A stretch of DNA of 64,000 nucleotides from an uncultured bacterium (GTDB lineage: Bacteria; Planctomycetota; UBA8108; UBA1146), in NCBI GenBank assembly GCA_913056395.1, contig CAJXMG010000002.1, forward strand, positions 81,353 through 145,352, read 5' to 3'. Of the stretch, positions 1 to 64,000 are shown piece by piece (position 1 is the stretch's first letter; each line of letters starts with the position of its first letter). Under the pieces are notes generated by a model that ran no database searches, had not been told where the DNA came from, and saw only the letters and a program-made list of their open reading frames with translations. A program made the position numbers and the translations under genes.

Positions 1-841
1 CCACACTGTTGCCGAACCAAGAGATGCCTCCCGGCCCCGGTATCCATGAGAACCGACTGCGATTGCCTGAAGGATCGTCCACGTCTGCCAGTTTTGCATC
101 AAAGGTCACGATGTGGGGTGGAGCGGGAATGTCGAGGGCGATCGCTTCACCCCTTACGGGTTTGAGCGGCAAGGGTTTCTCAAGAGCCGGATTGATCAAG
201 GCGGAAGTTTCCCAACCTGCAGACAAAACCAGCGGATTTTTTTCATCGATGGGAGGGAGGGGAGTCTCCAGAGAAGATTTCACTATCCTGTGGCCCGCTT
301 CGAAGCCCAGCGAAATTTCCCCGAGATCATGGGCGATCTCCACACCCATTCCCAAGCAGGAGCGTCTCAATGCTTTCATCAATCCGCCAGGATCGACGAC
401 CGCCTGATGCTCTATGTAGAGTCCTGCCTGAGGTTCCCGGTGCATTTGCGGAAGAAGCTGCTTCAATTCCTGCTGATCGAGAACCCGAACATTCCCTCCG
501 GAACCATGGAGTTTCTCCAAAGCCCTGTGCGGATCCTGGACCGTGCGATCCCGCAGATCCAACCCCCCGCATATTTTGAATCCACAATCCACCCCCCCGC
601 TTTCATCCATGAGCTGTTCAGCCAACTGCGGCCACTCCTCCCAGCTCTGGTGACGCAAATCAAGATAGGGAGAACGACGGTGTTCCGGGGCCTTGAGCAC
701 TCCTGTGGCAGCATGGGTACAACTTGTACCGAAAATGCGGGAATCGAGAACGCGAACAGGAAGACCTCTCATACGTGCTTCTCTGGCGACAGAGAGGCCG
801 ATGATACCGGCTCCAAGAATCGTCAGGCTTTCCAGTTTCAT
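1..841 (-). CDS. FAD-dependent oxidoreductase of the DAO/ThiO type (3' end outside window)
   Basis: An open frame reads leftward from an ATG at 841 to the window edge (280 codons, no stop), so the C-terminus is missing. The N-terminus reads MKLESLTILGAGIIGLSVAR, a dinucleotide-binding Rossmann motif (GxGxxG) for FAD. Further in are the features of the D-amino-acid oxidase/glycine oxidase family: a Thr-Ala-Thr-Gly-type stretch after the first strand (HAATGVLKAPEHRR), and a conserved substrate-domain segment ending near VRGEAIALDIP. An AGGAACAGGG ribosome site precedes the ATG. Family members oxidise amines or amino acids such as glycine (ThiO in thiamine synthesis). No thiamine gene is visible here, so the substrate is unknown. 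It is divergent from the next gene. Confidence 0.8.
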   Translation of the reverse strand, partial: MKLESLTILGAGIIGLSVAREARMRGLPVRVLDSRIFGTSCTHAATGVLKAPEHRRSPYLDLRHQSWEEWPQLAEQLMDESGGVDCGFKICGGLDLRDRTVQDPHRALEKLHGSGGNVRVLDQQELKQLLPQMHREPQAGLYIEHQAVVDPGGLMKALRRSCLGMGVEIAHDLGEISLGFEAGHRIVKSSLETPLPPIDEKNPLVLSAGWETSALINPALEKPLPLKPVRGEAIALDIPAPPHIVTFDAKLADVDDPSGNRSRFSWIPGPGGISWFGNSV

Positions 842-951
842 CCCTGTTCCTTGCATTTACTCACGCATCGAATCGCGATCGATTAGGAGGTAGAATCGTA
901 ATCAGTCGTTCAACAGTGAATGATACCTCAAGGAACGACGGAGGAGGCCGT

Positions 952-3900
952 GTGATTCGCTGGATTCTCATTCTGCCGGTCTTTTTTCAAGCCTCAATCA
1001 CTGGGCAGTTCTACCTTTCTGCTCAAGCCATCAATGATGAATGCTTTCAGGCGACAATAATTGGTGAGGGCAGCCACTCCATCGACACCACTCAGGCCAC
1101 CACGGGCACCGATCCCGTACCGGTCGACACTTGCCCTGGAACCGCGCTCGGTGAAGTACTTTTTGATGTCTGGTATTCCTTTGAGGTACCCGAGTCGGGA
1201 CTGATGACGATCACCACCTGCGATACGGTCAACTTTGATACGGACGTCATCGTCTATAGCGGAACCTGTGACAACTTGTCCCCCCTGGCTTGTCATGGAG
1301 ATTCTCCTGCCTGTCTGGTTCAGGGAACCGGCAACTCCTGGAACACGGTTCTCGCCGATGTTCCCGTGACCTCCGGGGAGACACTTTTGATCCGAATCGG
1401 TGGCTACGGAGATCAAGATCTGGGAAGCGGCACTTTCGAACTCAGTCTTGCCCCACCACCCCCGCCACCGCCACCGGCGATTCCCCACGACGAATGCTCC
1501 GATGCCAAGCCAGCAACTGTGGGACTCAATCCCCTGGAAACCACGGGCGGAAGCACCAGCCCTGAGCCCTATTCATCCATCACCGGCTGCAGCGCCCTCG
1601 GTCAAATGAACTCGGATGTCTGGTTTCGCTGGGTCAGCCCAGAGGATGGAGTGATCCACCTGAGGACCTGTGAGATCGTCGACTTCGACACCGATCTCGT
1701 CGTCTACACTGGGGAGTGCGGTGATCTGAGTCAGCGAGCCTGCAGTGGAGACGAGTCCAATTGCACCCTCTCGGGAACAGGGATGCCCTCATACAACTCG
1801 CGCATCGAAAACCTCTCCGTCTTCGCTGGGGAAGTCCTCCACTTTCGAGTGGGTGGATGGGGCCCCAACGACTTCGGTTCCGGCGACCTGCTTCTCGAAC
1901 TTGAGGTGGATGTAATTTCAGCCATCGTCGGGTCCTCAGAACCCGGATCCTGGGAATTGAATATCGAAGCAGAACTCTCCGGGGCCTGCGACGCACTGGT
2001 GTTTTCAACCACAGGCTCGGAACTCGTCGTTGACGGTCCCTTCACAGCAGGCGAGGTGGTGACAGCAATGCTGACAACCACCGCTTCTCCGGGATTCATC
2101 GATTTCTGCGTGACCCCCTTGCTGTCAGGGCAAAACGGACATACCGATTGTGGAACAGCCGCAATGCTCGGCCCCATCTCTGCTGAAGCGTGCAATACTT
2201 CCCTCTCCCCGATTCCCGATGCCGGAGAACCTGTGGAGATCCCGCTGATCGTGACCGGCGATCCAACGCTGACCGTATGGGATCTGCACCTGGAATTGCA
2301 GACAACCCATCCCGACGCCAGCCAGTTGATCGTCGAACTCTCAGCTCCCGACGGTACGACGGAGTTGCTTCACAACATGCCACCCAATGCTTCCTCTTCC
2401 GGACTCGATCTGATCTGGTGGATGAGTGCCTCGGCACCCGGACAAATCTTTGACGATGGGGGTTACTGGTTACCTTCCAGTGGAAACCTATATGCCTTCA
2501 GCGGCCCCCTGCAGACGGGAGTCTGGACACTGCGAATCTCTGATGAGGTTCCGGGTGTCGTGGGCGCAGTGGAAAATGTCTGCCTGCGTTTTTTCGATAT
2601 GGCTTCCCCACCTTCTTCGGGGCAAGACCTGATCATTGGTAACGCCAATAATGTCGTTCAGGTGGGACGTGAAGGTTCCGTCGCCAGCTTTGGAATGGAA
2701 TCGGTCATCTGCAACGGTGGCAGCGATCCTCTCCATTGGTATGCAAACCCCGATCCCCGCCACCCGATGATGATTTTCAACATGTTCCGCGTGAATGAAG
2801 ATCGCATTCTTCAAATCGGCGGTTCATGGGCGAAGCATGGCTGGAGCTCAGCACAAGCAGATGCCTGCGGCTTCGGCTGTGAGCCCAGTCCTACCAATCA
2901 GGAAACCGGTATCGGTTGCTCTGACACTTACGGGGCCGCCGGCAATGCAGCCCAGATCAACATGGGACCACGCTCTGAAATCGAACCCTGGGATGGGTCC
3001 TTTACGTGGGATGGTTCGTACATGTCCCAGGACACCGGCCCGTGGGATCAGACAGAAGAACGGCTCAGCATCGAGGACGCAGATCTCGATCCCCAATTAC
3101 ACCCAGGATCCCAGTGGGTCGCAGAAGTCTATGTGATCCAGCCGGCAGATGTGGACCCTTTTTCCAATCACGCTTGGGAACCGGTCGGCATCAGCGGATC
3201 AGCGGGAGCAACCTGGGACATCGACATGACCGCAGCGAGCATCAATTCCCCCGTTCAGGATGCCTGGCCGGGGGCTGAAGTGGTCACCGTCTCGCCACCG
3301 GGGATCGGTGACGGTCATCTGTATCTGGCTTCGAAAGTCACAGACCTTGCAAACGGCACATGGCGCTATGAGTACGCCCTCTACAATCTCAGCTTCGGTG
3401 CGGGAATCGGTGCCTTTGAAATTCCGTTACCGTCGGGAGTTCAAATTTCAGAGGCTGATTTCCATGCCCCACTGACTAGTTCCCCCTTCTATTCAGACAT
3501 CCCCTGGGAAGTGATCCAGACTCCTTCGGCCATTCGTTGGCAAACCCGGGATGAGAGTGCGGGATCGGTGGCAAACCCTTTGCGCTGGGGCTGGTTGTAC
3601 AACTTTGGCTTTACTGCAGATGTCGCTCCAGTAACGGCGGAAGTCTCCATGGAAAGTCACGCCGACTCACCCTTTTCGACCCTCACAGCTCTCACTCAGG
3701 CTCCACCACCACCGCCGAACGAGCCCCTGTTCAGACGTGGACTCTGCAACTCCGATGATCTCGTCGATGTGAGCGATGTGATGTTCCTGCTCGATTACCA
3801 ATTCAGTGGTGGAAATGAACCGGGTTGCTTTGATGCCTGCGATTGCAACGACGACGGCATCCTCGATCTCTCGGACGCCATCACTCTGCTGGGGTACCTG

Positions 3901-4005
3901 TTCCTGGGCCAGACTCCACCCCCTCAACCGGGTCCCGCCAACTGCGGACCCGATCCGACCGTCGATGATCTGGAATGTTTGTCTGACCTGTCCAGTTGCC
4001 CCTGA
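952..4005 (+). CDS. Large secreted protein with PPC-like, P-type and dockerin-like domains
   Basis: About 1017 aa from a GTG at 952, chosen because GGAGGAGG sits 4 nt upstream; the frame is open back to a GTG at 916. A signal peptide (IRWILILPVFFQ...) is followed by two cysteine-containing PPC-like beta domains (about residues 27-165 and 180-315), each with a FDTD(V/L)(I/V)VY(S/T)G core and separated by a run of eight prolines. Next comes a P/proprotein-convertase-like beta-sandwich (about 440-545, ending in GVWTLRISDE). A roughly 330-residue domain that recurs in the protein encoded at 30121-33417 follows. The C-terminus is a paired calcium-binding dockerin-like module ending in SSCP. Function is unknown; the protein is probably exported or surface-attached. 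Confidence 0.85.
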   Translation: MIRWILILPVFFQASITGQFYLSAQAINDECFQATIIGEGSHSIDTTQATTGTDPVPVDTCPGTALGEVLFDVWYSFEVPESGLMTITTCDTVNFDTDVIVYSGTCDNLSPLACHGDSPACLVQGTGNSWNTVLADVPVTSGETLLIRIGGYGDQDLGSGTFELSLAPPPPPPPPAIPHDECSDAKPATVGLNPLETTGGSTSPEPYSSITGCSALGQMNSDVWFRWVSPEDGVIHLRTCEIVDFDTDLVVYTGECGDLSQRACSGDESNCTLSGTGMPSYNSRIENLSVFAGEVLHFRVGGWGPNDFGSGDLLLELEVDVISAIVGSSEPGSWELNIEAELSGACDALVFSTTGSELVVDGPFTAGEVVTAMLTTTASPGFIDFCVTPLLSGQNGHTDCGTAAMLGPISAEACNTSLSPIPDAGEPVEIPLIVTGDPTLTVWDLHLELQTTHPDASQLIVELSAPDGTTELLHNMPPNASSSGLDLIWWMSASAPGQIFDDGGYWLPSSGNLYAFSGPLQTGVWTLRISDEVPGVVGAVENVCLRFFDMASPPSSGQDLIIGNANNVVQVGREGSVASFGMESVICNGGSDPLHWYANPDPRHPMMIFNMFRVNEDRILQIGGSWAKHGWSSAQADACGFGCEPSPTNQETGIGCSDTYGAAGNAAQINMGPRSEIEPWDGSFTWDGSYMSQDTGPWDQTEERLSIEDADLDPQLHPGSQWVAEVYVIQPADVDPFSNHAWEPVGISGSAGATWDIDMTAASINSPVQDAWPGAEVVTVSPPGIGDGHLYLASKVTDLANGTWRYEYALYNLSFGAGIGAFEIPLPSGVQISEADFHAPLTSSPFYSDIPWEVIQTPSAIRWQTRDESAGSVANPLRWGWLYNFGFTADVAPVTAEVSMESHADSPFSTLTALTQAPPPPPNEPLFRRGLCNSDDLVDVSDVMFLLDYQFSGGNEPGCFDACDCNDDGILDLSDAITLLGYLFLGQTPPPQPGPANCGPDPTVDDLECLSDLSSCP

Positions 4006-4022
4006 AGACTCGACAGGAACGC

Positions 4023-4604
4023 TCAGTCGACGTCAGCGATGACTGAAGCGTGCAGAGCCCAGCGGGTTCCAGAGTGATGGTCCACCACTGCCTGCCAGTC
4101 CTTGCGTAACAGGTCCATGTCAAACTTGTTGCCGAGGTAGGCCGCCATGCCCCGGCGATACAGAATCTCTGCGACCGCTGGCCCTTCCGGGGCAACGGAC
4201 AGCGCACTGTTGTATTCCTCCACCGCTGCCAACGGATCCTTGCGATCATGAAGATCGATGGCTCGGGCAACATGGATCTCTGCCAGCAACTCTGTCGTTG
4301 GCATCCAGCCGGTCCATTCCCTCAATAGTCTGCGGCCGTCACTGCTGAAGAAGCGAATACGGGGTGAAAAGGGGATCTTGGTCATCGCAGCGACTGTTTT
4401 GAAATCCGGGTGACGCTCCGTCACATTGATTTTCAAGGGTGAGACGAGCGCAGTCGCAGCTTGTTGAAAGACGGGGTCTGGATACGTCACGGTATCCAAT
4501 CTCTTGCAGCCCAGTCAGCCGGGGGCATGGAGAATCACCATCACGGGACGGTGATCCTGCTGGGCATTGGCACATGCCGATTCAAAATCCGGATACCACT
4601 CCAT
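4023..4604 (-). CDS. Selenoprotein: thioredoxin-fold UxxC protein with TPR-like tail
   Basis: The frame starts at ATG 4604 with AGGAG six nt upstream and reads 29 codons (MEWYPDFESACANAQQDHRP...VMVILHAPG). It then meets UGA at 4517-4515 and continues LGCKRLDTVTYPDPVF... to a second UGA at 4025-4023. Reading the first UGA as Sec gives HAPG-U-LGCKRLD, the active-site context of thioredoxin-like proteins, with Sec replacing the first Cys of CxxC. Homology-like sequence runs without a break on both sides, and a hairpin sits at the right distance (separate entry). The 193-residue product has a thioredoxin domain (about 1-110) and a short TPR-like helical tail (about 115-175). No signal peptide is evident, so it is probably cytosolic. 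It begins 33 nt after the kinase gene on the same strand, probably in one operon. A nonsense mutation is the alternative reading. Confidence 0.82.
4478..4499 (-). promoter_or_regulatory. Putative bacterial SECIS element (thioredoxin-TPR selenoprotein)
   Basis: Reading the minus strand, 15 nt after the UGA an 8-bp stem forms: UUGGAUAC pairs with GUAUCCAG (one U-G pair, otherwise Watson-Crick), closing a CGUGAC loop. The loop starts 24 nt past the UGA and has G as its second base. Known bacterial SECIS elements have a short stem with the apical loop about 16-37 nt after UGA and a G in the first two loop positions. The hairpin also encodes protein, as expected in bacteria. Confidence 0.72.
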
Positions 4605-4637
4605 GGGGTACTCCTGTCATATCTACTGTTATCTGGT

Positions 4638-7600
4638 TTATTGGGAAGTCAGTTCAACGAGTCTGTTTTGAGCAGTCTTCACTGAGGGAATTTCTCTATC
4701 CGCCTCACCCCAGGCATTCAGGAACTTCTGATACCACTCGATGCTTCCTTGCGAGTCACCGGCCCGATCCAGAGCCTGCGCCAACCGGAAAGTTGAATCG
4801 ATATTGATGGCATTCGAGGTGAAAAAGTTACCTTGGGGCCGATTGGAGATCCTCCACTGGCGAGTCACCATTTCAGATCTTCCCAGTTTCTCGTAAAGTG
4901 CCGCTGCCACGCGAGATTCCACACCCATGTCCCGGTTGATGACAGGGGTTTTCTGGAGCTTCTCGAGGCGAGCGAGTGCTTCTTCCAATTTGCCCTCAGC
5001 CGTCAATATGAAAATGCGTAACATCTCGATGCGAGCAGAAGCAAAAGGAGCCACTCGCCCCTGAACCTCTTTTTCCATCTCGACAAGGATTTGCCGGGAG
5101 GTGTCCACATTTCCAGATTCAACCAGGAAGTATCCCAACCAGATTTGATCAAGCCCCTGGGAATCCCGGCGATCCCTGAGCAGATTCAGTGTGTCCAATC
5201 CCCCTGCGGTGTCACCACTCAAACACTGGGCACTGCCTTCCGCGAGGATCATAGGAATGTGGTTGATATCCCCCACTCCCGTCTGCCCCCGGTTTCCCTG
5301 AACATTCTCCCAAGCCGTTTCGTAAATCCCCGTCGCTTCCGTGAATTTCCCCTGCCGGATTCTGCGCTTATGATTTGACAGGTAGGCCCCGGTCAATCGG
5401 AAACCAGCGGTTCCCTCGATGGCAAGAGACTCTGCCTCGAGCATTTTTTCTTCCTCGCCCATCTCACAATAGCAGGTGGCCACCAGATCCATGTCTCCAT
5501 AACCATCGCCATCTTCAAGATTGTGGAGGTCAAGAATTTCCTGAAAACGCCCCTCAGCATTCCACAAGATCGATCGGGCATTCTGGATCGATTCATCTCC
5601 GGGAGCATCGACTTCCAGTTTGTCGAGATACGCGTGGGCTTCGGGGATTCTGTTGTTGCCGATGAATCCTTCGATGATGTGGTAGAGCACGATGCGGTAG
5701 GAAGGTGCGATTTCCACTGCTTTCAGAAACAGTTCGTGGGCTCTTTGCAGATCCTTGACGACCGCTGCGTGGGTATAGCACTCACCCAACAGGTAGTAAG
5801 CGGTCGCATTGTCTGTTCCCTCGGCTACCAGTTCCTCCAAGAGTTTGATCGCCTGATAGGGATATCGAACGTTCTGCAGATGATCCAATTGGGCGCGGTA
5901 AATCTTTTGATCGTCAGCGGAGAGCCGATTGATATTGGCAAATCCTTCTTCGAGGGCCTGGATAGCTTCTTTCTTGCCGCCATTTTTCCGGATTGCGATG
6001 GCAAGCTCCATACTGGCTCTGGCAAAGGTTGGATCGATGGTCAGGGCTCTGCGGAAACAATCGATCGCTTCTCTAAAGTTCAGGGCCATCACCGCAGTGT
6101 TTCCGGAGATGTACCAATTCAACGCCTCTGAAGATTCGGTCAATTGGGTCTTGGCCTCAAAAGAACCGGCGCGAGTGGATTTACCCAAACCATCCTTGAT
6201 CAGATTGGCGATCTCTGTCGCCACGGTGAACAGCTCCGTTGCCTGTTCAACTTTGACGTTTCCTGATACCAGATTGGTTCCGTCAGAGATGCGGGTGACT
6301 TCGGTGGAGACGAGATAGTTGGTCCCCAACTTGCTGACAGAACCGGTAACCATGATTCCGGCTCCGGCCTTTGTGGCGATCTGGTCCGCATTGGCAAGAT
6401 TGAAGGAGGAGTTGGTATCACCGGTGACGGACTGCCTGGCAAAGGAAACCCTTTGTTGCGAAACCACTTTGAGGGCATCTCCACTCGAAAGTTCACTGGC
6501 AATCAGGCTCACGAGGATCGGTCCGAGATTTTCTTTGTCTGAGGGATCGGTGATGTTCGAAAAGCCGACGACCGCCACTGCAGACTGCCCCACAGAGTCA
6601 GCAGAGTTGATCACCGGTTGGAGCTCTCTCTTCACGGGTTCCGGTTCCTGCTGCATGAAGATCAGAAACCAGGCAAGGGCCACAACAGCCATCACCAGAA
6701 CCGGTACCATCCAACCCGCTTTGCTTCGAGGTGCACGAATTTCGTGAATCCCCGATTCGAGTATATCCGGCTTGGCGAGAACCCCCGATTCGATTTCCGA
6801 TCGAAGTTGATCGAGATCATTTCTAAGATCCAACGCGGTCTGATAACGCCGATCCGGAGATTTCTCCAGGCAACGGGAGATAATCCTGCCCAGATACCGG
6901 GGCAAGCTGGGTTTCAGCTCATGGGGTGGTGGTGGATCTTCCCTGAGCACTGAGGTGATAGTCGAAATCGGCGTATCGCCCTTGAAAGGACGGACTCCTG
7001 TGGCCAGTTCATAGAGGATGACTCCCAAACTGAAAATGTCCGTTCGACCATCCACGGGCTTACCCTCTGCCTGTTCCGGCGACATGTAGGCGGGCGTGCC
7101 CAGTATCTGCCCCTCTTGAGTGACACCGACTGCGTAATCGAGAGTCATGTCATCGTCAGCCAGATCATTGCGAGAAGTGGGTCCTGTCACCTTGGCCAAA
7201 CCAAAATCGAGAACCTTGACCTGCCCGTCGTCACAGATCATGACATTGTCAGGCTTGAGGTCCCTGTGAACGATTCCGGTTTTGTGTGCCAGAGACAGGG
7301 CCTCTGCCATCGGCAATGCGAGATCGAGGATTCGGGTCAACTCAAGAGAGCCCTGTGCGATGTGCCAGGAAAGGGTTTTCCCATTGACCAACTCCATGGA
7401 AAGAACCCGGTGCTGGTCGAACTCTTCAATTGCATAGATGGTGACGATGGCAGTGTGATCCAATTGAGCGACGGTTTTTGCTTCACTCTCAAATCGTGAG
7501 AGTCGCTTTTCGTCCCGTGCAAACTCCTCAGGCAAAACCTTCAGAGCGACCTGGCGATCGAGTCGGGTATCGAGAGCACGGTAGACAACGCCCATCCCTC

Positions 7601-7670
7601 CCCGTCCGATCAACGCTTCGATACGGTATGGACCAATCTGGTCAGGGATGGCGTCATTGTTTTCAGGCAA
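4638..7670 (-). CDS. Transmembrane Ser/Thr protein kinase with FlgO/TolB-like and TPR domains
   Basis: 1010 aa. The N-terminal Hanks-type kinase domain (about 15-290) has the glycine loop GRGGMGVVY (22-30), the ATP lysine in VALK (K44), the catalytic HRDLKPDN and the DFGLA magnesium loop, so it should be active. One membrane segment (WMVPVLVMAVVALAWFLIFM, about 317-336) follows. An extracytoplasmic domain starting AVAVVGFSNI resembles the FlgO/TolB/CsgG-like fold seen after kinases of this architecture, and TPR-like helical repeats run from about 530 to the end. The combination is common in Planctomycetota and Acidobacteriota signalling kinases. The thioredoxin-fold selenoprotein gene starts 33 nt downstream, suggesting cotranscription. 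The ligand or substrate cannot be told from sequence. Confidence 0.93.
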   Translation of the reverse strand: MPENNDAIPDQIGPYRIEALIGRGGMGVVYRALDTRLDRQVALKVLPEEFARDEKRLSRFESEAKTVAQLDHTAIVTIYAIEEFDQHRVLSMELVNGKTLSWHIAQGSLELTRILDLALPMAEALSLAHKTGIVHRDLKPDNVMICDDGQVKVLDFGLAKVTGPTSRNDLADDDMTLDYAVGVTQEGQILGTPAYMSPEQAEGKPVDGRTDIFSLGVILYELATGVRPFKGDTPISTITSVLREDPPPPHELKPSLPRYLGRIISRCLEKSPDRRYQTALDLRNDLDQLRSEIESGVLAKPDILESGIHEIRAPRSKAGWMVPVLVMAVVALAWFLIFMQQEPEPVKRELQPVINSADSVGQSAVAVVGFSNITDPSDKENLGPILVSLIASELSSGDALKVVSQQRVSFARQSVTGDTNSSFNLANADQIATKAGAGIMVTGSVSKLGTNYLVSTEVTRISDGTNLVSGNVKVEQATELFTVATEIANLIKDGLGKSTRAGSFEAKTQLTESSEALNWYISGNTAVMALNFREAIDCFRRALTIDPTFARASMELAIAIRKNGGKKEAIQALEEGFANINRLSADDQKIYRAQLDHLQNVRYPYQAIKLLEELVAEGTDNATAYYLLGECYTHAAVVKDLQRAHELFLKAVEIAPSYRIVLYHIIEGFIGNNRIPEAHAYLDKLEVDAPGDESIQNARSILWNAEGRFQEILDLHNLEDGDGYGDMDLVATCYCEMGEEEKMLEAESLAIEGTAGFRLTGAYLSNHKRRIRQGKFTEATGIYETAWENVQGNRGQTGVGDINHIPMILAEGSAQCLSGDTAGGLDTLNLLRDRRDSQGLDQIWLGYFLVESGNVDTSRQILVEMEKEVQGRVAPFASARIEMLRIFILTAEGKLEEALARLEKLQKTPVINRDMGVESRVAAALYEKLGRSEMVTRQWRISNRPQGNFFTSNAINIDSTFRLAQALDRAGDSQGSIEWYQKFLNAWGEADREIPSVKTAQNRLVELTSQ

Positions 7671-7797
7671 ATTAATCTTCCCCGCAAAAGCAACTGGGTT
7701 GAATCTGCAAAATCCCGCTGAGTAGCCGTATGCCGAATGTCATTATCGAAGGTGACAATGAACTAACATGGACAGTTCGCTTAACAAAGTCTAGGGA

Positions 7798-10700
7798 TTA
7801 AAGTGGCTCAACGCCAATCTTTATGGATTGCCCCTCGATATCGAGCTCGCGGACTTCGCCACCGAGGATTTCGGTGAAGGAAAGTTCTGTTGCCAGTGTT
7901 TCTGACTGAATATGTGCCGAGTGCTCATTGAGCGCCTGAGCCAACTCTCCTTCAGCCAGCAGGGAGAGTCGAATTCTCTGGACATATCCAAGGTCCAGAT
8001 CCCTGCGGATCCCCTGGATATGGCTGGTCACCTCCCTGACGAGTCCTTCCCGGTGAAGCTCTGGTGAGATTTCAGTGGAGAGAACCACCACCACTCCCTT
8101 GGCTTCCGCCGCACTCCAGCCCTCTTTCTGATGGATGCGGATGTCGAGGTCGGAACTGGTCAGTTCAACCTGCTGATCCCCTTCGATGGTGAGTTGGATC
8201 GATTCGCCAGAGTTTGCGGCCTCAACGAGGGCAGCAGGATCGGGATGGGCTGAGAGTGCTGCAGCCACATGGCGGGCGGATCCCCCAAACCGGGGACCAA
8301 TCGCCTTGAAGTTGGGTTTAATTTCGTAGGAAACGTACTCGGAAGCATCTTCGACAAACTCGACGCCCTTGACGTTCAATTCCTCCCCGATCAGATCCGC
8401 ATCCTTTTCCAGACTTTTTGCCCAGGCAGGATCGGCGAGAATGATGCGGACTGCCGGAAGAGGCTGTCGCACCTTCAACTTCTCTCTTGATCGACAGGAT
8501 CTTCCCAGAGAAGCGATCTCGCGAATCAAAGTCATGCGCTGACAAAGTTCCTGATCGGCAAACCGGTCACTGACCTCGGGGTAGTCACACAGATGCACCG
8601 ACTCGGGGAAACCTTCTCCCCGTGGACGCACCAGCGCACCGTAAAGATGCTCTGTGATGAATGGCACGAAGGGTGCAGCCAACAGGGTCGTCGTGACCAA
8701 ACAGTGATACAGGGTCGCCTGTGCAGCGGCTTTGTCGGCATCGATGCCTTCACTCCAGTATCGATCCCTTCCCCTGCGCACATACCAATTGGAAAGGCCG
8801 TCGACGAATGAATTCAGAGCGGAGGCCGCCGTCAGATTGTCATGGGCATCCAAAGCTTGTCGCATGACAGCAACTGTTGAATTCAGTTCCGCCAAAACCC
8901 AGCGATCGAGATCGGAGAGTTGCAAATCTTCTCCAGGCTCTGCAGTGAGCCCCCCTTCCGGGACCCAACCGTCGATGCGGGCGTAAATGGTGAAGAAGGA
9001 ATAGACATTCCAGAGGCGTAACAGAAATTCCCTCTGGCCCTCGGTAATCGCCTGTTCCTGAAAACGGAGGCTGGTCCATGGAGCTTGACCCGCGTAGAAG
9101 AGCCAACGCATGGCGTCAGCACCCTCATTCTCGAAGATGTATTCAGGGGTCTTGTAGTTCTTGAGGGACTTGGACATCTTGGCGCCGTCCTCCCCCAAGA
9201 GATGGCCAAGAACGATGCAGGTCTTGAAGGGCATCGGCCACTCTTTGAAGAGATCCTCGGAGATTCGATCATCTCCTCTGGCTGCCCCCTTCGGACCAAA
9301 CAGTATCGTCGAGATTGAGAGCAGGGCGTAGAACCAGCCACGGGTCTGATCGATGGCTTCACTGATGAAGTCCGCAGGAAATTGGCCTTCAAATCGATCG
9401 ACACCCTGATGGGGAAAACCCCACTGGGCAAAGGGCATGCAGCCGGCATCGAACCAGCAGTCGATGACATCCTGAACCCTCTGCATTCTTGCACCATCGG
9501 CAAAGGGAGAGTCATAGGTCACAGAATCGATGTAGGGTCTGTGAACCTTCAGGTTGTCATCCAGTTCAGGCTCTGCTGCCTTGGCTTGATCGAAGACTTC
9601 CTGACCACTCACGCCCGGCTTGGCGAGAAGCTCGTCATAACTCTCGATCGCTTCCATTTTGCCGGATTCGGAACAGACCCAGATCGGCAGGGGGGTTCCC
9701 CAAAAACGCTCGCGCGAGAGGGTCCAGTCCACATTGGACTCAAGGTATTTTCCAAATCGGCCATCCCGAATGTGCTCCGGTAACCAGGTAATCTTCTGGT
9801 TGTTGGCCAACATGTCATCCACAAACTCAGTGGTGCGAATAAACCAGGAGTGCCTTGGGTACTGGATCAGTGCGTCCTTGGGAGCACGGGGGCAGAAAGG
9901 GTAATCATGGCGGTACATCTCCTGATGCACCAGCAACCCCTTCTCGCGTAACTCCCGGGCCAGCTCCTTGTCGCATTCCTTGACCCAACGCCCCGCGTAT
10001 TGGGAGCCCGCTGCCGCATTGAATTGTCCATTCGGATCGACAGCACACAACAGCGGGATCACACCCTTATCCTTGAAGCGTTTGCGCTCTGCGAGGAGAA
10101 CCTCGTGATCAATCTCACCGAATGCCGGTGCCTGGTGAACGATACCGGTTCCACTGTCGGTGGTCACAAAGTCTGCGGATACGACACGCCAGAGGATCGG
10201 CTCGGCTTCTCCAGACTCCAACTCGGACGTTTTGGCTCCCCACTCTTCATGATAGTGATCGAAGGGTGGCTGATACCTTTGCCCCACCAACTCTGAGCCA
10301 CTCACGGTTCCGAGGGTTTCCAATTCCCTCTTCCACTTTGCGGAAAGGGGTTCCAGCAGATCCTCTGCAAGTAGCAGAACCTCTCCCGACTCCTTGTCCT
10401 GAACACGGCAATACTTCACATCGGGATGAACAGCCAGAAACTGGTTCGATGGCAATGTCCACGGTGTGGTGGTCCATGCCACGAAAGACTCATTTGTTGG
10501 TTCACCGGAAGCATCGAGGAGGGGCATCTTCACGTAAACACTGGGGTCATCGACTTCCCGATAACCTTCCCCCACTTCTCCTGCAGAGAGACCGGTCCCT
10601 CCCTGGGCCCACCACCAGACGATCTTTTCTCCCTGATAAAGCAATCCTCCATCAAAGAGTCTCTTCAGAGCCCACCAGACACTTTCGACGAATGACTTGT

Positions 10701-11190
10701 GGTAAGTGGCGTAGCCTTCATCGAGATCGACCCAGAAACCGATGTTGCGAGTCAGGGATTCCCATTCCTTGACGTATCGAAAAACGGACTTCTGGCAGCG
10801 ACGGACGAAGGGCTCGATGCCGTAGTCTTCGATCTCTTCCTTCGAATGGATGCCCATGTCCTTGCAGACTTCGATTTCAACCGGCAAGCCATGGGTGTCC
10901 CAGCCCGCCTTGCGTTCACAAAGGCGGCCTCGCATCGTCTGATATCGGGGGAACAGATCCTTCATCGCCCGGGTCAGTGCGTGACCCGGGTGCGGCATTC
11001 CATTGGCAGTGGGAGGTCCCTCGAAGAAGACGTACTTCTCTGCCCCTTCGCGAGCTTTGAGGGATTGCTCATAGATGGCATTTGCATCCCAGAAACTGCG
11101 AACATCCGCCTCTATTTGGGGGAAGTTTGGAGCGCTGACCGGTTCGGGAAATTCAAAACCCTGATTCGAAGAATCCGCTGCTGCAGACAT
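7798..11190 (-). CDS. ileS: Isoleucyl-tRNA synthetase, type 2 (eukaryote-like)
   Basis: 1130 aa class I synthetase that charges tRNA-Ile. ATG 11190 is preferred, with GAGGA 6 nt upstream; an in-frame GTG lies 12 nt earlier. The HIGH motif is HPGH (about 67-70), followed by the type-2 signature KAGWDTHGLPVEIEV. The KMSKSLKNYK loop lies in the middle and the anticodon-binding region is C-terminal. The spacing and these signatures match the IleS2 clade, also found in eukaryotic cytosol, rather than E. coli-type IleS1. IleS2 enzymes are generally poorly inhibited by mupirocin (family knowledge, not shown here). No zinc-finger tail of the IleS1 type is seen. It lies upstream of the kinase on the same strand with a 127-nt gap. 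Confidence 0.97.
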   Translation of the reverse strand: MSAAADSSNQGFEFPEPVSAPNFPQIEADVRSFWDANAIYEQSLKAREGAEKYVFFEGPPTANGMPHPGHALTRAMKDLFPRYQTMRGRLCERKAGWDTHGLPVEIEVCKDMGIHSKEEIEDYGIEPFVRRCQKSVFRYVKEWESLTRNIGFWVDLDEGYATYHKSFVESVWWALKRLFDGGLLYQGEKIVWWWAQGGTGLSAGEVGEGYREVDDPSVYVKMPLLDASGEPTNESFVAWTTTPWTLPSNQFLAVHPDVKYCRVQDKESGEVLLLAEDLLEPLSAKWKRELETLGTVSGSELVGQRYQPPFDHYHEEWGAKTSELESGEAEPILWRVVSADFVTTDSGTGIVHQAPAFGEIDHEVLLAERKRFKDKGVIPLLCAVDPNGQFNAAAGSQYAGRWVKECDKELARELREKGLLVHQEMYRHDYPFCPRAPKDALIQYPRHSWFIRTTEFVDDMLANNQKITWLPEHIRDGRFGKYLESNVDWTLSRERFWGTPLPIWVCSESGKMEAIESYDELLAKPGVSGQEVFDQAKAAEPELDDNLKVHRPYIDSVTYDSPFADGARMQRVQDVIDCWFDAGCMPFAQWGFPHQGVDRFEGQFPADFISEAIDQTRGWFYALLSISTILFGPKGAARGDDRISEDLFKEWPMPFKTCIVLGHLLGEDGAKMSKSLKNYKTPEYIFENEGADAMRWLFYAGQAPWTSLRFQEQAITEGQREFLLRLWNVYSFFTIYARIDGWVPEGGLTAEPGEDLQLSDLDRWVLAELNSTVAVMRQALDAHDNLTAASALNSFVDGLSNWYVRRGRDRYWSEGIDADKAAAQATLYHCLVTTTLLAAPFVPFITEHLYGALVRPRGEGFPESVHLCDYPEVSDRFADQELCQRMTLIREIASLGRSCRSREKLKVRQPLPAVRIILADPAWAKSLEKDADLIGEELNVKGVEFVEDASEYVSYEIKPNFKAIGPRFGGSARHVAAALSAHPDPAALVEAANSGESIQLTIEGDQQVELTSSDLDIRIHQKEGWSAAEAKGVVVVLSTEISPELHREGLVREVTSHIQGIRRDLDLGYVQRIRLSLLAEGELAQALNEHSAHIQSETLATELSFTEILGGEVRELDIEGQSIKIGVEPL

Positions 11191-11307
11191 GCCATTCCTC
11201 ACCGGGTGCTCCCTGCGAGCGACCCGCCGAAATGGTATCAGAAGTCCGGGAATCTCACACCCGATCCGCTACCGTCAAAGGCAGCGCCAGAGAATCTCCG
11301 GGAAAGC

Positions 11308-12432
11308 CTAGGGGCAACCGGTGGTCAGGCATTCCTGTCCGTCAGCAGTGGGATCTTCGCCGCACCCGTCCCCAATATTCGGGAAAGGTACCGGAGCAGA
11401 CCCGGGTACAAAGAGGCTCGACAGCAGGAAGACTGCGTCCGCCACATTGACACCGCCATCGTCATTGACGTCGCCCGCATCACGGCACCCCAGCGGAGTC
11501 GCCCCGGGAACGAAGAGACTGGACAGCAGGAAGACCGCATCCGCCACATTGACGCCCAGATCGAGGTTGCAATCACCACGAATGAAAAGCTCGCCTGAAG
11601 GAGGACAGGGTGCCTGAAGGGTGATCACGGCCAAACCGTTGATATCGTGGTCCGCATTGCCAAGCAGAGTCACATCCCCATTCAAACTCAGGAAATAGAT
11701 CGAACGATCGACATCTCCCATGACCCAAATAAAGCCCTGTTCTTCTTCCCACCAGGTGATCGTTCTCACCGGGTTATCAACCAGAACCGGATCAAGATTG
11801 CCGATGGTATCCAGATCACAGGGAGTACTACCCGCGGGATCAGGAACTTGAATGCGAGCACCAAAGGCGCAACCGCCGACTCCACGATACAGGTTTCCAC
11901 TGCCATCGATGGCGATCGAATCTCCGCAATCTCCATCATCAAACTGGCACAGGTCCGTGGGCCCTCCAGTCAAAAGGTTAAGATCACAAAAGTTGATCTG
12001 GGGAGTCTGTCCAGTGGGAGAAAGATTGTTGGTGATCGCACGGATCTCTCCATTGGGCATGAAGGCCAGATCATTGAAATCGAGCAGGGTCGATCCCACC
12101 GGAGAAGGGAAGAGTCCCACAGGATCGTAGAAGAACAGGTAAGGAACAGCAGAAGGTGGATTCGGAGGAAGTGTTCCGACGCCGAGCATGTAGTAAAGCC
12201 CTGTGACCGGATCGATCGCCAATCCAAGAACACTGTCCAGATCAAAAGTTCCCGGCAAAGACAATGAAACCGAATCCTCCACAGTCATCGAGGACGCCTC
12301 AACGGTCCTCAAGACATCATCGCTCTCTGAGACGGTCAGGAAATAGGTAACGTCACAAGTGCCTTGGCCATGAACAACATTCAGGCAACCGAGTACGAGC
12401 AAAAAAGCCATGCCATAACGTAGTTGAGTCAT
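11308..12432 (-). CDS. Secreted beta-propeller-like protein with dockerin-like C-terminus
   Basis: 374 aa from ATG 12432 (GGGAG nine nt upstream); the frame is open for 26 more codons. The signal peptide (MTQLRYGMAFLLVLGCLNVVHGQG) is followed by a repetitive beta domain with phrases such as GLAIDPVTGLYYMLG and NDLAFMPNGEIRAITNN, typical of NHL/propeller-like domains that read out a value. The last 90 residues are a paired calcium-binding dockerin-like module, FIRGDCNLDLGVNVADAVF and a near-identical second copy, ending in TTGCP. No enzyme motif is visible. It shares its C-terminal module with four other proteins in this window. Confidence 0.85.
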   Translation of the reverse strand: MTQLRYGMAFLLVLGCLNVVHGQGTCDVTYFLTVSESDDVLRTVEASSMTVEDSVSLSLPGTFDLDSVLGLAIDPVTGLYYMLGVGTLPPNPPSAVPYLFFYDPVGLFPSPVGSTLLDFNDLAFMPNGEIRAITNNLSPTGQTPQINFCDLNLLTGGPTDLCQFDDGDCGDSIAIDGSGNLYRGVGGCAFGARIQVPDPAGSTPCDLDTIGNLDPVLVDNPVRTITWWEEEQGFIWVMGDVDRSIYFLSLNGDVTLLGNADHDINGLAVITLQAPCPPSGELFIRGDCNLDLGVNVADAVFLLSSLFVPGATPLGCRDAGDVNDDGGVNVADAVFLLSSLFVPGSAPVPFPNIGDGCGEDPTADGQECLTTGCP

Positions 12433-12534
12433 CTTGATGATCTCCCTCATTCTTTGACCGCTGAAGCGATAAGTCAGCCCGGGAAAATCCGCAAGCATCA
12501 TGTCCAGCACCTTTGCCGACCGCAGGAATTCCGC

Positions 12535-13899
12535 CTACCGACGAAGCGTACTCTTCAGGGATTTTTCGAGCTCTGCGAAATCCTGGTAACCGGGACTTCT
12601 GGATACCAGAACGCCCTTGCGGTCGACAAAATAGACCGTAGGCATTCTTTTAATATGATACTGCTGAAAACCGACACCGTCCCCCCGCAGAAGCATTTTC
12701 TGCTGGAGACCCTCTTCTTTGACGTATTCGCGAATCTTTGACGGGCCATCGTTGTCGGCATTAATTGCCAGAACCACGACACCCTGATTTCTGTATTCCT
12801 TCTGAATCCTGCTGAGGTGCGGAGACTCCGCACGACAGATCCCTCACGAGTAGCCCCAAAATGCCAGCATCACCGTCTTGCCGAGGTAATCACTGAGCTT
12901 GACTTCATCGCCGTCCAGATCTTCAAGAGTGAAGTCTGGAGCAGCCTTCCCCAGCAGTTTCTTGGCTCGTTCATCGGGATCGAGGGGTTGGGATGCCATT
13001 TCGCGGATCTCCTTGAGCATCCCCTCCACGTCCTTGACCACCTCACCGAGTGGCCCCTTCGCAAACTCCTTGCGCTCCTTGTTGAATCTCTCTTCCGCCA
13101 TTTCGACGGCGACCAGAGACATGCCCTTGCGCAACACCGAGACGACCGGCTTGAGAAATTCAAAGCCCCTCTGAACTTCCTTGCCCTCTTCCTCTTCAAG
13201 AAGAGCCACTTCCTTGCGAACCAGATGAAGCTCTCGACCGGGGTAGGCTTCCCCACCGCGCGTCATGGTCGCAACCCAGTGCGCTTCGGTCAGGCCGCCC
13301 TTTTCATCGTAGTGCAACTCTTCTTCCAAGGAGGTCAGAACGAGGGGCTTCTTGCCCCCGCGAATCTCCAACTTTTCAACGCTCAATGAACCCTTGAGCG
13401 AAAAACCTGTTTCGACCGCCACGTCCCGGCGCTTGACCGGCAAGTTGCGGCGAATTCCGACGGCACTGCCATCCGCCCAACCGTCCCCCTCCTGGGCAGC
13501 CACCGCAGCATGGATGGCAATCAATGCCTGGGTCACTCCCGGTGAAAGGGGGTCGAAGAGTTCCGGCCTGGGCTTGCCACGCTTCTGCAATCGGACAGAA
13601 CCGATCGGGAAACCACCAGGATAGGTTCCGTTCTCGGGGTCAATGGCTCGCCAGATCCAGCGAGTACCACCCGGAGCTTCCACCTGATAAATGGTGACGG
13701 TGTATTTTGATTCGTCCTCCCCCTTGAGCTCGCGTACCTCCCAGGTCGCTGTCGCTACCGGAGGTTCCTCACTCCAACACGTCGTGGGGAAAATAAGGAA
13801 AAGGAACGATGCCCCCAACACGGTGAGGATCGTGGCAGATCGCAAGCTGGCCAAAACGCCAGACCGGCTCAACCACGAATCAACTCTCAGATGCTTCAT
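12535..13899 (-). CDS. Selenoprotein: secreted TlpA/AhpC-TSA-like thioredoxin with UxxC active site
   Basis: ATG 13899 (AAGGGG upstream) opens a frame that meets UGA at 12846-12844 (codon 352) and continues in the same frame to TAG at 12537-12535, giving 454 aa. The N-terminus is a signal peptide or anchor (ILTVLGASFLFLIFPTTCWS). Residues about 50-315 form an unrecognised acidic/charged region. From about 320 the sequence is a TlpA-like redoxin domain: APDFTLEDLDGDEVKLSDYL, then MLAFWGYS-U-GICRAESPHL, then VVLAINADND and MPTVYFVDRKG with the cis-Pro. Sec sits exactly at the first Cys of the TlpA WCxPC motif. A SECIS-like hairpin follows. Probably a periplasmic thiol/selenol oxidoreductase. 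Two separate genes or a pseudogene are less likely because both halves are needed for the fold. Confidence 0.85.
12817..12833 (-). promoter_or_regulatory. Putative bacterial SECIS element (TlpA-like selenoprotein)
   Basis: On the minus strand, 10 nt after the UGA, GUGCGG pairs perfectly with CCGCAC around the loop AGUCU; A and U of the loop could pair to leave GUC. The loop begins 17 nt after the UGA and has G in second position. This resembles the AGGUCU loop of the E. coli fdhF SECIS and meets the distance rule for bacterial elements. Confidence 0.75.
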
Positions 13900-14281
13900 G
13901 CAAAGAACCCCTTCACTCAAGAAAACTCGTCAAATCCCGGTTGAGCAGCAGAAAATGCCTCTGCATGCAGAAGTACGCCGAATATCGGCCAAATCCGGAG
14001 AAATCACGATTCTCAGAAGGTATCCGATCCATGGACCGGGGCAACCCGCCACAAATGTCCTTATTTGCCCAAAATCGGCCTGAATTCCCTCTGAAACTCA
14101 GGACTGGCCATGCAGGGGTGGATGTCGTATTCTGGATACAGGTCTCCGGTGAACTCCGGTTACCGTTTGTGCCCTTCAGGGGAATGAGGGCTCGACTCTC
14201 GGGTCTCGACTCTCGGGTCTCCCCCTGTTGGCAATGAAGAAGTGATGGACCCTGACCCCTTGAGGAAAGACAGGTCTCTGA
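13900..14281. other. Divergent intergenic region
   Basis: About 380 nt between two divergent genes, with no convincing ORF. It should contain promoters for both directions, but I cannot place them with confidence. The only structure I see is the 14-bp tandem duplication at 14191-14218. Confidence 0.5.
14191..14218. repeat. Perfect 14-bp tandem duplication
   Basis: CTCGACTCTCGGGT occurs twice head to tail (14191-14204 and 14205-14218), about 65 bp upstream of the downstream gene start. Probably a replication-slippage product; no regulatory role is evident. Confidence 0.85.
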
Positions 14282-14986
14282 ATGAACCTTCGCTCAATCC
14301 TTCTTTTGCTTTTGGTTCTCGCTGGACTGTTGGTGGGTGGATACCCCGTCACCGACGCTGCCGATGGACTGCGCAAACCCCTCGACCTTCCAGCGGGAGG
14401 TGCGGGAGATGATGATGAAGAAGAGGACTCTCCCGAGAGTATCAACTTCTACGGTGGCGAATTCGAAGGTGACACCTTTGTCTTTGTCGTTCCTGCTTAC
14501 GGATTCTGTGGTGAGACCGACATCTTCGACAACATTCGTCAGGAAGTCAGTGGCACTCTGAACCAGCTATCGGCGGCGGTCGATTTCTCCGTCGTGGCCT
14601 ACAACTCCCAGACCTACATCTGGAGGCCCGATTGCTGCAGCGCCAACGCCGGTAACAAGGCTTCAGCCCAGGCATGGCTCGGAGGACTCACTCCGATTGA
14701 GAACCACTGCCTTCTCGATGCCGCGCTCGTGGCACTTGGCCTTGCCCAGCAGTCTCCTGGAAACCACAAGCAGGTCATTATCTGCGGTGCACGGGAGCCT
14801 TACTGCGGTGGAGAAGCTGGCGGCAGTTACGCCGACCAGTGCCTCGATTCCATCACTGCAGCAAACTTTGAAAACCTGCCGATTCACACGATCTACTTCA
14901 CGAGTCCGTTCTACTCGGGAGAAGAGTCCTTCTACGTGAATCTATCCGCCATGAACGGCGGAAACTTCCGTCAGGTTGACTACTAG
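14282..14986 (+). CDS. Secreted VWA-like protein lacking the MIDAS motif
   Basis: 234 aa with a signal peptide (MNLRSILLLLLVLAGLLVGG), an acidic linker (GAGDDDEEEDSPES), and a domain with the strand and helix pattern of planctomycete von Willebrand A domains. FVFVV starts the first strand, a helix follows with DNIRQEVSGTLNQLS, and FSVVAYNSQTYIW is the next strand. The usual DxSxS metal site is replaced by PAYGFCG, so metal-dependent adhesion is not expected. Six or more cysteines could form disulfides outside the cytoplasm. It is monocistronic, ending at a strong terminator. Function is unknown. Confidence 0.8.
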   Translation: MNLRSILLLLLVLAGLLVGGYPVTDAADGLRKPLDLPAGGAGDDDEEEDSPESINFYGGEFEGDTFVFVVPAYGFCGETDIFDNIRQEVSGTLNQLSAAVDFSVVAYNSQTYIWRPDCCSANAGNKASAQAWLGGLTPIENHCLLDAALVALGLAQQSPGNHKQVIICGAREPYCGGEAGGSYADQCLDSITAANFENLPIHTIYFTSPFYSGEESFYVNLSAMNGGNFRQVDY

Positions 14987-15011
14987 AGTCGAAGAAATCA
15001 CTCTTCAAAAA

Positions 15012-15047
15012 AGTCCCCGCAGGTGAACACCTGCGGGGACTTTTTTT
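15012..15047. terminator. Bidirectional rho-independent terminator
   Basis: AGTCCCCGCAGGT pairs with ACCTGCGGGGACT around GAAC and is followed by a T7 run; the left flank is an A run, so it can also work for the converging minus-strand mraY gene. Confidence 0.93.
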
Positions 15048-15107
15048 GTTTCGTGTTTTAACCTCAGACCCAACAGGCCTGAGGCTCAAATCCCTGCTTT
15101 CGTCGCC

Positions 15108-16205
15108 CTAACGAACCTTCAGGCAAATTACCAGAAAGATGGGGGTGAGGATCGCCTGCATGATCACCATTCTCAGCAATACCTGAGTGGGTGACCAATT
15201 CTTCTCTTTCATAAAGTGGTCGTGGAGTGGGCAAGTCACCTTGATCGGACTTCGCTTGAAGATCCTTAACATCAGTACCTTGACCAATCCTGTTCCGCCA
15301 TTGGCCAGGATCAGGAATGCCACAAAGAAGAAGATTACGGGGTTACCTGTCTCCAGCGAAAAGATGCCGAGGAGCAATCCCAGAGGCCTTGAACCGGCAT
15401 CCCCCATCAACAGTTGGGACGGGTGGGCATTGAACCAGAGATACGCCATCAGTGCGCCCAGAGATGAAGTCACCACGATCGCCCAACTGGCTCCCATTTC
15501 ATTGAATGGCACCAGAAGGTAGCGGGCAGATTCAACATGCCCCACCACACCATAGAGGATTCCACCGAGCGCGATGAATGCAATGACGAGCAAGCTTCCC
15601 GAGAGCCCATCAACACCATCACTGCAGTTTGTCGTGTTGATGGAAACAAAGAGCAGGAATGTGGCTCCAGCCCAATAAACCCAACTCGACAATAGGAATG
15701 GCGCCAATAAACCCATGGTTCCATCGAGAGCGGCTTCTGCTCCCATCTTCGGAGCGTAGAGGGGCCACCAGACCTCGACATGTGACTGCCCACGAATCAG
15801 AGCCCATGCGACCAGTCCGGAAATGAGGACATCAAAGGTGCCCTTCTTGAGTTCTCCCCAGGAAGTGGTACTGCGGTCATCCAGATAACCCGCCAACATC
15901 GCCAGCAGTACTGAAACATAGATCACTCCCATATAGGGATCCCAGGGAACTGTCAGCAGACTGACCACGAGCAAAACAGGTATGAACAAGACTCCGGCAC
16001 CGGTGGGCTTTCCCTTTGAAACGGCTCCCTGGGCGGCATGCTCCCTGCCCTTGTCGGTTGGCAACAGCATTGAGCGGGATCGTAGAATCCAGAATGTGGC
16101 CAATGCTGCCATCAGTGCACTGAGAGAAGCCAACATGAGATGAGACTGAAGCAAACGCAGAGGACCCCAGAGATCTCTGAAGTTCTCCCCTAACCAATAA
16201 AGCAA
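15108..16205 (-). CDS. mraY: Phospho-N-acetylmuramoyl-pentapeptide transferase
   Basis: About 365 aa integral membrane enzyme that attaches the UDP-MurNAc-pentapeptide precursor to undecaprenyl phosphate, making lipid I at the cytoplasmic membrane. A TTG start at 16205 (GGGGGG upstream) fits the family N-terminus (LLYWLGENF; E. coli starts MLVWLAEHL) and length (about 360). Family motifs visible: GKPTGAG (for GKPTMGG), GYLDDR, the NTTNCSDGVDGLSG substrate loop with catalytic aspartates, GDAGSRPLG, and CPLHDHFMKEKNWS in place of the usual APIHHHFE...W. About ten membrane segments. It supports peptidoglycan synthesis in this organism. It stands apart from any mur/fts cluster, which is unusual. 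The first His of the usual HHH motif reads Leu-His-Asp-His, a family variation. Confidence 0.93.
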   Translation of the reverse strand: MLYWLGENFRDLWGPLRLLQSHLMLASLSALMAALATFWILRSRSMLLPTDKGREHAAQGAVSKGKPTGAGVLFIPVLLVVSLLTVPWDPYMGVIYVSVLLAMLAGYLDDRSTTSWGELKKGTFDVLISGLVAWALIRGQSHVEVWWPLYAPKMGAEAALDGTMGLLAPFLLSSWVYWAGATFLLFVSINTTNCSDGVDGLSGSLLVIAFIALGGILYGVVGHVESARYLLVPFNEMGASWAIVVTSSLGALMAYLWFNAHPSQLLMGDAGSRPLGLLLGIFSLETGNPVIFFFVAFLILANGGTGLVKVLMLRIFKRSPIKVTCPLHDHFMKEKNWSPTQVLLRMVIMQAILTPIFLVICLKVR

Positions 16206-16320
16206 TTTGATTCCCCCCACCTGGACGAACTGCGGCAAACCTCGGGGAGAGGCGTCGTCAGGCTCACACAGAGTAGCGGTGTGACGTTGATTTATAAAGG
16301 GAGAAGTCGGGGCAAAAGAA

Positions 16321-17052
16321 TCAGTCTTTCGACGACGGTTTGTCGGCGGACTCGCCCGGCTTTTGCAATTCCTTGAGGGCTTTTTTGCGAGCCTCTTCAA
16401 ACTCCTTGCGGCGGACGTCTTCCACCTTACGTGTCCGAATCGCCATGCCATAAGGTTTGTTGTAGGCACTCGGTGCCTGCTCGCCAGCCTGGATCGCCTT
16501 GAGAGCATTGTCGAGAAGCACGACCCTCTCCATGTTCTGACCCCAGATATCGTCATCCAGAGCTCCGTGGTAAGCGACTTTTCCCTTGTGGATCACCACG
16601 AAGGTCGGACTGACCCGGACACCCAGGGATTCAGCAAGCTGCCCCTCTTTATCGAGGAGAAACTGATGTTCGAGGGAGTATTTGGCTGCCCAATCCTTCC
16701 AACGCTGGGGATGGGCAAAAAAGGTGGAATCGATACTCATCCATTTCACTCCGCTTTTGCCCCACCGACGAATCAACGGCTGCACCCTTTTCTGGATGTA
16801 AAGTCGCTTGGCGAAACTGCAACTGGGCAGAGAGAACTCCAGAACCAGAGTCTCCTCTCCCAACTTGGAGAGGTCGAAGATCTTCTCCTCCAGATCCGTT
16901 ACCTGCACGGTAGGCAACGGTTTGCCGATCATTCCCGCAGGATCCACGGCTGCGGATGGAGGGGCCTTGTCACCGACAGGCGCGTCCTGAACCGCTGAAG
17001 TGGTGGAAATGACTAGAGTCAATAATGGAATCAGAAGTGAATGAATCGACAT
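16321..17052 (-). CDS. Secreted thioredoxin-like (redoxin) protein
   Basis: 243 aa from ATG 17052 with GGAGGAG four nt upstream; the frame extends 20 codons further. The signal peptide (MSIHSLLIPLLTLVISTTSA) precedes a redoxin domain: VQVTDLEEKIFDLSKLG, LVLEFSLPSCSFAKRLYIQK, LDKEGQLAESLGV, VSPTFVVIHKG with the cis-Pro. The active site has a single Cys (C78) in a CSFA context, like the CPxA(K/R)R(Y/F) redoxins common in Planctomycetota, not CxxC. The C-terminal 50 residues are a charged helix rich in Lys and Glu. It lies 115 nt upstream of mraY on the same strand. Probably an extracytoplasmic thiol protein; partner unknown. Confidence 0.82.
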   Translation of the reverse strand: MSIHSLLIPLLTLVISTTSAVQDAPVGDKAPPSAAVDPAGMIGKPLPTVQVTDLEEKIFDLSKLGEETLVLEFSLPSCSFAKRLYIQKRVQPLIRRWGKSGVKWMSIDSTFFAHPQRWKDWAAKYSLEHQFLLDKEGQLAESLGVRVSPTFVVIHKGKVAYHGALDDDIWGQNMERVVLLDNALKAIQAGEQAPSAYNKPYGMAIRTRKVEDVRRKEFEEARKKALKELQKPGESADKPSSKD

Positions 17053-17270
17053 GATTCTCCTCCGCATGACTGAACAACAAAGAATACCATCCAAGGCCGG
17101 AAAAAGTTCCACCGGAACACCGCTCAGCCTGATTACGAATTTCTTTACCGCTATGGTACCATTCCAGTGGTTTGGACGATGTTGTCGCGTTTGACTGCCG
17201 ATAATGCCAGATCCCGAGATCTCTGATCCGGCAGATTCTCCCTGCCTGGACCGGAAAGGAATTGAAATCG

Positions 17271-18896
17271 ATGTCTGCTGTAGAGACTTCTCTTCAATCA
17301 GGATCAGATCGATGGGCTTCTATTGTGAGCCTGTCGAAATGCCCGCAGCTCCCCCTCTGCATGATTCTCGCTGTTCTGCTTCTGATGCCTGCAACCCTCG
17401 GTGCACAGGCTGAAGAAACACAAAGTGACGATTCAAAAACTCCAGCCGTAACCGCCACCGATCAATCTGCTGAACTGGCAAAGTTGGTTCGCGAAAAACT
17501 GGCTGCGATTCCCGATCCAAGAACTCTGAAGCGAGAAGATCTTGCTGCTGTCTTTATCATTCTCGATGAAGGTATCGATGCCGGCCGTGATTACGTCAGT
17601 CAGTACGCAGATGGTGGCAAGGAGTTTTCCAGGGTCGCCGTCGACCTCGGAAGACTGTTGATTCTGAATGTCGACCGTCACGTGGGCATGCTCGCACAAG
17701 CTTCCAAAGAGTCCGGATCACCCATGACCGCCGCCCAGCGTCTGGGTGAACAGATTTATTATCTGCAGGAGGTCGTGGATCTGGCGAACTCTGCTCTTGC
17801 CAAAGGAGACCTGTCCGAGGCACAACAATGCCGTGCGAGAGTTGTTCTCGGAGATGCCTTGCTGAAGTGCAGAAAACAGAAAGAGGCTGCGGCACAGTTT
17901 GGAGAGGCACTCAAACTCGATACCAGTGAGATTGACGTGGACGAACTTCGAATCAAGGAAGTGGAAGCCCTCGAACTGGCTGAAGACTACGAAGCGATGG
18001 TCAAGGCCGGGATGAACTGCCTCGAAAACCATCCTCGATCCCCGTACCTGCCACACCTCGTCTACTTCACCCACAAAGCCTGCAGGCACCTCGGCAAGTT
18101 GACCCAGGGGCGCGATCTGTGGCGCAAATGGGGACCAGTCCTCACCGCTGGCAGCAAGGCAGGAGCCTCGGTGACTCTCCCGGGAAGGGAAGAGGAACCG
18201 CCTTATGTCGTTCCTGAAGGCAAGGAAACCGATTTTGCCATGATGGCGGATCGTCAGGGTTTTTATGAGGGCTTTTACCAATTGGCCCTGGGAGAAAAGG
18301 AAGCCGCCCTGCAGGCGATGCTCAAGTTCAACGACAACTTGTACGAACGTATCAACACCGGTGAAACACTGGCGATGCCGACCAAAACCTATTTCGAATT
18401 TCAGTCTGTCCCCATGGCACAAAGGATCGATGTTCTTCATGACAAGGAGGCACCATCCCTCGAGGGCATGACCTGGGTCCAGAAAAACCCCGCTGACGAG
18501 AACTCGAAAATTGAACTGCGCATCTTTTGTGACAGCAGTCGGGGGAACAATCGCCAGAACCGTTTCCTGGATGTCGCCAAGGAACTGGAGCAGGAATTCT
18601 CCTCTGAAGGACTCTCCGTCGTATGGATCAGCGGCATTTTGCGTGAAGACAGGGCAGACCGTGAGATCGCCGCGATGAAAAGTCTGGCAGCCTCAAAAAA
18701 TCTGGGTTGGACCTTCGGGGTTCAGGCGGGTCAGGAAAAAGGGATTCTCGATCGGCATCTGGTTTCGCACGGGGGGACCCTGCTTTTCATCATCGACAAG
18801 GATAAAAAGGTTCGTTGGGAAGTCATCGACCCCATGTTCTGGGACAAGGGGCTCTACCGTTCGGTCATCCGCAGGTTGCTCGCCGAGGGTTCCTGA
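17271..18896 (+). CDS. Secreted TPR protein with degenerate thioredoxin-like C-terminus
   Basis: 541 aa. ATG 17271 is chosen over the TTG nine nt upstream. A membrane or signal segment (LCMILAVLLLMPATLGAQA) follows an unusually long n-region of about 30 residues. Residues 60-390 are mainly helical with TPR-like repeats (for example QCRARVVLGDALLKCRKQKEAAAQFGEAL, shown here as a description of one repeat split by helices). The last 130 residues have the strand pattern of a thioredoxin fold (IELRIFCDSSR, LSVVWISGI, GGTLLFIIDKDKKVRWEVID) but no CxxC. The next gene starts 5 nt later, implying an operon with the 2Fe-2S ferredoxin-like protein. Function is unknown. Confidence 0.78.
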   Translation: MSAVETSLQSGSDRWASIVSLSKCPQLPLCMILAVLLLMPATLGAQAEETQSDDSKTPAVTATDQSAELAKLVREKLAAIPDPRTLKREDLAAVFIILDEGIDAGRDYVSQYADGGKEFSRVAVDLGRLLILNVDRHVGMLAQASKESGSPMTAAQRLGEQIYYLQEVVDLANSALAKGDLSEAQQCRARVVLGDALLKCRKQKEAAAQFGEALKLDTSEIDVDELRIKEVEALELAEDYEAMVKAGMNCLENHPRSPYLPHLVYFTHKACRHLGKLTQGRDLWRKWGPVLTAGSKAGASVTLPGREEEPPYVVPEGKETDFAMMADRQGFYEGFYQLALGEKEAALQAMLKFNDNLYERINTGETLAMPTKTYFEFQSVPMAQRIDVLHDKEAPSLEGMTWVQKNPADENSKIELRIFCDSSRGNNRQNRFLDVAKELEQEFSSEGLSVVWISGILREDRADREIAAMKSLAASKNLGWTFGVQAGQEKGILDRHLVSHGGTLLFIIDKDKKVRWEVIDPMFWDKGLYRSVIRRLLAEGS

Positions 18897-18901
18897 ACAC
18901 C

Positions 18902-19309
18902 ATGGCTGACAATAGAAGCGACTCCGACCGCTCAAGGCCGTATGAAAAGCTCGTTCTTGTCTGCACCCAGGGTAAAAGTTGCCCACGCCAGGGCGGTACA
19001 GAGATCTGCTCAGAACTCCGGGAGCAGGTTTTTCAGGCTGGTCAAAAGAACCGCATCCGCGTCGTCAAATCCGGCTGCCTCGCCCAGTGCGGACACGGCC
19101 CCATCGTTGCAGTGGAGCCGGAAGGGACCTGGTTTTCCGCCGTGCAGGCGGACCATTGCGAAAAACTGGCAGACTGGATCCTGAACCGGGGGCCCCTCCC
19201 AGAGGGACTCATCTTTGATCCTCCGGAGCAGGGCAAAAACATCCTTCCGGAGGCAGATTGGCGAATCCCTCCCCAAACCTCCGGAGAAGCAGGAAATTCG
19301 GCTATTTGA
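18902..19309 (+). CDS. Thioredoxin-like [2Fe-2S] ferredoxin
   Basis: 135 aa, ATG 18902, five nt after the preceding stop. The cysteine pattern C21-x5-C27 and C59-x3-C63 (LVCTQGKSCPRQGG and KSGCLAQCGHGP) is that of thioredoxin-like 2Fe-2S ferredoxins, also found as NuoE-like domains; they bind one [2Fe-2S] cluster and carry electrons in the cytosol. The fold continues through IVAVEPEGTWFSAV and the AEKL-type final helix. The C-terminal 35 residues (PPEQGKNILPEADW...) are a Pro-rich extension. The redox partner is not in the window. Confidence 0.85.
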   Translation: MADNRSDSDRSRPYEKLVLVCTQGKSCPRQGGTEICSELREQVFQAGQKNRIRVVKSGCLAQCGHGPIVAVEPEGTWFSAVQADHCEKLADWILNRGPLPEGLIFDPPEQGKNILPEADWRIPPQTSGEAGNSAI

Positions 19310-19467
19310 GGCTTCCGGACAAGTCCCCGGAAACCTGCTGAATCCTGTCAGAATCTGTCCACAGAACACACCCCTGACGATATCCTTGGAGCCTGATGAT
19401 CAGGGTATCGGTGACGTTACACCGCTGCCCCACCCATAACGCCGGGTCAATCCCGAGGAGAAGACAG

Positions 19468-21552
19468 ATGAGTCAAGACATTACGCAGATGCGCAACATT
19501 GGCATCAGCGCCCACATCGACAGCGGAAAGACGACCCTCACTGAGAGGATCCTCTTCTACACCAACCGCATTCACTCCATCCATGAGGTGCGAGGCAAAG
19601 ACGGCGTTGGAGCAACCATGGACTCCATGGAACTCGAACGTGAACGTGGTATCACGATTCAGTCCGCTGCGACCTATCTGGAATGGAAAAACAAGCACAT
19701 CAACATCATCGACACCCCGGGCCACGTCGATTTCACCGTGGAGGTGGAGCGTGCCCTTCGAGTGCTCGATGGAGCGATCCTGGTGCTCTGCTCCGTATCG
19801 GGAGTGCAGAGTCAGTCGATCACTGTTGACCGTCAGATGCGCCGGTACAACGTTCCAAGACTGGCTTTCGTCAACAAGTGTGACCGCACCGGTGCCGATC
19901 CCCTTCGTGTCTGTGACCAGCTGAGAGAAAAACTGCGCCTGAACTCCGTGATGTTCCAACTTCCCATCGGATTGGAAAATGATCACGAAGGTGTCGTCGA
20001 CCTGATCACCATGAAGGCGATCTACTTCGATGGCGACAATGGTGAAAACCTTCGCTACGAAGACATCCCCGCTGACATGGTGGACGAAGCAGAAGAGCGT
20101 CGTGAGATGATGCTCGATGCCATCTCCATGTTCTCCGACGAATTGACGGAGGCGATGCTGGAGGAAAATGTGACCGAGGAGCTGATCATCGAGGCTACCC
20201 GCCGCGGTGTGATCTCTCTCGAGCTTTGTCCGGTGTTCTGTGGCTCTGCCTACAAGAACAAGGGTGTCCAGCCGCTCATGGATGCGGTCAACGCTTTCCT
20301 GCCCAGTCCGGTAGATATCAAGAACTACGCCATCAACCCGAAAAATGAAGAAGAGCGCCACGAAGTCACCAATAGCTCGGATGACCCACTGCTCAGCTAC
20401 GCCTTCAAACTGGAAGATGGTGCCTACGGTCAGTTGACCTACATCCGCATTTACCAGGGAAAACTGGTGAAAGGCGAATTCGTCTACAACGCCCGCACCG
20501 ACAAAAAGGTCAAGATCGGACGCATCGTGCGTATGCACTCTGACGACATGGACGACATCGACGAAGCAGGCTCAGGAGACATCGTCGCTCTCTTCGGAAT
20601 CGATTGCGCTTCCGGTGATACCTTCCGCTCCGACGATACCGAGCTGGTTCTCGACTCGATGCACGTGCCGGAGCCGGTGATTCACCTCGCCATCAATCCT
20701 GTCGACCGCAAGGCTTCCGACAACATGTCCAAGGCCCTTCAGCGTTTCACCAAGGAAGACCCCACTTTCCGAGTTCGTTTCGATGCGGTCAGCAGTGAGA
20801 CCATCATCTCCGGCATGGGAGAACTTCACCTGGAGGTTTACGTTGAACGCATGAAGCGGGAGTTCAAGGCAGAAGTGGAAGTCGGTGCTCCGCAGGTCGC
20901 CTACCGCGAGCGCATCACTTCACTGACTGAGTTCGATTTCACCCACAAAAAGCAGACCGGTGGATCGGGTCAGTTTGGACGCATCATCGGAACGATGGGC
21001 CCCAACGAAGAGGGCAACTTCGAATTCGAGAGTAAAGTCACCGGTGGTAACGTCCCCCGCGAGTACATTCCGTCCGTCGAGAAAGGCTTCAACGCCAGTA
21101 TCGAAAAGGGACAGTTGATCGGTGCGCCTGTCGATGGTCTGACCGTCGTACTCAATGATGGTAACTACCACAACGTCGACTCCTCTGACATGGCCTTCCA
21201 GGCTGCGGCAAAGGGCTGCTTCCGCGAGTACTACATGAAGGGCAAGCCGGAGGTGCTCGAGCCGCTGATGAAAGTCAGCCTCGAGGGTCCCAGTGAGTTC
21301 CAGGGCGACATGATCGGAACCCTGAACCAGCGTCGGGGTATTCTCACCGACACCTTCGATGAGGACGGTTTTGTTCGCATCGAGGCCGATGTGCCGCTGG
21401 CGGAAATGTTCGGATATTCGACCACTCTTCGTTCTGCGACCCAGGGTAAAGCCGAGTTCACCATGGAGTTTGCTCGCTACTCCCCGGCACCGCGGGATGT
21501 TCAGGAAGAGCTGATCGCCGAGTACAAGAAGGAGCAGGAAGAGAAGAAGTAG
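19468..21552 (+). CDS. fusA: Elongation factor G, spdEFG1/mitochondrial-EFG1-like
   Basis: 694 aa translational GTPase that moves tRNA and mRNA through the ribosome. Start at ATG 19468 with GAGGAGAAG upstream; the frame is open 24 codons earlier. The G1 motif is AHIDSGKTT (Ser in place of the usual Ala), with [10 protein letters not shown] (switch), [20 protein letters not shown] (G3) and NKCD (G4). The phrases [20 protein letters not shown] and [19 protein letters not shown] closely match mitochondrial EF-G1, the signature of the spdEFG1 group known from spirochaetes, planctomycetes and deltaproteobacteria. Domains II-V are intact. It stands alone, not in the str operon, and is followed by a terminator. 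A second EF-G may exist elsewhere. Confidence 0.95.
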
Positions 21553-21577
21553 TCTCTCCCTGATCTGAAATTCAAAA

Positions 21578-21616
21578 CGCCCGCAGGACCGATTCGATCC
21601 TGCGGGCGCTTTTTTT
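21578..21616 (+). terminator. Rho-independent terminator of fusA
   Basis: CGCCCGCAGGA pairs perfectly with TCCTGCGGGCG around a 9-nt loop and is followed by C and seven T. It separates fusA from the converging aldehyde dehydrogenase gene. Confidence 0.93.
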
Positions 21617-21633
21617 GGTTTGGCTCGATCTGA

Positions 21634-23193
21634 TCAGGGGCGAACGAAAGTCTCCACGGTTCGCTTCGATCCCTGCAGGGCGATCCGTTGTGAGTAAAGA
21701 TCGAGAGCACGGAGACCTCCGAGCTCGGCTCCACCACCGGCTCTCCCCGGTCCTCCATGGAGAGAGGAAGGCAGTGCCAGTCCGGATCCCGGTGCCTGCG
21801 GGGCCATCTTTTCTGATCCCAGATAGAAGCGTCCACTGTAGGATCCCCCGCGTCGCAGGAAATCGTGGACCCAATCATCCGAGTCACTATAAACAGATGT
21901 CACCAGTGTTCCGGCTCCGCGACTGTTGAGACATGCTGCAGAGGCTGCGGATCCGTCGTATCGGCAAATCGTCGACACAGGGCCGAAGACTTCCAGATCG
22001 TGAATCACGTCCGCCCCACCCTCATCGCGGGCTTCCAGAATTGTCGGAGCAAAGAAATAACCCTTACCCGCCTCTGCACCCACGCCGTCGCAGCGTTCTC
22101 CATTGCCATGGATCACATCCGCGACCTCTTTCAGTTTGTTGACTCCATCGAGAACTGAGCTCAACTGATCCGCAGTGGCCAGGGGGCCCATGTTGACAGT
22201 TTCATCGTCAGGACTACCTGTCACCCTGCTCGACACCTCTTCAAGAAAGGATTCCACAAATGCATCCCGGCGTGAATCCGGAACGAAGATTCGCCGCACT
22301 GCGGTGCACTTCTGGCCACTCTTCTGGGTGACCTCCCGCGCCACTTCCCGGACCATCAGGTTCCAGGTTTCCGACCCGGGCTCCACATCATCACCGAGGA
22401 ACGCAGCGTTGAGGCTGTCCGCCTCAATATTGACGGGGACGGACTGGGACAGAAGGTTTTCATGGGAGCGAATACGCAGGCCGGTATCAGCGGACCCGGT
22501 AAACGCGACCACATCCTGACCATTCAGGTGGTTGAAAAGATCTCCCACCGAACCACAGATCAGGCTCAGTACACCATCCGGCAACACACCGGAATCGACG
22601 ATGGCCTCGATACAGCGCTCGGTCACCAGACAGGTGCTCGAGGCGGGCTTGGTAATCACGGGCATTCCCGCAAGAATGGCGGCAGCTGCTTTTTCGGCAA
22701 AGCCCCATGCCGGGAAGTTGAAGGCATTGATGTGGATGGCAACGCCATTGCGGGGAACCCGGGCATGACGTCCCCAGAAAACGGAAGAGCGGCCCAACTG
22801 CTCGCCGTCCCCATCCTCGAGGAAAGCCCCACTCCCCAACTCCTTGCCGAGGGCACCGTAGTGGTAGAGGGTTCCCGATGCTCCGTCGATGTCAAACTTG
22901 GAGTCCTTGCGGGTGGTTCCGCAGGATTTCATCGATAACTCCAGCAGTTCATCACGAATGGCATGGATCGCTTTCGACATGCCGATCAGCAACTCACCCC
23001 GAGCCTCGTGGGAGAGCTCTCTCAGTGCAGATCCTCCCTGAACACGGGCATGCTGGACGACCTCGGCCATGTCCAATCCCTCAGCGGAAACGCGAGCAAG
23101 AACTTCCTCTGTGGTGGGATCACGGAGTTCGACTCCCTTGTCCCCATCTGCAGCTTGCCAATTACCTGCCGCATAACTTCTGACGATTTTCAT
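21634..23193 (-). CDS. Aldehyde dehydrogenase of the PaaZ type (ALDH domain only)
   Basis: 519 aa from ATG 23193 (GGAGG five nt upstream). ALDH superfamily: HINAFNFPAWGFAEKAAAA and the KPAS cofactor lysine, VAFTGSADTG (NAD(P) loop), NIEADSLNAAFLG (the general-base Glu), SGQKCTAVRRIF with the catalytic Cys, and EVFGPVSTICRY. These are the signatures of the dehydrogenase half of PaaZ, which oxidises the ring-opened semialdehyde in aerobic phenylacetate degradation. The MaoC hydratase half of E. coli PaaZ is absent. No other paa gene is nearby, so the real substrate, presumably a CoA-linked or free semialdehyde, is not known. Confidence 0.87.
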   Translation of the reverse strand: MKIVRSYAAGNWQAADGDKGVELRDPTTEEVLARVSAEGLDMAEVVQHARVQGGSALRELSHEARGELLIGMSKAIHAIRDELLELSMKSCGTTRKDSKFDIDGASGTLYHYGALGKELGSGAFLEDGDGEQLGRSSVFWGRHARVPRNGVAIHINAFNFPAWGFAEKAAAAILAGMPVITKPASSTCLVTERCIEAIVDSGVLPDGVLSLICGSVGDLFNHLNGQDVVAFTGSADTGLRIRSHENLLSQSVPVNIEADSLNAAFLGDDVEPGSETWNLMVREVAREVTQKSGQKCTAVRRIFVPDSRRDAFVESFLEEVSSRVTGSPDDETVNMGPLATADQLSSVLDGVNKLKEVADVIHGNGERCDGVGAEAGKGYFFAPTILEARDEGGADVIHDLEVFGPVSTICRYDGSAASAACLNSRGAGTLVTSVYSDSDDWVHDFLRRGGSYSGRFYLGSEKMAPQAPGSGLALPSSLHGGPGRAGGGAELGGLRALDLYSQRIALQGSKRTVETFVRP

Positions 23194-23347
23194 TTGGACC
23201 TCCCACACTTTCAGATCGGTGCCGGTTTTCAGGTGCCATTAGAAACACCGAAAGCGGGAGTTTCCACACTTCCACGAAGAAGAGTTGCGGGGTTTTACTG
23301 TGAAAGGACTGCTTCAGGAACCGCGGGGGGTAAGATCTTCCGTGATC

Positions 23348-25459
23348 TCAGGGCAAACAGGGCCCCAGAGAGTCTTCCGTGGGATCCAGGCCGTATCCGG
23401 GATAGGGATAAGGGATCGTTTCGCCGCCTGAGAAGAGATACGAGAGACTGTAGATGGCGTCGCCAATATTCAGAATACCGTCGTCATTGGTATCTGCCGC
23501 ATCTGGACACACAGAGGGAGCCCCACCGGTAAACAGGTAATCGAGCATGAAAATGGCATCGGCAATGTTCACTGTTTGGTCGTAGGTCGCATCTCCCCTG
23601 ATAAACAGGAATTGGGGCTGCTCTGAAACCAGAACCGTGCCAGGTATGAAATAGGGCTCAAGAGCAAATCCACCCTCGATGGCGTAAATCGTATTGATCG
23701 GAGGGAAACCGATCCCGTTTGCAAATCGCAACTCTGTTGAACTGCCCAAAGGCAATCCAAAGGCGACCTCGTAGTTCAGGGTACAGAGGGTGTGATTGAC
23801 CCCGGGATCCACAGTGCGACCGTCGAAGGGCGGCAGGGTATCGAATATCACCGCCAGATAGAGGCTCGAGTTCTCACCTTCATCGAAAATGTTTGAAATG
23901 ATGAACTCGGGAGACAACTGGGCTGCCTGGGTGCCATCGATGGAAACTTCATTCATCTGCAAAAAGGTGCCATCGTATTCGACGCCGATCTGATAACCCT
24001 GCAGGGGATCCACATGTGTCCCCAGAACCGGGTGGTAAACCGGTTGCCCACCGAAGACCGAGATATCCGCAAACATCATGTAGTTTTCGGGAGCTGTCAC
24101 AACGACGGGCATGACTGTCTGCGCCTGATCACTTCCACCAGGCCCCTCGACGGTCAGGGAAACCGTGTATTCCCCGGGCTCCGTGTAGGTGTGGAATCCT
24201 GAGGTCGAAGAGCTGGTGGTTCCATCGCCAAAGTCCCAAAAGGTGTTGGAGATCATACCGTTACTATTGCTCTCATAGTAAATCTGATGGGGTGCCACTC
24301 CATCATTCTCAGACGAGATCGAAAGCAAAGCCTCCGGAGCGGGAATGTTGTTCTGGTAGTGGATGCTTCCATCGCTGCGCAGGATGGCCATATGAACATT
24401 CGCCGCCACATCGAGACTCATGGAGTGATCTATGGCCGCGATGCCGGTGTCCTCTGTGGTCAGGGTCGCAGCCGCCATACTGGCCAACCGAATCGAGCCC
24501 CCCTGAATCCATGTCGCTTTCCACGATCCTTCAGCAACAGAATCGAGATTCAGATCGGTGATCGTAGCACCAGACTGGCGCTGACTTCCCACGTGATTCA
24601 CAACTCCTGTTTTGAGGTCGGCATGAAGGAAATGAATCACCATCCCCGAGACTGCCACCAGATGCAGTGATCCATCGAGAAGGACGGAAGCGACCCAGTC
24701 ATCGGGAGTGAAACCGAAATCATGAAGTTCCAGCGCAGGACCCTGAGAGAGCTCATCGACGATCGAGAATCGGAAAAGCCCCCCCTCATTCCACAGGATG
24801 GCTCCAGATCCATTACCCATTCGGGCAACTGCACAGGATGAACCGATTCCCAGAGAAACTTCAGGATTGCCTCCAAGGCGGTAGAAGATCTCTTGCCCGG
24901 TCACGGAGGTTTCTACCCAACTACCCAGACAGGTGCCATTTACTAAAGAGGTCACCACAGGATCGTGGGCATCGCCCAGGCCGGCACTGTACTGAACTGG
25001 CAACTCAAAGCCTGAAGCAACACTCTGGGCCACGAAAATCGCCTGTTGTCCTGAAGGCAGCGGCAGGTCAAAAGCCAAATGAATACTGGCCAGTGGTCCC
25101 TGCTTGTGAACGAGATCACCCAGACCTGAAGGCGTATCGAAGACGGGAGTCAACTGATTGCCTCCTACCAAAGATCCTCCAAAGAGAATCTGGGTGTCGG
25201 AGTGGGCGCTAAAGGTCAGAAAGGGTGGCAGGCAACCGAGGCAGCTCTTGTCGACCTCGACAAACGGTTGCTGCATTTGATACCCGGGAGGTGAAATCAA
25301 TTCCGGCTCACTGAACTGGGCATGGAGTGAGGAGGCCGTCAAGGATGAGATTCCCAGAACCAAAGCGATCAGACAATGCGCTAAAATCCCAGCCCGGCAG
25401 GCAACGGGAATGCGCTCTTGAAAGTCACTCGTGCGGACTGTGGAAATCATCGATCGCAT
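23348..25459 (-). CDS. Secreted PKD-domain protein with cohesin-like and dockerin-like modules
   Basis: 703 aa. The signal segment (LIALVLGISSLTASSLHAQ) is followed by about 350 residues of beta repeats resembling a propeller. A PKD domain with the diagnostic FWDFGDGTTS...YTEPGEYTVSLTVEG lies about 385-455. A beta-sandwich follows with the pattern of cohesin-like domains (YQIGVEYDGTFLQMNEVSID ... TLCTLNYEV), which is inference. The dockerin-like pair (FIRGDATYDQTVNIADAIF and TNDDGILNIGDAIYSLSYLF) ends in GPCLP. ATG 25459 has AGGAGG upstream. An exported structural or binding protein; ligand unknown. Confidence 0.85.
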   Translation of the reverse strand: MRSMISTVRTSDFQERIPVACRAGILAHCLIALVLGISSLTASSLHAQFSEPELISPPGYQMQQPFVEVDKSCLGCLPPFLTFSAHSDTQILFGGSLVGGNQLTPVFDTPSGLGDLVHKQGPLASIHLAFDLPLPSGQQAIFVAQSVASGFELPVQYSAGLGDAHDPVVTSLVNGTCLGSWVETSVTGQEIFYRLGGNPEVSLGIGSSCAVARMGNGSGAILWNEGGLFRFSIVDELSQGPALELHDFGFTPDDWVASVLLDGSLHLVAVSGMVIHFLHADLKTGVVNHVGSQRQSGATITDLNLDSVAEGSWKATWIQGGSIRLASMAAATLTTEDTGIAAIDHSMSLDVAANVHMAILRSDGSIHYQNNIPAPEALLSISSENDGVAPHQIYYESNSNGMISNTFWDFGDGTTSSSTSGFHTYTEPGEYTVSLTVEGPGGSDQAQTVMPVVVTAPENYMMFADISVFGGQPVYHPVLGTHVDPLQGYQIGVEYDGTFLQMNEVSIDGTQAAQLSPEFIISNIFDEGENSSLYLAVIFDTLPPFDGRTVDPGVNHTLCTLNYEVAFGLPLGSSTELRFANGIGFPPINTIYAIEGGFALEPYFIPGTVLVSEQPQFLFIRGDATYDQTVNIADAIFMLDYLFTGGAPSVCPDAADTNDDGILNIGDAIYSLSYLFSGGETIPYPYPGYGLDPTEDSLGPCLP

Positions 25460-25778
25460 CTGCCAAGTCCCTCCTCATGAGACCGGTTTCAAAACTTCAG
25501 GAATAGTCGTCTGGTCTGACTGAAAGGCTCTGGCTTCAAATCATCGGGACTCTTCGATACCCCGACAAAACATGAAAACCACACACCTCTGCTTTAATGA
25601 GCCCAGATCTGCTAAATGAGCCCAGAACGACACCTCAAGTTCCGAATGAATAAATCTCTCTTCTATTTGACCATCGATCTTCACTGGGGGAAAGACAGTA
25701 AAGCCCCGGTAAATCCGGCTCAAAACCACTGTGAATCAGGTTCCGCGAAATGGTGGCAAGAAATGAACCACATCGTCC
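25460..25778. other. Intergenic region without recognised features
   Basis: About 319 nt between two minus-strand genes. No ORF with good signals, hairpin or RNA gene was recognised. It presumably carries the promoter for the PKD-domain gene. Confidence 0.4.
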
Positions 25779-26045
25779 CTAATGAGTCCTCGCATGCTCC
25801 TGCAGCGACTCCTGAAAGCGCAGGGCGAAATGGACCCCCAGTGAGCAAAAAATGCCGACTCCCAGGACCAGAGGACTCTTCTTCTCCCCAGTGGGAGCAG
25901 AACTCCATCCAGCAGTCGGGGAGGCTCCGTCAGCAGTGGCTGGACCTGATATGGGTGATTCTGCTGAAAAAGCTCCAGAGAGCCATATCAGCAGGCTCAG
26001 GAGCGCTGGAAGTGTAGAGATCTTCAAGACGGTGACCTGTTTCAC
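25779..26045 (-). CDS. Small membrane protein of unknown function
   Basis: 88 aa from a GTG at 26045 with AAGGAG five nt upstream, a strong ribosome site that supports a real gene. It has an N-terminal signal or membrane segment ([20 protein letters not shown]), a Pro/Ser/Ala-rich linker, and a second membrane segment ([18 protein letters not shown]) before a short charged tail. I do not recognise the family. It is divergent from ispG with about 120 nt between the starts, so the two may share a control region. Confidence 0.55.
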
Positions 26046-26168
26046 GGTGCTCCTTCCTGTTCACCATTTTACCGGTTGAGCCCGGAACTGCTCGATAGAA
26101 ACCCCCACCGGAGAGATACTTGTAGTCAGTGGCAGTGGTGCTGCTCCTTTTGTGATCCGGGAGGCTCG

Positions 26169-27323
26169 ATGTCCTCGCACGAAATCACCCGAAATCCGAC
26201 ACGTGCCGTGCGCGTGGGCGACCGCACCATAGGATCAGGTCATCCGATTCTGGTTCAGAGCATGTGTGCAACCCACACCACCGATCTCGATGCCACTTGT
26301 CGACAGGTCGATGCCTTGTCAGCAGCTGGTGCAGGGATCGTGCGCCTGGCCGTCGACTCGAAAAAGGATGCCGAAGCGGCCATCGCCATCGCCGACAGGG
26401 TTCAGGCCCATATCTGCATCGACCTTCAGGAGAATTGGCGTCTCACCGAGATCCTCGCTCCTCATGTGGCAAAGATTCGCTACAACCCGGGACACCTCCA
26501 CCATCACGAGAAGAAGGTTCCCTGGCAGGAAAAAGTCCAACGCATCGCCGACTGGGCGGTCGCTTCAGACATTGCTCTGAGAATCGGCGTCAATTGTGGC
26601 TCCGTCGACCCGCTTCAAAAAGAAAAATGGCCCGCAGAAGATGACATTTCACCTCTGGTGGCCAGTGCTCTCGAGCACTCCGAGTTTCTCGACTCCATCG
26701 GATTTGAACGCTACGTCGTCTCTCTCAAGGATTCGAATCCGAACACGGTGATCGAAGCAAACCGTCGATTTGCGGAACAGAGACCGGAGATTCCCCTGCA
26801 CCTCGGGGTGACAGAGGCGGGATTACCCCCTGACGGAGTCATCAAGACACGGGTCGCCTTCGAACAGCTGCTCTCCCGGGGGATCGGTGACACCTTGAGG
26901 GTGTCCTTGACCCTTCCCAACGAAGAAAAACAGCAGGAGATCATCGAGGGCCAGAAAATCATCGACGATGTCTATGCGGGCAGGGTCCGCAGTGTGGTCC
27001 GTTACGAATCAAGCGGACCCAACATCATCTCTTGCCCCTCCTGTTCCAGGGTAGAGAACGGTGACTTCGTCAAGTTGGCCAAAGAGGTCAAGGAGCTCTC
27101 CAAAGCCTACCAGGAACACTCCCTGACCATCGCTGTCATGGGCTGCCGGGTGAATGGACCCGGCGAAACCGATGACGCGGATCTGGGACTCTGGTGTGCC
27201 CCCAGCTTCGTCAATCTCAAGCGCGGTGAGGAATCCCTCGGAGCGTATCCCTATGACGAGATTCTCGGAAAGTTGCAGCAGGAAATTGAAGTATTGATCG
27301 AAAGTCGATCGGCCTCTTCCTGA
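26169..27323 (+). CDS. ispG: 4-hydroxy-3-methylbut-2-en-1-yl diphosphate synthase
   Basis: 384 aa. IspG (GcpE) converts methylerythritol cyclodiphosphate to HMBPP in the non-mevalonate isoprenoid pathway. ATG 26169 has GGGAGG upstream. The TIM-barrel part starts with [20 protein letters not shown] and has [16 protein letters not shown] and LHLGVTEAG. The C-terminal [4Fe-4S] domain has CPSCSR and [10 protein letters not shown], giving the three cluster cysteines and the Glu ligand region. The length fits the short bacterial form without the extra plant/chlamydial insert. It is convergent with the next gene, 10 nt away. Confidence 0.96.
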
Positions 27324-27333
27324 ACCTTCATTC

Positions 27334-29940
27334 TCAGGGTTCGCAACTTTCGTCGCAGCACAGATCCCCCGCGGTCGGATCCACTCCGCAGGCACCCGGT
27401 GCCGGTGGTGCGGATCCTCCAGAGAAAAGATGGGTCAGGAGTGCGATGGGATCGGCAATATCGAGAACTTCATCGTCGTTCACATCGCCCGCATTCGCGC
27501 AGTGAAGAGGTCCTCCTGCGAACAGAAAATCCAGCAGTGTGATGGGATCGGCGACATTGATCAGGCTGTCGGCATTGGCATCCCCACGGACGAAGCGACG
27601 ACTCCCCCACCCGTCAGGAAACTGAACCACACTGACCGTGTTTCCGGATTGTACGTCATATCCGAGATTGGCGGCGTAGATCTTGTCCCCGGCAGGACTG
27701 GCGGCAATTCCAAAGGTGTAATCCCCCCCAACCGGAATGACCCTTTCGATGGCGTCGATCATCGGCGGGGAATTGGGATTACCGATGAGGTTGAAGTCAG
27801 GAAGACGTACGATCGCCACATTGCCAAGGCCCGCCCCCAACTCACCTGGCCCCGTGTTGGGGTGTCGACTGAACCCCCAGTTGGTGACCGCAAGGTAGGG
27901 AGTGTTTGGAACGAGGACCATCTCTTCAGGTCCGGTTCCAATACGCAGTCTGGCGACCACTTCCCGAGAGTGGCGATGGATGACTGAGGCATGGTCCAGG
28001 GATCGATCGAAGCCAAAGTTGCCGACCAGCAGATGCTCTCCGTTTTCGGTCAACGCAAGCGCTTGTGGAAACTCATCGACGTCGATCGCTGTCGCGACGA
28101 GGGTGTTGACGGTGATTTCCCAAACCTTGACCCCCGTAGGGTCAGAAACGTATACCAGATCTCCCTCGGGAGAGGAGATCATTTCCCGGGGAGCCCCGAG
28201 TCCACCCACCTCTCCGAGAACCTGATGTCCGGGAATCGACCAGCGAGTCACCCGGCCATCTCCTGCAGTGGCAACAAATAGGGATTCCCCATCCGGCGTA
28301 ATCGCAAGTCCCAGGGGGTTCATCCCCTGAGCCGAAAATGAATCAATCAGATCGAGAGTCATCGGGTCGAAGCAATCGATCCGGTTTGCCGAGAAATTGA
28401 CGATGTAGAGCCGCGTTCCATCCGGGGTCAGAGCGAGTCGATAGGGCCCCGGGGAAACCGGGATCGTGGCCTCCACCTCATCGGTGGCGGTATCGATCAC
28501 TGAGAGAGAATTCTCAACGTAGTTCGTGACGAAGAGTCGACCGAGACCTGCATGCATGGCAAGCCCGATGGGACCTGTACCGACTTCGATGGGACTGGCA
28601 AGTTCTGAGGGATGATCAGGCGCACACACCTCTTTCACATGCAGGGAATACGCTCCGAAATCACCGCTGGAATTCCCGTCGATGACGATGGAGACCGTTT
28701 CACCTGCGGCCACGAAGGCAGCTGGAATGCGTGCACGTGTCGCATCGACACCGCAACCGTCGTCATTACAGGCTCTGACATTGGCGTTTGTCGGTTCTCC
28801 GGAGACAGGCGGGCAGGGACCGCTGAATAGGGCGATCTCGGTGTCAAAATCACTGCCACAACTGTCGATCTCAATCCAGGTGTCGTGGGTTGCGGTGTAG
28901 CGATAGAAATGCTCCGGCGCACCTGCAAAAACGAACTGGCACTGATGTTCGAAACGGGAGACTCCCGTCGTAAATCCATCCGCCTGAAACGGCAATGCAG
29001 GAATGACAAAAGCCTGTTCACACTCCTCTCCGGGCCCCGCCGGTGGAACATTCATAATGGTCCCCACCGCTTCACCGGAGTCGTTGATTCCATAGCCATC
29101 AAAAACCACGAAGTACTCGAGCCCCTCCGTCACCATAAAAGACAGACGGGATCGAAAACCGTTCTCACCACAGGAATCGTCGTTACAACCGATGGCGGTG
29201 CCCGATCCTGAAGATCCATTCTGGCTTCCGGCCGCTGGGCAGACTCCCTCGTAAACGTAGACCTTGGTATCAAAATTGGACTCACAAAGATCGATGCGAA
29301 TCTCCCCCGTCTCTGCAGCGATAAATCGACGGACCACATCGGGAGCACCGGCCACGTCAAAAGGACAGGATTCGTTGTAGTCATCCACGGCCCCACTGGT
29401 CGAGACAGTTCCACTCCACGGAATCGAGATCTCCTCCGCCAGTTCGCAGAGATCCGAGGGGGCCCTCTCGACGATGCTCAGGTCATAACTTCCGCAGTCA
29501 GCAGCCCCGTAACCATCGACCACCAGGAAATAATCCACACCCGCCAACAGGTCGACGTCAACCAACTGTGACCGCCAGCCATTCACCCCACAGGCGTCAT
29601 CGTTACAACCGACGTACACGCCCGAATTCGAAACGGACGGACAACTGCCCTCGTAAAGGTAGACCTTCGTATCAAAACCGGAGGAACAGAGATCGATGGT
29701 CACGGAGAGGTCCCTGTCGGGCGTGTAGCGATAAACGACGTCCCGTCCCCCTGTCGGATTAAACGGGCAGCTTTCGTTGTAATCATCCAAGGCGCCGCAG
29801 GTCTCACCGCTTCCAATAAAGGGAATCGCACCGATCACTTCTGCAGACGCACAATCTTCTCCACCGACACCCTGGGCAGAGAGTATGCCAGGCCAACAAG
29901 CGGACAACAGGAGAAGACATGCGAAGCGATAGAAACCTAT
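27334..29940 (-). CDS. Secreted protein: three PPC-like domains, YVTN propeller, dockerin-like end; apparent AUA start
   Basis: 868 aa if started at ATA 29940. Upstream of TTG 29907 the same frame encodes a complete signal peptide (GFYRFACLLLLLSACWPGIL then SAQG), and TGGAGG lies four nt before the ATA. The frame holds no ATG, GTG or TTG between the upstream stop and 29907. The mature protein has three cysteine-bearing PPC-like domains with the FDTK/FDTE motif (about residues 30-155, 165-300, 305-435), then a seven-bladed YVTN/40-residue beta-propeller (NSLSVIDTATDEVEATIPVS, LALTPDGTRLYIVN). It ends with a dockerin-like pair and SCEP. A secreted binding protein of unknown ligand. Confidence 0.85.
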   Translation of the reverse strand: MGFYRFACLLLLSACWPGILSAQGVGGEDCASAEVIGAIPFIGSGETCGALDDYNESCPFNPTGGRDVVYRYTPDRDLSVTIDLCSSGFDTKVYLYEGSCPSVSNSGVYVGCNDDACGVNGWRSQLVDVDLLAGVDYFLVVDGYGAADCGSYDLSIVERAPSDLCELAEEISIPWSGTVSTSGAVDDYNESCPFDVAGAPDVVRRFIAAETGEIRIDLCESNFDTKVYVYEGVCPAAGSQNGSSGSGTAIGCNDDSCGENGFRSRLSFMVTEGLEYFVVFDGYGINDSGEAVGTIMNVPPAGPGEECEQAFVIPALPFQADGFTTGVSRFEHQCQFVFAGAPEHFYRYTATHDTWIEIDSCGSDFDTEIALFSGPCPPVSGEPTNANVRACNDDGCGVDATRARIPAAFVAAGETVSIVIDGNSSGDFGAYSLHVKEVCAPDHPSELASPIEVGTGPIGLAMHAGLGRLFVTNYVENSLSVIDTATDEVEATIPVSPGPYRLALTPDGTRLYIVNFSANRIDCFDPMTLDLIDSFSAQGMNPLGLAITPDGESLFVATAGDGRVTRWSIPGHQVLGEVGGLGAPREMISSPEGDLVYVSDPTGVKVWEITVNTLVATAIDVDEFPQALALTENGEHLLVGNFGFDRSLDHASVIHRHSREVVARLRIGTGPEEMVLVPNTPYLAVTNWGFSRHPNTGPGELGAGLGNVAIVRLPDFNLIGNPNSPPMIDAIERVIPVGGDYTFGIAASPAGDKIYAANLGYDVQSGNTVSVVQFPDGWGSRRFVRGDANADSLINVADPITLLDFLFAGGPLHCANAGDVNDDEVLDIADPIALLTHLFSGGSAPPAPGACGVDPTAGDLCCDESCEP

Positions 29941-29992
29941 GAGACCTCCAGAACCGAGAATCGGGACAGACCCATTCTAAAGGGTGAATTAT

Positions 29993-30029
29993 AAAAAGGC
30001 TCCCGTGATCTGTCCGGATCACGGGAGCC
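29993..30029 (-). terminator. Rho-independent terminator
   Basis: On the minus strand GGCTCCCGTGATC pairs with GATCACGGGAGCC around a 6-nt loop and is followed by TTTTTAT. It ends transcription of the gene at 30121-33417 before the next minus-strand gene. Confidence 0.92.
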
Positions 30030-30082
30030 GTCATGTCAAAGCGACTCGAACTTGTCAGGCCCTATCAGTGACACAGCATTAA

Positions 30083-30132
30083 GGACACTGCACTATGGGC
30101 ACTGCACTATGGACACTGCACTATGGACACTG
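30083..30132. repeat. 14-bp tandem repeat over a stop codon
   Basis: GGACACTGCACTAT is present in three full copies (30083-30096, 30097-30110 with one change, 30111-30124) plus a partial fourth copy running into the gene. On the minus strand the gene's last codons, CAG TGT CCA TAG, form part of the unit, so the 3' end of the gene and its stop have been duplicated downstream. Confidence 0.9.
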
Positions 30133-33100
30133 TGGGAACGAATCGCAGCTCAGAACACTGCCGTTCGGATCCACTCCGCATGCCGGGAACGGTGCTGCCG
30201 GGGGCGCCCCTCCTGCAAACAGGTATGAGAGCAGACTCACCGTATCCGCAATGTTGGTTGCATCGTCATCGTTGACGTCAACCGCAGCAATACAGATCGG
30301 AGCTCCACTGCTGAAGAGGTAATCCAGCGAAGCCACGGCGTCACTGATATCGTGGGATCCGTCACCATTGATGTCACCACGGACCCACTCCTGAACATTG
30401 CACTCGTCCGGCTCACCGTTGTTGTCAGCGTCGGCACTGGTTCCAGACGCAATATCACAGCTGTCCGGAATGCCATTGGCGTTGCAGTCCGCCGCCGTGC
30501 CATTGGCCACTTCACAACTGTCGAGAACGCCGCTGCTGTCGCAGTCATTCGCCGGATCAGCGGAGATCTGACAGCTGTCCGGAGTCGAATCTCCGTCACA
30601 GTCCGTCTCCACGCCACCCACGAGATCACAAACGTCCAGAGCACCATTCAGGTTGCAGTCCAGCGCGGCGTTGCCAGCAATCTGGCAGGAGTCGAGCTGG
30701 CCGTTGAAATCGCAGTCCGGCGCACCGGCGGCCAAATCACAGCTGTCGAGCTGACCATTGCTGTCGCAGTCAGGGCCCGCAGTCTGATCGACGTCACAGT
30801 TGTTCGGAATGCCGTCACCGTCGATGTCATCGTCGCAGTCGTCGATGGTTCCGTCCTGGTCGGTGTCGACCTCGCAGGCATCAAGGTTGCCGTCCGTATC
30901 GCAGTCTGCTGCACCGGCAGCGAGATCACAAAGATCGGGGACACCATTGGTATCACAGTCCGCCACACTGCCGTTGGCGGTGCTGCACTCATCCGGAATG
31001 TTGTCAAAGTCGCAGTCGATGCTGGTGCCGTTGGCAATGTCCTCGGCGTCCGGGATTCCGTTGGAGTTGCAGTCGGCCACGCCGGAGCAATCCACGTCTT
31101 CGTAGGCGAAGTCGTCGATGGCGGCTTCCACAATAGAACCGGCACCGAGATCGCTGACGATGAAGCGCATCTGCACCGTCGAAGTCAGCAAGACAAAATC
31201 TGCAACATTGAAGGAGTGTTGGATCCAGCCACCGATGGTGTCCGGCCCGGTTGGGCCGAGTAGTTCGACGTTGGTCCAGTTGGCCAGGTCATCCGAAATC
31301 TGGATCGTCATGGTATCGGCACCCGGGCTGGCCCCGGAATTGTTGGAGTACCAGCGCCAGTAACTGATCACGGGGCTGCTGGCACCCAGCAGGTCCATGA
31401 CCGGGCTGTAGAGGGTGGTCTCTCCACCGTCGACGTCATTCTCACCCAGAGTTCCGCCCACACTGCCCTGACCGGTGAACCAACAGTTGGTTCCCGCTGG
31501 GGAGTGATCCGCACCCGGCTGGGCAGTGGTGCCAATCGGCGCACCACGCTCCCAGATACCGGTGGTCGCCGTCGCCGGAGCACCCACGCTCCAGCCACTG
31601 GCCACTTCGAAATCGGTGGTTTCCGCGGTCAGACCAAAGGCACTGACACCCTCAGCGAGAGCACCGCTACTGGCTCCCTCAGGGTAAGTCACGGTTTGGC
31701 CACCCGTACTCTGGGCGACGATGTACCAACCAAAGATTTCCCCACAGGGGATCGGCGGGAAGGTCATTTCGTAGTTCAGTCCGCCGGTGGATGTCAGAGG
31801 GTATGCCTGGGCTCCGGCAGCCGTCTCCACTCGCAGGGATTCGGTTCCGGCAGCCACTGCCGATCCGGTCAACGGAGTGATGGTCACCGCAAAAGTTTCT
31901 CCACCCAGAGGGCTGAAGATCGTCGGATCACCATTGGGAACCTCAATCGTCAACGCAGCGGCTACATCGATTTCGCAGGGAACCACTCCGGAAGGAATCG
32001 TTCCGGCGGTCGCATTCACTCCATAAACGTGCACACCCGGCAAAGCAAGATTGTCGGTGAATGAAGTCGACGATCCGGGAAGACTGGTCAACGGAGTTCC
32101 GTCACGGGTGATCTCAATGAGGTCATAAACTTCACCGTTACCCCAGGAGAGATCCACGCTCTCACCATTCTGGTTACAGGTGAGGCCAGTCACCGGAAGG
32201 GTGAAATCACCGCTCGGTGCCAGAATCTCGACACTGGAACTGCCACCACCGGTGAAGTGATCCAGTGTGGCTGTTACAAGGGTCGGAGGAGCATTCGCCA
32301 CAAAACGGAAGCTGTGCATGGTGCCCCAGCGAATCGCGTGGGCATTCACGTTCTGGGCTTCCGTCTGGGTGGACCAGCTCATGGTGCCCGCACCCTGATT
32401 CGGGGTCCAGGCGAGGTTGCTGTAGGGCTCGCCACTGTGGTACTCGGGGTGTGTGGAGTCGACACCGGTCAGGGTCACTCCCCCGGCCAGCGGAAACTCA
32501 AAGGACTGAACATTGCGCGTCGAATCCATGTTGTAAATGGCATATTCGTAGGCGTGCTGGCCCCCACCCAACTCGGTGACACGGTAACCCACGATTACAA
32601 GACCGTTGTCGGCATCGATAACCTCGACCAGAGTCACCTCAGGATCGAAATCCTGCCAAGCCTGGATCCCCGGCTGCTGACGCTGGGTGGTTCCGGTCAG
32701 GCTCATGTTGCGGTTTCCGGTCTGCCCGAAGGTTGCGGTGCGGTAGGAGCAGTTGTTGTGGGAATTGCCGGCGGCGGAGTCGTCCACCGTCACATACTGT
32801 CCCTCAACGATGTAAATCGCCCCGGGGAATGCACCATCGTCGATGTCATTGGTCGCCACTCGAAGTCGCTTGGAGGTGGCGTCGCTGATCAAGCCCGAGT
32901 TAATGATCGGGTACTGGAAGAGACCACTGGCAACATCAAACACCTCAGAACGGGGACCGAGGCCACTCTGCTGACCATTGAGTCCTGCAGAGTAAGGGTC
33001 GGAACAGCCAATTCCCAAAAGGGAGCCTGTACCCGGATTGATGCAACCGCACCCACATACGTTACCGGTCAGAGCCAGAAAGCCGTGCTTGAGCCAGCTC

Positions 33101-33417
33101 ATTCCGATCTGCTCGAACTTGCCTTCGTGGAGACGGTAAAGGTTTTGACCGATAACCGGGTGTTCATTTGTATTGGAGATCCACAACAGCGGTTCGGTAC
33201 CAATATTGCAAGAAGTTGTACCGACACTGTAAGCATGGTATCCACCTGCGGAACCATAGTTCTGGGTTCCCACAAGATCACCGATGATCACATCAGTTCC
33301 GGTTCCCCCTACCCCTCCTTGACCTGGATCACAAGGCTGTGCCTGAATCGATCCAGTAAAGGAAGCTGCTCCCAAAATGAGAGTGACGACGAACGCCATT
33401 TTGAAGGTTTGATACAT
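30121..33417 (-). CDS. Secreted calcium-binding TSP3-like repeat protein with dockerin-like end
   Basis: 1098 aa from ATG 33417 with GAGGAG ten nt upstream and a signal peptide (FKMAFVVTLILGAASFTGSI). The N-terminal 380 residues are homologous to the middle of the protein at 952-4005 (shared GIGCSDPYSAG/GIGCSDTYGAA, GPRSEV/GPRSEI, YEYAIYN/YEYALYN). An Fn3-like segment (VDLSWGNGEVYDLIEITRDG) resembles the repeats at 59-64 kb. A MAM/carbohydrate-binding-like region lies near 700-850. About twelve Asp- and Cys-rich thrombospondin type-3-like repeats (DCDxNGxxDxC) lie near 860-1010, and a dockerin-like pair ends in PQCP. It should bind many calcium ions outside the cell. Function is unknown. Confidence 0.88.
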   Translation of the reverse strand: MYQTFKMAFVVTLILGAASFTGSIQAQPCDPGQGGVGGTGTDVIIGDLVGTQNYGSAGGYHAYSVGTTSCNIGTEPLLWISNTNEHPVIGQNLYRLHEGKFEQIGMSWLKHGFLALTGNVCGCGCINPGTGSLLGIGCSDPYSAGLNGQQSGLGPRSEVFDVASGLFQYPIINSGLISDATSKRLRVATNDIDDGAFPGAIYIVEGQYVTVDDSAAGNSHNNCSYRTATFGQTGNRNMSLTGTTQRQQPGIQAWQDFDPEVTLVEVIDADNGLVIVGYRVTELGGGQHAYEYAIYNMDSTRNVQSFEFPLAGGVTLTGVDSTHPEYHSGEPYSNLAWTPNQGAGTMSWSTQTEAQNVNAHAIRWGTMHSFRFVANAPPTLVTATLDHFTGGGSSSVEILAPSGDFTLPVTGLTCNQNGESVDLSWGNGEVYDLIEITRDGTPLTSLPGSSTSFTDNLALPGVHVYGVNATAGTIPSGVVPCEIDVAAALTIEVPNGDPTIFSPLGGETFAVTITPLTGSAVAAGTESLRVETAAGAQAYPLTSTGGLNYEMTFPPIPCGEIFGWYIVAQSTGGQTVTYPEGASSGALAEGVSAFGLTAETTDFEVASGWSVGAPATATTGIWERGAPIGTTAQPGADHSPAGTNCWFTGQGSVGGTLGENDVDGGETTLYSPVMDLLGASSPVISYWRWYSNNSGASPGADTMTIQISDDLANWTNVELLGPTGPDTIGGWIQHSFNVADFVLLTSTVQMRFIVSDLGAGSIVEAAIDDFAYEDVDCSGVADCNSNGIPDAEDIANGTSIDCDFDNIPDECSTANGSVADCDTNGVPDLCDLAAGAADCDTDGNLDACEVDTDQDGTIDDCDDDIDGDGIPNNCDVDQTAGPDCDSNGQLDSCDLAAGAPDCDFNGQLDSCQIAGNAALDCNLNGALDVCDLVGGVETDCDGDSTPDSCQISADPANDCDSSGVLDSCEVANGTAADCNANGIPDSCDIASGTSADADNNGEPDECNVQEWVRGDINGDGSHDISDAVASLDYLFSSGAPICIAAVDVNDDDATNIADTVSLLSYLFAGGAPPAAPFPACGVDPNGSVLSCDSFPQCP

Positions 33418-33762
33418 TTTTGACGTGCTCCTCTGCATGTCGGTTGTCTGGTCACAGACGATCGAAAACAATTCGACCACTACCCTGATCCCGCCTGTCA
33501 CACCCCGCTGCGAAAATTCTGACGGGGTGACACCTGAACGTATGTCGCAGACGGCGTGTAAATACCTTCGCCTATCATACCACTGCTGACATGAATGGCA
33601 CCGGTTCACATGCTCAGCAGGAGAACGGAAATCTGGTGGGTTTAACCCCGATAAAATCCGTCCGTCTCGGGAATTTTGCCATGTTGGTCCTCTTTGTTTC
33701 GCCAATCCTGCCGCCTGAGGTCGGAAGCGGAGCCAGAATGCCTGCACGAGAATCCGGAATTG
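33418..33762. other. 5' region of the TSP3-like gene
   Basis: About 345 nt between that gene and the tRNA terminator. No gene or RNA recognised; it must hold the promoter for the downstream minus-strand gene. Confidence 0.4.
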
Positions 33763-33795
33763 AAAATCCCCCCGATTCCGAAGAATCGGGGGGAT
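33763..33795 (-). terminator. Terminator downstream of tRNA-fMet
   Basis: On the minus strand ATCCCCCCGATTC pairs with GAATCGGGGGGAT around TTCG, followed by TTTTC. It lies about 10 nt past the encoded CCA of the tRNA. Confidence 0.88.
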
Positions 33796-33804
33796 CCGAT
33801 ATTT

Positions 33805-33880
33805 TGGTAGCGGGGGCAGGACTCGAACCTGCGACCTTCGGGTTATGAGCCCGACGAGCTGCCAACTGCTCCACCCCGCG
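33805..33880 (-). tRNA. Initiator tRNA-fMet (CAU)
   Basis: Cloverleaf of 76 nt including an encoded CCA. Anticodon loop CTCATAA gives CAU. Initiator marks are the unpaired first position (C1 opposite U72) and the three G-C pairs (GGG/CCC) in the anticodon stem TCGGG/CCCGA. The body is nearly the same as E. coli tRNA-fMet (CGCGGGGTGGAGCAG...). It lies downstream of the aminotransferase operon on the same strand. Confidence 0.97.
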
Positions 33881-33975
33881 AAAATTCATTTGGCAAGAGA
33901 GGGAAAGTACGAAATCCCGAAGAGTCGGTCAAGAAAACCCGACAGGAAATCAGCAAAGTTCCAGACCCCGAATCC

Positions 33976-35070
33976 TCAAGATTTTGCCACAAACTCGCCA
34001 ATCAACCCCAGCAACTGCTCTGTGTCTGCCATGGAAACGGCTCCCATGTGGGTAATGCGGAAGGTTTTTTCCTTCAGATCTCCGTAACCATTGGAGAGGA
34101 ACATGCCGTGCTCACGGAGGAATCCATTGAGATCGGCAATCGAAATTCCACGCGTGTTTTCAATACAGGTCAGGGAAACCGACTCATAACCCGGCTCTGC
34201 AAAAAGACCGAAGGAGTCACTCGCCCATTCCCGCACGCGATTCGCCTTTTGCTGATGAGCTCCAAACCAGGCGTCCTCATCGGCGAGGATCATTCGCAAT
34301 CGGTCCTTGAGTGCCTGCATGACCGCAATCGTCGGAGTACTGGGAGTCTGATGCTTCTTCCACGACTTGTGCATCGCCAGGACATCAAAATACATCCCCC
34401 GATTCTCAATCGTTTCTGCTCTCTCAAGTGCCCGCTCCGAAACCGCCAACAAGGCAAGGCCGGGCGGAATCGCCAGAGCCTTCTGACTGCCTGTCACCAG
34501 ATAGTCGATGGGCGGCAGGGAATCGAAATGAATCGGCACAGCGCCGGCACTGGTGATGGCATCAACGAGGAGAAATACATCCGGAAACTCTGCGACCACT
34601 TCTGCGATGTCAGCGAGCGGATTCATGACTCCGGTACTGGTTTCATTGTGAACGATGGTGACCGCGTCGTAGTTGCCCTTGGACAACTCTTCCCGAACCA
34701 GTTCCGGCTTGACCGCTTGTCCCCAGGGAACATCCACGCGGGTCGCATGTTTGCCGTTACTGGCACAAACCTTGAAAAATCTCTGACTGAAGGCTCCATT
34801 GACGAAACAGAGGACATTTTCACGGACTCCACAGCGTGCGGCAGTTTCCATTCCTCCGGTTCCAGAGGAGGTCAAGACATAAACCGGGTCCTTTGTACGG
34901 AACAGTCGCTGGGAGTTGGTGTGCAGCTCTTCACCCAATACCGAAAATTCCGGTGCACGGTGGCCAATCATCGGACGGGTCATCGCCTGCAGGATGGAAT
35001 CCTCGACTTCCACCGGTCCGGGAATGAACAGTCGAGGAACATCTCTTTGGGAATCTTCAGGATTTGACAT
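33976..35070 (-). CDS. Class V aminotransferase (alanine-glyoxylate/serine-pyruvate type)
   Basis: 364 aa PLP enzyme of the small class V group. LFIPGPVEV near the start, RAPEFSVLGEEL, TSSGTGGMETA (phosphate cup), VDAITSAGA with the PLP Asp, and TGSQKALAIPPGLA carrying the Schiff-base Lys are all present. Family members transfer an amino group between alanine, serine or a similar donor and glyoxylate or pyruvate. The start ATG shares one base with the stop of the DUF1015 gene (TAATG), which points to coupled translation. DUF1015 genes are often found beside serine-pathway genes, so a role in serine/glyoxylate metabolism is plausible but unproven. Confidence 0.9.
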   Translation of the reverse strand: MSNPEDSQRDVPRLFIPGPVEVEDSILQAMTRPMIGHRAPEFSVLGEELHTNSQRLFRTKDPVYVLTSSGTGGMETAARCGVRENVLCFVNGAFSQRFFKVCASNGKHATRVDVPWGQAVKPELVREELSKGNYDAVTIVHNETSTGVMNPLADIAEVVAEFPDVFLLVDAITSAGAVPIHFDSLPPIDYLVTGSQKALAIPPGLALLAVSERALERAETIENRGMYFDVLAMHKSWKKHQTPSTPTIAVMQALKDRLRMILADEDAWFGAHQQKANRVREWASDSFGLFAEPGYESVSLTCIENTRGISIADLNGFLREHGMFLSNGYGDLKEKTFRITHMGAVSMADTEQLLGLIGEFVAKS

Positions 35071-36245
35071 TACACATCCTCCTCGTCGGTGTAACGGACC
35101 ACCATTCCGGTGGAAATTTTCGGCTCAAAAAAGGTGGTCTTCGGCGGAAAGACTTCTTGGGCGAGGGTTCTGCTCCAGAACTCCTCTTTCCCCACGGGCG
35201 GAAGAAGGCAAAGCAAGCCGTGCTCGCTTCGATCCAGTTGCTCACGGGCAACAGGCTCAAGATGAGGAGTCGCCGGAGCACCCAGATCATCAAATTCACC
35301 GACTACATCCGCAAGCCTGCGGGCGAGTGTGGGTTGATCGAGATCGGGTCGAGTTTTCAGAGTCCATTCCTTGCCATTGCTGGCAACGAGACTCCACTCC
35401 TCCCCTTCACCGTCATCCAGAACCTCGATGATCCGATCGGCAACCTGTCCCAATTCAGGACCGTCGCCAGGTTTCCAGCTCCAGATTCTGTGCGTCGGAT
35501 GGATATGGAGACCTTCCTGACGAAGATCACCGATGAAAGCGAGAACATAGCCCCCACCCAACAGTTGATCGTCACCGGAAAGTTCAATCGCCGTCGTGTA
35601 GCGGTGATGCCCGTCTGCCACTGCCGAAGGCAGGGGCTCCAGTGCCTTTTCGATGGCCCGGACATGATCCGGATCATCGATTCGCCTCAGAGTATGGACG
35701 TCTCCCCTGAAGTCTTTGCTTTCAAAAACCAGCTCTCCTGCTTCAGGTCCGGCATCGACTCCCGCAAGGACTTCTTCCAGTCCCTCACAGGAGAGTTGAA
35801 CCACACCGGTGTCGATGGTCGTCAATCGCGCCTGGGCAACCAGTCGGGCAACGGTATGCGGACGAATTTCCTCGTGCCTTTCCACCCCTTCTCCCCAGGG
35901 ACGAGCTTCCGCCACTGCGATCACCCCCTGCAAGAGAGAGGTGCCCCCGGCTCGATTGCCGTAACGGATGCTGTACCGATAGATCGCAGGTTTCTCTTCA
36001 TGAATGATGGTCCCCGCTTCCACGGCGGATCTCATCGATTCTCCGCACTTGCGAAACACATCTTCATCAGGAGTCACTCCAGGTTCATCGCCGAGGATCC
36101 AGCGCACTGCATTTTCTGGAGCATGATTCAGGAGTTGACCGTGCATTTCATCGGGGATCACGTCATAGGGTGGACAGATCACTGCACCCGGGTCAACTCG
36201 ATCTGGATTGGGGACAAATCCCCTGAATGCTCTCATCCTCGGCAT
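35070..36245 (-). CDS. DUF1015 family protein
   Basis: 391 aa, the full family length. ATG 36245 has GGAGGAG five nt upstream. Characteristic stretches are FRGFVPNPD near the N-terminus, VICPPYDVI, the RYSIRYG strand, RHEEIRPHTV, VADGHHRYTTAI and the C-terminal FFEPKISTGMVVR. The conserved DGHHRY motif may form an active site, but the reaction is not established for the family. It starts two bases after the cyclase-repeat gene ends and overlaps the aminotransferase start, so the four genes 38280-33976 form a tight operon. Confidence 0.9.
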   Translation of the reverse strand: MPRMRAFRGFVPNPDRVDPGAVICPPYDVIPDEMHGQLLNHAPENAVRWILGDEPGVTPDEDVFRKCGESMRSAVEAGTIIHEEKPAIYRYSIRYGNRAGGTSLLQGVIAVAEARPWGEGVERHEEIRPHTVARLVAQARLTTIDTGVVQLSCEGLEEVLAGVDAGPEAGELVFESKDFRGDVHTLRRIDDPDHVRAIEKALEPLPSAVADGHHRYTTAIELSGDDQLLGGGYVLAFIGDLRQEGLHIHPTHRIWSWKPGDGPELGQVADRIIEVLDDGEGEEWSLVASNGKEWTLKTRPDLDQPTLARRLADVVGEFDDLGAPATPHLEPVAREQLDRSEHGLLCLLPPVGKEEFWSRTLAQEVFPPKTTFFEPKISTGMVVRYTDEEDV

Positions 36246-36247
36246 CT

Positions 36248-37477
36248 TTACTCCTCCATGTTTGCGTAACAGATATTGAGAGCCTGCAAGGCATAGGAGG
36301 TAGCCAGAACAGGGTCACCCTCCCACCAACGGTCCACAGGGTTCGTCCACGAGCCGTCTTTTCCCTGGCGCTCAAGAAGCACCGTCGCAATCTCCCGCGC
36401 CCAGTCATGCGATTTGCCCTCAGCATCCACCAACTCCTTCTGCCCCAGAACTTCCAGGGTTCTGGCCATGACAGCCAGATAGTAGAAGTAGCCTGTCTGC
36501 CCGCGGGCAGGTTGTTCCGGGGTGGCCATTCCCGGGTTCTCCGACACGGTCCAATTGCGACTGATCCACTCCACGGCGGAAGTGACCCGCGGATCATCTT
36601 TGGCAAGCCCGGCATAAATCAGGGATTTCACCGCAGCATAGGTCATCGAGCCATAGGAGGAAAAGGTCACAGCTCCAGCAGCATCGACTGTTTTCCCTGC
36701 TTTGGATTCATCCGGGTGGTAGAAGAAACCACCATCCTCACTGGAGGCTTTTTTGACCCCATCGAGAACATCGTTGGAAGATTTTCGATTCTGGCATCTG
36801 GAAATGAAAACTTGAGCCCTCTTCCAGACATCCGAATCCTCGGTGAGTCCTGCAGCGTGAAGGGCTTCCAGGGCCAACTGGGTATTACTCAAGTCAGGGC
36901 GACGATCACTGCCGTACCCAACACCACCGTAGGAACCGGTATGCTTCTTTCGATCAAATGCCACCGGTGTCGAATCTTCCGCACACTGAAGGCCAGCAAC
37001 GTAATCCCGCATTCGGGCGATGGCGTCCCGGTAAAGGGGCTCCTTGCGGTTAAGGTCCAAAGCCGACAAAGCCAGGATGGCAATACTGGTCTTGTAGTTC
37101 ATCAAGCCCTGACCCGGGACGTAAACTCCTCCGTCTTCTTGCTGATGATCGAGCAAGGACTGCACAGCTGCGGTAACAAAAGGGCCATCCTTTTCGCGGT
37201 ACGCACGGGGAGTATCTGCCAAGGCCTTGAGAACCATTCCGGTGATTCCTGGATCTCCAGCCATCGATCCCCATGAGCCATCACTGCGCTGGTTGTCGAT
37301 GAGCCAGTTTGCTCCACGATCGATGGACTTCTTCAGTCCTGCTTTGTCGAGCCCCCCGGATTCTTGTGCAGATACCGCAAGCAATGGGCAAAAGATCATG
37401 AACAGCAAAACAAGGAGTCCTGAGATGGCAGGGACTCCCTTGTTCGTTTTGAGAGTGTATTGATCGGTGGCAGTCAT
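36248..37477 (-). CDS. Secreted prenyltransferase/squalene-oxidase repeat protein
   Basis: 409 aa. The N-terminal membrane or signal segment (LLVLLFMIFCPLLAVSAQ) is followed by alpha-toroid repeats of the squalene-cyclase/prenyltransferase type, each with a QxxDGSWG-like turn: NQRSDGSWGSMAGD, HQQEDGGVYVPG, SSEDGGFFYHPD, RQGKDGSWTNPVD. The catalytic DxDD of true squalene-hopene cyclases is not seen, so it is unlikely to be a cyclase. Related proteins are frequent in Planctomycetota and have no established function. Its ATG overlaps the stop of the YdjY gene (TAATG). Confidence 0.87.
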   Translation of the reverse strand: MTATDQYTLKTNKGVPAISGLLVLLFMIFCPLLAVSAQESGGLDKAGLKKSIDRGANWLIDNQRSDGSWGSMAGDPGITGMVLKALADTPRAYREKDGPFVTAAVQSLLDHQQEDGGVYVPGQGLMNYKTSIAILALSALDLNRKEPLYRDAIARMRDYVAGLQCAEDSTPVAFDRKKHTGSYGGVGYGSDRRPDLSNTQLALEALHAAGLTEDSDVWKRAQVFISRCQNRKSSNDVLDGVKKASSEDGGFFYHPDESKAGKTVDAAGAVTFSSYGSMTYAAVKSLIYAGLAKDDPRVTSAVEWISRNWTVSENPGMATPEQPARGQTGYFYYLAVMARTLEVLGQKELVDAEGKSHDWAREIATVLLERQGKDGSWTNPVDRWWEGDPVLATSYALQALNICYANMEE

Positions 37478-38280
37478 TAACGATTCTCCTCAATAGTCTC
37501 AGGCTCAATGGAGCCTCTCCGGGGTAGTTCCATGCGGTTGGCGTCGGGATCAATCTCGCCGGGCAGGGCTTTTCGAATTGAAACCCTGACCGGTGGCGGC
37601 TCATTCCCATCTTTTTTCCAGGGCAACACGTCCCCATAAGCAAAATAGTCGCCGTCAGGGTAGGGCAATGCCAGAGGATTATCGAGGATTGCCCAAGGTC
37701 TGTGGCTCAGGGAGATCAACTCGCCTGTCACCCTAGCCATGAACTCTTCTTTTGCCTCAGTCCCCTCCGGAGCTCCAGGTGGAGGGTCGAGAAGCAGAAA
37801 TCCTGAACCGGTGTAGACAAATCCGCAGCGCGCCATTTCGCGCTCCATGGGAGCATTGATGATGCAATTTTCGGCTCTGATTCGACGAACGAATTCACGG
37901 CCCTCACCATCCTTTACCGGATAATGAAAGTGGATGACCAATCGGTCGCCCCCGGTCAAACCACCCAGATCACGCTCTGATTCCGGACTTCGACTTTCTT
38001 TCACTTCCATCAACATCAACGCCGTCTGCAGATGCATGGGGTCACAATCGACAGCAATCAGACATTCATGTGACTTGGCACCAGGGAGATTGATCAGGTA
38101 CTCAACAAAACCCTGAGACATGTTGAAAAAGCCGTCGAGGTGAATCGTCCCAGTCGCCGCTTCAAATTGAACGGCGCCCAGGGCGACGGTTTCCCCCGGT
38201 TGGGATTCTGAACCGGGAATGAGATCGACCGGAAGCCCACTCAAGGCTGTCGCCATGATGATGATGAGGCACCCGTTCAT
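37477..38280 (-). CDS. YdjY-domain protein
   Basis: About 267 aa from ATG 38280 (GGGGAGAG upstream); the frame is open to 38403. A signal-like hydrophobic start (MNGCLIIIMATALSGLPVDL) precedes the YdjY domain: SHECLIAVDCDPMHLQTALM, a VIHFHYP strand, ENCIINAPMEREM and GFVYTGSGFLLLD. The domain ends near WAILDNPLALPYPDGDYF. YdjY domains are common in secreted planctomycete proteins and their biochemical role is not known. It is first in the operon with the cyclase-repeat, DUF1015 and aminotransferase genes. Confidence 0.83.
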   Translation of the reverse strand: MNGCLIIIMATALSGLPVDLIPGSESQPGETVALGAVQFEAATGTIHLDGFFNMSQGFVEYLINLPGAKSHECLIAVDCDPMHLQTALMLMEVKESRSPESERDLGGLTGGDRLVIHFHYPVKDGEGREFVRRIRAENCIINAPMEREMARCGFVYTGSGFLLLDPPPGAPEGTEAKEEFMARVTGELISLSHRPWAILDNPLALPYPDGDYFAYGDVLPWKKDGNEPPPVRVSIRKALPGEIDPDANRMELPRRGSIEPETIEENR

Positions 38281-38621
38281 CTCTCCCCTTTCGCGTTTGA
38301 TCACTTGCACTAAAGCTTCCCCAAAGGGTTTGCGTGCATGAAATGGAAACTCTGGGTCCATAATCGCAAAATCCACGCCGTCTACCAGTCCCCCGGACCT
38401 CATTTCACAGACGCCCAGCCATATAATAGACGAGCCCCGATCAGCACCCGTTCCGGCAATAGGTTCCTGAGATCGGGCTTCCTTGCCACCCTGAGGGCCC
38501 CAACTTGCGTTTTGCAGGCGATTTGTATAGCCTTCTCAGGTGCCGACCGATTCGACCCTTGATCAAATTAACCTGTTTTTCGGGGACGTGGTTTCCCGAA
38601 AAAGCCCTGCTTCGGAGACCG
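38281..38621. other. Divergent intergenic region
   Basis: About 340 nt between the start of the YdjY gene and the coiled-coil gene. Frames read into it from both sides but without good starts. Probably divergent promoters; no specific site could be assigned. Confidence 0.4.
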
Positions 38622-39773
38622 ATGGACCCCAATAGGAACACTTCCCAGCCGGAATCTTCCTCCAGATGGAGCATCGTCCTGGAAGTCTCCGCAGGCATCG
38701 TCCGGCTTCCCGTTTCACGTATCGATTCCAGGGAAGTGCTCGTCGATTCGACGATTCGTCTTCAGGTGGGACAACGCTACGAATTGATCGTCGAGAGACC
38801 GGACGGTCATGCGGAACTAATCCATGCGGAAGTTCTGCGTAGAAATGACGCAGGCCTTCTATTGCGTTGGAAACCTGCCCACCCCAGAGAACTCTCGGCA
38901 CTTGAGCGTCTCTTTGGTGATGAAGAACAGCAAGTACCCGAAAATGGTAACCTCGAATCCGCATTGAGATCCCGTTCCCGATTGGTCCGCACCTCTGCCA
39001 TCGCTGCCCAACGTGACAGCGTTCGCGTTCTTAACCTATCCGCTATCAAGGAACTGATTCAGGCCTCCGTGGATGAAGTGATTCGCGAAAGTGGACGCTC
39101 ACTCGGTGAGGAAGAGCTGCGCAGACTTCGTGAAGAATCTGAAAAGAGTTTTCAGGAAAAGCTGGCTGAGTTCCAGAACGAGAATGCAGACCTGCACTCT
39201 CATATCGAAAACCTGAATGCCAAACTGCAACGAACTCAGGAGCTCCTCGGTAACGAAAAAGAACGGGAAGTTGCCCGCGACCGCTTCGCATTGACACGCG
39301 AAAGCCTGCTGGAGTTGGAGTCAACGCTGGATCGAATCGTCGACAAGGCAGCCGGTGCCCACCACCTCCCTGAAGAGGTGGGTCAGGAGATTCGCGAAGT
39401 GGTTCAAAATTCTCTCGATCTTGAACGCTCCAGGGCGACAGATCGTGAAGAGAAAACCAGAAGTGAGAACATCGAGCTCCTCGAAAGAAAAGTGCAGCGT
39501 CTGGCGAAAAATCTCGATGCAGCGAGAGTTCAGAGGGATGAAGCATTAGAAACCGCTCGAAAGCTCGATCTGCGAGATTCCTCCTCCTCTGGAACAAGCT
39601 CGCCCATTCCAGCGTTTCCAACGAGCCCCTCCGAAGATCCAAGCGGACGCCGCAAAACACTGCTGGCCGATCTCGTTTCCGAAAACCGTCAACTTCGGCA
39701 GCAAATTGTAAAAAAAGTACCTTCAAATCCCAAACGGGGGCATGATCACCAAGTTACGAAGGATCTTGCCTGA
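38622..39773 (+). CDS. PilZ-like/coiled-coil protein next to the MamK-like actin
   Basis: 383 aa from ATG 38622 (GGAG five nt upstream). Residues about 15-100 form a small beta domain (IRLQVGQRYELIVERPDG, AEVLRRNDAGLLLRWK) ending in a helix (LSALERLFG). The layout resembles PilZ domains, but the RxxxR and DxSxxG c-di-GMP motifs are not seen. From about 140 to 340 the protein is a continuous Glu/Arg/Leu coiled coil (EELRRLREESEKSFQEKLAE). The tail is Ser/Pro-rich, then has a short helix (TLLADLVSENRQLRQQI). No signal peptide or membrane segment. The actin-like gene begins 43 nt downstream, so this may be its partner or regulator. The PilZ assignment is tentative. Confidence 0.72.
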   Translation: MDPNRNTSQPESSSRWSIVLEVSAGIVRLPVSRIDSREVLVDSTIRLQVGQRYELIVERPDGHAELIHAEVLRRNDAGLLLRWKPAHPRELSALERLFGDEEQQVPENGNLESALRSRSRLVRTSAIAAQRDSVRVLNLSAIKELIQASVDEVIRESGRSLGEEELRRLREESEKSFQEKLAEFQNENADLHSHIENLNAKLQRTQELLGNEKEREVARDRFALTRESLLELESTLDRIVDKAAGAHHLPEEVGQEIREVVQNSLDLERSRATDREEKTRSENIELLERKVQRLAKNLDAARVQRDEALETARKLDLRDSSSSGTSSPIPAFPTSPSEDPSGRRKTLLADLVSENRQLRQQIVKKVPSNPKRGHDHQVTKDLA

Positions 39774-39816
39774 GCCGAACTCGGCTTTCTGAACCGTTAA
39801 ACTGAGAGGACGATCG

Positions 39817-40845
39817 ATGAGTGAAACCGTATATGTGGGAATGGATCTCGGAACCAGCCGAACCTCCATCACCACCTCCACCGGAGTCAGAACCACGGTG
39901 TGGTCATATGTGGGCTATGCTCAGGACCACGTCAGCAAGAAGTTGCTTGGCGGCAGAGACAAGGTCTTCGGAGAGGAAGCGGTTCAAAATCGCATGGCCG
40001 TCGATCTGGTCCGTCCCCTCGATAAGGGTGTCATTCGCGAGGACGCTAATGCCAAGCGAGCAACACGTGATCTGATCGAACATATCCTTGAACAGGCAAA
40101 CATTCCCTCGGGAAGCACTGTTTATGGAGTGATCGGGGCACCTGCAGAAGCCAGTGTCGGATCAAAAGCCCATATTCTTGAAGCAGCTTCCGAATTCATG
40201 GACAGCATCATCGTCTGCTCTGAACCCTTCTCCGTGGCTTATGGATTGGATTTCCTTTCCGACACACTCGTGATTGACATCGGGGCCGGAACCGTCGACC
40301 TGTGCAGAGTGCACGGAACGATGCCGAAAGCAGACGACCAGAGAACCCACCACTTTGGTGGAGATGCCATCGACCAGCGTCTCTTTGACCTGATTCAGGA
40401 GAAGCACCCGGAAGCCCAGTTCTCCGTCAACATGGTGCGTGAAATCAAAGAGAACTTTGCCAGCGTCGGACGCCAGCAGGATGCGGTCATGGCTACTTTC
40501 CCTGTCAAGGGCAAGCCGACTGAGTTCGACATCACCGACCAGGTCCGTGAAGCCTGCATGGGAATCGTGCAACCGACGGTCGAAGCTCTCCAGGACCTGA
40601 TCGCCACCTACGACCCCGAGTTCCAGCAAAAGATGCGTAACCATGTCCTCCTAGGTGGAGGCGGCAGTCAGATCACCGGCCTCGCCCGTGCGATGGAAGA
40701 AGCCCTCGTCGAGTACGGTGGAGGCAAGGTTAAGGCCGTGGAAGAGCCACAATACGCTGGATCCAATGGTGCCTTGCGCATCGCTCTCGACATGCCGGAA
40801 GAGTTCTGGAAAGAGTTTATGGACAACCAGAAGGAAAATGCCTGA
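39817..40845 (+). CDS. MamK-like bacterial actin
   Basis: 342 aa from ATG 39817 with GAGAGGA upstream. It is an actin/MreB-fold ATPase. The phosphate-1 loop is VGMDLGTSRTSITTSTGVR, phosphate-2 is VIDIGAGTVDLC, and the adenosine loop is LLGGGGSQITGLARAM. The details SVVGY-like YVGYAQDH, KLLGG, VCSEPFSVAYGLD, FPVKGKPTEFDIT and NGALRIALDMPEEFWKE follow MamK more closely than MreB or FtsA. MamK forms filaments that position magnetosomes. No other mam gene is present here, and MamK-like proteins are known in non-magnetic bacteria, so it may organise some other structure. Ends at a strong bidirectional terminator. Confidence 0.88.
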   Translation: MSETVYVGMDLGTSRTSITTSTGVRTTVWSYVGYAQDHVSKKLLGGRDKVFGEEAVQNRMAVDLVRPLDKGVIREDANAKRATRDLIEHILEQANIPSGSTVYGVIGAPAEASVGSKAHILEAASEFMDSIIVCSEPFSVAYGLDFLSDTLVIDIGAGTVDLCRVHGTMPKADDQRTHHFGGDAIDQRLFDLIQEKHPEAQFSVNMVREIKENFASVGRQQDAVMATFPVKGKPTEFDITDQVREACMGIVQPTVEALQDLIATYDPEFQQKMRNHVLLGGGGSQITGLARAMEEALVEYGGGKVKAVEEPQYAGSNGALRIALDMPEEFWKEFMDNQKENA

Positions 40846-40864
40846 GCTACTATCTCCGTAAGAC

Positions 40865-40905
40865 AAAAGAGGCCGGAAGCGATCTTCGCTTCCGGCCTCT
40901 TTTTT
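40865..40905. terminator. Bidirectional terminator
   Basis: An 18-bp stem (AAAAGAGGCCGGAAGCGA with its complement) and a 3-nt loop, flanked by an A run and a T run, lie between the converging actin and lipoprotein genes. Confidence 0.95.
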
Positions 40906-40921
40906 GTGACGAGCAGATGCG

Positions 40922-41755
40922 CTAGAGCGCTTCCCCGACCTTCGGTTTCGGAACAACGGTTTTATCGCCAGCAAGCCATGAACGGATCTCCCTGGCCTGA
41001 ACCTTTCGCAAGGAAGGCTCAGCCTCCGCATCGAAAACGAAGTTGCCGGGAACCTTCGCCCGTCTCTTGAGCCCGCCCCATGCCGCTTGGCGAACAACTT
41101 CATCGGGGTCATCCAGGGCACTGGCCAAAAGGTCGAGGGAGCTCTGACGTGCATCCTCAGCAAATCCACAGACACACAAAAAGCGGACTTCTGAATCTCG
41201 CTCCAGGGTAAAGCGATCCTGCAACGCATCAAATGCCACAGGAAGCTTCATCGTTAGCAAAATCGAAGCGGCAGATCGGCGAGCCGTGACATTTCCCTCT
41301 GCGAGAACTGCGACGACAGGAGACAGGGCATCGCTGCCATATTCTAAAAGGGCAGACTCAATCAGATTGTCATCGACAACATTACCTTCAGCCAGCATGG
41401 AGATCAGACGGGGCAAGGCACGTTCATCTCCCTCTCTGGCCAAAATCATGCAAATCACCCGCTTGGTACGGGCTCCAATAAAAGGATCATCGAGTTCAGC
41501 GGCCAACAGGTTTCGCGTGATGATCGGAGCTTTGCTGAGGCTGAGGAGAATCCGGTCGAGAGCCCGCTTCTGGATACTCTCATCGTAAGAGCCAAGATTC
41601 GGGATCAGGGTCGTATTGCGGATGTCCTCGAGAACATCTTCACGATCCGGTGCTTTATCGGGGGTCGAGCAACCCACACAAAGAAATACTGTGAGAGCCA
41701 GTATCCAGCGCAGAGAAAACTTCGTTCCCGTGAAGTCCCTGTCACCGTCGATCAT
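40922..41755 (-). CDS. HEAT-repeat lipoprotein
   Basis: About 277 aa from ATG 41755. A TTG at 41794 overlaps the secretin stop and is an alternative start. The signal peptide ends in a lipobox (LTVFLCVGCS), so the mature protein should be lipid-anchored at Cys. The rest is alpha-helical with HEAT/armadillo-like repeats (ERALPRLISMLAEGN, DALSPVVAVLAEGNVTARRS, SLDLLASALDDPDEVVRQAA). It directly follows the secretin gene, so it may be a pilotin or accessory factor for it; that is inference from position only. Confidence 0.8.
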   Translation of the reverse strand: MIDGDRDFTGTKFSLRWILALTVFLCVGCSTPDKAPDREDVLEDIRNTTLIPNLGSYDESIQKRALDRILLSLSKAPIITRNLLAAELDDPFIGARTKRVICMILAREGDERALPRLISMLAEGNVVDDNLIESALLEYGSDALSPVVAVLAEGNVTARRSAASILLTMKLPVAFDALQDRFTLERDSEVRFLCVCGFAEDARQSSLDLLASALDDPDEVVRQAAWGGLKRRAKVPGNFVFDAEAEPSLRKVQAREIRSWLAGDKTVVPKPKVGEAL

Positions 41756-41790
41756 CGCAAACCGCCCTTCGGCCGAGCTTCGCAAACGGA

Positions 41791-44277
41791 TCAAAGTCCC
41801 TGTACCGGTCTGCTGGAAGAGGTGTTGAGATCTTCCCAGCGCTCGTCCAGAGTCTGCAGGCGCCCACCCAACTGATCGAGGGTCACCGTTCTTCTGGCAA
41901 AGGCAGAAAGGTCGTCTTCGAGGATGCCCAGTGGGATCTCACCGGAGATCATGGCCTCCTGCAGACGAACACTGAGGAACGTGGCCACCGACAGGAAATC
42001 GACCCCACGCTCGGACATTTTGGTCAGCAACTCAGAATATCCCAACTGAGTCAGGTCGCCTGCTGAGGGATACAGAATCTGGTACTGCTCCTCGAGCAGA
42101 TTCCTGAACTTGCCATGCTGGTTCGCTTTACGTCCAAGACCATCGATGAAGACAGCAAAGTCCTGAAGACTGTCCTTGTCGAAAGTTCTCAACAAGGAAA
42201 TGGTTTCGTCAGAAAGGTCGGTTTCACCTCTCATGACGACCATGTCCCCCTTCTCATAGAAGGTCTTCAACTTGTCAAAGGAGAGGCTGACCGCATAGGG
42301 ACTTGTGGGTACCACGATTTCCCTGCGCGGGGCCACCACGTCGTCGTAATCAAGGTCAGGATTCAGGCTCTTGATGTTTTCGACCAGAATCGCTGCCGCC
42401 TGGAAGAAGAGCTGACGCTCATTCTTGGACCAGGTCGAGACCGACTTCTCCGGGTGCCTGAGTTTGAGCATGCTCAGTTTCTCGGTCGCTTCGGGAAGGT
42501 AGTCTTCAAAAATCTTCAGGCGGCTGATGAGTTCCCTTTTCTTGACGATGCTCAGCAAGGTCAAGTCGACGACTTCATCGCGGGAGAATCCCTCCACCGG
42601 CGTTCTGCTGATGGGGTCGAGTCCGACAAGGTCTCGCCCTTTGAGAATGTATCGATCATTGAAGAGCACACTGTTGCGGGTGTCGAAGTGGCGACTCTCT
42701 TTCGGAGTGGAAATCGGATCGACCCCATCTTCCGAAAGAATGTGAGGAGTCAGAACGATGATGATTTCGGAACGCTGTTTCTGGGAACTCTTGCGTCCGA
42801 AAAATCCTCCAATAACCGGAAGGTCGCCCAATCCGGGAATGGAATTTTTGGTATCGAATTCACTTTCCTTGATCAGGCCACCCAGGATCAGGGGCCGATG
42901 GTTTTTCACCCTGGCTTGTCCCCTGAAATTCCGGGTCGCCACCTGCGGGATTCCCAACAGGTCCTCCTCGAAGACCCGCTGTCTTCCCTGAAGGTTATTG
43001 ACGGTGATATCGACCAGCATCGAGACTTCGTTTTCGTCATTACCACTGATTCGTGGTTTGACGACCAGAGTCGTACCGATGTGCTCGGTTCCAACCTTGT
43101 TGGCATTCTCGACAAAGTTTCCACCACTGACGTCACGGACGACGTCGGTAGAGATAAAAGTTGGAATCTTTTCTCCTAGGTGAAGCTGACTCTGGCGATC
43201 ATCCAGCGCGTACAATTTGGGACGTGCTTTGATTATCGCGTCACCGTTGCGAACCAGTGCATGAACACCGGCAAGAAACTGGGAGGACAGAGCCTCGGTG
43301 GTGTCATCAAAGAGGAAGGAGAGGCCCGATTGCTGAATCGGATTGAAATTGCTGCTGATCTCGGGGAGAGGCTCTCCAGGCAGAGGAGAGGCGAAATTCA
43401 CCACGGAATTGCGTTTCTCAAAGGCGAGCGTATCGACTCCCAGATCGGAAAGAGCGTCCGCTTCCAGTTCGATGATCTGCACCTCGATCATGATCTGCCT
43501 CGCGGGCACATCGATCATGGCGATGAAATCTTCAATCCGTTTCAGATCCTCGTCGGTACCCACCATCAGAATACGATTTCGTGTTTCCGTCGATGGTGAT
43601 TCCTCAAAGGTCAGAGAGAGGGAAGCGTCTTCTATTCCTGTACCCAACTTGACGGGGGGCAGTGAAATCGGATCGACGTGCGGGATTTCCAGAACGTAGG
43701 GGTACTCCGGAAGATCCCAGGATTGAAGCATCGTTCCGCTGGCAGCCTCATACTTTGAGTAGACCGCTTTCTCATATTTGCGGGTGATGGTCCTGTTTCC
43801 CTGTTTGACTGCGTCAGTCTTGACTTCCTCGGTTCGGTGATAGACCTGGCAAACCTTGCTGGCTGCCAGCGACTCCAGAACCAACTGGATTCCCGCATAT
43901 TTGACCGTGATCGATTGTTGCTTGAGTCGATCCCGGATCCCCACCTGTTCAAAGTTGCGAATCGTTCTGATCAGAGACTCTGTGATTTCCTTTGAACCAT
44001 TGATCATCAGAGAGTTCTCACGGCCGGCAACACGACTGATGGTGTTGTCGTCGACAAACTTTTTCAGCCCTGGAGTGTCGTTCAAAAACTGAAACACCTC
44101 GTCGGTTTCAGCGTGAAAGAGTTCCACAAAGGTGATGTTGGGGACTTGAGCGTCGGCAACTGGAACCTGGGCAAAGAAGGCCACACACAACGCGAGCACG
44201 ATCCAACCGAAATTGAATCTTCCCCGTCCCATTCGACCGGGGTTGCTGACAAATGCGGACTTTTTGGAACGGTCCAT
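41791..44277 (-). CDS. Outer-membrane secretin-like protein
   Basis: About 828 aa from ATG 44277 (AAGGAAG upstream); the frame is open to 44523. It has a signal peptide (FGWIVLALCVAFFAQVPVADA), an N-domain (NRILMVGTDEDLKRIEDFI) and the secretin family core: IMIEVQIIELEADALSDLGV, FLAGVHALVRNGDAIIKARP, GTTLVVKPRISG, RPLILGGLIKESEFDTKNSI, PGLGDLPVIGGFFGRKS, EIIIVLTPHIL. Secretins form the outer-membrane channel of type II/III secretion or type IV pili. An unusual 350-residue C-terminal extension, largely helical, follows the core. No ATPase or pseudopilin gene is adjacent, so the system it serves is unknown. Confidence 0.9.
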   Translation of the reverse strand: MDRSKKSAFVSNPGRMGRGRFNFGWIVLALCVAFFAQVPVADAQVPNITFVELFHAETDEVFQFLNDTPGLKKFVDDNTISRVAGRENSLMINGSKEITESLIRTIRNFEQVGIRDRLKQQSITVKYAGIQLVLESLAASKVCQVYHRTEEVKTDAVKQGNRTITRKYEKAVYSKYEAASGTMLQSWDLPEYPYVLEIPHVDPISLPPVKLGTGIEDASLSLTFEESPSTETRNRILMVGTDEDLKRIEDFIAMIDVPARQIMIEVQIIELEADALSDLGVDTLAFEKRNSVVNFASPLPGEPLPEISSNFNPIQQSGLSFLFDDTTEALSSQFLAGVHALVRNGDAIIKARPKLYALDDRQSQLHLGEKIPTFISTDVVRDVSGGNFVENANKVGTEHIGTTLVVKPRISGNDENEVSMLVDITVNNLQGRQRVFEEDLLGIPQVATRNFRGQARVKNHRPLILGGLIKESEFDTKNSIPGLGDLPVIGGFFGRKSSQKQRSEIIIVLTPHILSEDGVDPISTPKESRHFDTRNSVLFNDRYILKGRDLVGLDPISRTPVEGFSRDEVVDLTLLSIVKKRELISRLKIFEDYLPEATEKLSMLKLRHPEKSVSTWSKNERQLFFQAAAILVENIKSLNPDLDYDDVVAPRREIVVPTSPYAVSLSFDKLKTFYEKGDMVVMRGETDLSDETISLLRTFDKDSLQDFAVFIDGLGRKANQHGKFRNLLEEQYQILYPSAGDLTQLGYSELLTKMSERGVDFLSVATFLSVRLQEAMISGEIPLGILEDDLSAFARRTVTLDQLGGRLQTLDERWEDLNTSSSRPVQGL

Positions 44278-44491
44278 TTTCTTCCTTGCTCCTGCGAGTG
44301 AGACTGCGGGTCCACTTCGACAGATGGTATGCCGATCTCCATACGCCAAAGAGTAAACGCTGTTTCCCAGTTTGAGTGGGAATCGACTCTTCTGCAGGCG
44401 AATTGTTTCGGCAGTTCTACGAGAGTCTGCTGGGCCCTGCTTAGGGCCTGTGGACGCGATCGCAGTGCTCAGGGAGTCGATTATCGGCACG

Positions 44492-46810
44492 TTATCTTCC
44501 ATTCTCAACCAGAACCCAGCCACTCCAGCCAGAAACCCGATCAGTTGTCGATTTGTCGCGAATCGACCTGCAGGCCTCTCTGAGAGCCTCTGCAGGTGAA
44601 ATACGGGCTCTGGCGCAGTCGATCAGATGAAGTGTCATTTGACGGGTGACCTCATCTTCAACGGGCCAAAGTGACCCCAGAATCCCCTGACAGCCCGCTT
44701 CCAGAACTGCTCTGGGAAAGCCTGCCAAGTCATCGGCACCAAGCCCACCAGCCAATGCGGTCTCGCAACCTGTGAGCAAAACGATTCGACAGTCGGAAAG
44801 ATTCCAGCCGGCGATATTTCTCGCCAACAACTTTCCATCCGCAAAATTTTGGTCTGGAGTCAATCGGAGGGATGAGGACCGGGGATCGCGAGGATCGAAG
44901 TCTCCATGACAAGCCAGGTGAAGAACCTTTTTGCCGTGAAGTTGATCCTCAAGCTCGGTCACGGTGGCGACTCCCCCGGAGAGAATCGTCGAGCGAACCA
45001 ACTTTTTGGCAACGGCCTCTCCCTCTGCTCTGGCACCTGGCAGTCGCGCTTTTTGCGGAGCGTCGGGATCCACCAGAGACAACCAGTCCTCTGCTGGCAA
45101 CAGAGACAACTCCCTTGAAGCGGATTTCAAATTGGGCAACAGGCTGAAAGTGGTTCTATCCATCAGTGATCGCCCAGAGACGGGCAACATTCCCCAGGGA
45201 ATTCTTCTCAACTCGTCCAGCGGTACCAACAACAATCTCTCGGTAACAGGAACTCTCGCCCCGAACAACTTGGACGAAATCCACGCTGCAGATTCGAGGT
45301 CTTTGCCGCGAGAGGAGTGAAGCGACTCAATGAAGCCGATCAATTCACCCTTCTCACACTCCTCAAGATTCATGTTCCATGAACCATCGTTGGTCGTCCA
45401 AGTCAGCAGTCGTGTTCCACAGTTCACCATGACCTGAATCGTGAATTGATTTCCAGCTTCCACTGCGAGTGCCTCGATCTGTTTCAAGTCAGGAGGCACT
45501 TCCCCAGGATTACGCACCCGCAGAAATTCTGAAGCATGGAGCGAAGCGACCACTTCCCCATTTTGTGCAAGAAGTTCCGTCAATAGGAATGCCGGCTCTC
45601 GACGCTGAAACATGGCGGCGTGATCGGAGCTGTATCGCAACCGAATTTGCTCCACGGCCTCCACTGCACTTCTGGCATGCTCAATGGCGAGCGGATATTC
45701 GCTGCGGAATTGATAAACTTTTGCCAGGGCCAGATCAGTCTTCCAGAGCGTCTCCAGATCGCCCCTCAACTCCCGGGCCGACTCCACAGCCGTTCTCGTT
45801 TCTGTCAGCCAGCCTCTTGCGGCAGCGGTCAGTGCTATCTCTACCAATGCTTCCGCAGCCAAAGCCCTGTCACCGCGAACTGTGGCTTTGGTCAAAGCAC
45901 TGCGGGCATCCTCCAGCGAGCGAATCAGGGCACGCCGACTCTCCGCTGCATCTGAACTGCCCGTACTTTCTTCCCGTGCCCTTTTCGCCCTGTCAATCAA
46001 GGCTCTCGTTTGAACCGGAGAATCTTCGGGGGCCAATTCAAACGCACGGTTGAGTTCTCTTTTCGACCTTGGTCCCTGAACCCGATCGATTCTTGCGAAG
46101 ACATCGAGAACAGATGCGTTCAATCGATACCACTCCGCCTCTTCTTCACGGTTAGCAGCGGAAGCCTCCTGCTCTTTCAATTCCCGATAGGCTTCCACGG
46201 GATATCCATCGCGCAATTTTTTTGAGATCCGATTCATGACCTCAAGGTGACTTCCACCAGTCGGATACGAGGGTTTCTGATTCCAGTTCTGAATCGTCAG
46301 AAGGTCGAGCAGCTCTCCCGACTCATTGCGGATTCTGCTGATCACTTGACCTTCAGGGACTCGGCCGGGATCAGGCCCCCAGAGCTCCTCGCCACTGATT
46401 CCCAGAGTCGCCTCACTGCCATCCACATAGAAGGATGCCAGACGAATTTCTGAATCGGCTGTTTTGAGGAGAATTTCTACATGACGATCTTCCCCGGTTT
46501 CAGGCAACTGTATGTTAAAGAGTTCACCCTCGACCAACGGTCGGTCACCAGACAGTTCATCGATCAACTGTGAAACAGACTGGGCATGCGAAGCACTGGT
46601 AAAAACCACCAGCAAGAAGAAGGAGCAGAAAAGAGGAGTCGAGGGTTTCAGCAATTCCAATAGCGATGGGAACCTGTCCAACGACAGGTCATTTCCTGAG
46701 CCAATTTGTGGCTGAATGGCCACTCTTGAATAGGTCTTGCTCACTTCCCCCGGGAAAGTGTTCTTTGATCGGTAAATGGGGCGACTCCGAAGTTGCTGCC
46801 GGGGCGGCAA
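44492..46810 (-). CDS. CHAT-domain (caspase-like) protein with signal sequence
   Basis: Up to 772 aa; the true start is uncertain (TTG at 46810, other GTG/TTG codons inside). A hydrophobic stretch (LFCSFFLLVVFTSASHAQ, about 60-77) looks like a signal peptide and suggests a start near residue 40-45. TPR-like helices occupy about 200-430. The C-terminal CHAT domain has the catalytic His in VLHLACHGDFD and the catalytic Cys in VLLTGCETALAGG, with the final LGSLWPVEDEVT and helix AEALREACRSIRD. CHAT proteases are clan CD cysteine peptidases, usually cytosolic and often in defence or cell-death systems. An exported version upstream of a secretin is notable. Confidence 0.85.
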   Translation of the reverse strand: MPPRQQLRSRPIYRSKNTFPGEVSKTYSRVAIQPQIGSGNDLSLDRFPSLLELLKPSTPLFCSFFLLVVFTSASHAQSVSQLIDELSGDRPLVEGELFNIQLPETGEDRHVEILLKTADSEIRLASFYVDGSEATLGISGEELWGPDPGRVPEGQVISRIRNESGELLDLLTIQNWNQKPSYPTGGSHLEVMNRISKKLRDGYPVEAYRELKEQEASAANREEEAEWYRLNASVLDVFARIDRVQGPRSKRELNRAFELAPEDSPVQTRALIDRAKRAREESTGSSDAAESRRALIRSLEDARSALTKATVRGDRALAAEALVEIALTAAARGWLTETRTAVESARELRGDLETLWKTDLALAKVYQFRSEYPLAIEHARSAVEAVEQIRLRYSSDHAAMFQRREPAFLLTELLAQNGEVVASLHASEFLRVRNPGEVPPDLKQIEALAVEAGNQFTIQVMVNCGTRLLTWTTNDGSWNMNLEECEKGELIGFIESLHSSRGKDLESAAWISSKLFGARVPVTERLLLVPLDELRRIPWGMLPVSGRSLMDRTTFSLLPNLKSASRELSLLPAEDWLSLVDPDAPQKARLPGARAEGEAVAKKLVRSTILSGGVATVTELEDQLHGKKVLHLACHGDFDPRDPRSSSLRLTPDQNFADGKLLARNIAGWNLSDCRIVLLTGCETALAGGLGADDLAGFPRAVLEAGCQGILGSLWPVEDEVTRQMTLHLIDCARARISPAEALREACRSIRDKSTTDRVSGWSGWVLVENGR

Positions 46811-46847
46811 CCCGACACACCAAATATGCCGGAATCACAAAAAAACT

Positions 46848-47885
46848 TCAATCCCGGTCTGGGTCGACTGCAGGTGACCGGTTCATGCCATCCCAAACCA
46901 CCGGGCCCGGCGTCACTTTTCCGAGATCGAAGCGGTCGATCAGGTCTTCGGGCCTCAATCTTTGCCCCTCCGGTGCGAGGCCGCTGAGGCTCGCCAACGT
47001 ACCGATGATCTCCTCAGGTGAGATCCCCTGCCGGCGATAGTGGGCAAGGCTCGTATCTCCATGGCGCTTGGCCAGACGCAACCCATCCGGCCCCACCAGG
47101 AGAGGGACATGAACAAAAGCGGGAGGGCTCCAGCCGAGGAGTCGGTAGAGAAGGATCTGACGGGGGGTTGAGGGGACCAGATCGTCTGCCCTCAACACTT
47201 CAGTCACCCCATCTGCTGCGTCATCGACCACCACAGCCAGTTGATAGGACGGGGTTCCATCCCTCTTTTGGAGCACAAAATCCCCCGCCAGTGCCCCCTC
47301 TTCTTTTCCTCTGAAACCATCTTCAAATGGAACAGAGCCCACTTCGAGCCTCAATCTCAAAGCCGGATCCCGCCCCGTAGCACTTTTGGCCTCTTCGAGC
47401 GATGACCACCGACCATGACAAGTACCCGGGTAGACCATCTCGGAGGGCGGCAGTTCCGATTCATGGGGCGCACTGGCCGCTTCCTCGATCTCCTTCCGTG
47501 TACAAACACAGGGGTAGGCCACCTTTTGTTTAACCAACTGATTCAATGCGGCCTCATGACGATCCCGAAAATGACTCTGTATGCGGATCTCATCGTCCCA
47601 ATCCAGACCCAACCATTGCAAATCCTCGATGGCGGATTCGGTCGCACCCTGTCGCACCCGCGGACCGTCCAGATCCTCAATCCTTAAAAGCAGTTTCCCG
47701 CCCTGCTTTCGCATCGACAGCCAGGCAAACAGAAAGGAGCGGGCATTCCCCAAATGGAGAACACCGGTCGGACTGGGAGCGAGCCTGCCGACAGGAAGTG
47801 GACCGTTCTCACCCTTTTTTGCGGGTTCAAACTGTGGCTCTTTTGCCGAATGCACTGACAATTTTCCTCTCTCGAGCCCCCCCAT
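46848..47885 (-). CDS. gluQ: Glutamyl-Q tRNA(Asp) synthetase
   Basis: Up to 345 aa; ATG 47885 or a TTG about 9 codons later (GAGAGGA upstream) may be the start. It has the catalytic core of GluRS: RLAPSPTGVLHLGNARSFLF (HIGH-type), LLLRIEDLDGPRV, and RLAKRHGDTSL (KMSKS-type). The zinc site is C-x-C with CVCTRKEI and a later YPGTCHGR. The anticodon-binding domain of true GluRS is missing, as in GluQRS (YadB), which attaches glutamate to queuosine at position 34 of tRNA-Asp. The roughly 300-aa size agrees. A truncated GluRS is the less likely alternative. Confidence 0.87.
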   Translation of the reverse strand: MGGLERGKLSVHSAKEPQFEPAKKGENGPLPVGRLAPSPTGVLHLGNARSFLFAWLSMRKQGGKLLLRIEDLDGPRVRQGATESAIEDLQWLGLDWDDEIRIQSHFRDRHEAALNQLVKQKVAYPCVCTRKEIEEAASAPHESELPPSEMVYPGTCHGRWSSLEEAKSATGRDPALRLRLEVGSVPFEDGFRGKEEGALAGDFVLQKRDGTPSYQLAVVVDDAADGVTEVLRADDLVPSTPRQILLYRLLGWSPPAFVHVPLLVGPDGLRLAKRHGDTSLAHYRRQGISPEEIIGTLASLSGLAPEGQRLRPEDLIDRFDLGKVTPGPVVWDGMNRSPAVDPDRD

Positions 47886-48116
47886 GGGCTGCCGAAGTGG
47901 GATCTTTCACGGATTCCCAGTTTGGTGATATCATGGAGTTGTGGACCCGAACAGGGTCCCTCTGCAGGGTGACCTGCGGCGTGCGCAGGTACTTGCGGAG
48001 TTTTGCCAGACTTTTTCCACTGGCAGGACGCTGCCAGTCAGGACGGTGCCCGGTTGTGGGTGTCACGTCCACGTGAGACCGGGAAACTCCAAACCAAGAA
48101 AGGAGGTGGTCCATTG
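47886..48116 (+). other. Leader-like non-coding stretch with hairpin and extended Shine-Dalgarno
   Basis: No long gene lies between gluQ and prfB (about 446 nt). Within this part ACTGGCAG/CTGCCAGT forms a hairpin at 48019-48038. At 48099-48112 AAAGGAGGTGGTCC is complementary over 14 positions (one as G-U) to the usual 16S rRNA 3' end, GGATCACCTCCTTT. It directly precedes the 12-codon ORF at 48117. Confidence 0.55.
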
Positions 48117-48155
48117 ATGATTGTCCGTGGCTCTATCAGGAGGTGGGTTCGTTAA
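48117..48155 (+). CDS. Possible 12-residue leader peptide
   Basis: ATG ATT GTC ... TAA encodes MIVRGSIRRWVR, ten nt after GGAGG of the very strong extended Shine-Dalgarno at 48099-48112. The region after it folds into GGGTT/AACCC and AGCGG/CCGCT hairpins, then a terminator at 48211-48247. I do not recognise the peptide. It could be a leader peptide, a very small basic protein, or part of a small RNA whose strong Shine-Dalgarno is functional in itself. Not certain to be translated. Confidence 0.35.
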   Translation: MIVRGSIRRWVR

Positions 48156-48210
48156 CCCGCGCCTCTGACGGGGGAAGCGGTGAATCCGCTCAATCCGCCT
48201 GGTAGAAACA

Positions 48211-48247
48211 GGGCCCGAAGGGAAATCCCTTCGGGCCCTTCTTCTTT
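48211..48247 (+). terminator. Rho-independent terminator upstream of prfB
   Basis: GGGCCCGAAGGG pairs perfectly with CCCTTCGGGCCC around a 4-nt loop and is followed by TTCTTCTTT. It ends a transcript that begins upstream at about 48.0 kb, before the prfB start. Confidence 0.87.
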
Positions 48248-48331
48248 ATCCGGTACCAGATTTACCGCTCTATACATCTCTTCAGACTCCCGCTGCTGTC
48301 ATAACCTCTCCCCTGCCCGATAAATTACCCT

Positions 48332-49552
48332 GTGTACGCCCCGTTAGGCTTGTTTCAGGGCATCCCTCTCGACATGATGGAAACAGATCGTATTTCACGG
48401 GTTCTGAAACTTCCCCATGACGAGGAGCGGGTCACCTTGAGCGCCGAGACCAAGGCTCGACTGAAGAGCATCCAACTACTCCTCGAACGAATCCGCCATG
48501 CCGTCCGATTTGACGAGCTCAAGGAAAAACTGGGGAGCCTGGAAGAGAAGATGTCCGCCCAGGATTTCTGGGACGACCGGGAAGCCGCCGAGAAAATTAT
48601 TCAGTCGATGAAATCGACCAAGTCTTCGGTTCAATCCATCGAAAAACTGGAACAGGGACTGGAAGATGTTCAGGTTCTCATAGAACTTGCAGAATCAGAG
48701 TCGGATGAAGAATCTCTCGAGGAAGCCGAATCGGAAATTTTGAGGCTTCAGGAGAGCGCAGAGAGCCTCGAGTTGAAAACACTCCTTAACGGGAAGTACG
48801 ACCAAGCGAGCGCTTACATCGAAATACAGTCCGGTGCAGGCGGTACCGACGCCGCAGACTGGACCCTGATGGTTCAGCGCATGTTCCTGCGCTGGGGTGA
48901 AAAACAGGGTTACAAAACCCAGATCATCGACGAACAACACGGTGAAGAAGCAGGTCTCAAGTCATCGACAATCCACCTTTCAGGGGATTATGCCTATGGC
49001 TACCTGCGTTCTGAATCCGGAGTTCACCGGATCGTTCGCATCTCTCCGTTCGACGCACAGGCACGCAGGCAAACCGCTTTTTGCTCCATCCGTGTCACGC
49101 CGGAAACCGACAATACAGATGGTGTAGAAATCGTCGACTCGGACCTTCGCGTCGATACCTACCGAGCAAGTGGAGCCGGTGGCCAGCATGTGAACACGAC
49201 CGACTCGGCGGTCCGCATCACTCACTTGCCCACCGGGATTGTCGTCCAATGCCAAAATGAACGCAGCCAGCATGCCAACAAGGCCCAGGCCCTCAGGGTT
49301 CTGAAGGCAAGAATCATCGAGGTGCAGGAAGAAAAGCGTCGCGAGGAAATGAACGCCATCCAGGGTTCAAAAAGTGACATCGCTTTTGGCAGTCAGATCC
49401 GATCCTATGTCATGCACCCCTACAAGATGGTCAAAGACCACCGAACCGACCACGAAACCAGTAACGTCGATGCCGTGCTCGACGGTGAATTGCAGCCCTT
49501 CATTGAGCATTGGCTGCGCCACAGAAACCGAACGGAAACGGAATCACAGTGA
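48332..49552 (+). CDS. prfB: Peptide chain release factor 2, no programmed frameshift
   Basis: 406 aa or slightly less; the frame opens at GTG 48332, with ATG 48374/48377 and a TTG near 48437 (GAGGAG upstream) as alternatives. RF2 ends translation at UGA and UAA: the SPF recognition tripeptide is in RISPFDAQARRQTAF, and the catalytic GGQ loop is SGAGGQHVNTTDSAVRITH. The coiled-coil N-domain carries SLEEKMSAQDFWDDREAAEK. Many bacteria have an in-frame UGA and a +1 frameshift near codon 25 for autoregulation. Here the frame is continuous, with RFDELKEKLG at the place where the shift normally occurs. It bears on UGA decoding in a genome with apparent selenoproteins. Confidence 0.93.
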   Translation: MYAPLGLFQGIPLDMMETDRISRVLKLPHDEERVTLSAETKARLKSIQLLLERIRHAVRFDELKEKLGSLEEKMSAQDFWDDREAAEKIIQSMKSTKSSVQSIEKLEQGLEDVQVLIELAESESDEESLEEAESEILRLQESAESLELKTLLNGKYDQASAYIEIQSGAGGTDAADWTLMVQRMFLRWGEKQGYKTQIIDEQHGEEAGLKSSTIHLSGDYAYGYLRSESGVHRIVRISPFDAQARRQTAFCSIRVTPETDNTDGVEIVDSDLRVDTYRASGAGGQHVNTTDSAVRITHLPTGIVVQCQNERSQHANKAQALRVLKARIIEVQEEKRREEMNAIQGSKSDIAFGSQIRSYVMHPYKMVKDHRTDHETSNVDAVLDGELQPFIEHWLRHRNRTETESQ

Positions 49553-49566
49553 AAGAGGAAATGATC

Positions 49567-50802
49567 ATGGAAACTTTGGAAACTTCCGATCCCGACATCG
49601 CCGCCATCGTCACTCGCGAAGAGGAACGGCAGCGAAATGAGATCAACCTCATCGCCAGTGAAAACATCGTCAGTGAAGCAATTTTGACGGCCCAGGGATC
49701 GGTCCTGACCAACAAGTATGCTGAAGGCTATCCTGGCAAACGCTACTACGGTGGCTGCGAAGTCGTAGACGAAGCGGAAAATCTGGCAAGGGATCGTGCC
49801 AAGGACCTCTTCGGTGCGGACCATGCCAATGTCCAGCCCCATTCAGGAACCCAGGCAAACATTGCAGCCTACTCTGCCCTGCTCAAACCGGGTGACAAGG
49901 TACTCGCGATGGATCTCGCCCACGGAGGACATCTTTCACACGGTGCGAAGGTCAGCTTGACCGGCAAGGTCTACAACTTCACCCACTATCCCGTCAATGC
50001 AGACACGGAAACCATCGACATCGACGAGGTTATGAAGATTGCCAAAGAGGTACAGCCTCAACTGATTATCGCCGGTGCCAGTGCCTATCCGCGAATCATC
50101 GATTTTGAAGCCTTCCGCAAGGTGGCTGACGAAGTCGGATCGAAGTTCATGGTCGACATGGCTCACATCGCCGGCCTTGTTGCAGCCGGGGTGCACCCGA
50201 GCCCTGTCCCCCATGCGGATGTGGTCACGACCACTACGCACAAAACCCTTCGGGGTCCCCGCAGTGGCCTGATCCTCTGTCGCAAAAAATGGGCCCGCAA
50301 AATCGACTCCGGTGTCTTCCCCGGTGATCAGGGCGGCCCGTTGATGCATCTTGTCGCTGCGAGAGCAGTTTGCTTCCGTGAAGCGATGTCTGAAGAGTTC
50401 CGCGAGTACGCTCGCAGCATCGTTGCCAATGCACAAAAGCTTGGACAGATCCTCATGGACGGCGGGGTTCGACTGGTTGCAGGTGGAACCGACAATCACA
50501 TGGTCCTGGCGGACGTTCGCTCCTTGGATCTGACAGGAGATATTGCGGAACGGGCCCTGGGTGAGGCCGGAATCGTCGTCAATATGAACATGATTCCCCA
50601 CGACCCGAATCCTCCCCTGAGACCCAGCGGAATCCGTATCGGAACTCCCACTGTCACCAGTCGGGGAATGGGAGACGTTGAAATCGAACGCATCGGAAAT
50701 TGGATTCTGGAAGTCCTCAAAAACCCTGAGGACACTTCACTGCATCAGAGTATTCGCTCGCAGGTCCGTGAAATGTGTGGGGAGTTCCCGACAAGAATCT
50801 GA
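49567..50802 (+). CDS. glyA: Serine hydroxymethyltransferase
   Basis: 411 aa from ATG 49567 (AGAGG eight nt upstream); ATG 49561 is possible. This PLP enzyme interconverts serine and glycine while loading tetrahydrofolate with a one-carbon unit. Family marks: INLIASENIVSEAIL, NKYAEGYPGKRYYGG, NVQPHSGTQANIAAY, VDMAHIAGLVAAG with the PLP Asp, and TTTTHKTLRGPRSGLI with the Schiff-base Lys. C-terminal RIGTPTVTSRGMG is intact. Starts 14 nt after prfB ends, so probably cotranscribed with it. Full family length. Confidence 0.97.
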   Translation: METLETSDPDIAAIVTREEERQRNEINLIASENIVSEAILTAQGSVLTNKYAEGYPGKRYYGGCEVVDEAENLARDRAKDLFGADHANVQPHSGTQANIAAYSALLKPGDKVLAMDLAHGGHLSHGAKVSLTGKVYNFTHYPVNADTETIDIDEVMKIAKEVQPQLIIAGASAYPRIIDFEAFRKVADEVGSKFMVDMAHIAGLVAAGVHPSPVPHADVVTTTTHKTLRGPRSGLILCRKKWARKIDSGVFPGDQGGPLMHLVAARAVCFREAMSEEFREYARSIVANAQKLGQILMDGGVRLVAGGTDNHMVLADVRSLDLTGDIAERALGEAGIVVNMNMIPHDPNPPLRPSGIRIGTPTVTSRGMGDVEIERIGNWILEVLKNPEDTSLHQSIRSQVREMCGEFPTRI

Positions 50803-50834
50803 TCGGTGTATCAGCCTCAAGACCCGTATCCGTC

Positions 50835-51833
50835 TCAAGACCTCTTGGAACGGGGCTGGATACCGATCGCCTGATGAACCGCTTCCATCGTCTCCTCGAC
50901 GATGGGGCGGATCTTCCGTGCACCCTCCCTGAGAATCTCCTCGACCTTGTCAGGAGAGCTCTCCAGCTCTGCCCTTGCAGTTCGCGCATCGGCGAAATAC
51001 TCCAGAAGTGCTTCATAGAGTTCCTGCTTGGCGTGGCCGTATCCATAACCGATGCCGGCCGATCGCATCTTGTCCGCCATCTCGTCGACTTTTTCTTGCG
51101 GAGCAACCAACTTGTAAAGTTCGTGGATCGTATTGCCTTCGGGGTTTTTGGGATCGTCCACTCCCTGGGAATCGGTGACGATTCCCATGATCTTTTTGCG
51201 GAGCTTTTTCTCCGGCTCAAAGATCCCCAGATCATTCCCGTAGGATTTGCTCATCTTCTGGCCATCCACACCGGGAACCTTGGCAGCCTGTCCCTCCAGG
51301 ATCAGTGGCTCCGGAAGTGGAAAAACTTCTCCGTACAGTTGATTGAATTTCCCTGCGATATCGCGGGTCACCTCAACGTGTTGCTTCTGATCCTGCCCCA
51401 CAGGAACGCGATGGGATCGGACGATCAAAATGTCAGCAGCCATGAGGCATGGATATGCGAAAAGCCCATGGTCCGCAGAGATTCCTTTTTCGACCTTGTC
51501 CTTGTATGCATGGCAACGCTCGAGGAGGCCCATGGGAGTCAGGGTCGATAGAATCCAGGACAACTCACAGACTTCTGGAACATCTTCCTGCCGGTAGATC
51601 ACTGCTTTCTCAGGATCGAGCCCCAAGGCCAGATAATCGCAGGCGATACCGAAGATGTTTTCACGAAGTGCTTCGGCTTTCTTGACGGTGGTCAGGGCAT
51701 GGTAAGTGGCGATGAAATAGTGCGCTCCGCCCTCCCTTTGGAGGTCGATCCACTGGCGAACAGCACCGAAGTAATTCCCCAGATGGATTCCCGAACTGGT
51801 CGGAGTCAATCCAGAGAGTGTGACCTGACTCAT
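50835..51833 (-). CDS. trpS: Tryptophanyl-tRNA synthetase
   Basis: 332 aa class Ic synthetase for tRNA-Trp. The HIGH-like motif is SSGIHLGNYFGAV (about 13-25), the ATP-binding region includes HALTTVKKAEALREN, and the signature loop is DGQKMSKSYGND. The PVGQDQKQHVEVTRDIA segment is the conserved tryptophan/tRNA region. The length is the usual bacterial one. It converges with glyA with about 30 nt between the stops and no clear terminator. Confidence 0.96.
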   Translation of the reverse strand: MSQVTLSGLTPTSSGIHLGNYFGAVRQWIDLQREGGAHYFIATYHALTTVKKAEALRENIFGIACDYLALGLDPEKAVIYRQEDVPEVCELSWILSTLTPMGLLERCHAYKDKVEKGISADHGLFAYPCLMAADILIVRSHRVPVGQDQKQHVEVTRDIAGKFNQLYGEVFPLPEPLILEGQAAKVPGVDGQKMSKSYGNDLGIFEPEKKLRKKIMGIVTDSQGVDDPKNPEGNTIHELYKLVAPQEKVDEMADKMRSAGIGYGYGHAKQELYEALLEYFADARTARAELESSPDKVEEILREGARKIRPIVEETMEAVHQAIGIQPRSKRS

Positions 51834-52065
51834 CGCTGATTCCCGTCCTTTACCCTGCTTCTATTCTGGATACCCGGACAGTCCCCGGGCATGGAAGGGC
51901 TCCCAAGAGGAAGCCCCTGATCTGGAATCAGGGTACAGAAATCACCGCAGAACTCCAGAAAGACAGCAAAACTTGTCCCAAGAAGAGATCTTGAGCAGAA
52001 TGATCTCTCTTGATCGCCAAAGCCTAAATGCGGAAGATCCTTCATCAGATGAGGAGAAAGCCTCC

Positions 52066-52911
52066 ATGGCGAAGACAGCTTCAAAACCACGCGGAAGTTT
52101 GACGCGAGCCTTCATCACCGGGTTGGCAACACTGCTACCTACGGTGCTGACCATCATCATCATTACGGTCTCCTACAACTTCCTTGACGAAAAAATCGCC
52201 CAACCGATCACTGGCCTTATCCGCAAAGGATTCTCATCTGAAGTTGCCAAAGAGTACTTTTGGAAAGACACCGTCAAACTTCAGGAATGGCAACTGGATG
52301 AAACTGTCGACGACAGTGGACTTCCTGAACGAGCAGATGACATCCCTTTTTCGAAACAGGTCGAGCAGATTAGCCCTAGTTGGCTTGGCTTCGTTATCGC
52401 CATCGTCCTCGTGCTTGCTGTAGGCATCGTCTTCCGTGGAGTCTTGGGAAGACAGTTACTGAAACTGATCGAAGGCCTGATCAAACGCATTCCTTTTATC
52501 AAAATCATCTACCCCTATGCCAAACAGGTGACAGAATTCTTCTTCGAGGAAAAAAACAAAATCGAATACGACACTGCTGTGGCGGTTCAGTATCCGAGAA
52601 TGGGAATCTGGTCCCTTGGATTCGTCACCAGTAATGGATTCAAGACGATTCAGGAAAAACATGGAGGCCCCATGGTCGCCATCTTCATTCCTTCCAGTCC
52701 CACGCCGATTACCGGATACACGATTCTGGTTCCCCGAGACGAGATCATTCCACTCGACTTGAGCGTCGACGAAGTGCTGAGATTCACGATCTCGGGTGGA
52801 GTGATCGTGCCAACGGATGAGATTCCCCAAATGGGCTCTGCACCCGATTTGAAGGCGCCCGGCGAGAAATCTGGGGACTCAAATTCTGCAGAAGATGACC
52901 CGAACGCTTGA
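52066..52911 (+). CDS. DUF502 membrane protein
   Basis: 281 aa from ATG 52066 (GAGGAG nine nt upstream); the frame is open to 51973. Two membrane segments (TGLATLLPTVLTIIIITVSY about 14-34, and GFVIAIVLVLAVGIVFRGVL about 107-127) flank a periplasmic loop, which is the DUF502 pattern. Later marks are RIPFIKIIYPYAKQV, YPRMGIWSLGFVT, MVAIFIPSSPTPITGYTILV and the Asp/Glu-rich soluble tail. DUF502 proteins are inner-membrane proteins of unknown role, also present in plant chloroplasts. A tRNA gene follows. Confidence 0.9.
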   Translation: MAKTASKPRGSLTRAFITGLATLLPTVLTIIIITVSYNFLDEKIAQPITGLIRKGFSSEVAKEYFWKDTVKLQEWQLDETVDDSGLPERADDIPFSKQVEQISPSWLGFVIAIVLVLAVGIVFRGVLGRQLLKLIEGLIKRIPFIKIIYPYAKQVTEFFFEEKNKIEYDTAVAVQYPRMGIWSLGFVTSNGFKTIQEKHGGPMVAIFIPSSPTPITGYTILVPRDEIIPLDLSVDEVLRFTISGGVIVPTDEIPQMGSAPDLKAPGEKSGDSNSAEDDPNA

Positions 52912-52968
52912 CGGGAGAAACTTCCTGACTAGCATCGGGCTTCTGGAAATGCTGATTTGTCAAAGGGT

Positions 52969-53045
52969 CGGGCCGTAGCGCAGTTTGGTAGCGCGCCACG
53001 ATGGGGCCGTGGAGGTCGGTGGTTCGAATCCACTCGGTCCGACCA
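52969..53045 (+). tRNA. tRNA-Pro (GGG)
   Basis: 77 nt including the encoded CCA. Acceptor CGGGCCG pairs with CGGTCCG, anticodon stem CCACG/CGTGG closes the loop ATGGGGC, giving anticodon GGG, and the T-loop is GGTTCGAATCC. It lies between the DUF502 gene and the Kdo kinase-like gene on the plus strand. Confidence 0.96.
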
Positions 53046-53143
53046 TACTTTTCAATCGCGAATTCTTTTTGATCTTGGTCGACTTGCCGATCATTCGGAT
53101 ACAAGGCAACTGTTCGGCCAAATCCGGCAGTGAGGCGTGATCC

Positions 53144-53998
53144 GTGACAGACCCAGCCTCCACAGATTCAAGTGCCCCGAGCTCCCCTTCAGAGGACCTT
53201 CCCCATTCTGCAGCAGCCAGAGTTCCCCTGATTCTCCAGAGTCAGGGAAGAAGCGTTTACTATTTCGCAGAATCCCAGGCAATCCTTGAAAAACTCGGTT
53301 TCATGTCGGGAGAACCGTCTTCCCCGGCCACCGAACACTTGCCAGGACGAACACAGCATCCGGTCTATTCGATTTCAAAATCGGAAAAGTACATGTGGAA
53401 GTTGTGCCGCCGCGGTGGATTTCTGTCCAGGGTTAACAAAAAGACCTACTTCTCGATCCGTCGTTTTGTGGAGGAGTTGGTTCTTTCCGATCGACTTCAA
53501 AGGTCGGGAATCCCATCTTCAAAAGTGTTGGCATTTTCCGCCAATCGAATCGGTCTTGGATTCGAAATCGCCCAAATCATCCAACTGGAGGAGAACGTCA
53601 TCTCCCTCAGTGATTTGCTCGAGAAAAAAAAGCAGCCCCCTGCCCGGTCCCAGGTTCGCAGCACAGGAGAGCTGATACACCGCTTCCACAGTGCAGGATT
53701 TCTCCATGGGGACCTGAATCTCATGAACATTATGGTCAATGCTGATCCGAGTGCGCCGGTCAAATCCCTTTTGGTCGATCTGGATCCGGGATCTGTACCA
53801 CCGGGTGCGAACAGCACAGGAAATCTTGCGCGGCTGACCCGTTCCTATGCGAAGATCATCGACAAAGGGGGCACTCCCCTTACAGCGGGTGACCGATTCA
53901 GATTTTTGTACTGTGCAACAGGGGGAGATCGCACTCTGTTGAAAGCGGCCCTCAAGCAATGCCTCCCTCTTCTGCCGGAAAGTGAACACTCCCGTTGA
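53144..53998 (+). CDS. Kdo kinase-like (KdkA/WaaP family) lipopolysaccharide kinase
   Basis: 284 aa from GTG 53144. Protein-kinase-like fold of the LPS kinase family: a lysine-bearing strand (YMWKLCRRGGFLSRV), FVEELVLSDRLQRSGIP, the catalytic loop AGFLHGDLNLMNIMV with the Asp, and LLVDLDPG in place of DFG. Such enzymes phosphorylate Kdo or heptose in the LPS core at the inner face of the membrane. Its TGA overlaps the TTG start of mqnA by 4 nt, and glycosyltransferases follow, which fits LPS core assembly. The Kdo acceptor is inferred from similarity. Confidence 0.82.
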   Translation: MTDPASTDSSAPSSPSEDLPHSAAARVPLILQSQGRSVYYFAESQAILEKLGFMSGEPSSPATEHLPGRTQHPVYSISKSEKYMWKLCRRGGFLSRVNKKTYFSIRRFVEELVLSDRLQRSGIPSSKVLAFSANRIGLGFEIAQIIQLEENVISLSDLLEKKKQPPARSQVRSTGELIHRFHSAGFLHGDLNLMNIMVNADPSAPVKSLLVDLDPGSVPPGANSTGNLARLTRSYAKIIDKGGTPLTAGDRFRFLYCATGGDRTLLKAALKQCLPLLPESEHSR

Positions 53999-54816
53999 AA
54001 CCTGTTATCGGCTCCATCAGCTTCTTGAATGCTGACCCTCTCTGTCTAAAACTGGAGGATGTGGATCATCGTTGGGAAGTTCAGCATGACATTCCCAGTA
54101 AATTGGCAGCAAAATTACGCCAGAAGGAATTGGACGTCGCGTTGGTTCCCCAGGTGGAAGCCTGCAGATCAGAAGACTACCGGATTCTTCCTGGTCACTG
54201 CATCTCCTGTGATGGAGCAGTGGGATCGATTCTTCTCTTCGGTGACACCGAGTGGAAGGACCTGCGTGCGGTGTCGGTCGACAAGGCCAGCAATTCTTCT
54301 GTAGCCCTGCTCTCTGTCTTGAGACATCTGGACGGATTGCCGCCCCTGGAAGTCTCGGTTGGTCAATCGGACCTTTCGGCACTGGAAGCGGGACAAAACC
54401 CAGATTCGGTTCTTCTGATTGGAGACCCGGCATTGGAAAATGCCCACTCTCCCTATCCCAGGCAAGATCTGGGAACGATGTGGAAAGAGAGGACCGGGCT
54501 CCCCTTCGTCTTTGCTGTGTGGCTGGCTCGACCTCCGATACCCCAATGGGTCGTGGATTCGATTCATGAATCCGCCAGGCAAGGACTCTCAAACCGTGAT
54601 TCGATAGCAAAGATCTACTGCCGGGAGAACCCTGGAGTCCTCGACCTTCCTTCCGCTCTGCATTACCTTCATGAAAACATTCGCTATGAACTGGGTGACC
54701 CTCAGATCGAGGCACTGAAGGTGTTCCACCGCTTACGTAGCGAGTTGGATTCCAACCTTGATCCTCAATGGTCCCCCCGATTCCTCGAGGCAGCTGAAAT
54801 CGGTGACGAGTCATGA
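53995..54816 (+). CDS. mqnA: Menaquinone biosynthesis chorismate dehydratase
   Basis: 273 aa, TTG start overlapping the previous stop. MqnA catalyses the first step of the futalosine pathway, making 3-enolpyruvoylbenzoate from chorismate. The family start IGSISFLNADPL, the SKLAAKLRQKELDVALVPQVE segment and the later ILLFGDT, SNSSVALLSVLRHLDG, VLLIGDPAL and LPFVFAVWLARP agree with the solute-binding-like fold. It indicates the futalosine route to menaquinone; no mqnB/C/D gene is in this window. Its stop overlaps the next ATG (ATGA). Being inside a cell-envelope operon is unusual. Confidence 0.9.
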   Translation: MKPVIGSISFLNADPLCLKLEDVDHRWEVQHDIPSKLAAKLRQKELDVALVPQVEACRSEDYRILPGHCISCDGAVGSILLFGDTEWKDLRAVSVDKASNSSVALLSVLRHLDGLPPLEVSVGQSDLSALEAGQNPDSVLLIGDPALENAHSPYPRQDLGTMWKERTGLPFVFAVWLARPPIPQWVVDSIHESARQGLSNRDSIAKIYCRENPGVLDLPSALHYLHENIRYELGDPQIEALKVFHRLRSELDSNLDPQWSPRFLEAAEIGDES

Positions 54817-55667
54817 TTGAACTGACAGCCACTGTGATCACCTTCAATGAAGAAGCCAACATCCGTGAATGTCTGGAATCCCTCGATTGGGTTTCAACCA
54901 TCATCGTTGTCGATTCGGGATCGACGGACAGAACCGTCGAGATCGCCCGAGAGTACACCGATCAAGTCCATGTGACAGACTGGCCTGGCCACGTTGAGCA
55001 AAAGAATAGAGCGATCTCTCTCGCCGAGACGGACTGGATCATCTCCATCGATGCGGACGAGCGGGTCTCCGAAGAACTTCGGGATGAAATCATCCAGAAC
55101 CTGCAAACCGAACCTGAAGTTCCTGGTTTTTCGATGCCCAGACGAACTTGGCATTTGGGACAATGGATTCGTTATAGCGGCTGGTACCCCGACCGAAAGA
55201 TTCGGGTATTCAATCGGCGTAAAGCACACTGGGCGGGAAGAAATCCACACGATCGAATTTCAATTCAAGGGACTCCCATGAAATTGAAAGGAGATCTGCT
55301 TCACTATTCATTCCGAGATCTTCATCATCACATCGAGGGGATGGATTTCTTCACAGGTATTTCTGGCAAGGAAATGGACCGGCACGGAGTTCGAAGCCCT
55401 TTACTGGGAATGCTCCTCCATGCCCCTTGGAGGTTTTTCAGGATGCTCATCCTTCAAAAGGGCTATCGGGACGGGTTCGCGGGTTTCATTCTCGCTGGTC
55501 TGGGGATGATCTATGTCTTCCTCAAATATGCTTGCCTCTGGGAGAGGCGCCAACTGAAGAGACGGGGCCTCGATCCAGATACACAACCTAGGAATCACCG
55601 CGGCCCTGAATGGAAACCTCCCAGAAAACTGCCACCCTCACTGGTGAAATCCGGAGGCGACGGGTGA
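54813..55667 (+). CDS. Family 2 glycosyltransferase (WaaE/KdtX-like)
   Basis: 284 aa, ATG overlapping the mqnA stop. GT-A fold: ELTATVITFNEEANIRECL, VDSGSTDRTVEIA, and the DxD-type DWIISIDADERVS. The marks YPDRKIRVFNRRKAHWAGRN and HHIEGMDFFT are typical of the WaaE/KdtX group, which adds glucose or a similar sugar to the LPS inner core. A C-terminal hydrophobic stretch (FAGFILAGLGMIYVFLKYAC) is probably membrane-associated. The stop overlaps the next GTG start. Confidence 0.88.
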   Translation: MIELTATVITFNEEANIRECLESLDWVSTIIVVDSGSTDRTVEIAREYTDQVHVTDWPGHVEQKNRAISLAETDWIISIDADERVSEELRDEIIQNLQTEPEVPGFSMPRRTWHLGQWIRYSGWYPDRKIRVFNRRKAHWAGRNPHDRISIQGTPMKLKGDLLHYSFRDLHHHIEGMDFFTGISGKEMDRHGVRSPLLGMLLHAPWRFFRMLILQKGYRDGFAGFILAGLGMIYVFLKYACLWERRQLKRRGLDPDTQPRNHRGPEWKPPRKLPPSLVKSGGDG

Positions 55668-56776
55668 AAATTTTTCACCTGTTTTCAAACTACAAATTCA
55701 CAGGGCCGGCAGACCTTGCACTCTTGTTGGCCAAATCTCAGCTAAACCTCGGCCATGAAGTCCTTTTCTTCAGTGGCACCCCTCCCTATGGCACTCCCAA
55801 CCATCTTGCTGGTATTGCCTCTGAGCGGGGGATCGTGTACCGACCGGATCTTCATTTGCCGAAGCATTTTCATTTCCGGCAACTTCTGAAAGACCTCAAT
55901 ACCCTTAAAGCAATAGTCGCAGAAGAAAAACCGGACTGGATTCATTGCCATCTCCCAGGTGACCACCTTCTCGGTTGCCTGGCAAAAGGTGAGAAAGCCC
56001 CCCCCATCGTCAAAAGCCAATACGAACTGAATCCTGTTAATAATTTACGCGGCAAATACTGTCGCCCCCGCACTGACCTTTGGATCTCTCCGACCCCCAC
56101 GGCCACACAAAACTTGCTGTCATGGAAAGTTGAAACAAATCGGATATTGGAACACCCCCCCATCGTCGATCTTCAACGCTTCCAACCCGAAACCCGCGAA
56201 TCTGAGACGGAAAAGACCGGAGATTCTATTCACATCGGAGTCGTGGCCAGAATGCAACACCACCGCCGATTCCCAGAATTGATCAAGGGCTTCTCACTCG
56301 CTGCGATGGAAGACCCTTCACTCAACCTGCACATCTTTGGGCGTGGAACCCATCAGGATGAAGTGGCAAAGAGACCAGCCAAAGAGAGTGGCTTTGCTGA
56401 CCGCATCCACTTCTCTGGATATCTGGATTCAAATCAGTACCCCGGCCACCTCAGGAGATTGGATCTGCTGATCTTTTTGGTCCCGGGCTCTGATGGAACC
56501 TGTCGTGCCGCCAGAGAAGCCATGGCCAGCGGAGTTCCGGTCATCGCCTCCCGCCGTGGATTACTCCCCGAGTTGATTCCTTCGACTGCGGGACTCCTTC
56601 TCGATGACGATTCACCGGAAGCCATCTCCAGGGCGATCCTGCAATTGTCTCGGGAAACCGGTTTGAGAAGAGATCTCGCCGCCGGTGGGCGTGCCTATAC
56701 CGAGTCTTTTTGCAATGCGGAGATCCTGTTCCAGGCACTCGAATCATTACTTCACGGTAGAATCAGCACTATTTAG
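55664..56776 (+). CDS. Family 4 glycosyltransferase
   Basis: 370 aa from GTG 55664 (GTGA overlap with the preceding gene); the frame is open to 55610. GT-B fold: FHLFSNYKFTGPADLALLL at the start, SIHIGVVARMQHHRRFPELI, LHIFGRGTHQDEVA, and the donor site FLVPGSDGTCRAAREAMASG, with VPVIASRRGLLPELI. The EX7E-type motif of GT4 appears as CRAAREAMASG with Glu, followed by the LLPEL segment. Probably the last enzyme of the same LPS/core operon. Donor sugar unknown. Confidence 0.86.
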   Translation: MKIFHLFSNYKFTGPADLALLLAKSQLNLGHEVLFFSGTPPYGTPNHLAGIASERGIVYRPDLHLPKHFHFRQLLKDLNTLKAIVAEEKPDWIHCHLPGDHLLGCLAKGEKAPPIVKSQYELNPVNNLRGKYCRPRTDLWISPTPTATQNLLSWKVETNRILEHPPIVDLQRFQPETRESETEKTGDSIHIGVVARMQHHRRFPELIKGFSLAAMEDPSLNLHIFGRGTHQDEVAKRPAKESGFADRIHFSGYLDSNQYPGHLRRLDLLIFLVPGSDGTCRAAREAMASGVPVIASRRGLLPELIPSTAGLLLDDDSPEAISRAILQLSRETGLRRDLAAGGRAYTESFCNAEILFQALESLLHGRISTI

Positions 56777-56907
56777 AGAAAAACGGCCCTTTTTCAGAGT
56801 TTTTCCTACAGATCACCAACCCATGTGTCGAGGAATCCATTGGGCGGGAAGGACTCGCCCATGGCCCCTGTGGCCGTCAAAGGCCTCAGGCCAAAAACCG
56901 AAAGGGT

Positions 56908-57486
56908 ATGGATATGAACAACGTCAACAGCGGTCAAATTACGACCAACAACATGAACAGTGTGATTTTCCCCACGGCTCGCGTCGTCAGTGGTCTTTTG
57001 GGTTTCTACGCCCTTTGCACCATTGCCACGAACTACACCGTGACCACCAATTTTGATTTCAACGTGTTCTCCGGAATCGTCGCCATGGCTATGGTGATCT
57101 GCTTCTCGGTTTGTACTGCAAGCATGTGGAAGAATGGCTTCCAGGTCTTCTCCGGAAACGTCGACAATGTTGTTGAGGCCAACACCTTCTGGAACAAGCT
57201 TGCCAATGGCTTCATTGTTTCCTGCGTGGTCTTTACCGCTGGAGCCTTCATCAACAGTGCCGGAAGCTCCAATATCGTCAACGCCCTGACCCCGTCCTTT
57301 TTCCCCTTCTTCATTGGCATGTGTGGCTACTACACCTGCAAAACTGTTGCAGCTGCATGCACCACTACTGCCATTGAGTGCAATGTCAGCAAAAATGCTG
57401 ACAATGTTGTGGCCAACAGCGTAAAAAGTGTCATGACTGACATGAATGTCATTCAAGATACAAATGCAAAGACATACACCTCTTGA
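56908..57486 (+). CDS. Asn-rich four-helix membrane protein of unknown function
   Basis: 192 aa. A plausible ATG at 56908 with AAAGG about 8 nt upstream. Four hydrophobic segments are visible (VVSGLLGFYALCTIATNYTV, FSGIVAMAMVICFSVCTASM, GFIVSCVVFTAGAFINSAGS, FFPFFIGMCGYYTCKTVAAA). The polypeptide is very rich in Asn, Thr, Val and Cys (10 Cys) and nearly lacks charged residues. I do not recognise the family. It ends at a strong terminator, so it is a transcription unit of its own. Confidence 0.7.
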   Translation: MDMNNVNSGQITTNNMNSVIFPTARVVSGLLGFYALCTIATNYTVTTNFDFNVFSGIVAMAMVICFSVCTASMWKNGFQVFSGNVDNVVEANTFWNKLANGFIVSCVVFTAGAFINSAGSSNIVNALTPSFFPFFIGMCGYYTCKTVAAACTTTAIECNVSKNADNVVANSVKSVMTDMNVIQDTNAKTYTS

Positions 57487-57800
57487 AGTAGCTCGTAACT
57501 TACTTCGTAAACTAAAAGCCTGTGGAGATTTATCAGTCTCCGCAGGCTTTTTCTACATTGGAGAGACTATTCGAATCGACGAGGCTTCAGCAATTACATG
57601 AAGGTCAGTGATTTACAATGGTTGAATCCGTCACTTTGTAATCCTATTCTTGGGGTGTAACTGTTTTATTAACCCGCCTGAACGTTCGGGCAGGAAATTT
57701 GATTTATCTCTGTGGGAGGTGTGTCCCCTGCACCCATCAAGTCAGTGCATGTGGATTCTTCCATGGAACATGGATTCCCTTTATTCGACCGGGAGAAGTT
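57487..57800 (+). other. Terminator and 5' region of the giant repeat gene
   Basis: This stretch holds the terminator at 57515-57552 and then about 250 nt without a gene. A possible weak promoter lies at TTTACA (about 57611) with TTGTAA 18 nt later, by inspection only. TTACAA and TTTGTAA also form a short inverted repeat there. Confidence 0.35.
57515..57552 (+). terminator. Rho-independent terminator of the membrane-protein gene
   Basis: AAAGCCTGTGGAGA pairs with TCTCCGCAGGCTTT (one G-U) around a 9-nt loop, followed by five T. Confidence 0.92.
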
Positions 57801-60800
57801 ATGTTTCAGCTCCTTCGTCTTCGCCTAGCCACTGCACTACTGGCGATTTTTGTATTGGTTACCGGATTGGGTGTCAGCACTGCCTCAATCGCAGGTGACG
57901 CTGTCTTCGTGGATACTGCCCAGATCAAGGTTTCCGGAGCCCGCTCCGGTTCCAAACTTGGTAAATCAGTGTCCGGAGCCGGTGACGTCAACATGGATGG
58001 TTACAAAGACACCATTCTGGGCGCGCCGGAAAGTGACAATACCTCTGATGGTCGAAGAGGCCATGCTTACATCGTATTGGGTTCCCCCAACATCGAGACT
58101 GAAATCGATCTGAAGAATCCGACACCCGGTACCACGATTAAAATCGTCGGTTCCCATGCGGGAGACCTTCTCGGTTACTCGGTCTCCGATGCAGGAGACG
58201 TCAACGGTGACGGAATCTCAGATTTCCTGATCGGAGCTCCCAACTCCTATGGCAGTGGAGGGTCTGATGAGGACGGCAACGGTCGCGCATACCTGATCTA
58301 CGGTTCTGCGAATCTTCCTTCTGTCATCCACGTTGGATCACTGGGCAGCCTGGGTGTCACCTTCATTGGTGGCCAGGAATCCGGTCAATTTGGATACTCC
58401 GTCAGCGGTGCGGGAGACTTCAACTCAGACGGTTATGCCGACCTGCTGGTGGGTGCCCCCGGCGAAGAACATGGTTCCTCCAACAGTGGCGGTGCTTACC
58501 TGATTTACGGTGGCATGCTCTCTGGAACCATCGATCTGAAATTCGGGCACTCTTCCGTGACTCTCTTCAAAACCGGTGGAAACAGTGACAACGTTGGCCA
58601 CTCGGTGGCTGACCTCGAAGACTTCGACGGTGACGGTCATGACGACATTGCCATCACCGCCATGCGCCACCCGGACGATGGCGGCATTAACGCCGGCCGG
58701 GTCTGGGTCGTTTACGGTGGCATGTCCACCGGAGCGGAAGTCAACCTGAACAACCTCTCAAACTACGGCCTTTCCGGCACAAAAATCCGCGTTCCCGATG
58801 GTGATCATGAGCTGGGTCAATCTGTCGCTGGAGCGGGTGATGCCGATAACGACGGTGATTCCGAGATTTTGATCAGCCGTTCCCTTCACGATCAGGACCC
58901 CACCACTCTGCAGACGATTGCCTACTTGGTGCGCGGATCTTCTGATCGCCCGGAGACGATTCACCTCGGTCAGGGTGGTCCCGGAATTACCGCATACAAA
59001 ACTCTTTTCGATAACGACGAAGATGGTCAAACGGTTCACGGAATCTACGACCACTCCGGAGATGGTCTCGATGATCACATTGTGGGTATCCCGAGAACCG
59101 TCATTCTTGAGCAGGAAAAAGGCAGCGCCCATCGTGTGAACGGTGGACAGGATCTTGGCGCTACTGAGGTTCTCGACCTTCATCAACAAGAAGGAAGAGC
59201 CTACCTCGGAGTCAAGGACAATCAGTCCGTAGGCCGTTCTGTGGGTGGAGTCGGTGATATCAACGATGACCGCGCAAACGATCTGGTCATCGGTGCTCCT
59301 GGCGACAGCCCTTACGGACGCCATAGTGCAGGTGTGGCTTACTTCTTCCTCGGTAAAGAGCTGCGCTCCCCGAATCAGGTTCATACCAGTGCTGTCGGTC
59401 AGGTTGTGACTGTCACCTGGAATAACCGTGCCATCTACGACACGGTAGAGTTGTTCCGTGACGGCATGTTACTCGCCACTCTCCCAGGTGATACCGAAAC
59501 ATACACCGATTCGAACGTGGCTTACGGTGATCACACCTATAAAGTCCGTGGAAACCGCAGGCACATCACGACCGTCAAAAAGTCGAGCATGATTCGTGTA
59601 CTGACGCCGATTTCCAACTTCGAGTGCACCTCTCAGGGGCGCAATGTGACCCTCGAGTGGAATAACAATGACAGCTACTCTTCCACGGATGTCTATCGTG
59701 ATGGAAATCTGATTGCGACCACTCCGGGTGGCGCGCAGTCCTACTCTGATATCGATGTTTCGTATGGCTCCCACACCTATACTCTCGTATCTCGTGGAGA
59801 CCGTAGCGAAACCTTGCCGACCCACTGCATGATCAATGTCTTGCAGCCCCCCTACCTGCCCAGCTGTTTTGCTGAGCCGAACCCGGTCAGCAATGACGTC
59901 GAGGCCACCATTAATTGGACCAATGGCCCTAACACGATTTATGAAAACATCCGTGTTTTCCGTGACGATCAGCTTCGCGCCACGATCTCCGGAACAGCAG
60001 TGACCTACACGGAAGTGCTTCCGGAGCCGGGAACCTACACCTACTCCGTACAGGGTGTGGATGATTCCGGACGTGCACTCAGTGATAAGATCTACTGTGA
60101 AGTGGTCGATCCGATCGCACCAAAAGCATTGGAGTGCAGCTCCATCGGTCAGATCGCATTCTTCAACTGGGTCAATACCGACGCCTACGACACGATCATC
60201 ATTGAGTTTGGACCTGCGGATGGTTCACAGCCGCCGATGGATCTGGCCACTCTCGCCGGAAACACCCAGTCTTACCAGACGACTGTGGCTGCCCCGGGCG
60301 AGTACACCGTTTGCATTCGTGGCGAAAGCCTGATGGATCCGAACTCGCCGAACTTCGGCCAGTCAAGCCGGATCTGCTGCACCCTTTCCGTTCCCTACCC
60401 TCTGGCAAATCTGACTTCTTCTGCCCAGGGTCAAGTCGTGAATCTGGAATGGGAAAATGGTGGTGAATACGACACCATCGAAATCCTTCGGGATGGTCTC
60501 TTCCTTGCAAGCGTCAGTGGTCACCTGACCAATTACACTGACAATGCGGTTCCCTTCGGACTCCGGGAGTACACCCTCCGTGCCAAGCTGCGTCAGGGTG
60601 TGACCGACGATATCAGCACCTCAATCACGGTGCTGCGCTCTCCCGAGAACTTCACCTGCCGTGGTGAAGCAGATCAGGTTCGCCTGAACTGGACCAACCC
60701 TCTTCCCAGTTACAGCGACCTCGACATTTACAGGGATGGACAGTACCTGACGAGCGTCTCCGGTGACGATATGGAGTACATCGATGCTCCTCTGAGCCCG

Positions 60801-63800
60801 GGATCCTTTAGTTACTCCATCAAGGCACGCCTTGGAAACAGCACCAGTGATTCTTCCGATTGCGACACGGTGATTCCGGAGCCGATCAACACGGTGGGAA
60901 CCGGGCTTCTGAATGGTCGTAACGTACTGATCACTTGGGCCAACCCGGTGACGGAAGCCACTTCGGTACGCCTCTTCCGCGATGGCAATGAGATTGCTTC
61001 GCTTCCGCCGACCACCACTGCATTCCTCGATCCGGATCTGCTGGTCGGAACCTACACCTACTGTGTGCGGGCAGAGATTGATGATAATTACAGCAGTCTT
61101 TCCTGTGCAGATGCCATCGTCCCGGCTCCGCCGACTGATATCACCTGCACTGTTGATAACGCTGTGACCACGGTCACCTGGACCAACGGCGAACTCTACG
61201 ACAACATCATCATCATGCGTGATGGTGGAACCATCGAAGAAGAAATCGCTGGTGGCGCCAGTTCCTACACCGATAACAACCCGGGGCCAGGACCTCACCT
61301 TTATCAGGTCTTCGGGCGCATCGGTGACTTCGTCTCCGAAAGCCTCGACTGCCAGGTCGTCGTGCCTTACCCGCCGGCGCAACTGGTTTGCACTCTGGCG
61401 AATGGCACGGATTCGGTCCTGACCTGGATCAACACCGAGCCTTCCACGAGTATCCTGATCTACAGGGACGGAGTTCAAATCGCAGAAGTGGCACCGGATG
61501 CCGATGGATACACGGATGCGGGTGTTGCTCCGGCCACCTACACCTACTGCGTGGTCAATGTCTTTGCCCATGCTCCGGGTTCCAAGACCAGTGCACCGAC
61601 CTGCTGCGACCTGATTGTTCCGGCACCGCCGACCAATCTCACCTGCCTCTCCGTTTCCGGAGACGTGGAGTTGGCATGGGTCAACAATGATGCCTACGAA
61701 TCCCTGACCCTGCGTCGTGATGGCAACGTCATTGCAGAGTTGGAGGGAACCAGCACCTCGTATACCGATCCGCTGGTTACTCCGGGCAACCACATGTACT
61801 CCATCGCCGGAACGATTCTGGGGAATACCTCGACTTACGATTCCTGCATGGAAGATGTCCCTGCAGCGATTACGGACCTCTCCTTGAGTTCCTTCGCTGA
61901 TACGGTGACTCTCAACTGGAATCACAGTGGACCCGGCGACGAAGTGGTCATCGCCCGTGATGGCGCAGTGATCGCCACTCTGAGCAGTGCCGAGACCACT
62001 TACACTGATACCGGTCTGACTGCAGGTGATTACGAGTACTGCCTGACGATGACCATCGGTGACGGCACCAGCCCCACCGTTTGCGGATTCATTCACGTTC
62101 TTGCAAACCCGAGTGATCTCAGCTGCGTCTCCGCTGCAGGATTCGTCAACCTTTCATGGACCAACAACGACGCTTACGACAGTTTGGTCATAGAGCGCGA
62201 TGGAACCTTGCTGGCGATCCTGTCCGGAACAGATACCAGCTACACCGACGGCAGCGCCGCGGTGGGTCTGCGTTCCTACACCCTCCGTGGTGAGACCTCG
62301 ACCAGCATCAGCGGTAATGACAGCTGCACCGTCGACCACTTCCTTACAGCACCGAGCAACCTCAGTTGCTCCGTAACTGCCGGAGAGGCCGACCTGTCGT
62401 GGACCAATGGTGATACCTACGAAAGCATCGTCGTCAGCCGCGATGGCACCCTTCTCGAGATTCTTCCGGGAGACGCCACCAGCTACCATGACGCCACCAT
62501 CGTTTATGGATCCCGTTCCTACTCCCTGGTGGCAACCGGTGGCAGTATCGAAAGTGATCCGACCAGCTGTGGCCTCGAAGTTCCGGCCATGCCGATGGAC
62601 CTCGCCTCCAGCACCCTCGACGACACCGTCACCCTGACCTGGACCCTTGCGGCACCGGGAGAGGCTCAGACAGTGACCCGTGATGGAGCCGTCATCGCCA
62701 CCATCGGCGGTGGAATGACGATGTTCACCGACACCCCGGGACCGGGCACCTACGAGTACTGCGTGACCAACTCCATCGGCGGTAATACCAGTGCCACTGC
62801 GTGCACCGCTGCCAGAGTGCTCGCCAACATGACCGGCTTCTCCTGCAGCTCCGCTGCCGGTCTGGTCACCATCACCTGGACCAACAACGACACCTACGGT
62901 GCCCTGTTACTGGAGCGGGACGGCGAAAAACTGGCCAGCCTCAATGGTGATACCAGTTCCTACGTCGATACCACTGCAGATACCGGCAACCACACTTACG
63001 AGTTGACCGCTTCTGTGGAGACGGAGAACACCACCAGTGGAACCTCCACCTGCACCGTGCTTCACGAGTTGGCTCCGGTCTCCGACCTGGCATGCTCCGT
63101 CACCGCCGGTGAAGTCGATCTTTCCTGGAACGTCAACGACACCTACGAGTCGATCAGCCTGAGCCGTGACGGTGAGTTCCTCGCCCTTCTCTCCGGAGAT
63201 GCGACCTCTTACCACGATGCGGACGCGCTGGCCTTCGGTGCTCACACCTACTCTCTGGTGGCTGCTGCCGGATCCATTGAAAGTGATGCGACCAGTTGCA
63301 CCGTCGATGTTCCGTCCACTCCTGAGAACCTTGTTTGCACCCTTTCAAATGGTGCTCAGGTTCAGTTGAGCTGGGATCTTCCGGCTGCCGGCAGTTCCGT
63401 CAGCATCTTCCGGGACGGTGCCCTGATCGACACTCTCGGTGGATCAGCCACGAGCTACACCGATACCCCTGGATCAGGTGTCTACACCTACTCGGTGGTC
63501 AACAACAGCGCCGACGGCACTTCACCGGCGACTTCCTGTGACATCGTCGTTCCGGTTCCGCTCTCCGGCCTCGGTTGCACGACCATCGGTGACGGTAATA
63601 TCCTCACTTGGACCAATGGTGAGACTTACGACTCCATCGCCGTCTACCGCAATGGTGAGAAGATCGGTGCCGCCAATGGCGGAGCAGAGTCCTTCACAGA
63701 CTTCCCGCTGGATGCAGGAACCTACGACTACGACCTGATCGCCAGCATCGGTACTTCCGAGACGGCTCCGGTCTCCTGCTCCGTCACGATCCTGCCGCCG

Positions 63801-64000
63801 CCGATCAATCTTGCGTGCACCTTCTACGGAGCACCGATCAACCTGAGCTGGGTCAACACTGCCAACTACACGACGATTCACATCGAGCGTAATGGGGTCC
63901 TATTGGCCTCGATTTCCGGCAATGCCACCCAGTACCAGGACATCGTTCCGGTGGAAGGTGACTACAGTTACGTGATCTATGGTGAGCATGCTGACGGTGT
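57801..64000 (+). CDS. Giant secreted FG-GAP and Fn3-like repeat protein (runs off window)
   Basis: ATG 57801 with GGGAG six nt upstream opens a frame that stays open to the window end (at least 2066 codons). The signal peptide (LLAIFVLVTGLGVSTASIAG) is followed by about seven FG-GAP/integrin-alpha-like propeller repeats (57.9-59.4 kb), each with a calcium-binding loop such as GAGDVNMDGYKD, DAGDVNGDGISDFLIGAPN and GVGDINDDRANDLVIGAPG. After that come about 19 tandem Fn3-like repeats of about 80 residues. The architecture suggests a long, calcium-stiffened adhesin or surface fibre. It is very large and the 3' end is unseen, so any C-terminal anchoring domain is unknown. Confidence 0.88.
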   Translation, partial: MFQLLRLRLATALLAIFVLVTGLGVSTASIAGDAVFVDTAQIKVSGARSGSKLGKSVSGAGDVNMDGYKDTILGAPESDNTSDGRRGHAYIVLGSPNIETEIDLKNPTPGTTIKIVGSHAGDLLGYSVSDAGDVNGDGISDFLIGAPNSYGSGGSDEDGNGRAYLIYGSANLPSVIHVGSLGSLGVTFIGGQESGQFGYSVSGAGDFNSDGYADLLVGAPGEEHGSSNSGGAYLIYGGMLSGTIDLKFGHSSVTLFKTGGNSDNVGHSVADLEDFDGDGHDDIAITAMRHPDDGGINAGRVWVVYGGMSTGAEVNLNNLSNYGLSGTKIRVPDGDHELGQSVAGAGDADNDGDSEILISRSLHDQDPTTLQTIAYLVRGSSDRPETIHLGQGGPGITAYKTLFDNDEDGQTVHGIYDHSGDGLDDHIVGIPRTVILEQEKGSAHRVNGGQDLGATEVLDLHQQEGRAYLGVKDNQSVGRSVGGVGDINDDRANDLVIGAPGDSPYGRHSAGVAYFFLGKELRSPNQVHTSAVGQVVTVTWNNRAIYDTVELFRDGMLLATLPGDTETYTDSNVAYGDHTYKVRGNRRHITTVKKSSMIRVLTPISNFECTSQGRNVTLEWNNNDSYSSTDVYRDGNLIATTPGGAQSYSDIDVSYGSHTYTLVSRGDRSETLPTHCMINVLQPPYLPSCFAEPNPVSNDVEATINWTNGPNTIYENIRVFRDDQLRATISGTAVTYTEVLPEPGTYTYSVQGVDDSGRALSDKIYCEVVDPIAPKALECSSIGQIAFFNWVNTDAYDTIIIEFGPADGSQPPMDLATLAGNTQSYQTTVAAPGEYTVCIRGESLMDPNSPNFGQSSRICCTLSVPYPLANLTSSAQGQVVNLEWENGGEYDTIEILRDGLFLASVSGHLTNYTDNAVPFGLREYTLRAKLRQGVTDDISTSITVLRSPENFTCRGEADQVRLNWTNPLPSYSDLDIYRDGQYLTSVSGDDMEYIDAPLSPGSFSYSIKARLGNSTSDSSDCDTVIPEPINTVGTGLLNGRNVLITWANPVTEATSVRLFRDGNEIASLPPTTTAFLDPDLLVGTYTYCVRAEIDDNYSSLSCADAIVPAPPTDITCTVDNAVTTVTWTNGELYDNIIIMRDGGTIEEEIAGGASSYTDNNPGPGPHLYQVFGRIGDFVSESLDCQVVVPYPPAQLVCTLANGTDSVLTWINTEPSTSILIYRDGVQIAEVAPDADGYTDAGVAPATYTYCVVNVFAHAPGSKTSAPTCCDLIVPAPPTNLTCLSVSGDVELAWVNNDAYESLTLRRDGNVIAELEGTSTSYTDPLVTPGNHMYSIAGTILGNTSTYDSCMEDVPAAITDLSLSSFADTVTLNWNHSGPGDEVVIARDGAVIATLSSAETTYTDTGLTAGDYEYCLTMTIGDGTSPTVCGFIHVLANPSDLSCVSAAGFVNLSWTNNDAYDSLVIERDGTLLAILSGTDTSYTDGSAAVGLRSYTLRGETSTSISGNDSCTVDHFLTAPSNLSCSVTAGEADLSWTNGDTYESIVVSRDGTLLEILPGDATSYHDATIVYGSRSYSLVATGGSIESDPTSCGLEVPAMPMDLASSTLDDTVTLTWTLAAPGEAQTVTRDGAVIATIGGGMTMFTDTPGPGTYEYCVTNSIGGNTSATACTAARVLANMTGFSCSSAAGLVTITWTNNDTYGALLLERDGEKLASLNGDTSSYVDTTADTGNHTYELTASVETENTTSGTSTCTVLHELAPVSDLACSVTAGEVDLSWNVNDTYESISLSRDGEFLALLSGDATSYHDADALAFGAHTYSLVAAAGSIESDATSCTVDVPSTPENLVCTLSNGAQVQLSWDLPAAGSSVSIFRDGALIDTLGGSATSYTDTPGSGVYTYSVVNNSADGTSPATSCDIVVPVPLSGLGCTTIGDGNILTWTNGETYDSIAVYRNGEKIGAANGGAESFTDFPLDAGTYDYDLIASIGTSETAPVSCSVTILPPPINLACTFYGAPINLSWVNTANYTTIHIERNGVLLASISGNATQYQDIVPVEGDYSYVIYGEHADG
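59385..64000 (+). repeat. About 19 tandem ~240-bp Fn3-like coding repeats
   Basis: Each unit has a (D/N)L-x-C beginning, then (V/L)xLxWTNNDxY, then (I/V)xRDGxLLAxLxG, xTSYTD and a Y-x-Y-x-(V/L) strand, ending in C-x-V-x-(V/L)P. Units start near 59385, 59608, 59848, 60110, 60395, 60634, 60877, 61123, 61368, 61620, 61860, 62100, 62340, 62583, 62820, 63060, 63310, 63550 and 63790 (last one cut). Some non-adjacent units resemble each other closely (for example those at 62340 and 63060), which suggests duplication of unit blocks. Confidence 0.85.

Follow-up and report, generated by a model that had tools for sequence, protein, structure and literature searches.

A predicted UxxC thioredoxin selenoprotein with a TPR-like tail, encoded almost throughout its planctomycete family with an in-frame UGA

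A minus-strand gene within a 64,000-nucleotide stretch of DNA from an uncultured planctomycete (the window, meaning that whole stretch) very probably encodes a genuine selenoprotein that is decoded by means of SelB and a bSECIS hairpin. We infer both Sec incorporation and the activity of its product, a predicted thioredoxin-fold selenol/thiol-disulfide oxidoreductase with a TPR-like tail that probably binds a partner or client. The UxxC thioredoxin-like kind of selenoprotein is known, and the nearly Sec-only family of Thioredoxin_7-TPR proteins to which this gene belongs appears to be undescribed.

The open reading frame comprises 193 codons and a stop, and contains a single in-frame UGA that occupies the U position of a thioredoxin UxxC motif. 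A sequence-only reading of this DNA had described that UGA (at codon 30, in the context HAPG-U-LGC-K), coding sequence on both of its sides, a good ribosome site before the ATG, the choice of an internal start and the loss of the active site by standard gene callers, and the use of UGA as the true stop of the same gene, and all of these features were recovered in the present analysis (Table 1). The ratio pN/pS is 0.42 before the UGA and 0.28-0.32 after it, and the frame obtained with translation table 11 is 158 residues long, begins at TTG 4499, and is devoid of the active site.

Table 1. Positions in the window of the predicted selenoprotein gene and its features
Feature	Position	Strand	Description or basis
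Predicted selenoprotein gene, complete	4604-4023	minus	Thioredoxin_7 domain and TPR-like tail; 193 aa including one Sec
Shine-Dalgarno-like site, AGGAG	4615-4611	minus	6 nt 5' of the ATG at 4604; from sequence
In-frame UGA, codon 30 (U of ULGC)	4517-4515	minus	TGA at this column in 59/60 distinct homologues
Cys33, putative resolving Cys of the UxxC site	4506-4508	minus	Invariant in family alignment A1
bSECIS-like hairpin, UUGGAUAC-CGUGAC-GUAUCCAG	4499-4478, loop 4491-4486	minus	RNAalifold, pair counts, synonymous null, synonymous constraint
Thioredoxin_7 domain, residues 2-86	4347-4601	minus	PF13899, E 1.4e-12
Invariant Pro81, cis-Pro position	4364-4362	minus	Alignment and AlphaFold model
TPR-like helical tail, residues 103-191, five helices	4032-4298	minus	AlphaFold; profile matches to TPR, BamD and CpoB chains
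Terminal stop UGA	4025-4023	minus	Own stop of the selenoprotein gene

A family search that covered 198 relatives first and then 392 Planctomycetota genomes, using the family alignment, recovered 60 distinct homologous sequences, which are spread over many Planctomycetota families, include members from closed genomes, and display identities to the window protein as low as about 21%. The column of the active-site UGA is occupied by TGA in all but one of them, the exception carrying TGC, and this codon is constant while the terminal stop differs among members (TGA, TAA or TAG). The residues that are invariant in the family are W3, U/C30, C33, T40, P81, G99 and A183. No homologues were found in plasmid and phage collections.

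These observations bear directly on the reading in which the UGA truly ends translation, arose by sequencing error or marks a pseudogene, and a functional protein is produced from TTG 4499. Standard gene finding does return the corresponding 158-residue frame; against this, the segment that precedes the UGA displays purifying selection, and the frame that omits the UGA-containing part loses both the active-site motif and the match to Thioredoxin_7. A sequencing error, which the sequence-only reading had named as a possible refutation, is excluded by the recurrence of TGA in the same column across the family, including a near-identical MAG (L047) and the closed genomes, and the reading as a whole retains almost no probability. 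The Gly codon immediately 5' of the UGA (4520-4518) is GGC in nearly all members (pair identity 0.72, versus 0.28 expected), suggesting that the sequence context on the 5' side of this UGA is under selection. One relative (L041/L118, genome G159) contains an extra TAA about 33 codons 3' of the UGA, and is a pseudogene or an (assembly) error.

The genes needed for Sec incorporation, for which the sequence-only reading had proposed a search, are all present in the host genome, which is that of a marine planctomycete (2.77 Mb, 95% complete). Both selA (529 bits) and selB (365 bits) score over their cut-offs, a tRNA-Sec with anticodon UCA (tca) was found by both Rfam and ARAGORN, and selD (348 bits) has an in-frame UGA of its own, at ASCAG-U-AAK, consistent with the UxxK motif that is given for Sec-containing SelD in a published inventory of selenoproteins (PMC13188914). 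The tRNA-Sec, the Sec-containing selD and selA are clustered (C5:62885-65603 of genome G000), and selB is located on a different contig. Across the genomes searched, selA scores over its cut-off in 48 of the 51 that carry the UGA form, versus 190 of the 341 others (Fisher P = 1e-8). In all three exceptions selB exceeds its cut-off, and tRNA-Sec is present in no fewer than two of them, so that the missing full selA matches probably reflect fragmented assemblies.

The sole member with Cys at the UGA column, a type of homologue that the sequence-only reading had also proposed to look for, is L079 from genome G377, a full-length protein with the motif C-SGC. No selA match is listed for that genome, neither selB nor tRNA-Sec reaches its cut-off there, and the L079 gene is without the hairpin described below. 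In the tree, L079 sits on a long branch and is poorly placed, in a manner compatible with both Sec-to-Cys and Cys-to-Sec change.

A frame that is read through UGA is likewise shared by the reading in which that codon is decoded as Trp, Gly or Cys via suppression or a variant code. Within the window, however, UGA ends 21 of the 36 long non-overlapping open reading frames, that of the selenoprotein gene among them, and the code is therefore not globally reassigned; in addition, (i) the host genome possesses the full Sec machinery, (ii) the occurrence of the UGA form follows that of selA, and a conserved hairpin accompanies this form, and (iii) the residue found at the site in G377 is Cys, not Trp or Gly. 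Decoding as one of these other amino acids is thus highly improbable, and selenocysteine is the reading that we adopt.

The hairpin associated with the predicted Sec codon, UUGGAUAC-CGUGAC-GUAUCCAG, is situated just 3' of the UGA and consists of 8 base pairs (one U.G pair counted in) that close a small apical loop, CGUGAC, in which the G (GU) of SelB/bSECIS-type hairpins is present. The stem begins 15 nt after the UGA and the loop 23 nt after it; the 8-bp stem and loop sequence of the sequence-only reading are therefore retained, and the start that it gave, 24 nt, is corrected, since that value fits the loop. Among the 59 UGA-containing members, the exact register of the hairpin (7-8 bp, with columns 21-26 after the UGA paired with columns 33-38) is kept in 56, against a mean of 3.6 and a maximum of 9 in 300 trials of a synonymous-codon null, and the same stem was recovered unaided by RNAalifold. 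Pairing is preserved by 20 both-side changes (counted as cells), and covariation exceeds that of all 500 shuffles, a comparison weakened by the relatedness of the sequences, and that of every slid version of the hairpin, in which relatedness is preserved. In one member (L031) the stem has been largely rewritten, as GGCCAA/UUGGCC, with its register kept. The pooled synonymous difference is 0.24 in the hairpin codons versus about 0.70 before and after them.

Considered singly, the window hairpin stands out only slightly (z -0.32; with synonymous resampling, P about 0.03-0.05), and the single-sequence fold was dropped as proof of a SECIS; the assignment is secure because of the family evidence. 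A covariance model of the element found no other gene with the same SECIS in the host genome (E 7e-15 for the selenoprotein gene, 0.4 for the next match). The constancy of its register, despite great divergence of the protein, makes the hairpin a good model of SelB requirements in Planctomycetota.

The decoding scheme that we propose is drawn from the known SelB/bSECIS mechanism of E. coli. When the ribosome reaches UGA30, SelB-GTP with Sec-tRNA(UCA) would bind the hairpin that spans 15-37 nt downstream, and the hairpin-bound SelB would lead to insertion of Sec at that codon, while the terminal UGA, which is without such a hairpin, would end translation.

The resulting protein is predicted to contain two parts. 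When queried with Cys at the position of the UGA, its first domain matches Thioredoxin_7 (PF13899) with 48 bits versus a cut-off of 27, and its solved relatives are the C-terminal domains of DsbD (DsbD-gamma). An AlphaFold model computed on the family alignment (mean pLDDT 94.9) displays a thioredoxin fold at about residues 1-100, followed by five helices at 103-191. The window protein by itself does not reach the Pfam cut-off for a TPR (TPR_2, 17.7 bits versus 27); a family-level profile, however, matches CpoB, BamD and consensus TPR chains, the model displays paired helices, and TPR_16 or TPR_6 is matched in some family members. The tail is accordingly termed 'TPR-like', and the TPR tail put forward in the sequence-only reading is upheld by these profile matches and by the confident helical model. 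The same reading had described the protein as cytosolic, which is the probable location of the window copy (it has no signal peptide) and does not extend to relatives in family f47 with hydrophobic N-termini, so that location varies within the family.

On this architecture, Sec30 would attack and Cys33 would resolve in a selenol-disulfide exchange, Pro81 may shape the active site, and the C-terminal helices probably serve to bind a partner or client protein; we likewise infer the redox direction, the partner and the substrate. A different role has been considered for the same Sec-containing protein, namely that it is mainly a chaperone or holdase (a 'chaperedoxin' of the CnoX/YbbN type) and does not serve general disulfide reduction. 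YbbN has an SxxC site and acts as a holdase. The architecture of thioredoxin plus TPR is common to both proteins, and the top Foldseek match is E. coli YbbN (3qou), but the TM-score to that structure is 0.38 with an rmsd of 11.7, indicating that the domains are arranged differently, and the invariance of U30/C33 and of Pro81 points to catalysis. We therefore consider a mainly chaperone role unlikely, and favor the oxidoreductase assignment.

Comparison with described systems places the protein near several groups of selenoproteins. UxxC thioredoxin-like selenoproteins are a well-known kind, as the sequence-only reading had indicated (PMC2398784), and the closest of them are the thiol:disulfide interchange selenoproteins (PF13098/cd02953; 'Trx-like 2' of the GOS data; PMC13188914, PMC2398784), which have in common with the window protein a DsbD-gamma-like fold and Sec as the first residue of the active site. 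The window protein matches the DsbD C-terminal domain (NF001419) with E 2.6e-9, and PF13098 weakly; it differs in being a stand-alone thioredoxin with a TPR-like tail and no membrane domain, and attains only 36.2 bits against the cut-off of 330 for full-length DsbD (NF001419). Some published sequences of that group may belong to the family. The Trx7/PDZ selenoprotein NF041199 likewise has a Thioredoxin_7 domain, but is described as having Sec in second place (CxxU) and a PDZ domain (PMC13188914), and the window protein scores 17.5 bits against its cut-off of 300. The VPGUxxT selenoproteins (NF041382/NF041383) are thioredoxin-like with a UGA near the active site, and differ in that motif, in their length (about 290-350 aa) and in score (27.9 versus a cut-off of 275). 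CnoX/YbbN resembles the window protein in its thioredoxin domain followed by TPR helices, and differs in its length (about 280 aa) and domain arrangement; it is not known to contain Sec. The GOS_C selenoprotein NF045500 yielded no profile match to the window protein at E <= 1.

Four members were compared with NCBIfam models and their cut-offs, and every score fell far short; in a scan of all 23 members, each family named was either generic or more distant. Among the 119 selenoprotein families inventoried in 2026 (PMC13188914) there is no thioredoxin-TPR family, and the literature, mostly the freely readable part, yielded neither a TPR-bearing thioredoxin selenoprotein nor, for Planctomycetota or anammox bacteria, the family described here.

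Gene order reveals neither a conserved operon partner nor a functional partner: synteny (with IleRS and other genes) is confined to the window's own family, and elsewhere the neighbors vary, those with annotation being mostly housekeeping genes. The gene upstream in the window (4638-7670), between the selenoprotein gene and that for IleRS, encodes a TPR-containing serine/threonine kinase (Pkinase, 5.8e-48). At three other loci (L132, L134 and L137) IleRS adjoins the selenoprotein gene with no such kinase between them.

Numerous Cys homologues are known for many selenoprotein families. The present family is almost entirely Sec-containing, with its one Cys member in a genome where the machinery is missing, and therefore offers a natural test of Sec retention at a UxxC site. 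Wherever gene calling admits UGA solely as a terminator, every copy is deprived of its active site, and the protein is consequently probably misannotated across Planctomycetota. We advance only tentatively the broader proposal that a phylum-old and nearly Sec-only thioredoxin-TPR 'seleno-chaperedoxin' helps to keep Sec decoding in Planctomycetota, that Cys replaces Sec only upon loss of the whole Sec system, and that in f47 the gene has been multiplied into several exported paralogues.

Genomes of f47, which are possibly those of anammox bacteria, contain two to four paralogues each, some of them in tandem (L043, L064, L101, L082), and many of these have hydrophobic, signal-peptide-like N-termini. 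Finally, a number of planctomycete Thioredoxin_7 proteins that are longer or otherwise different (L110, L114, L115, L112 and L111), most of which fall outside the selenoprotein-TPR clade, also have TGA, in frame, as the first codon of the active-site motif (DWUGYC, DWUGWC, ADWUPSC, GHGUGAC), and they are probably further undescribed selenoproteins.
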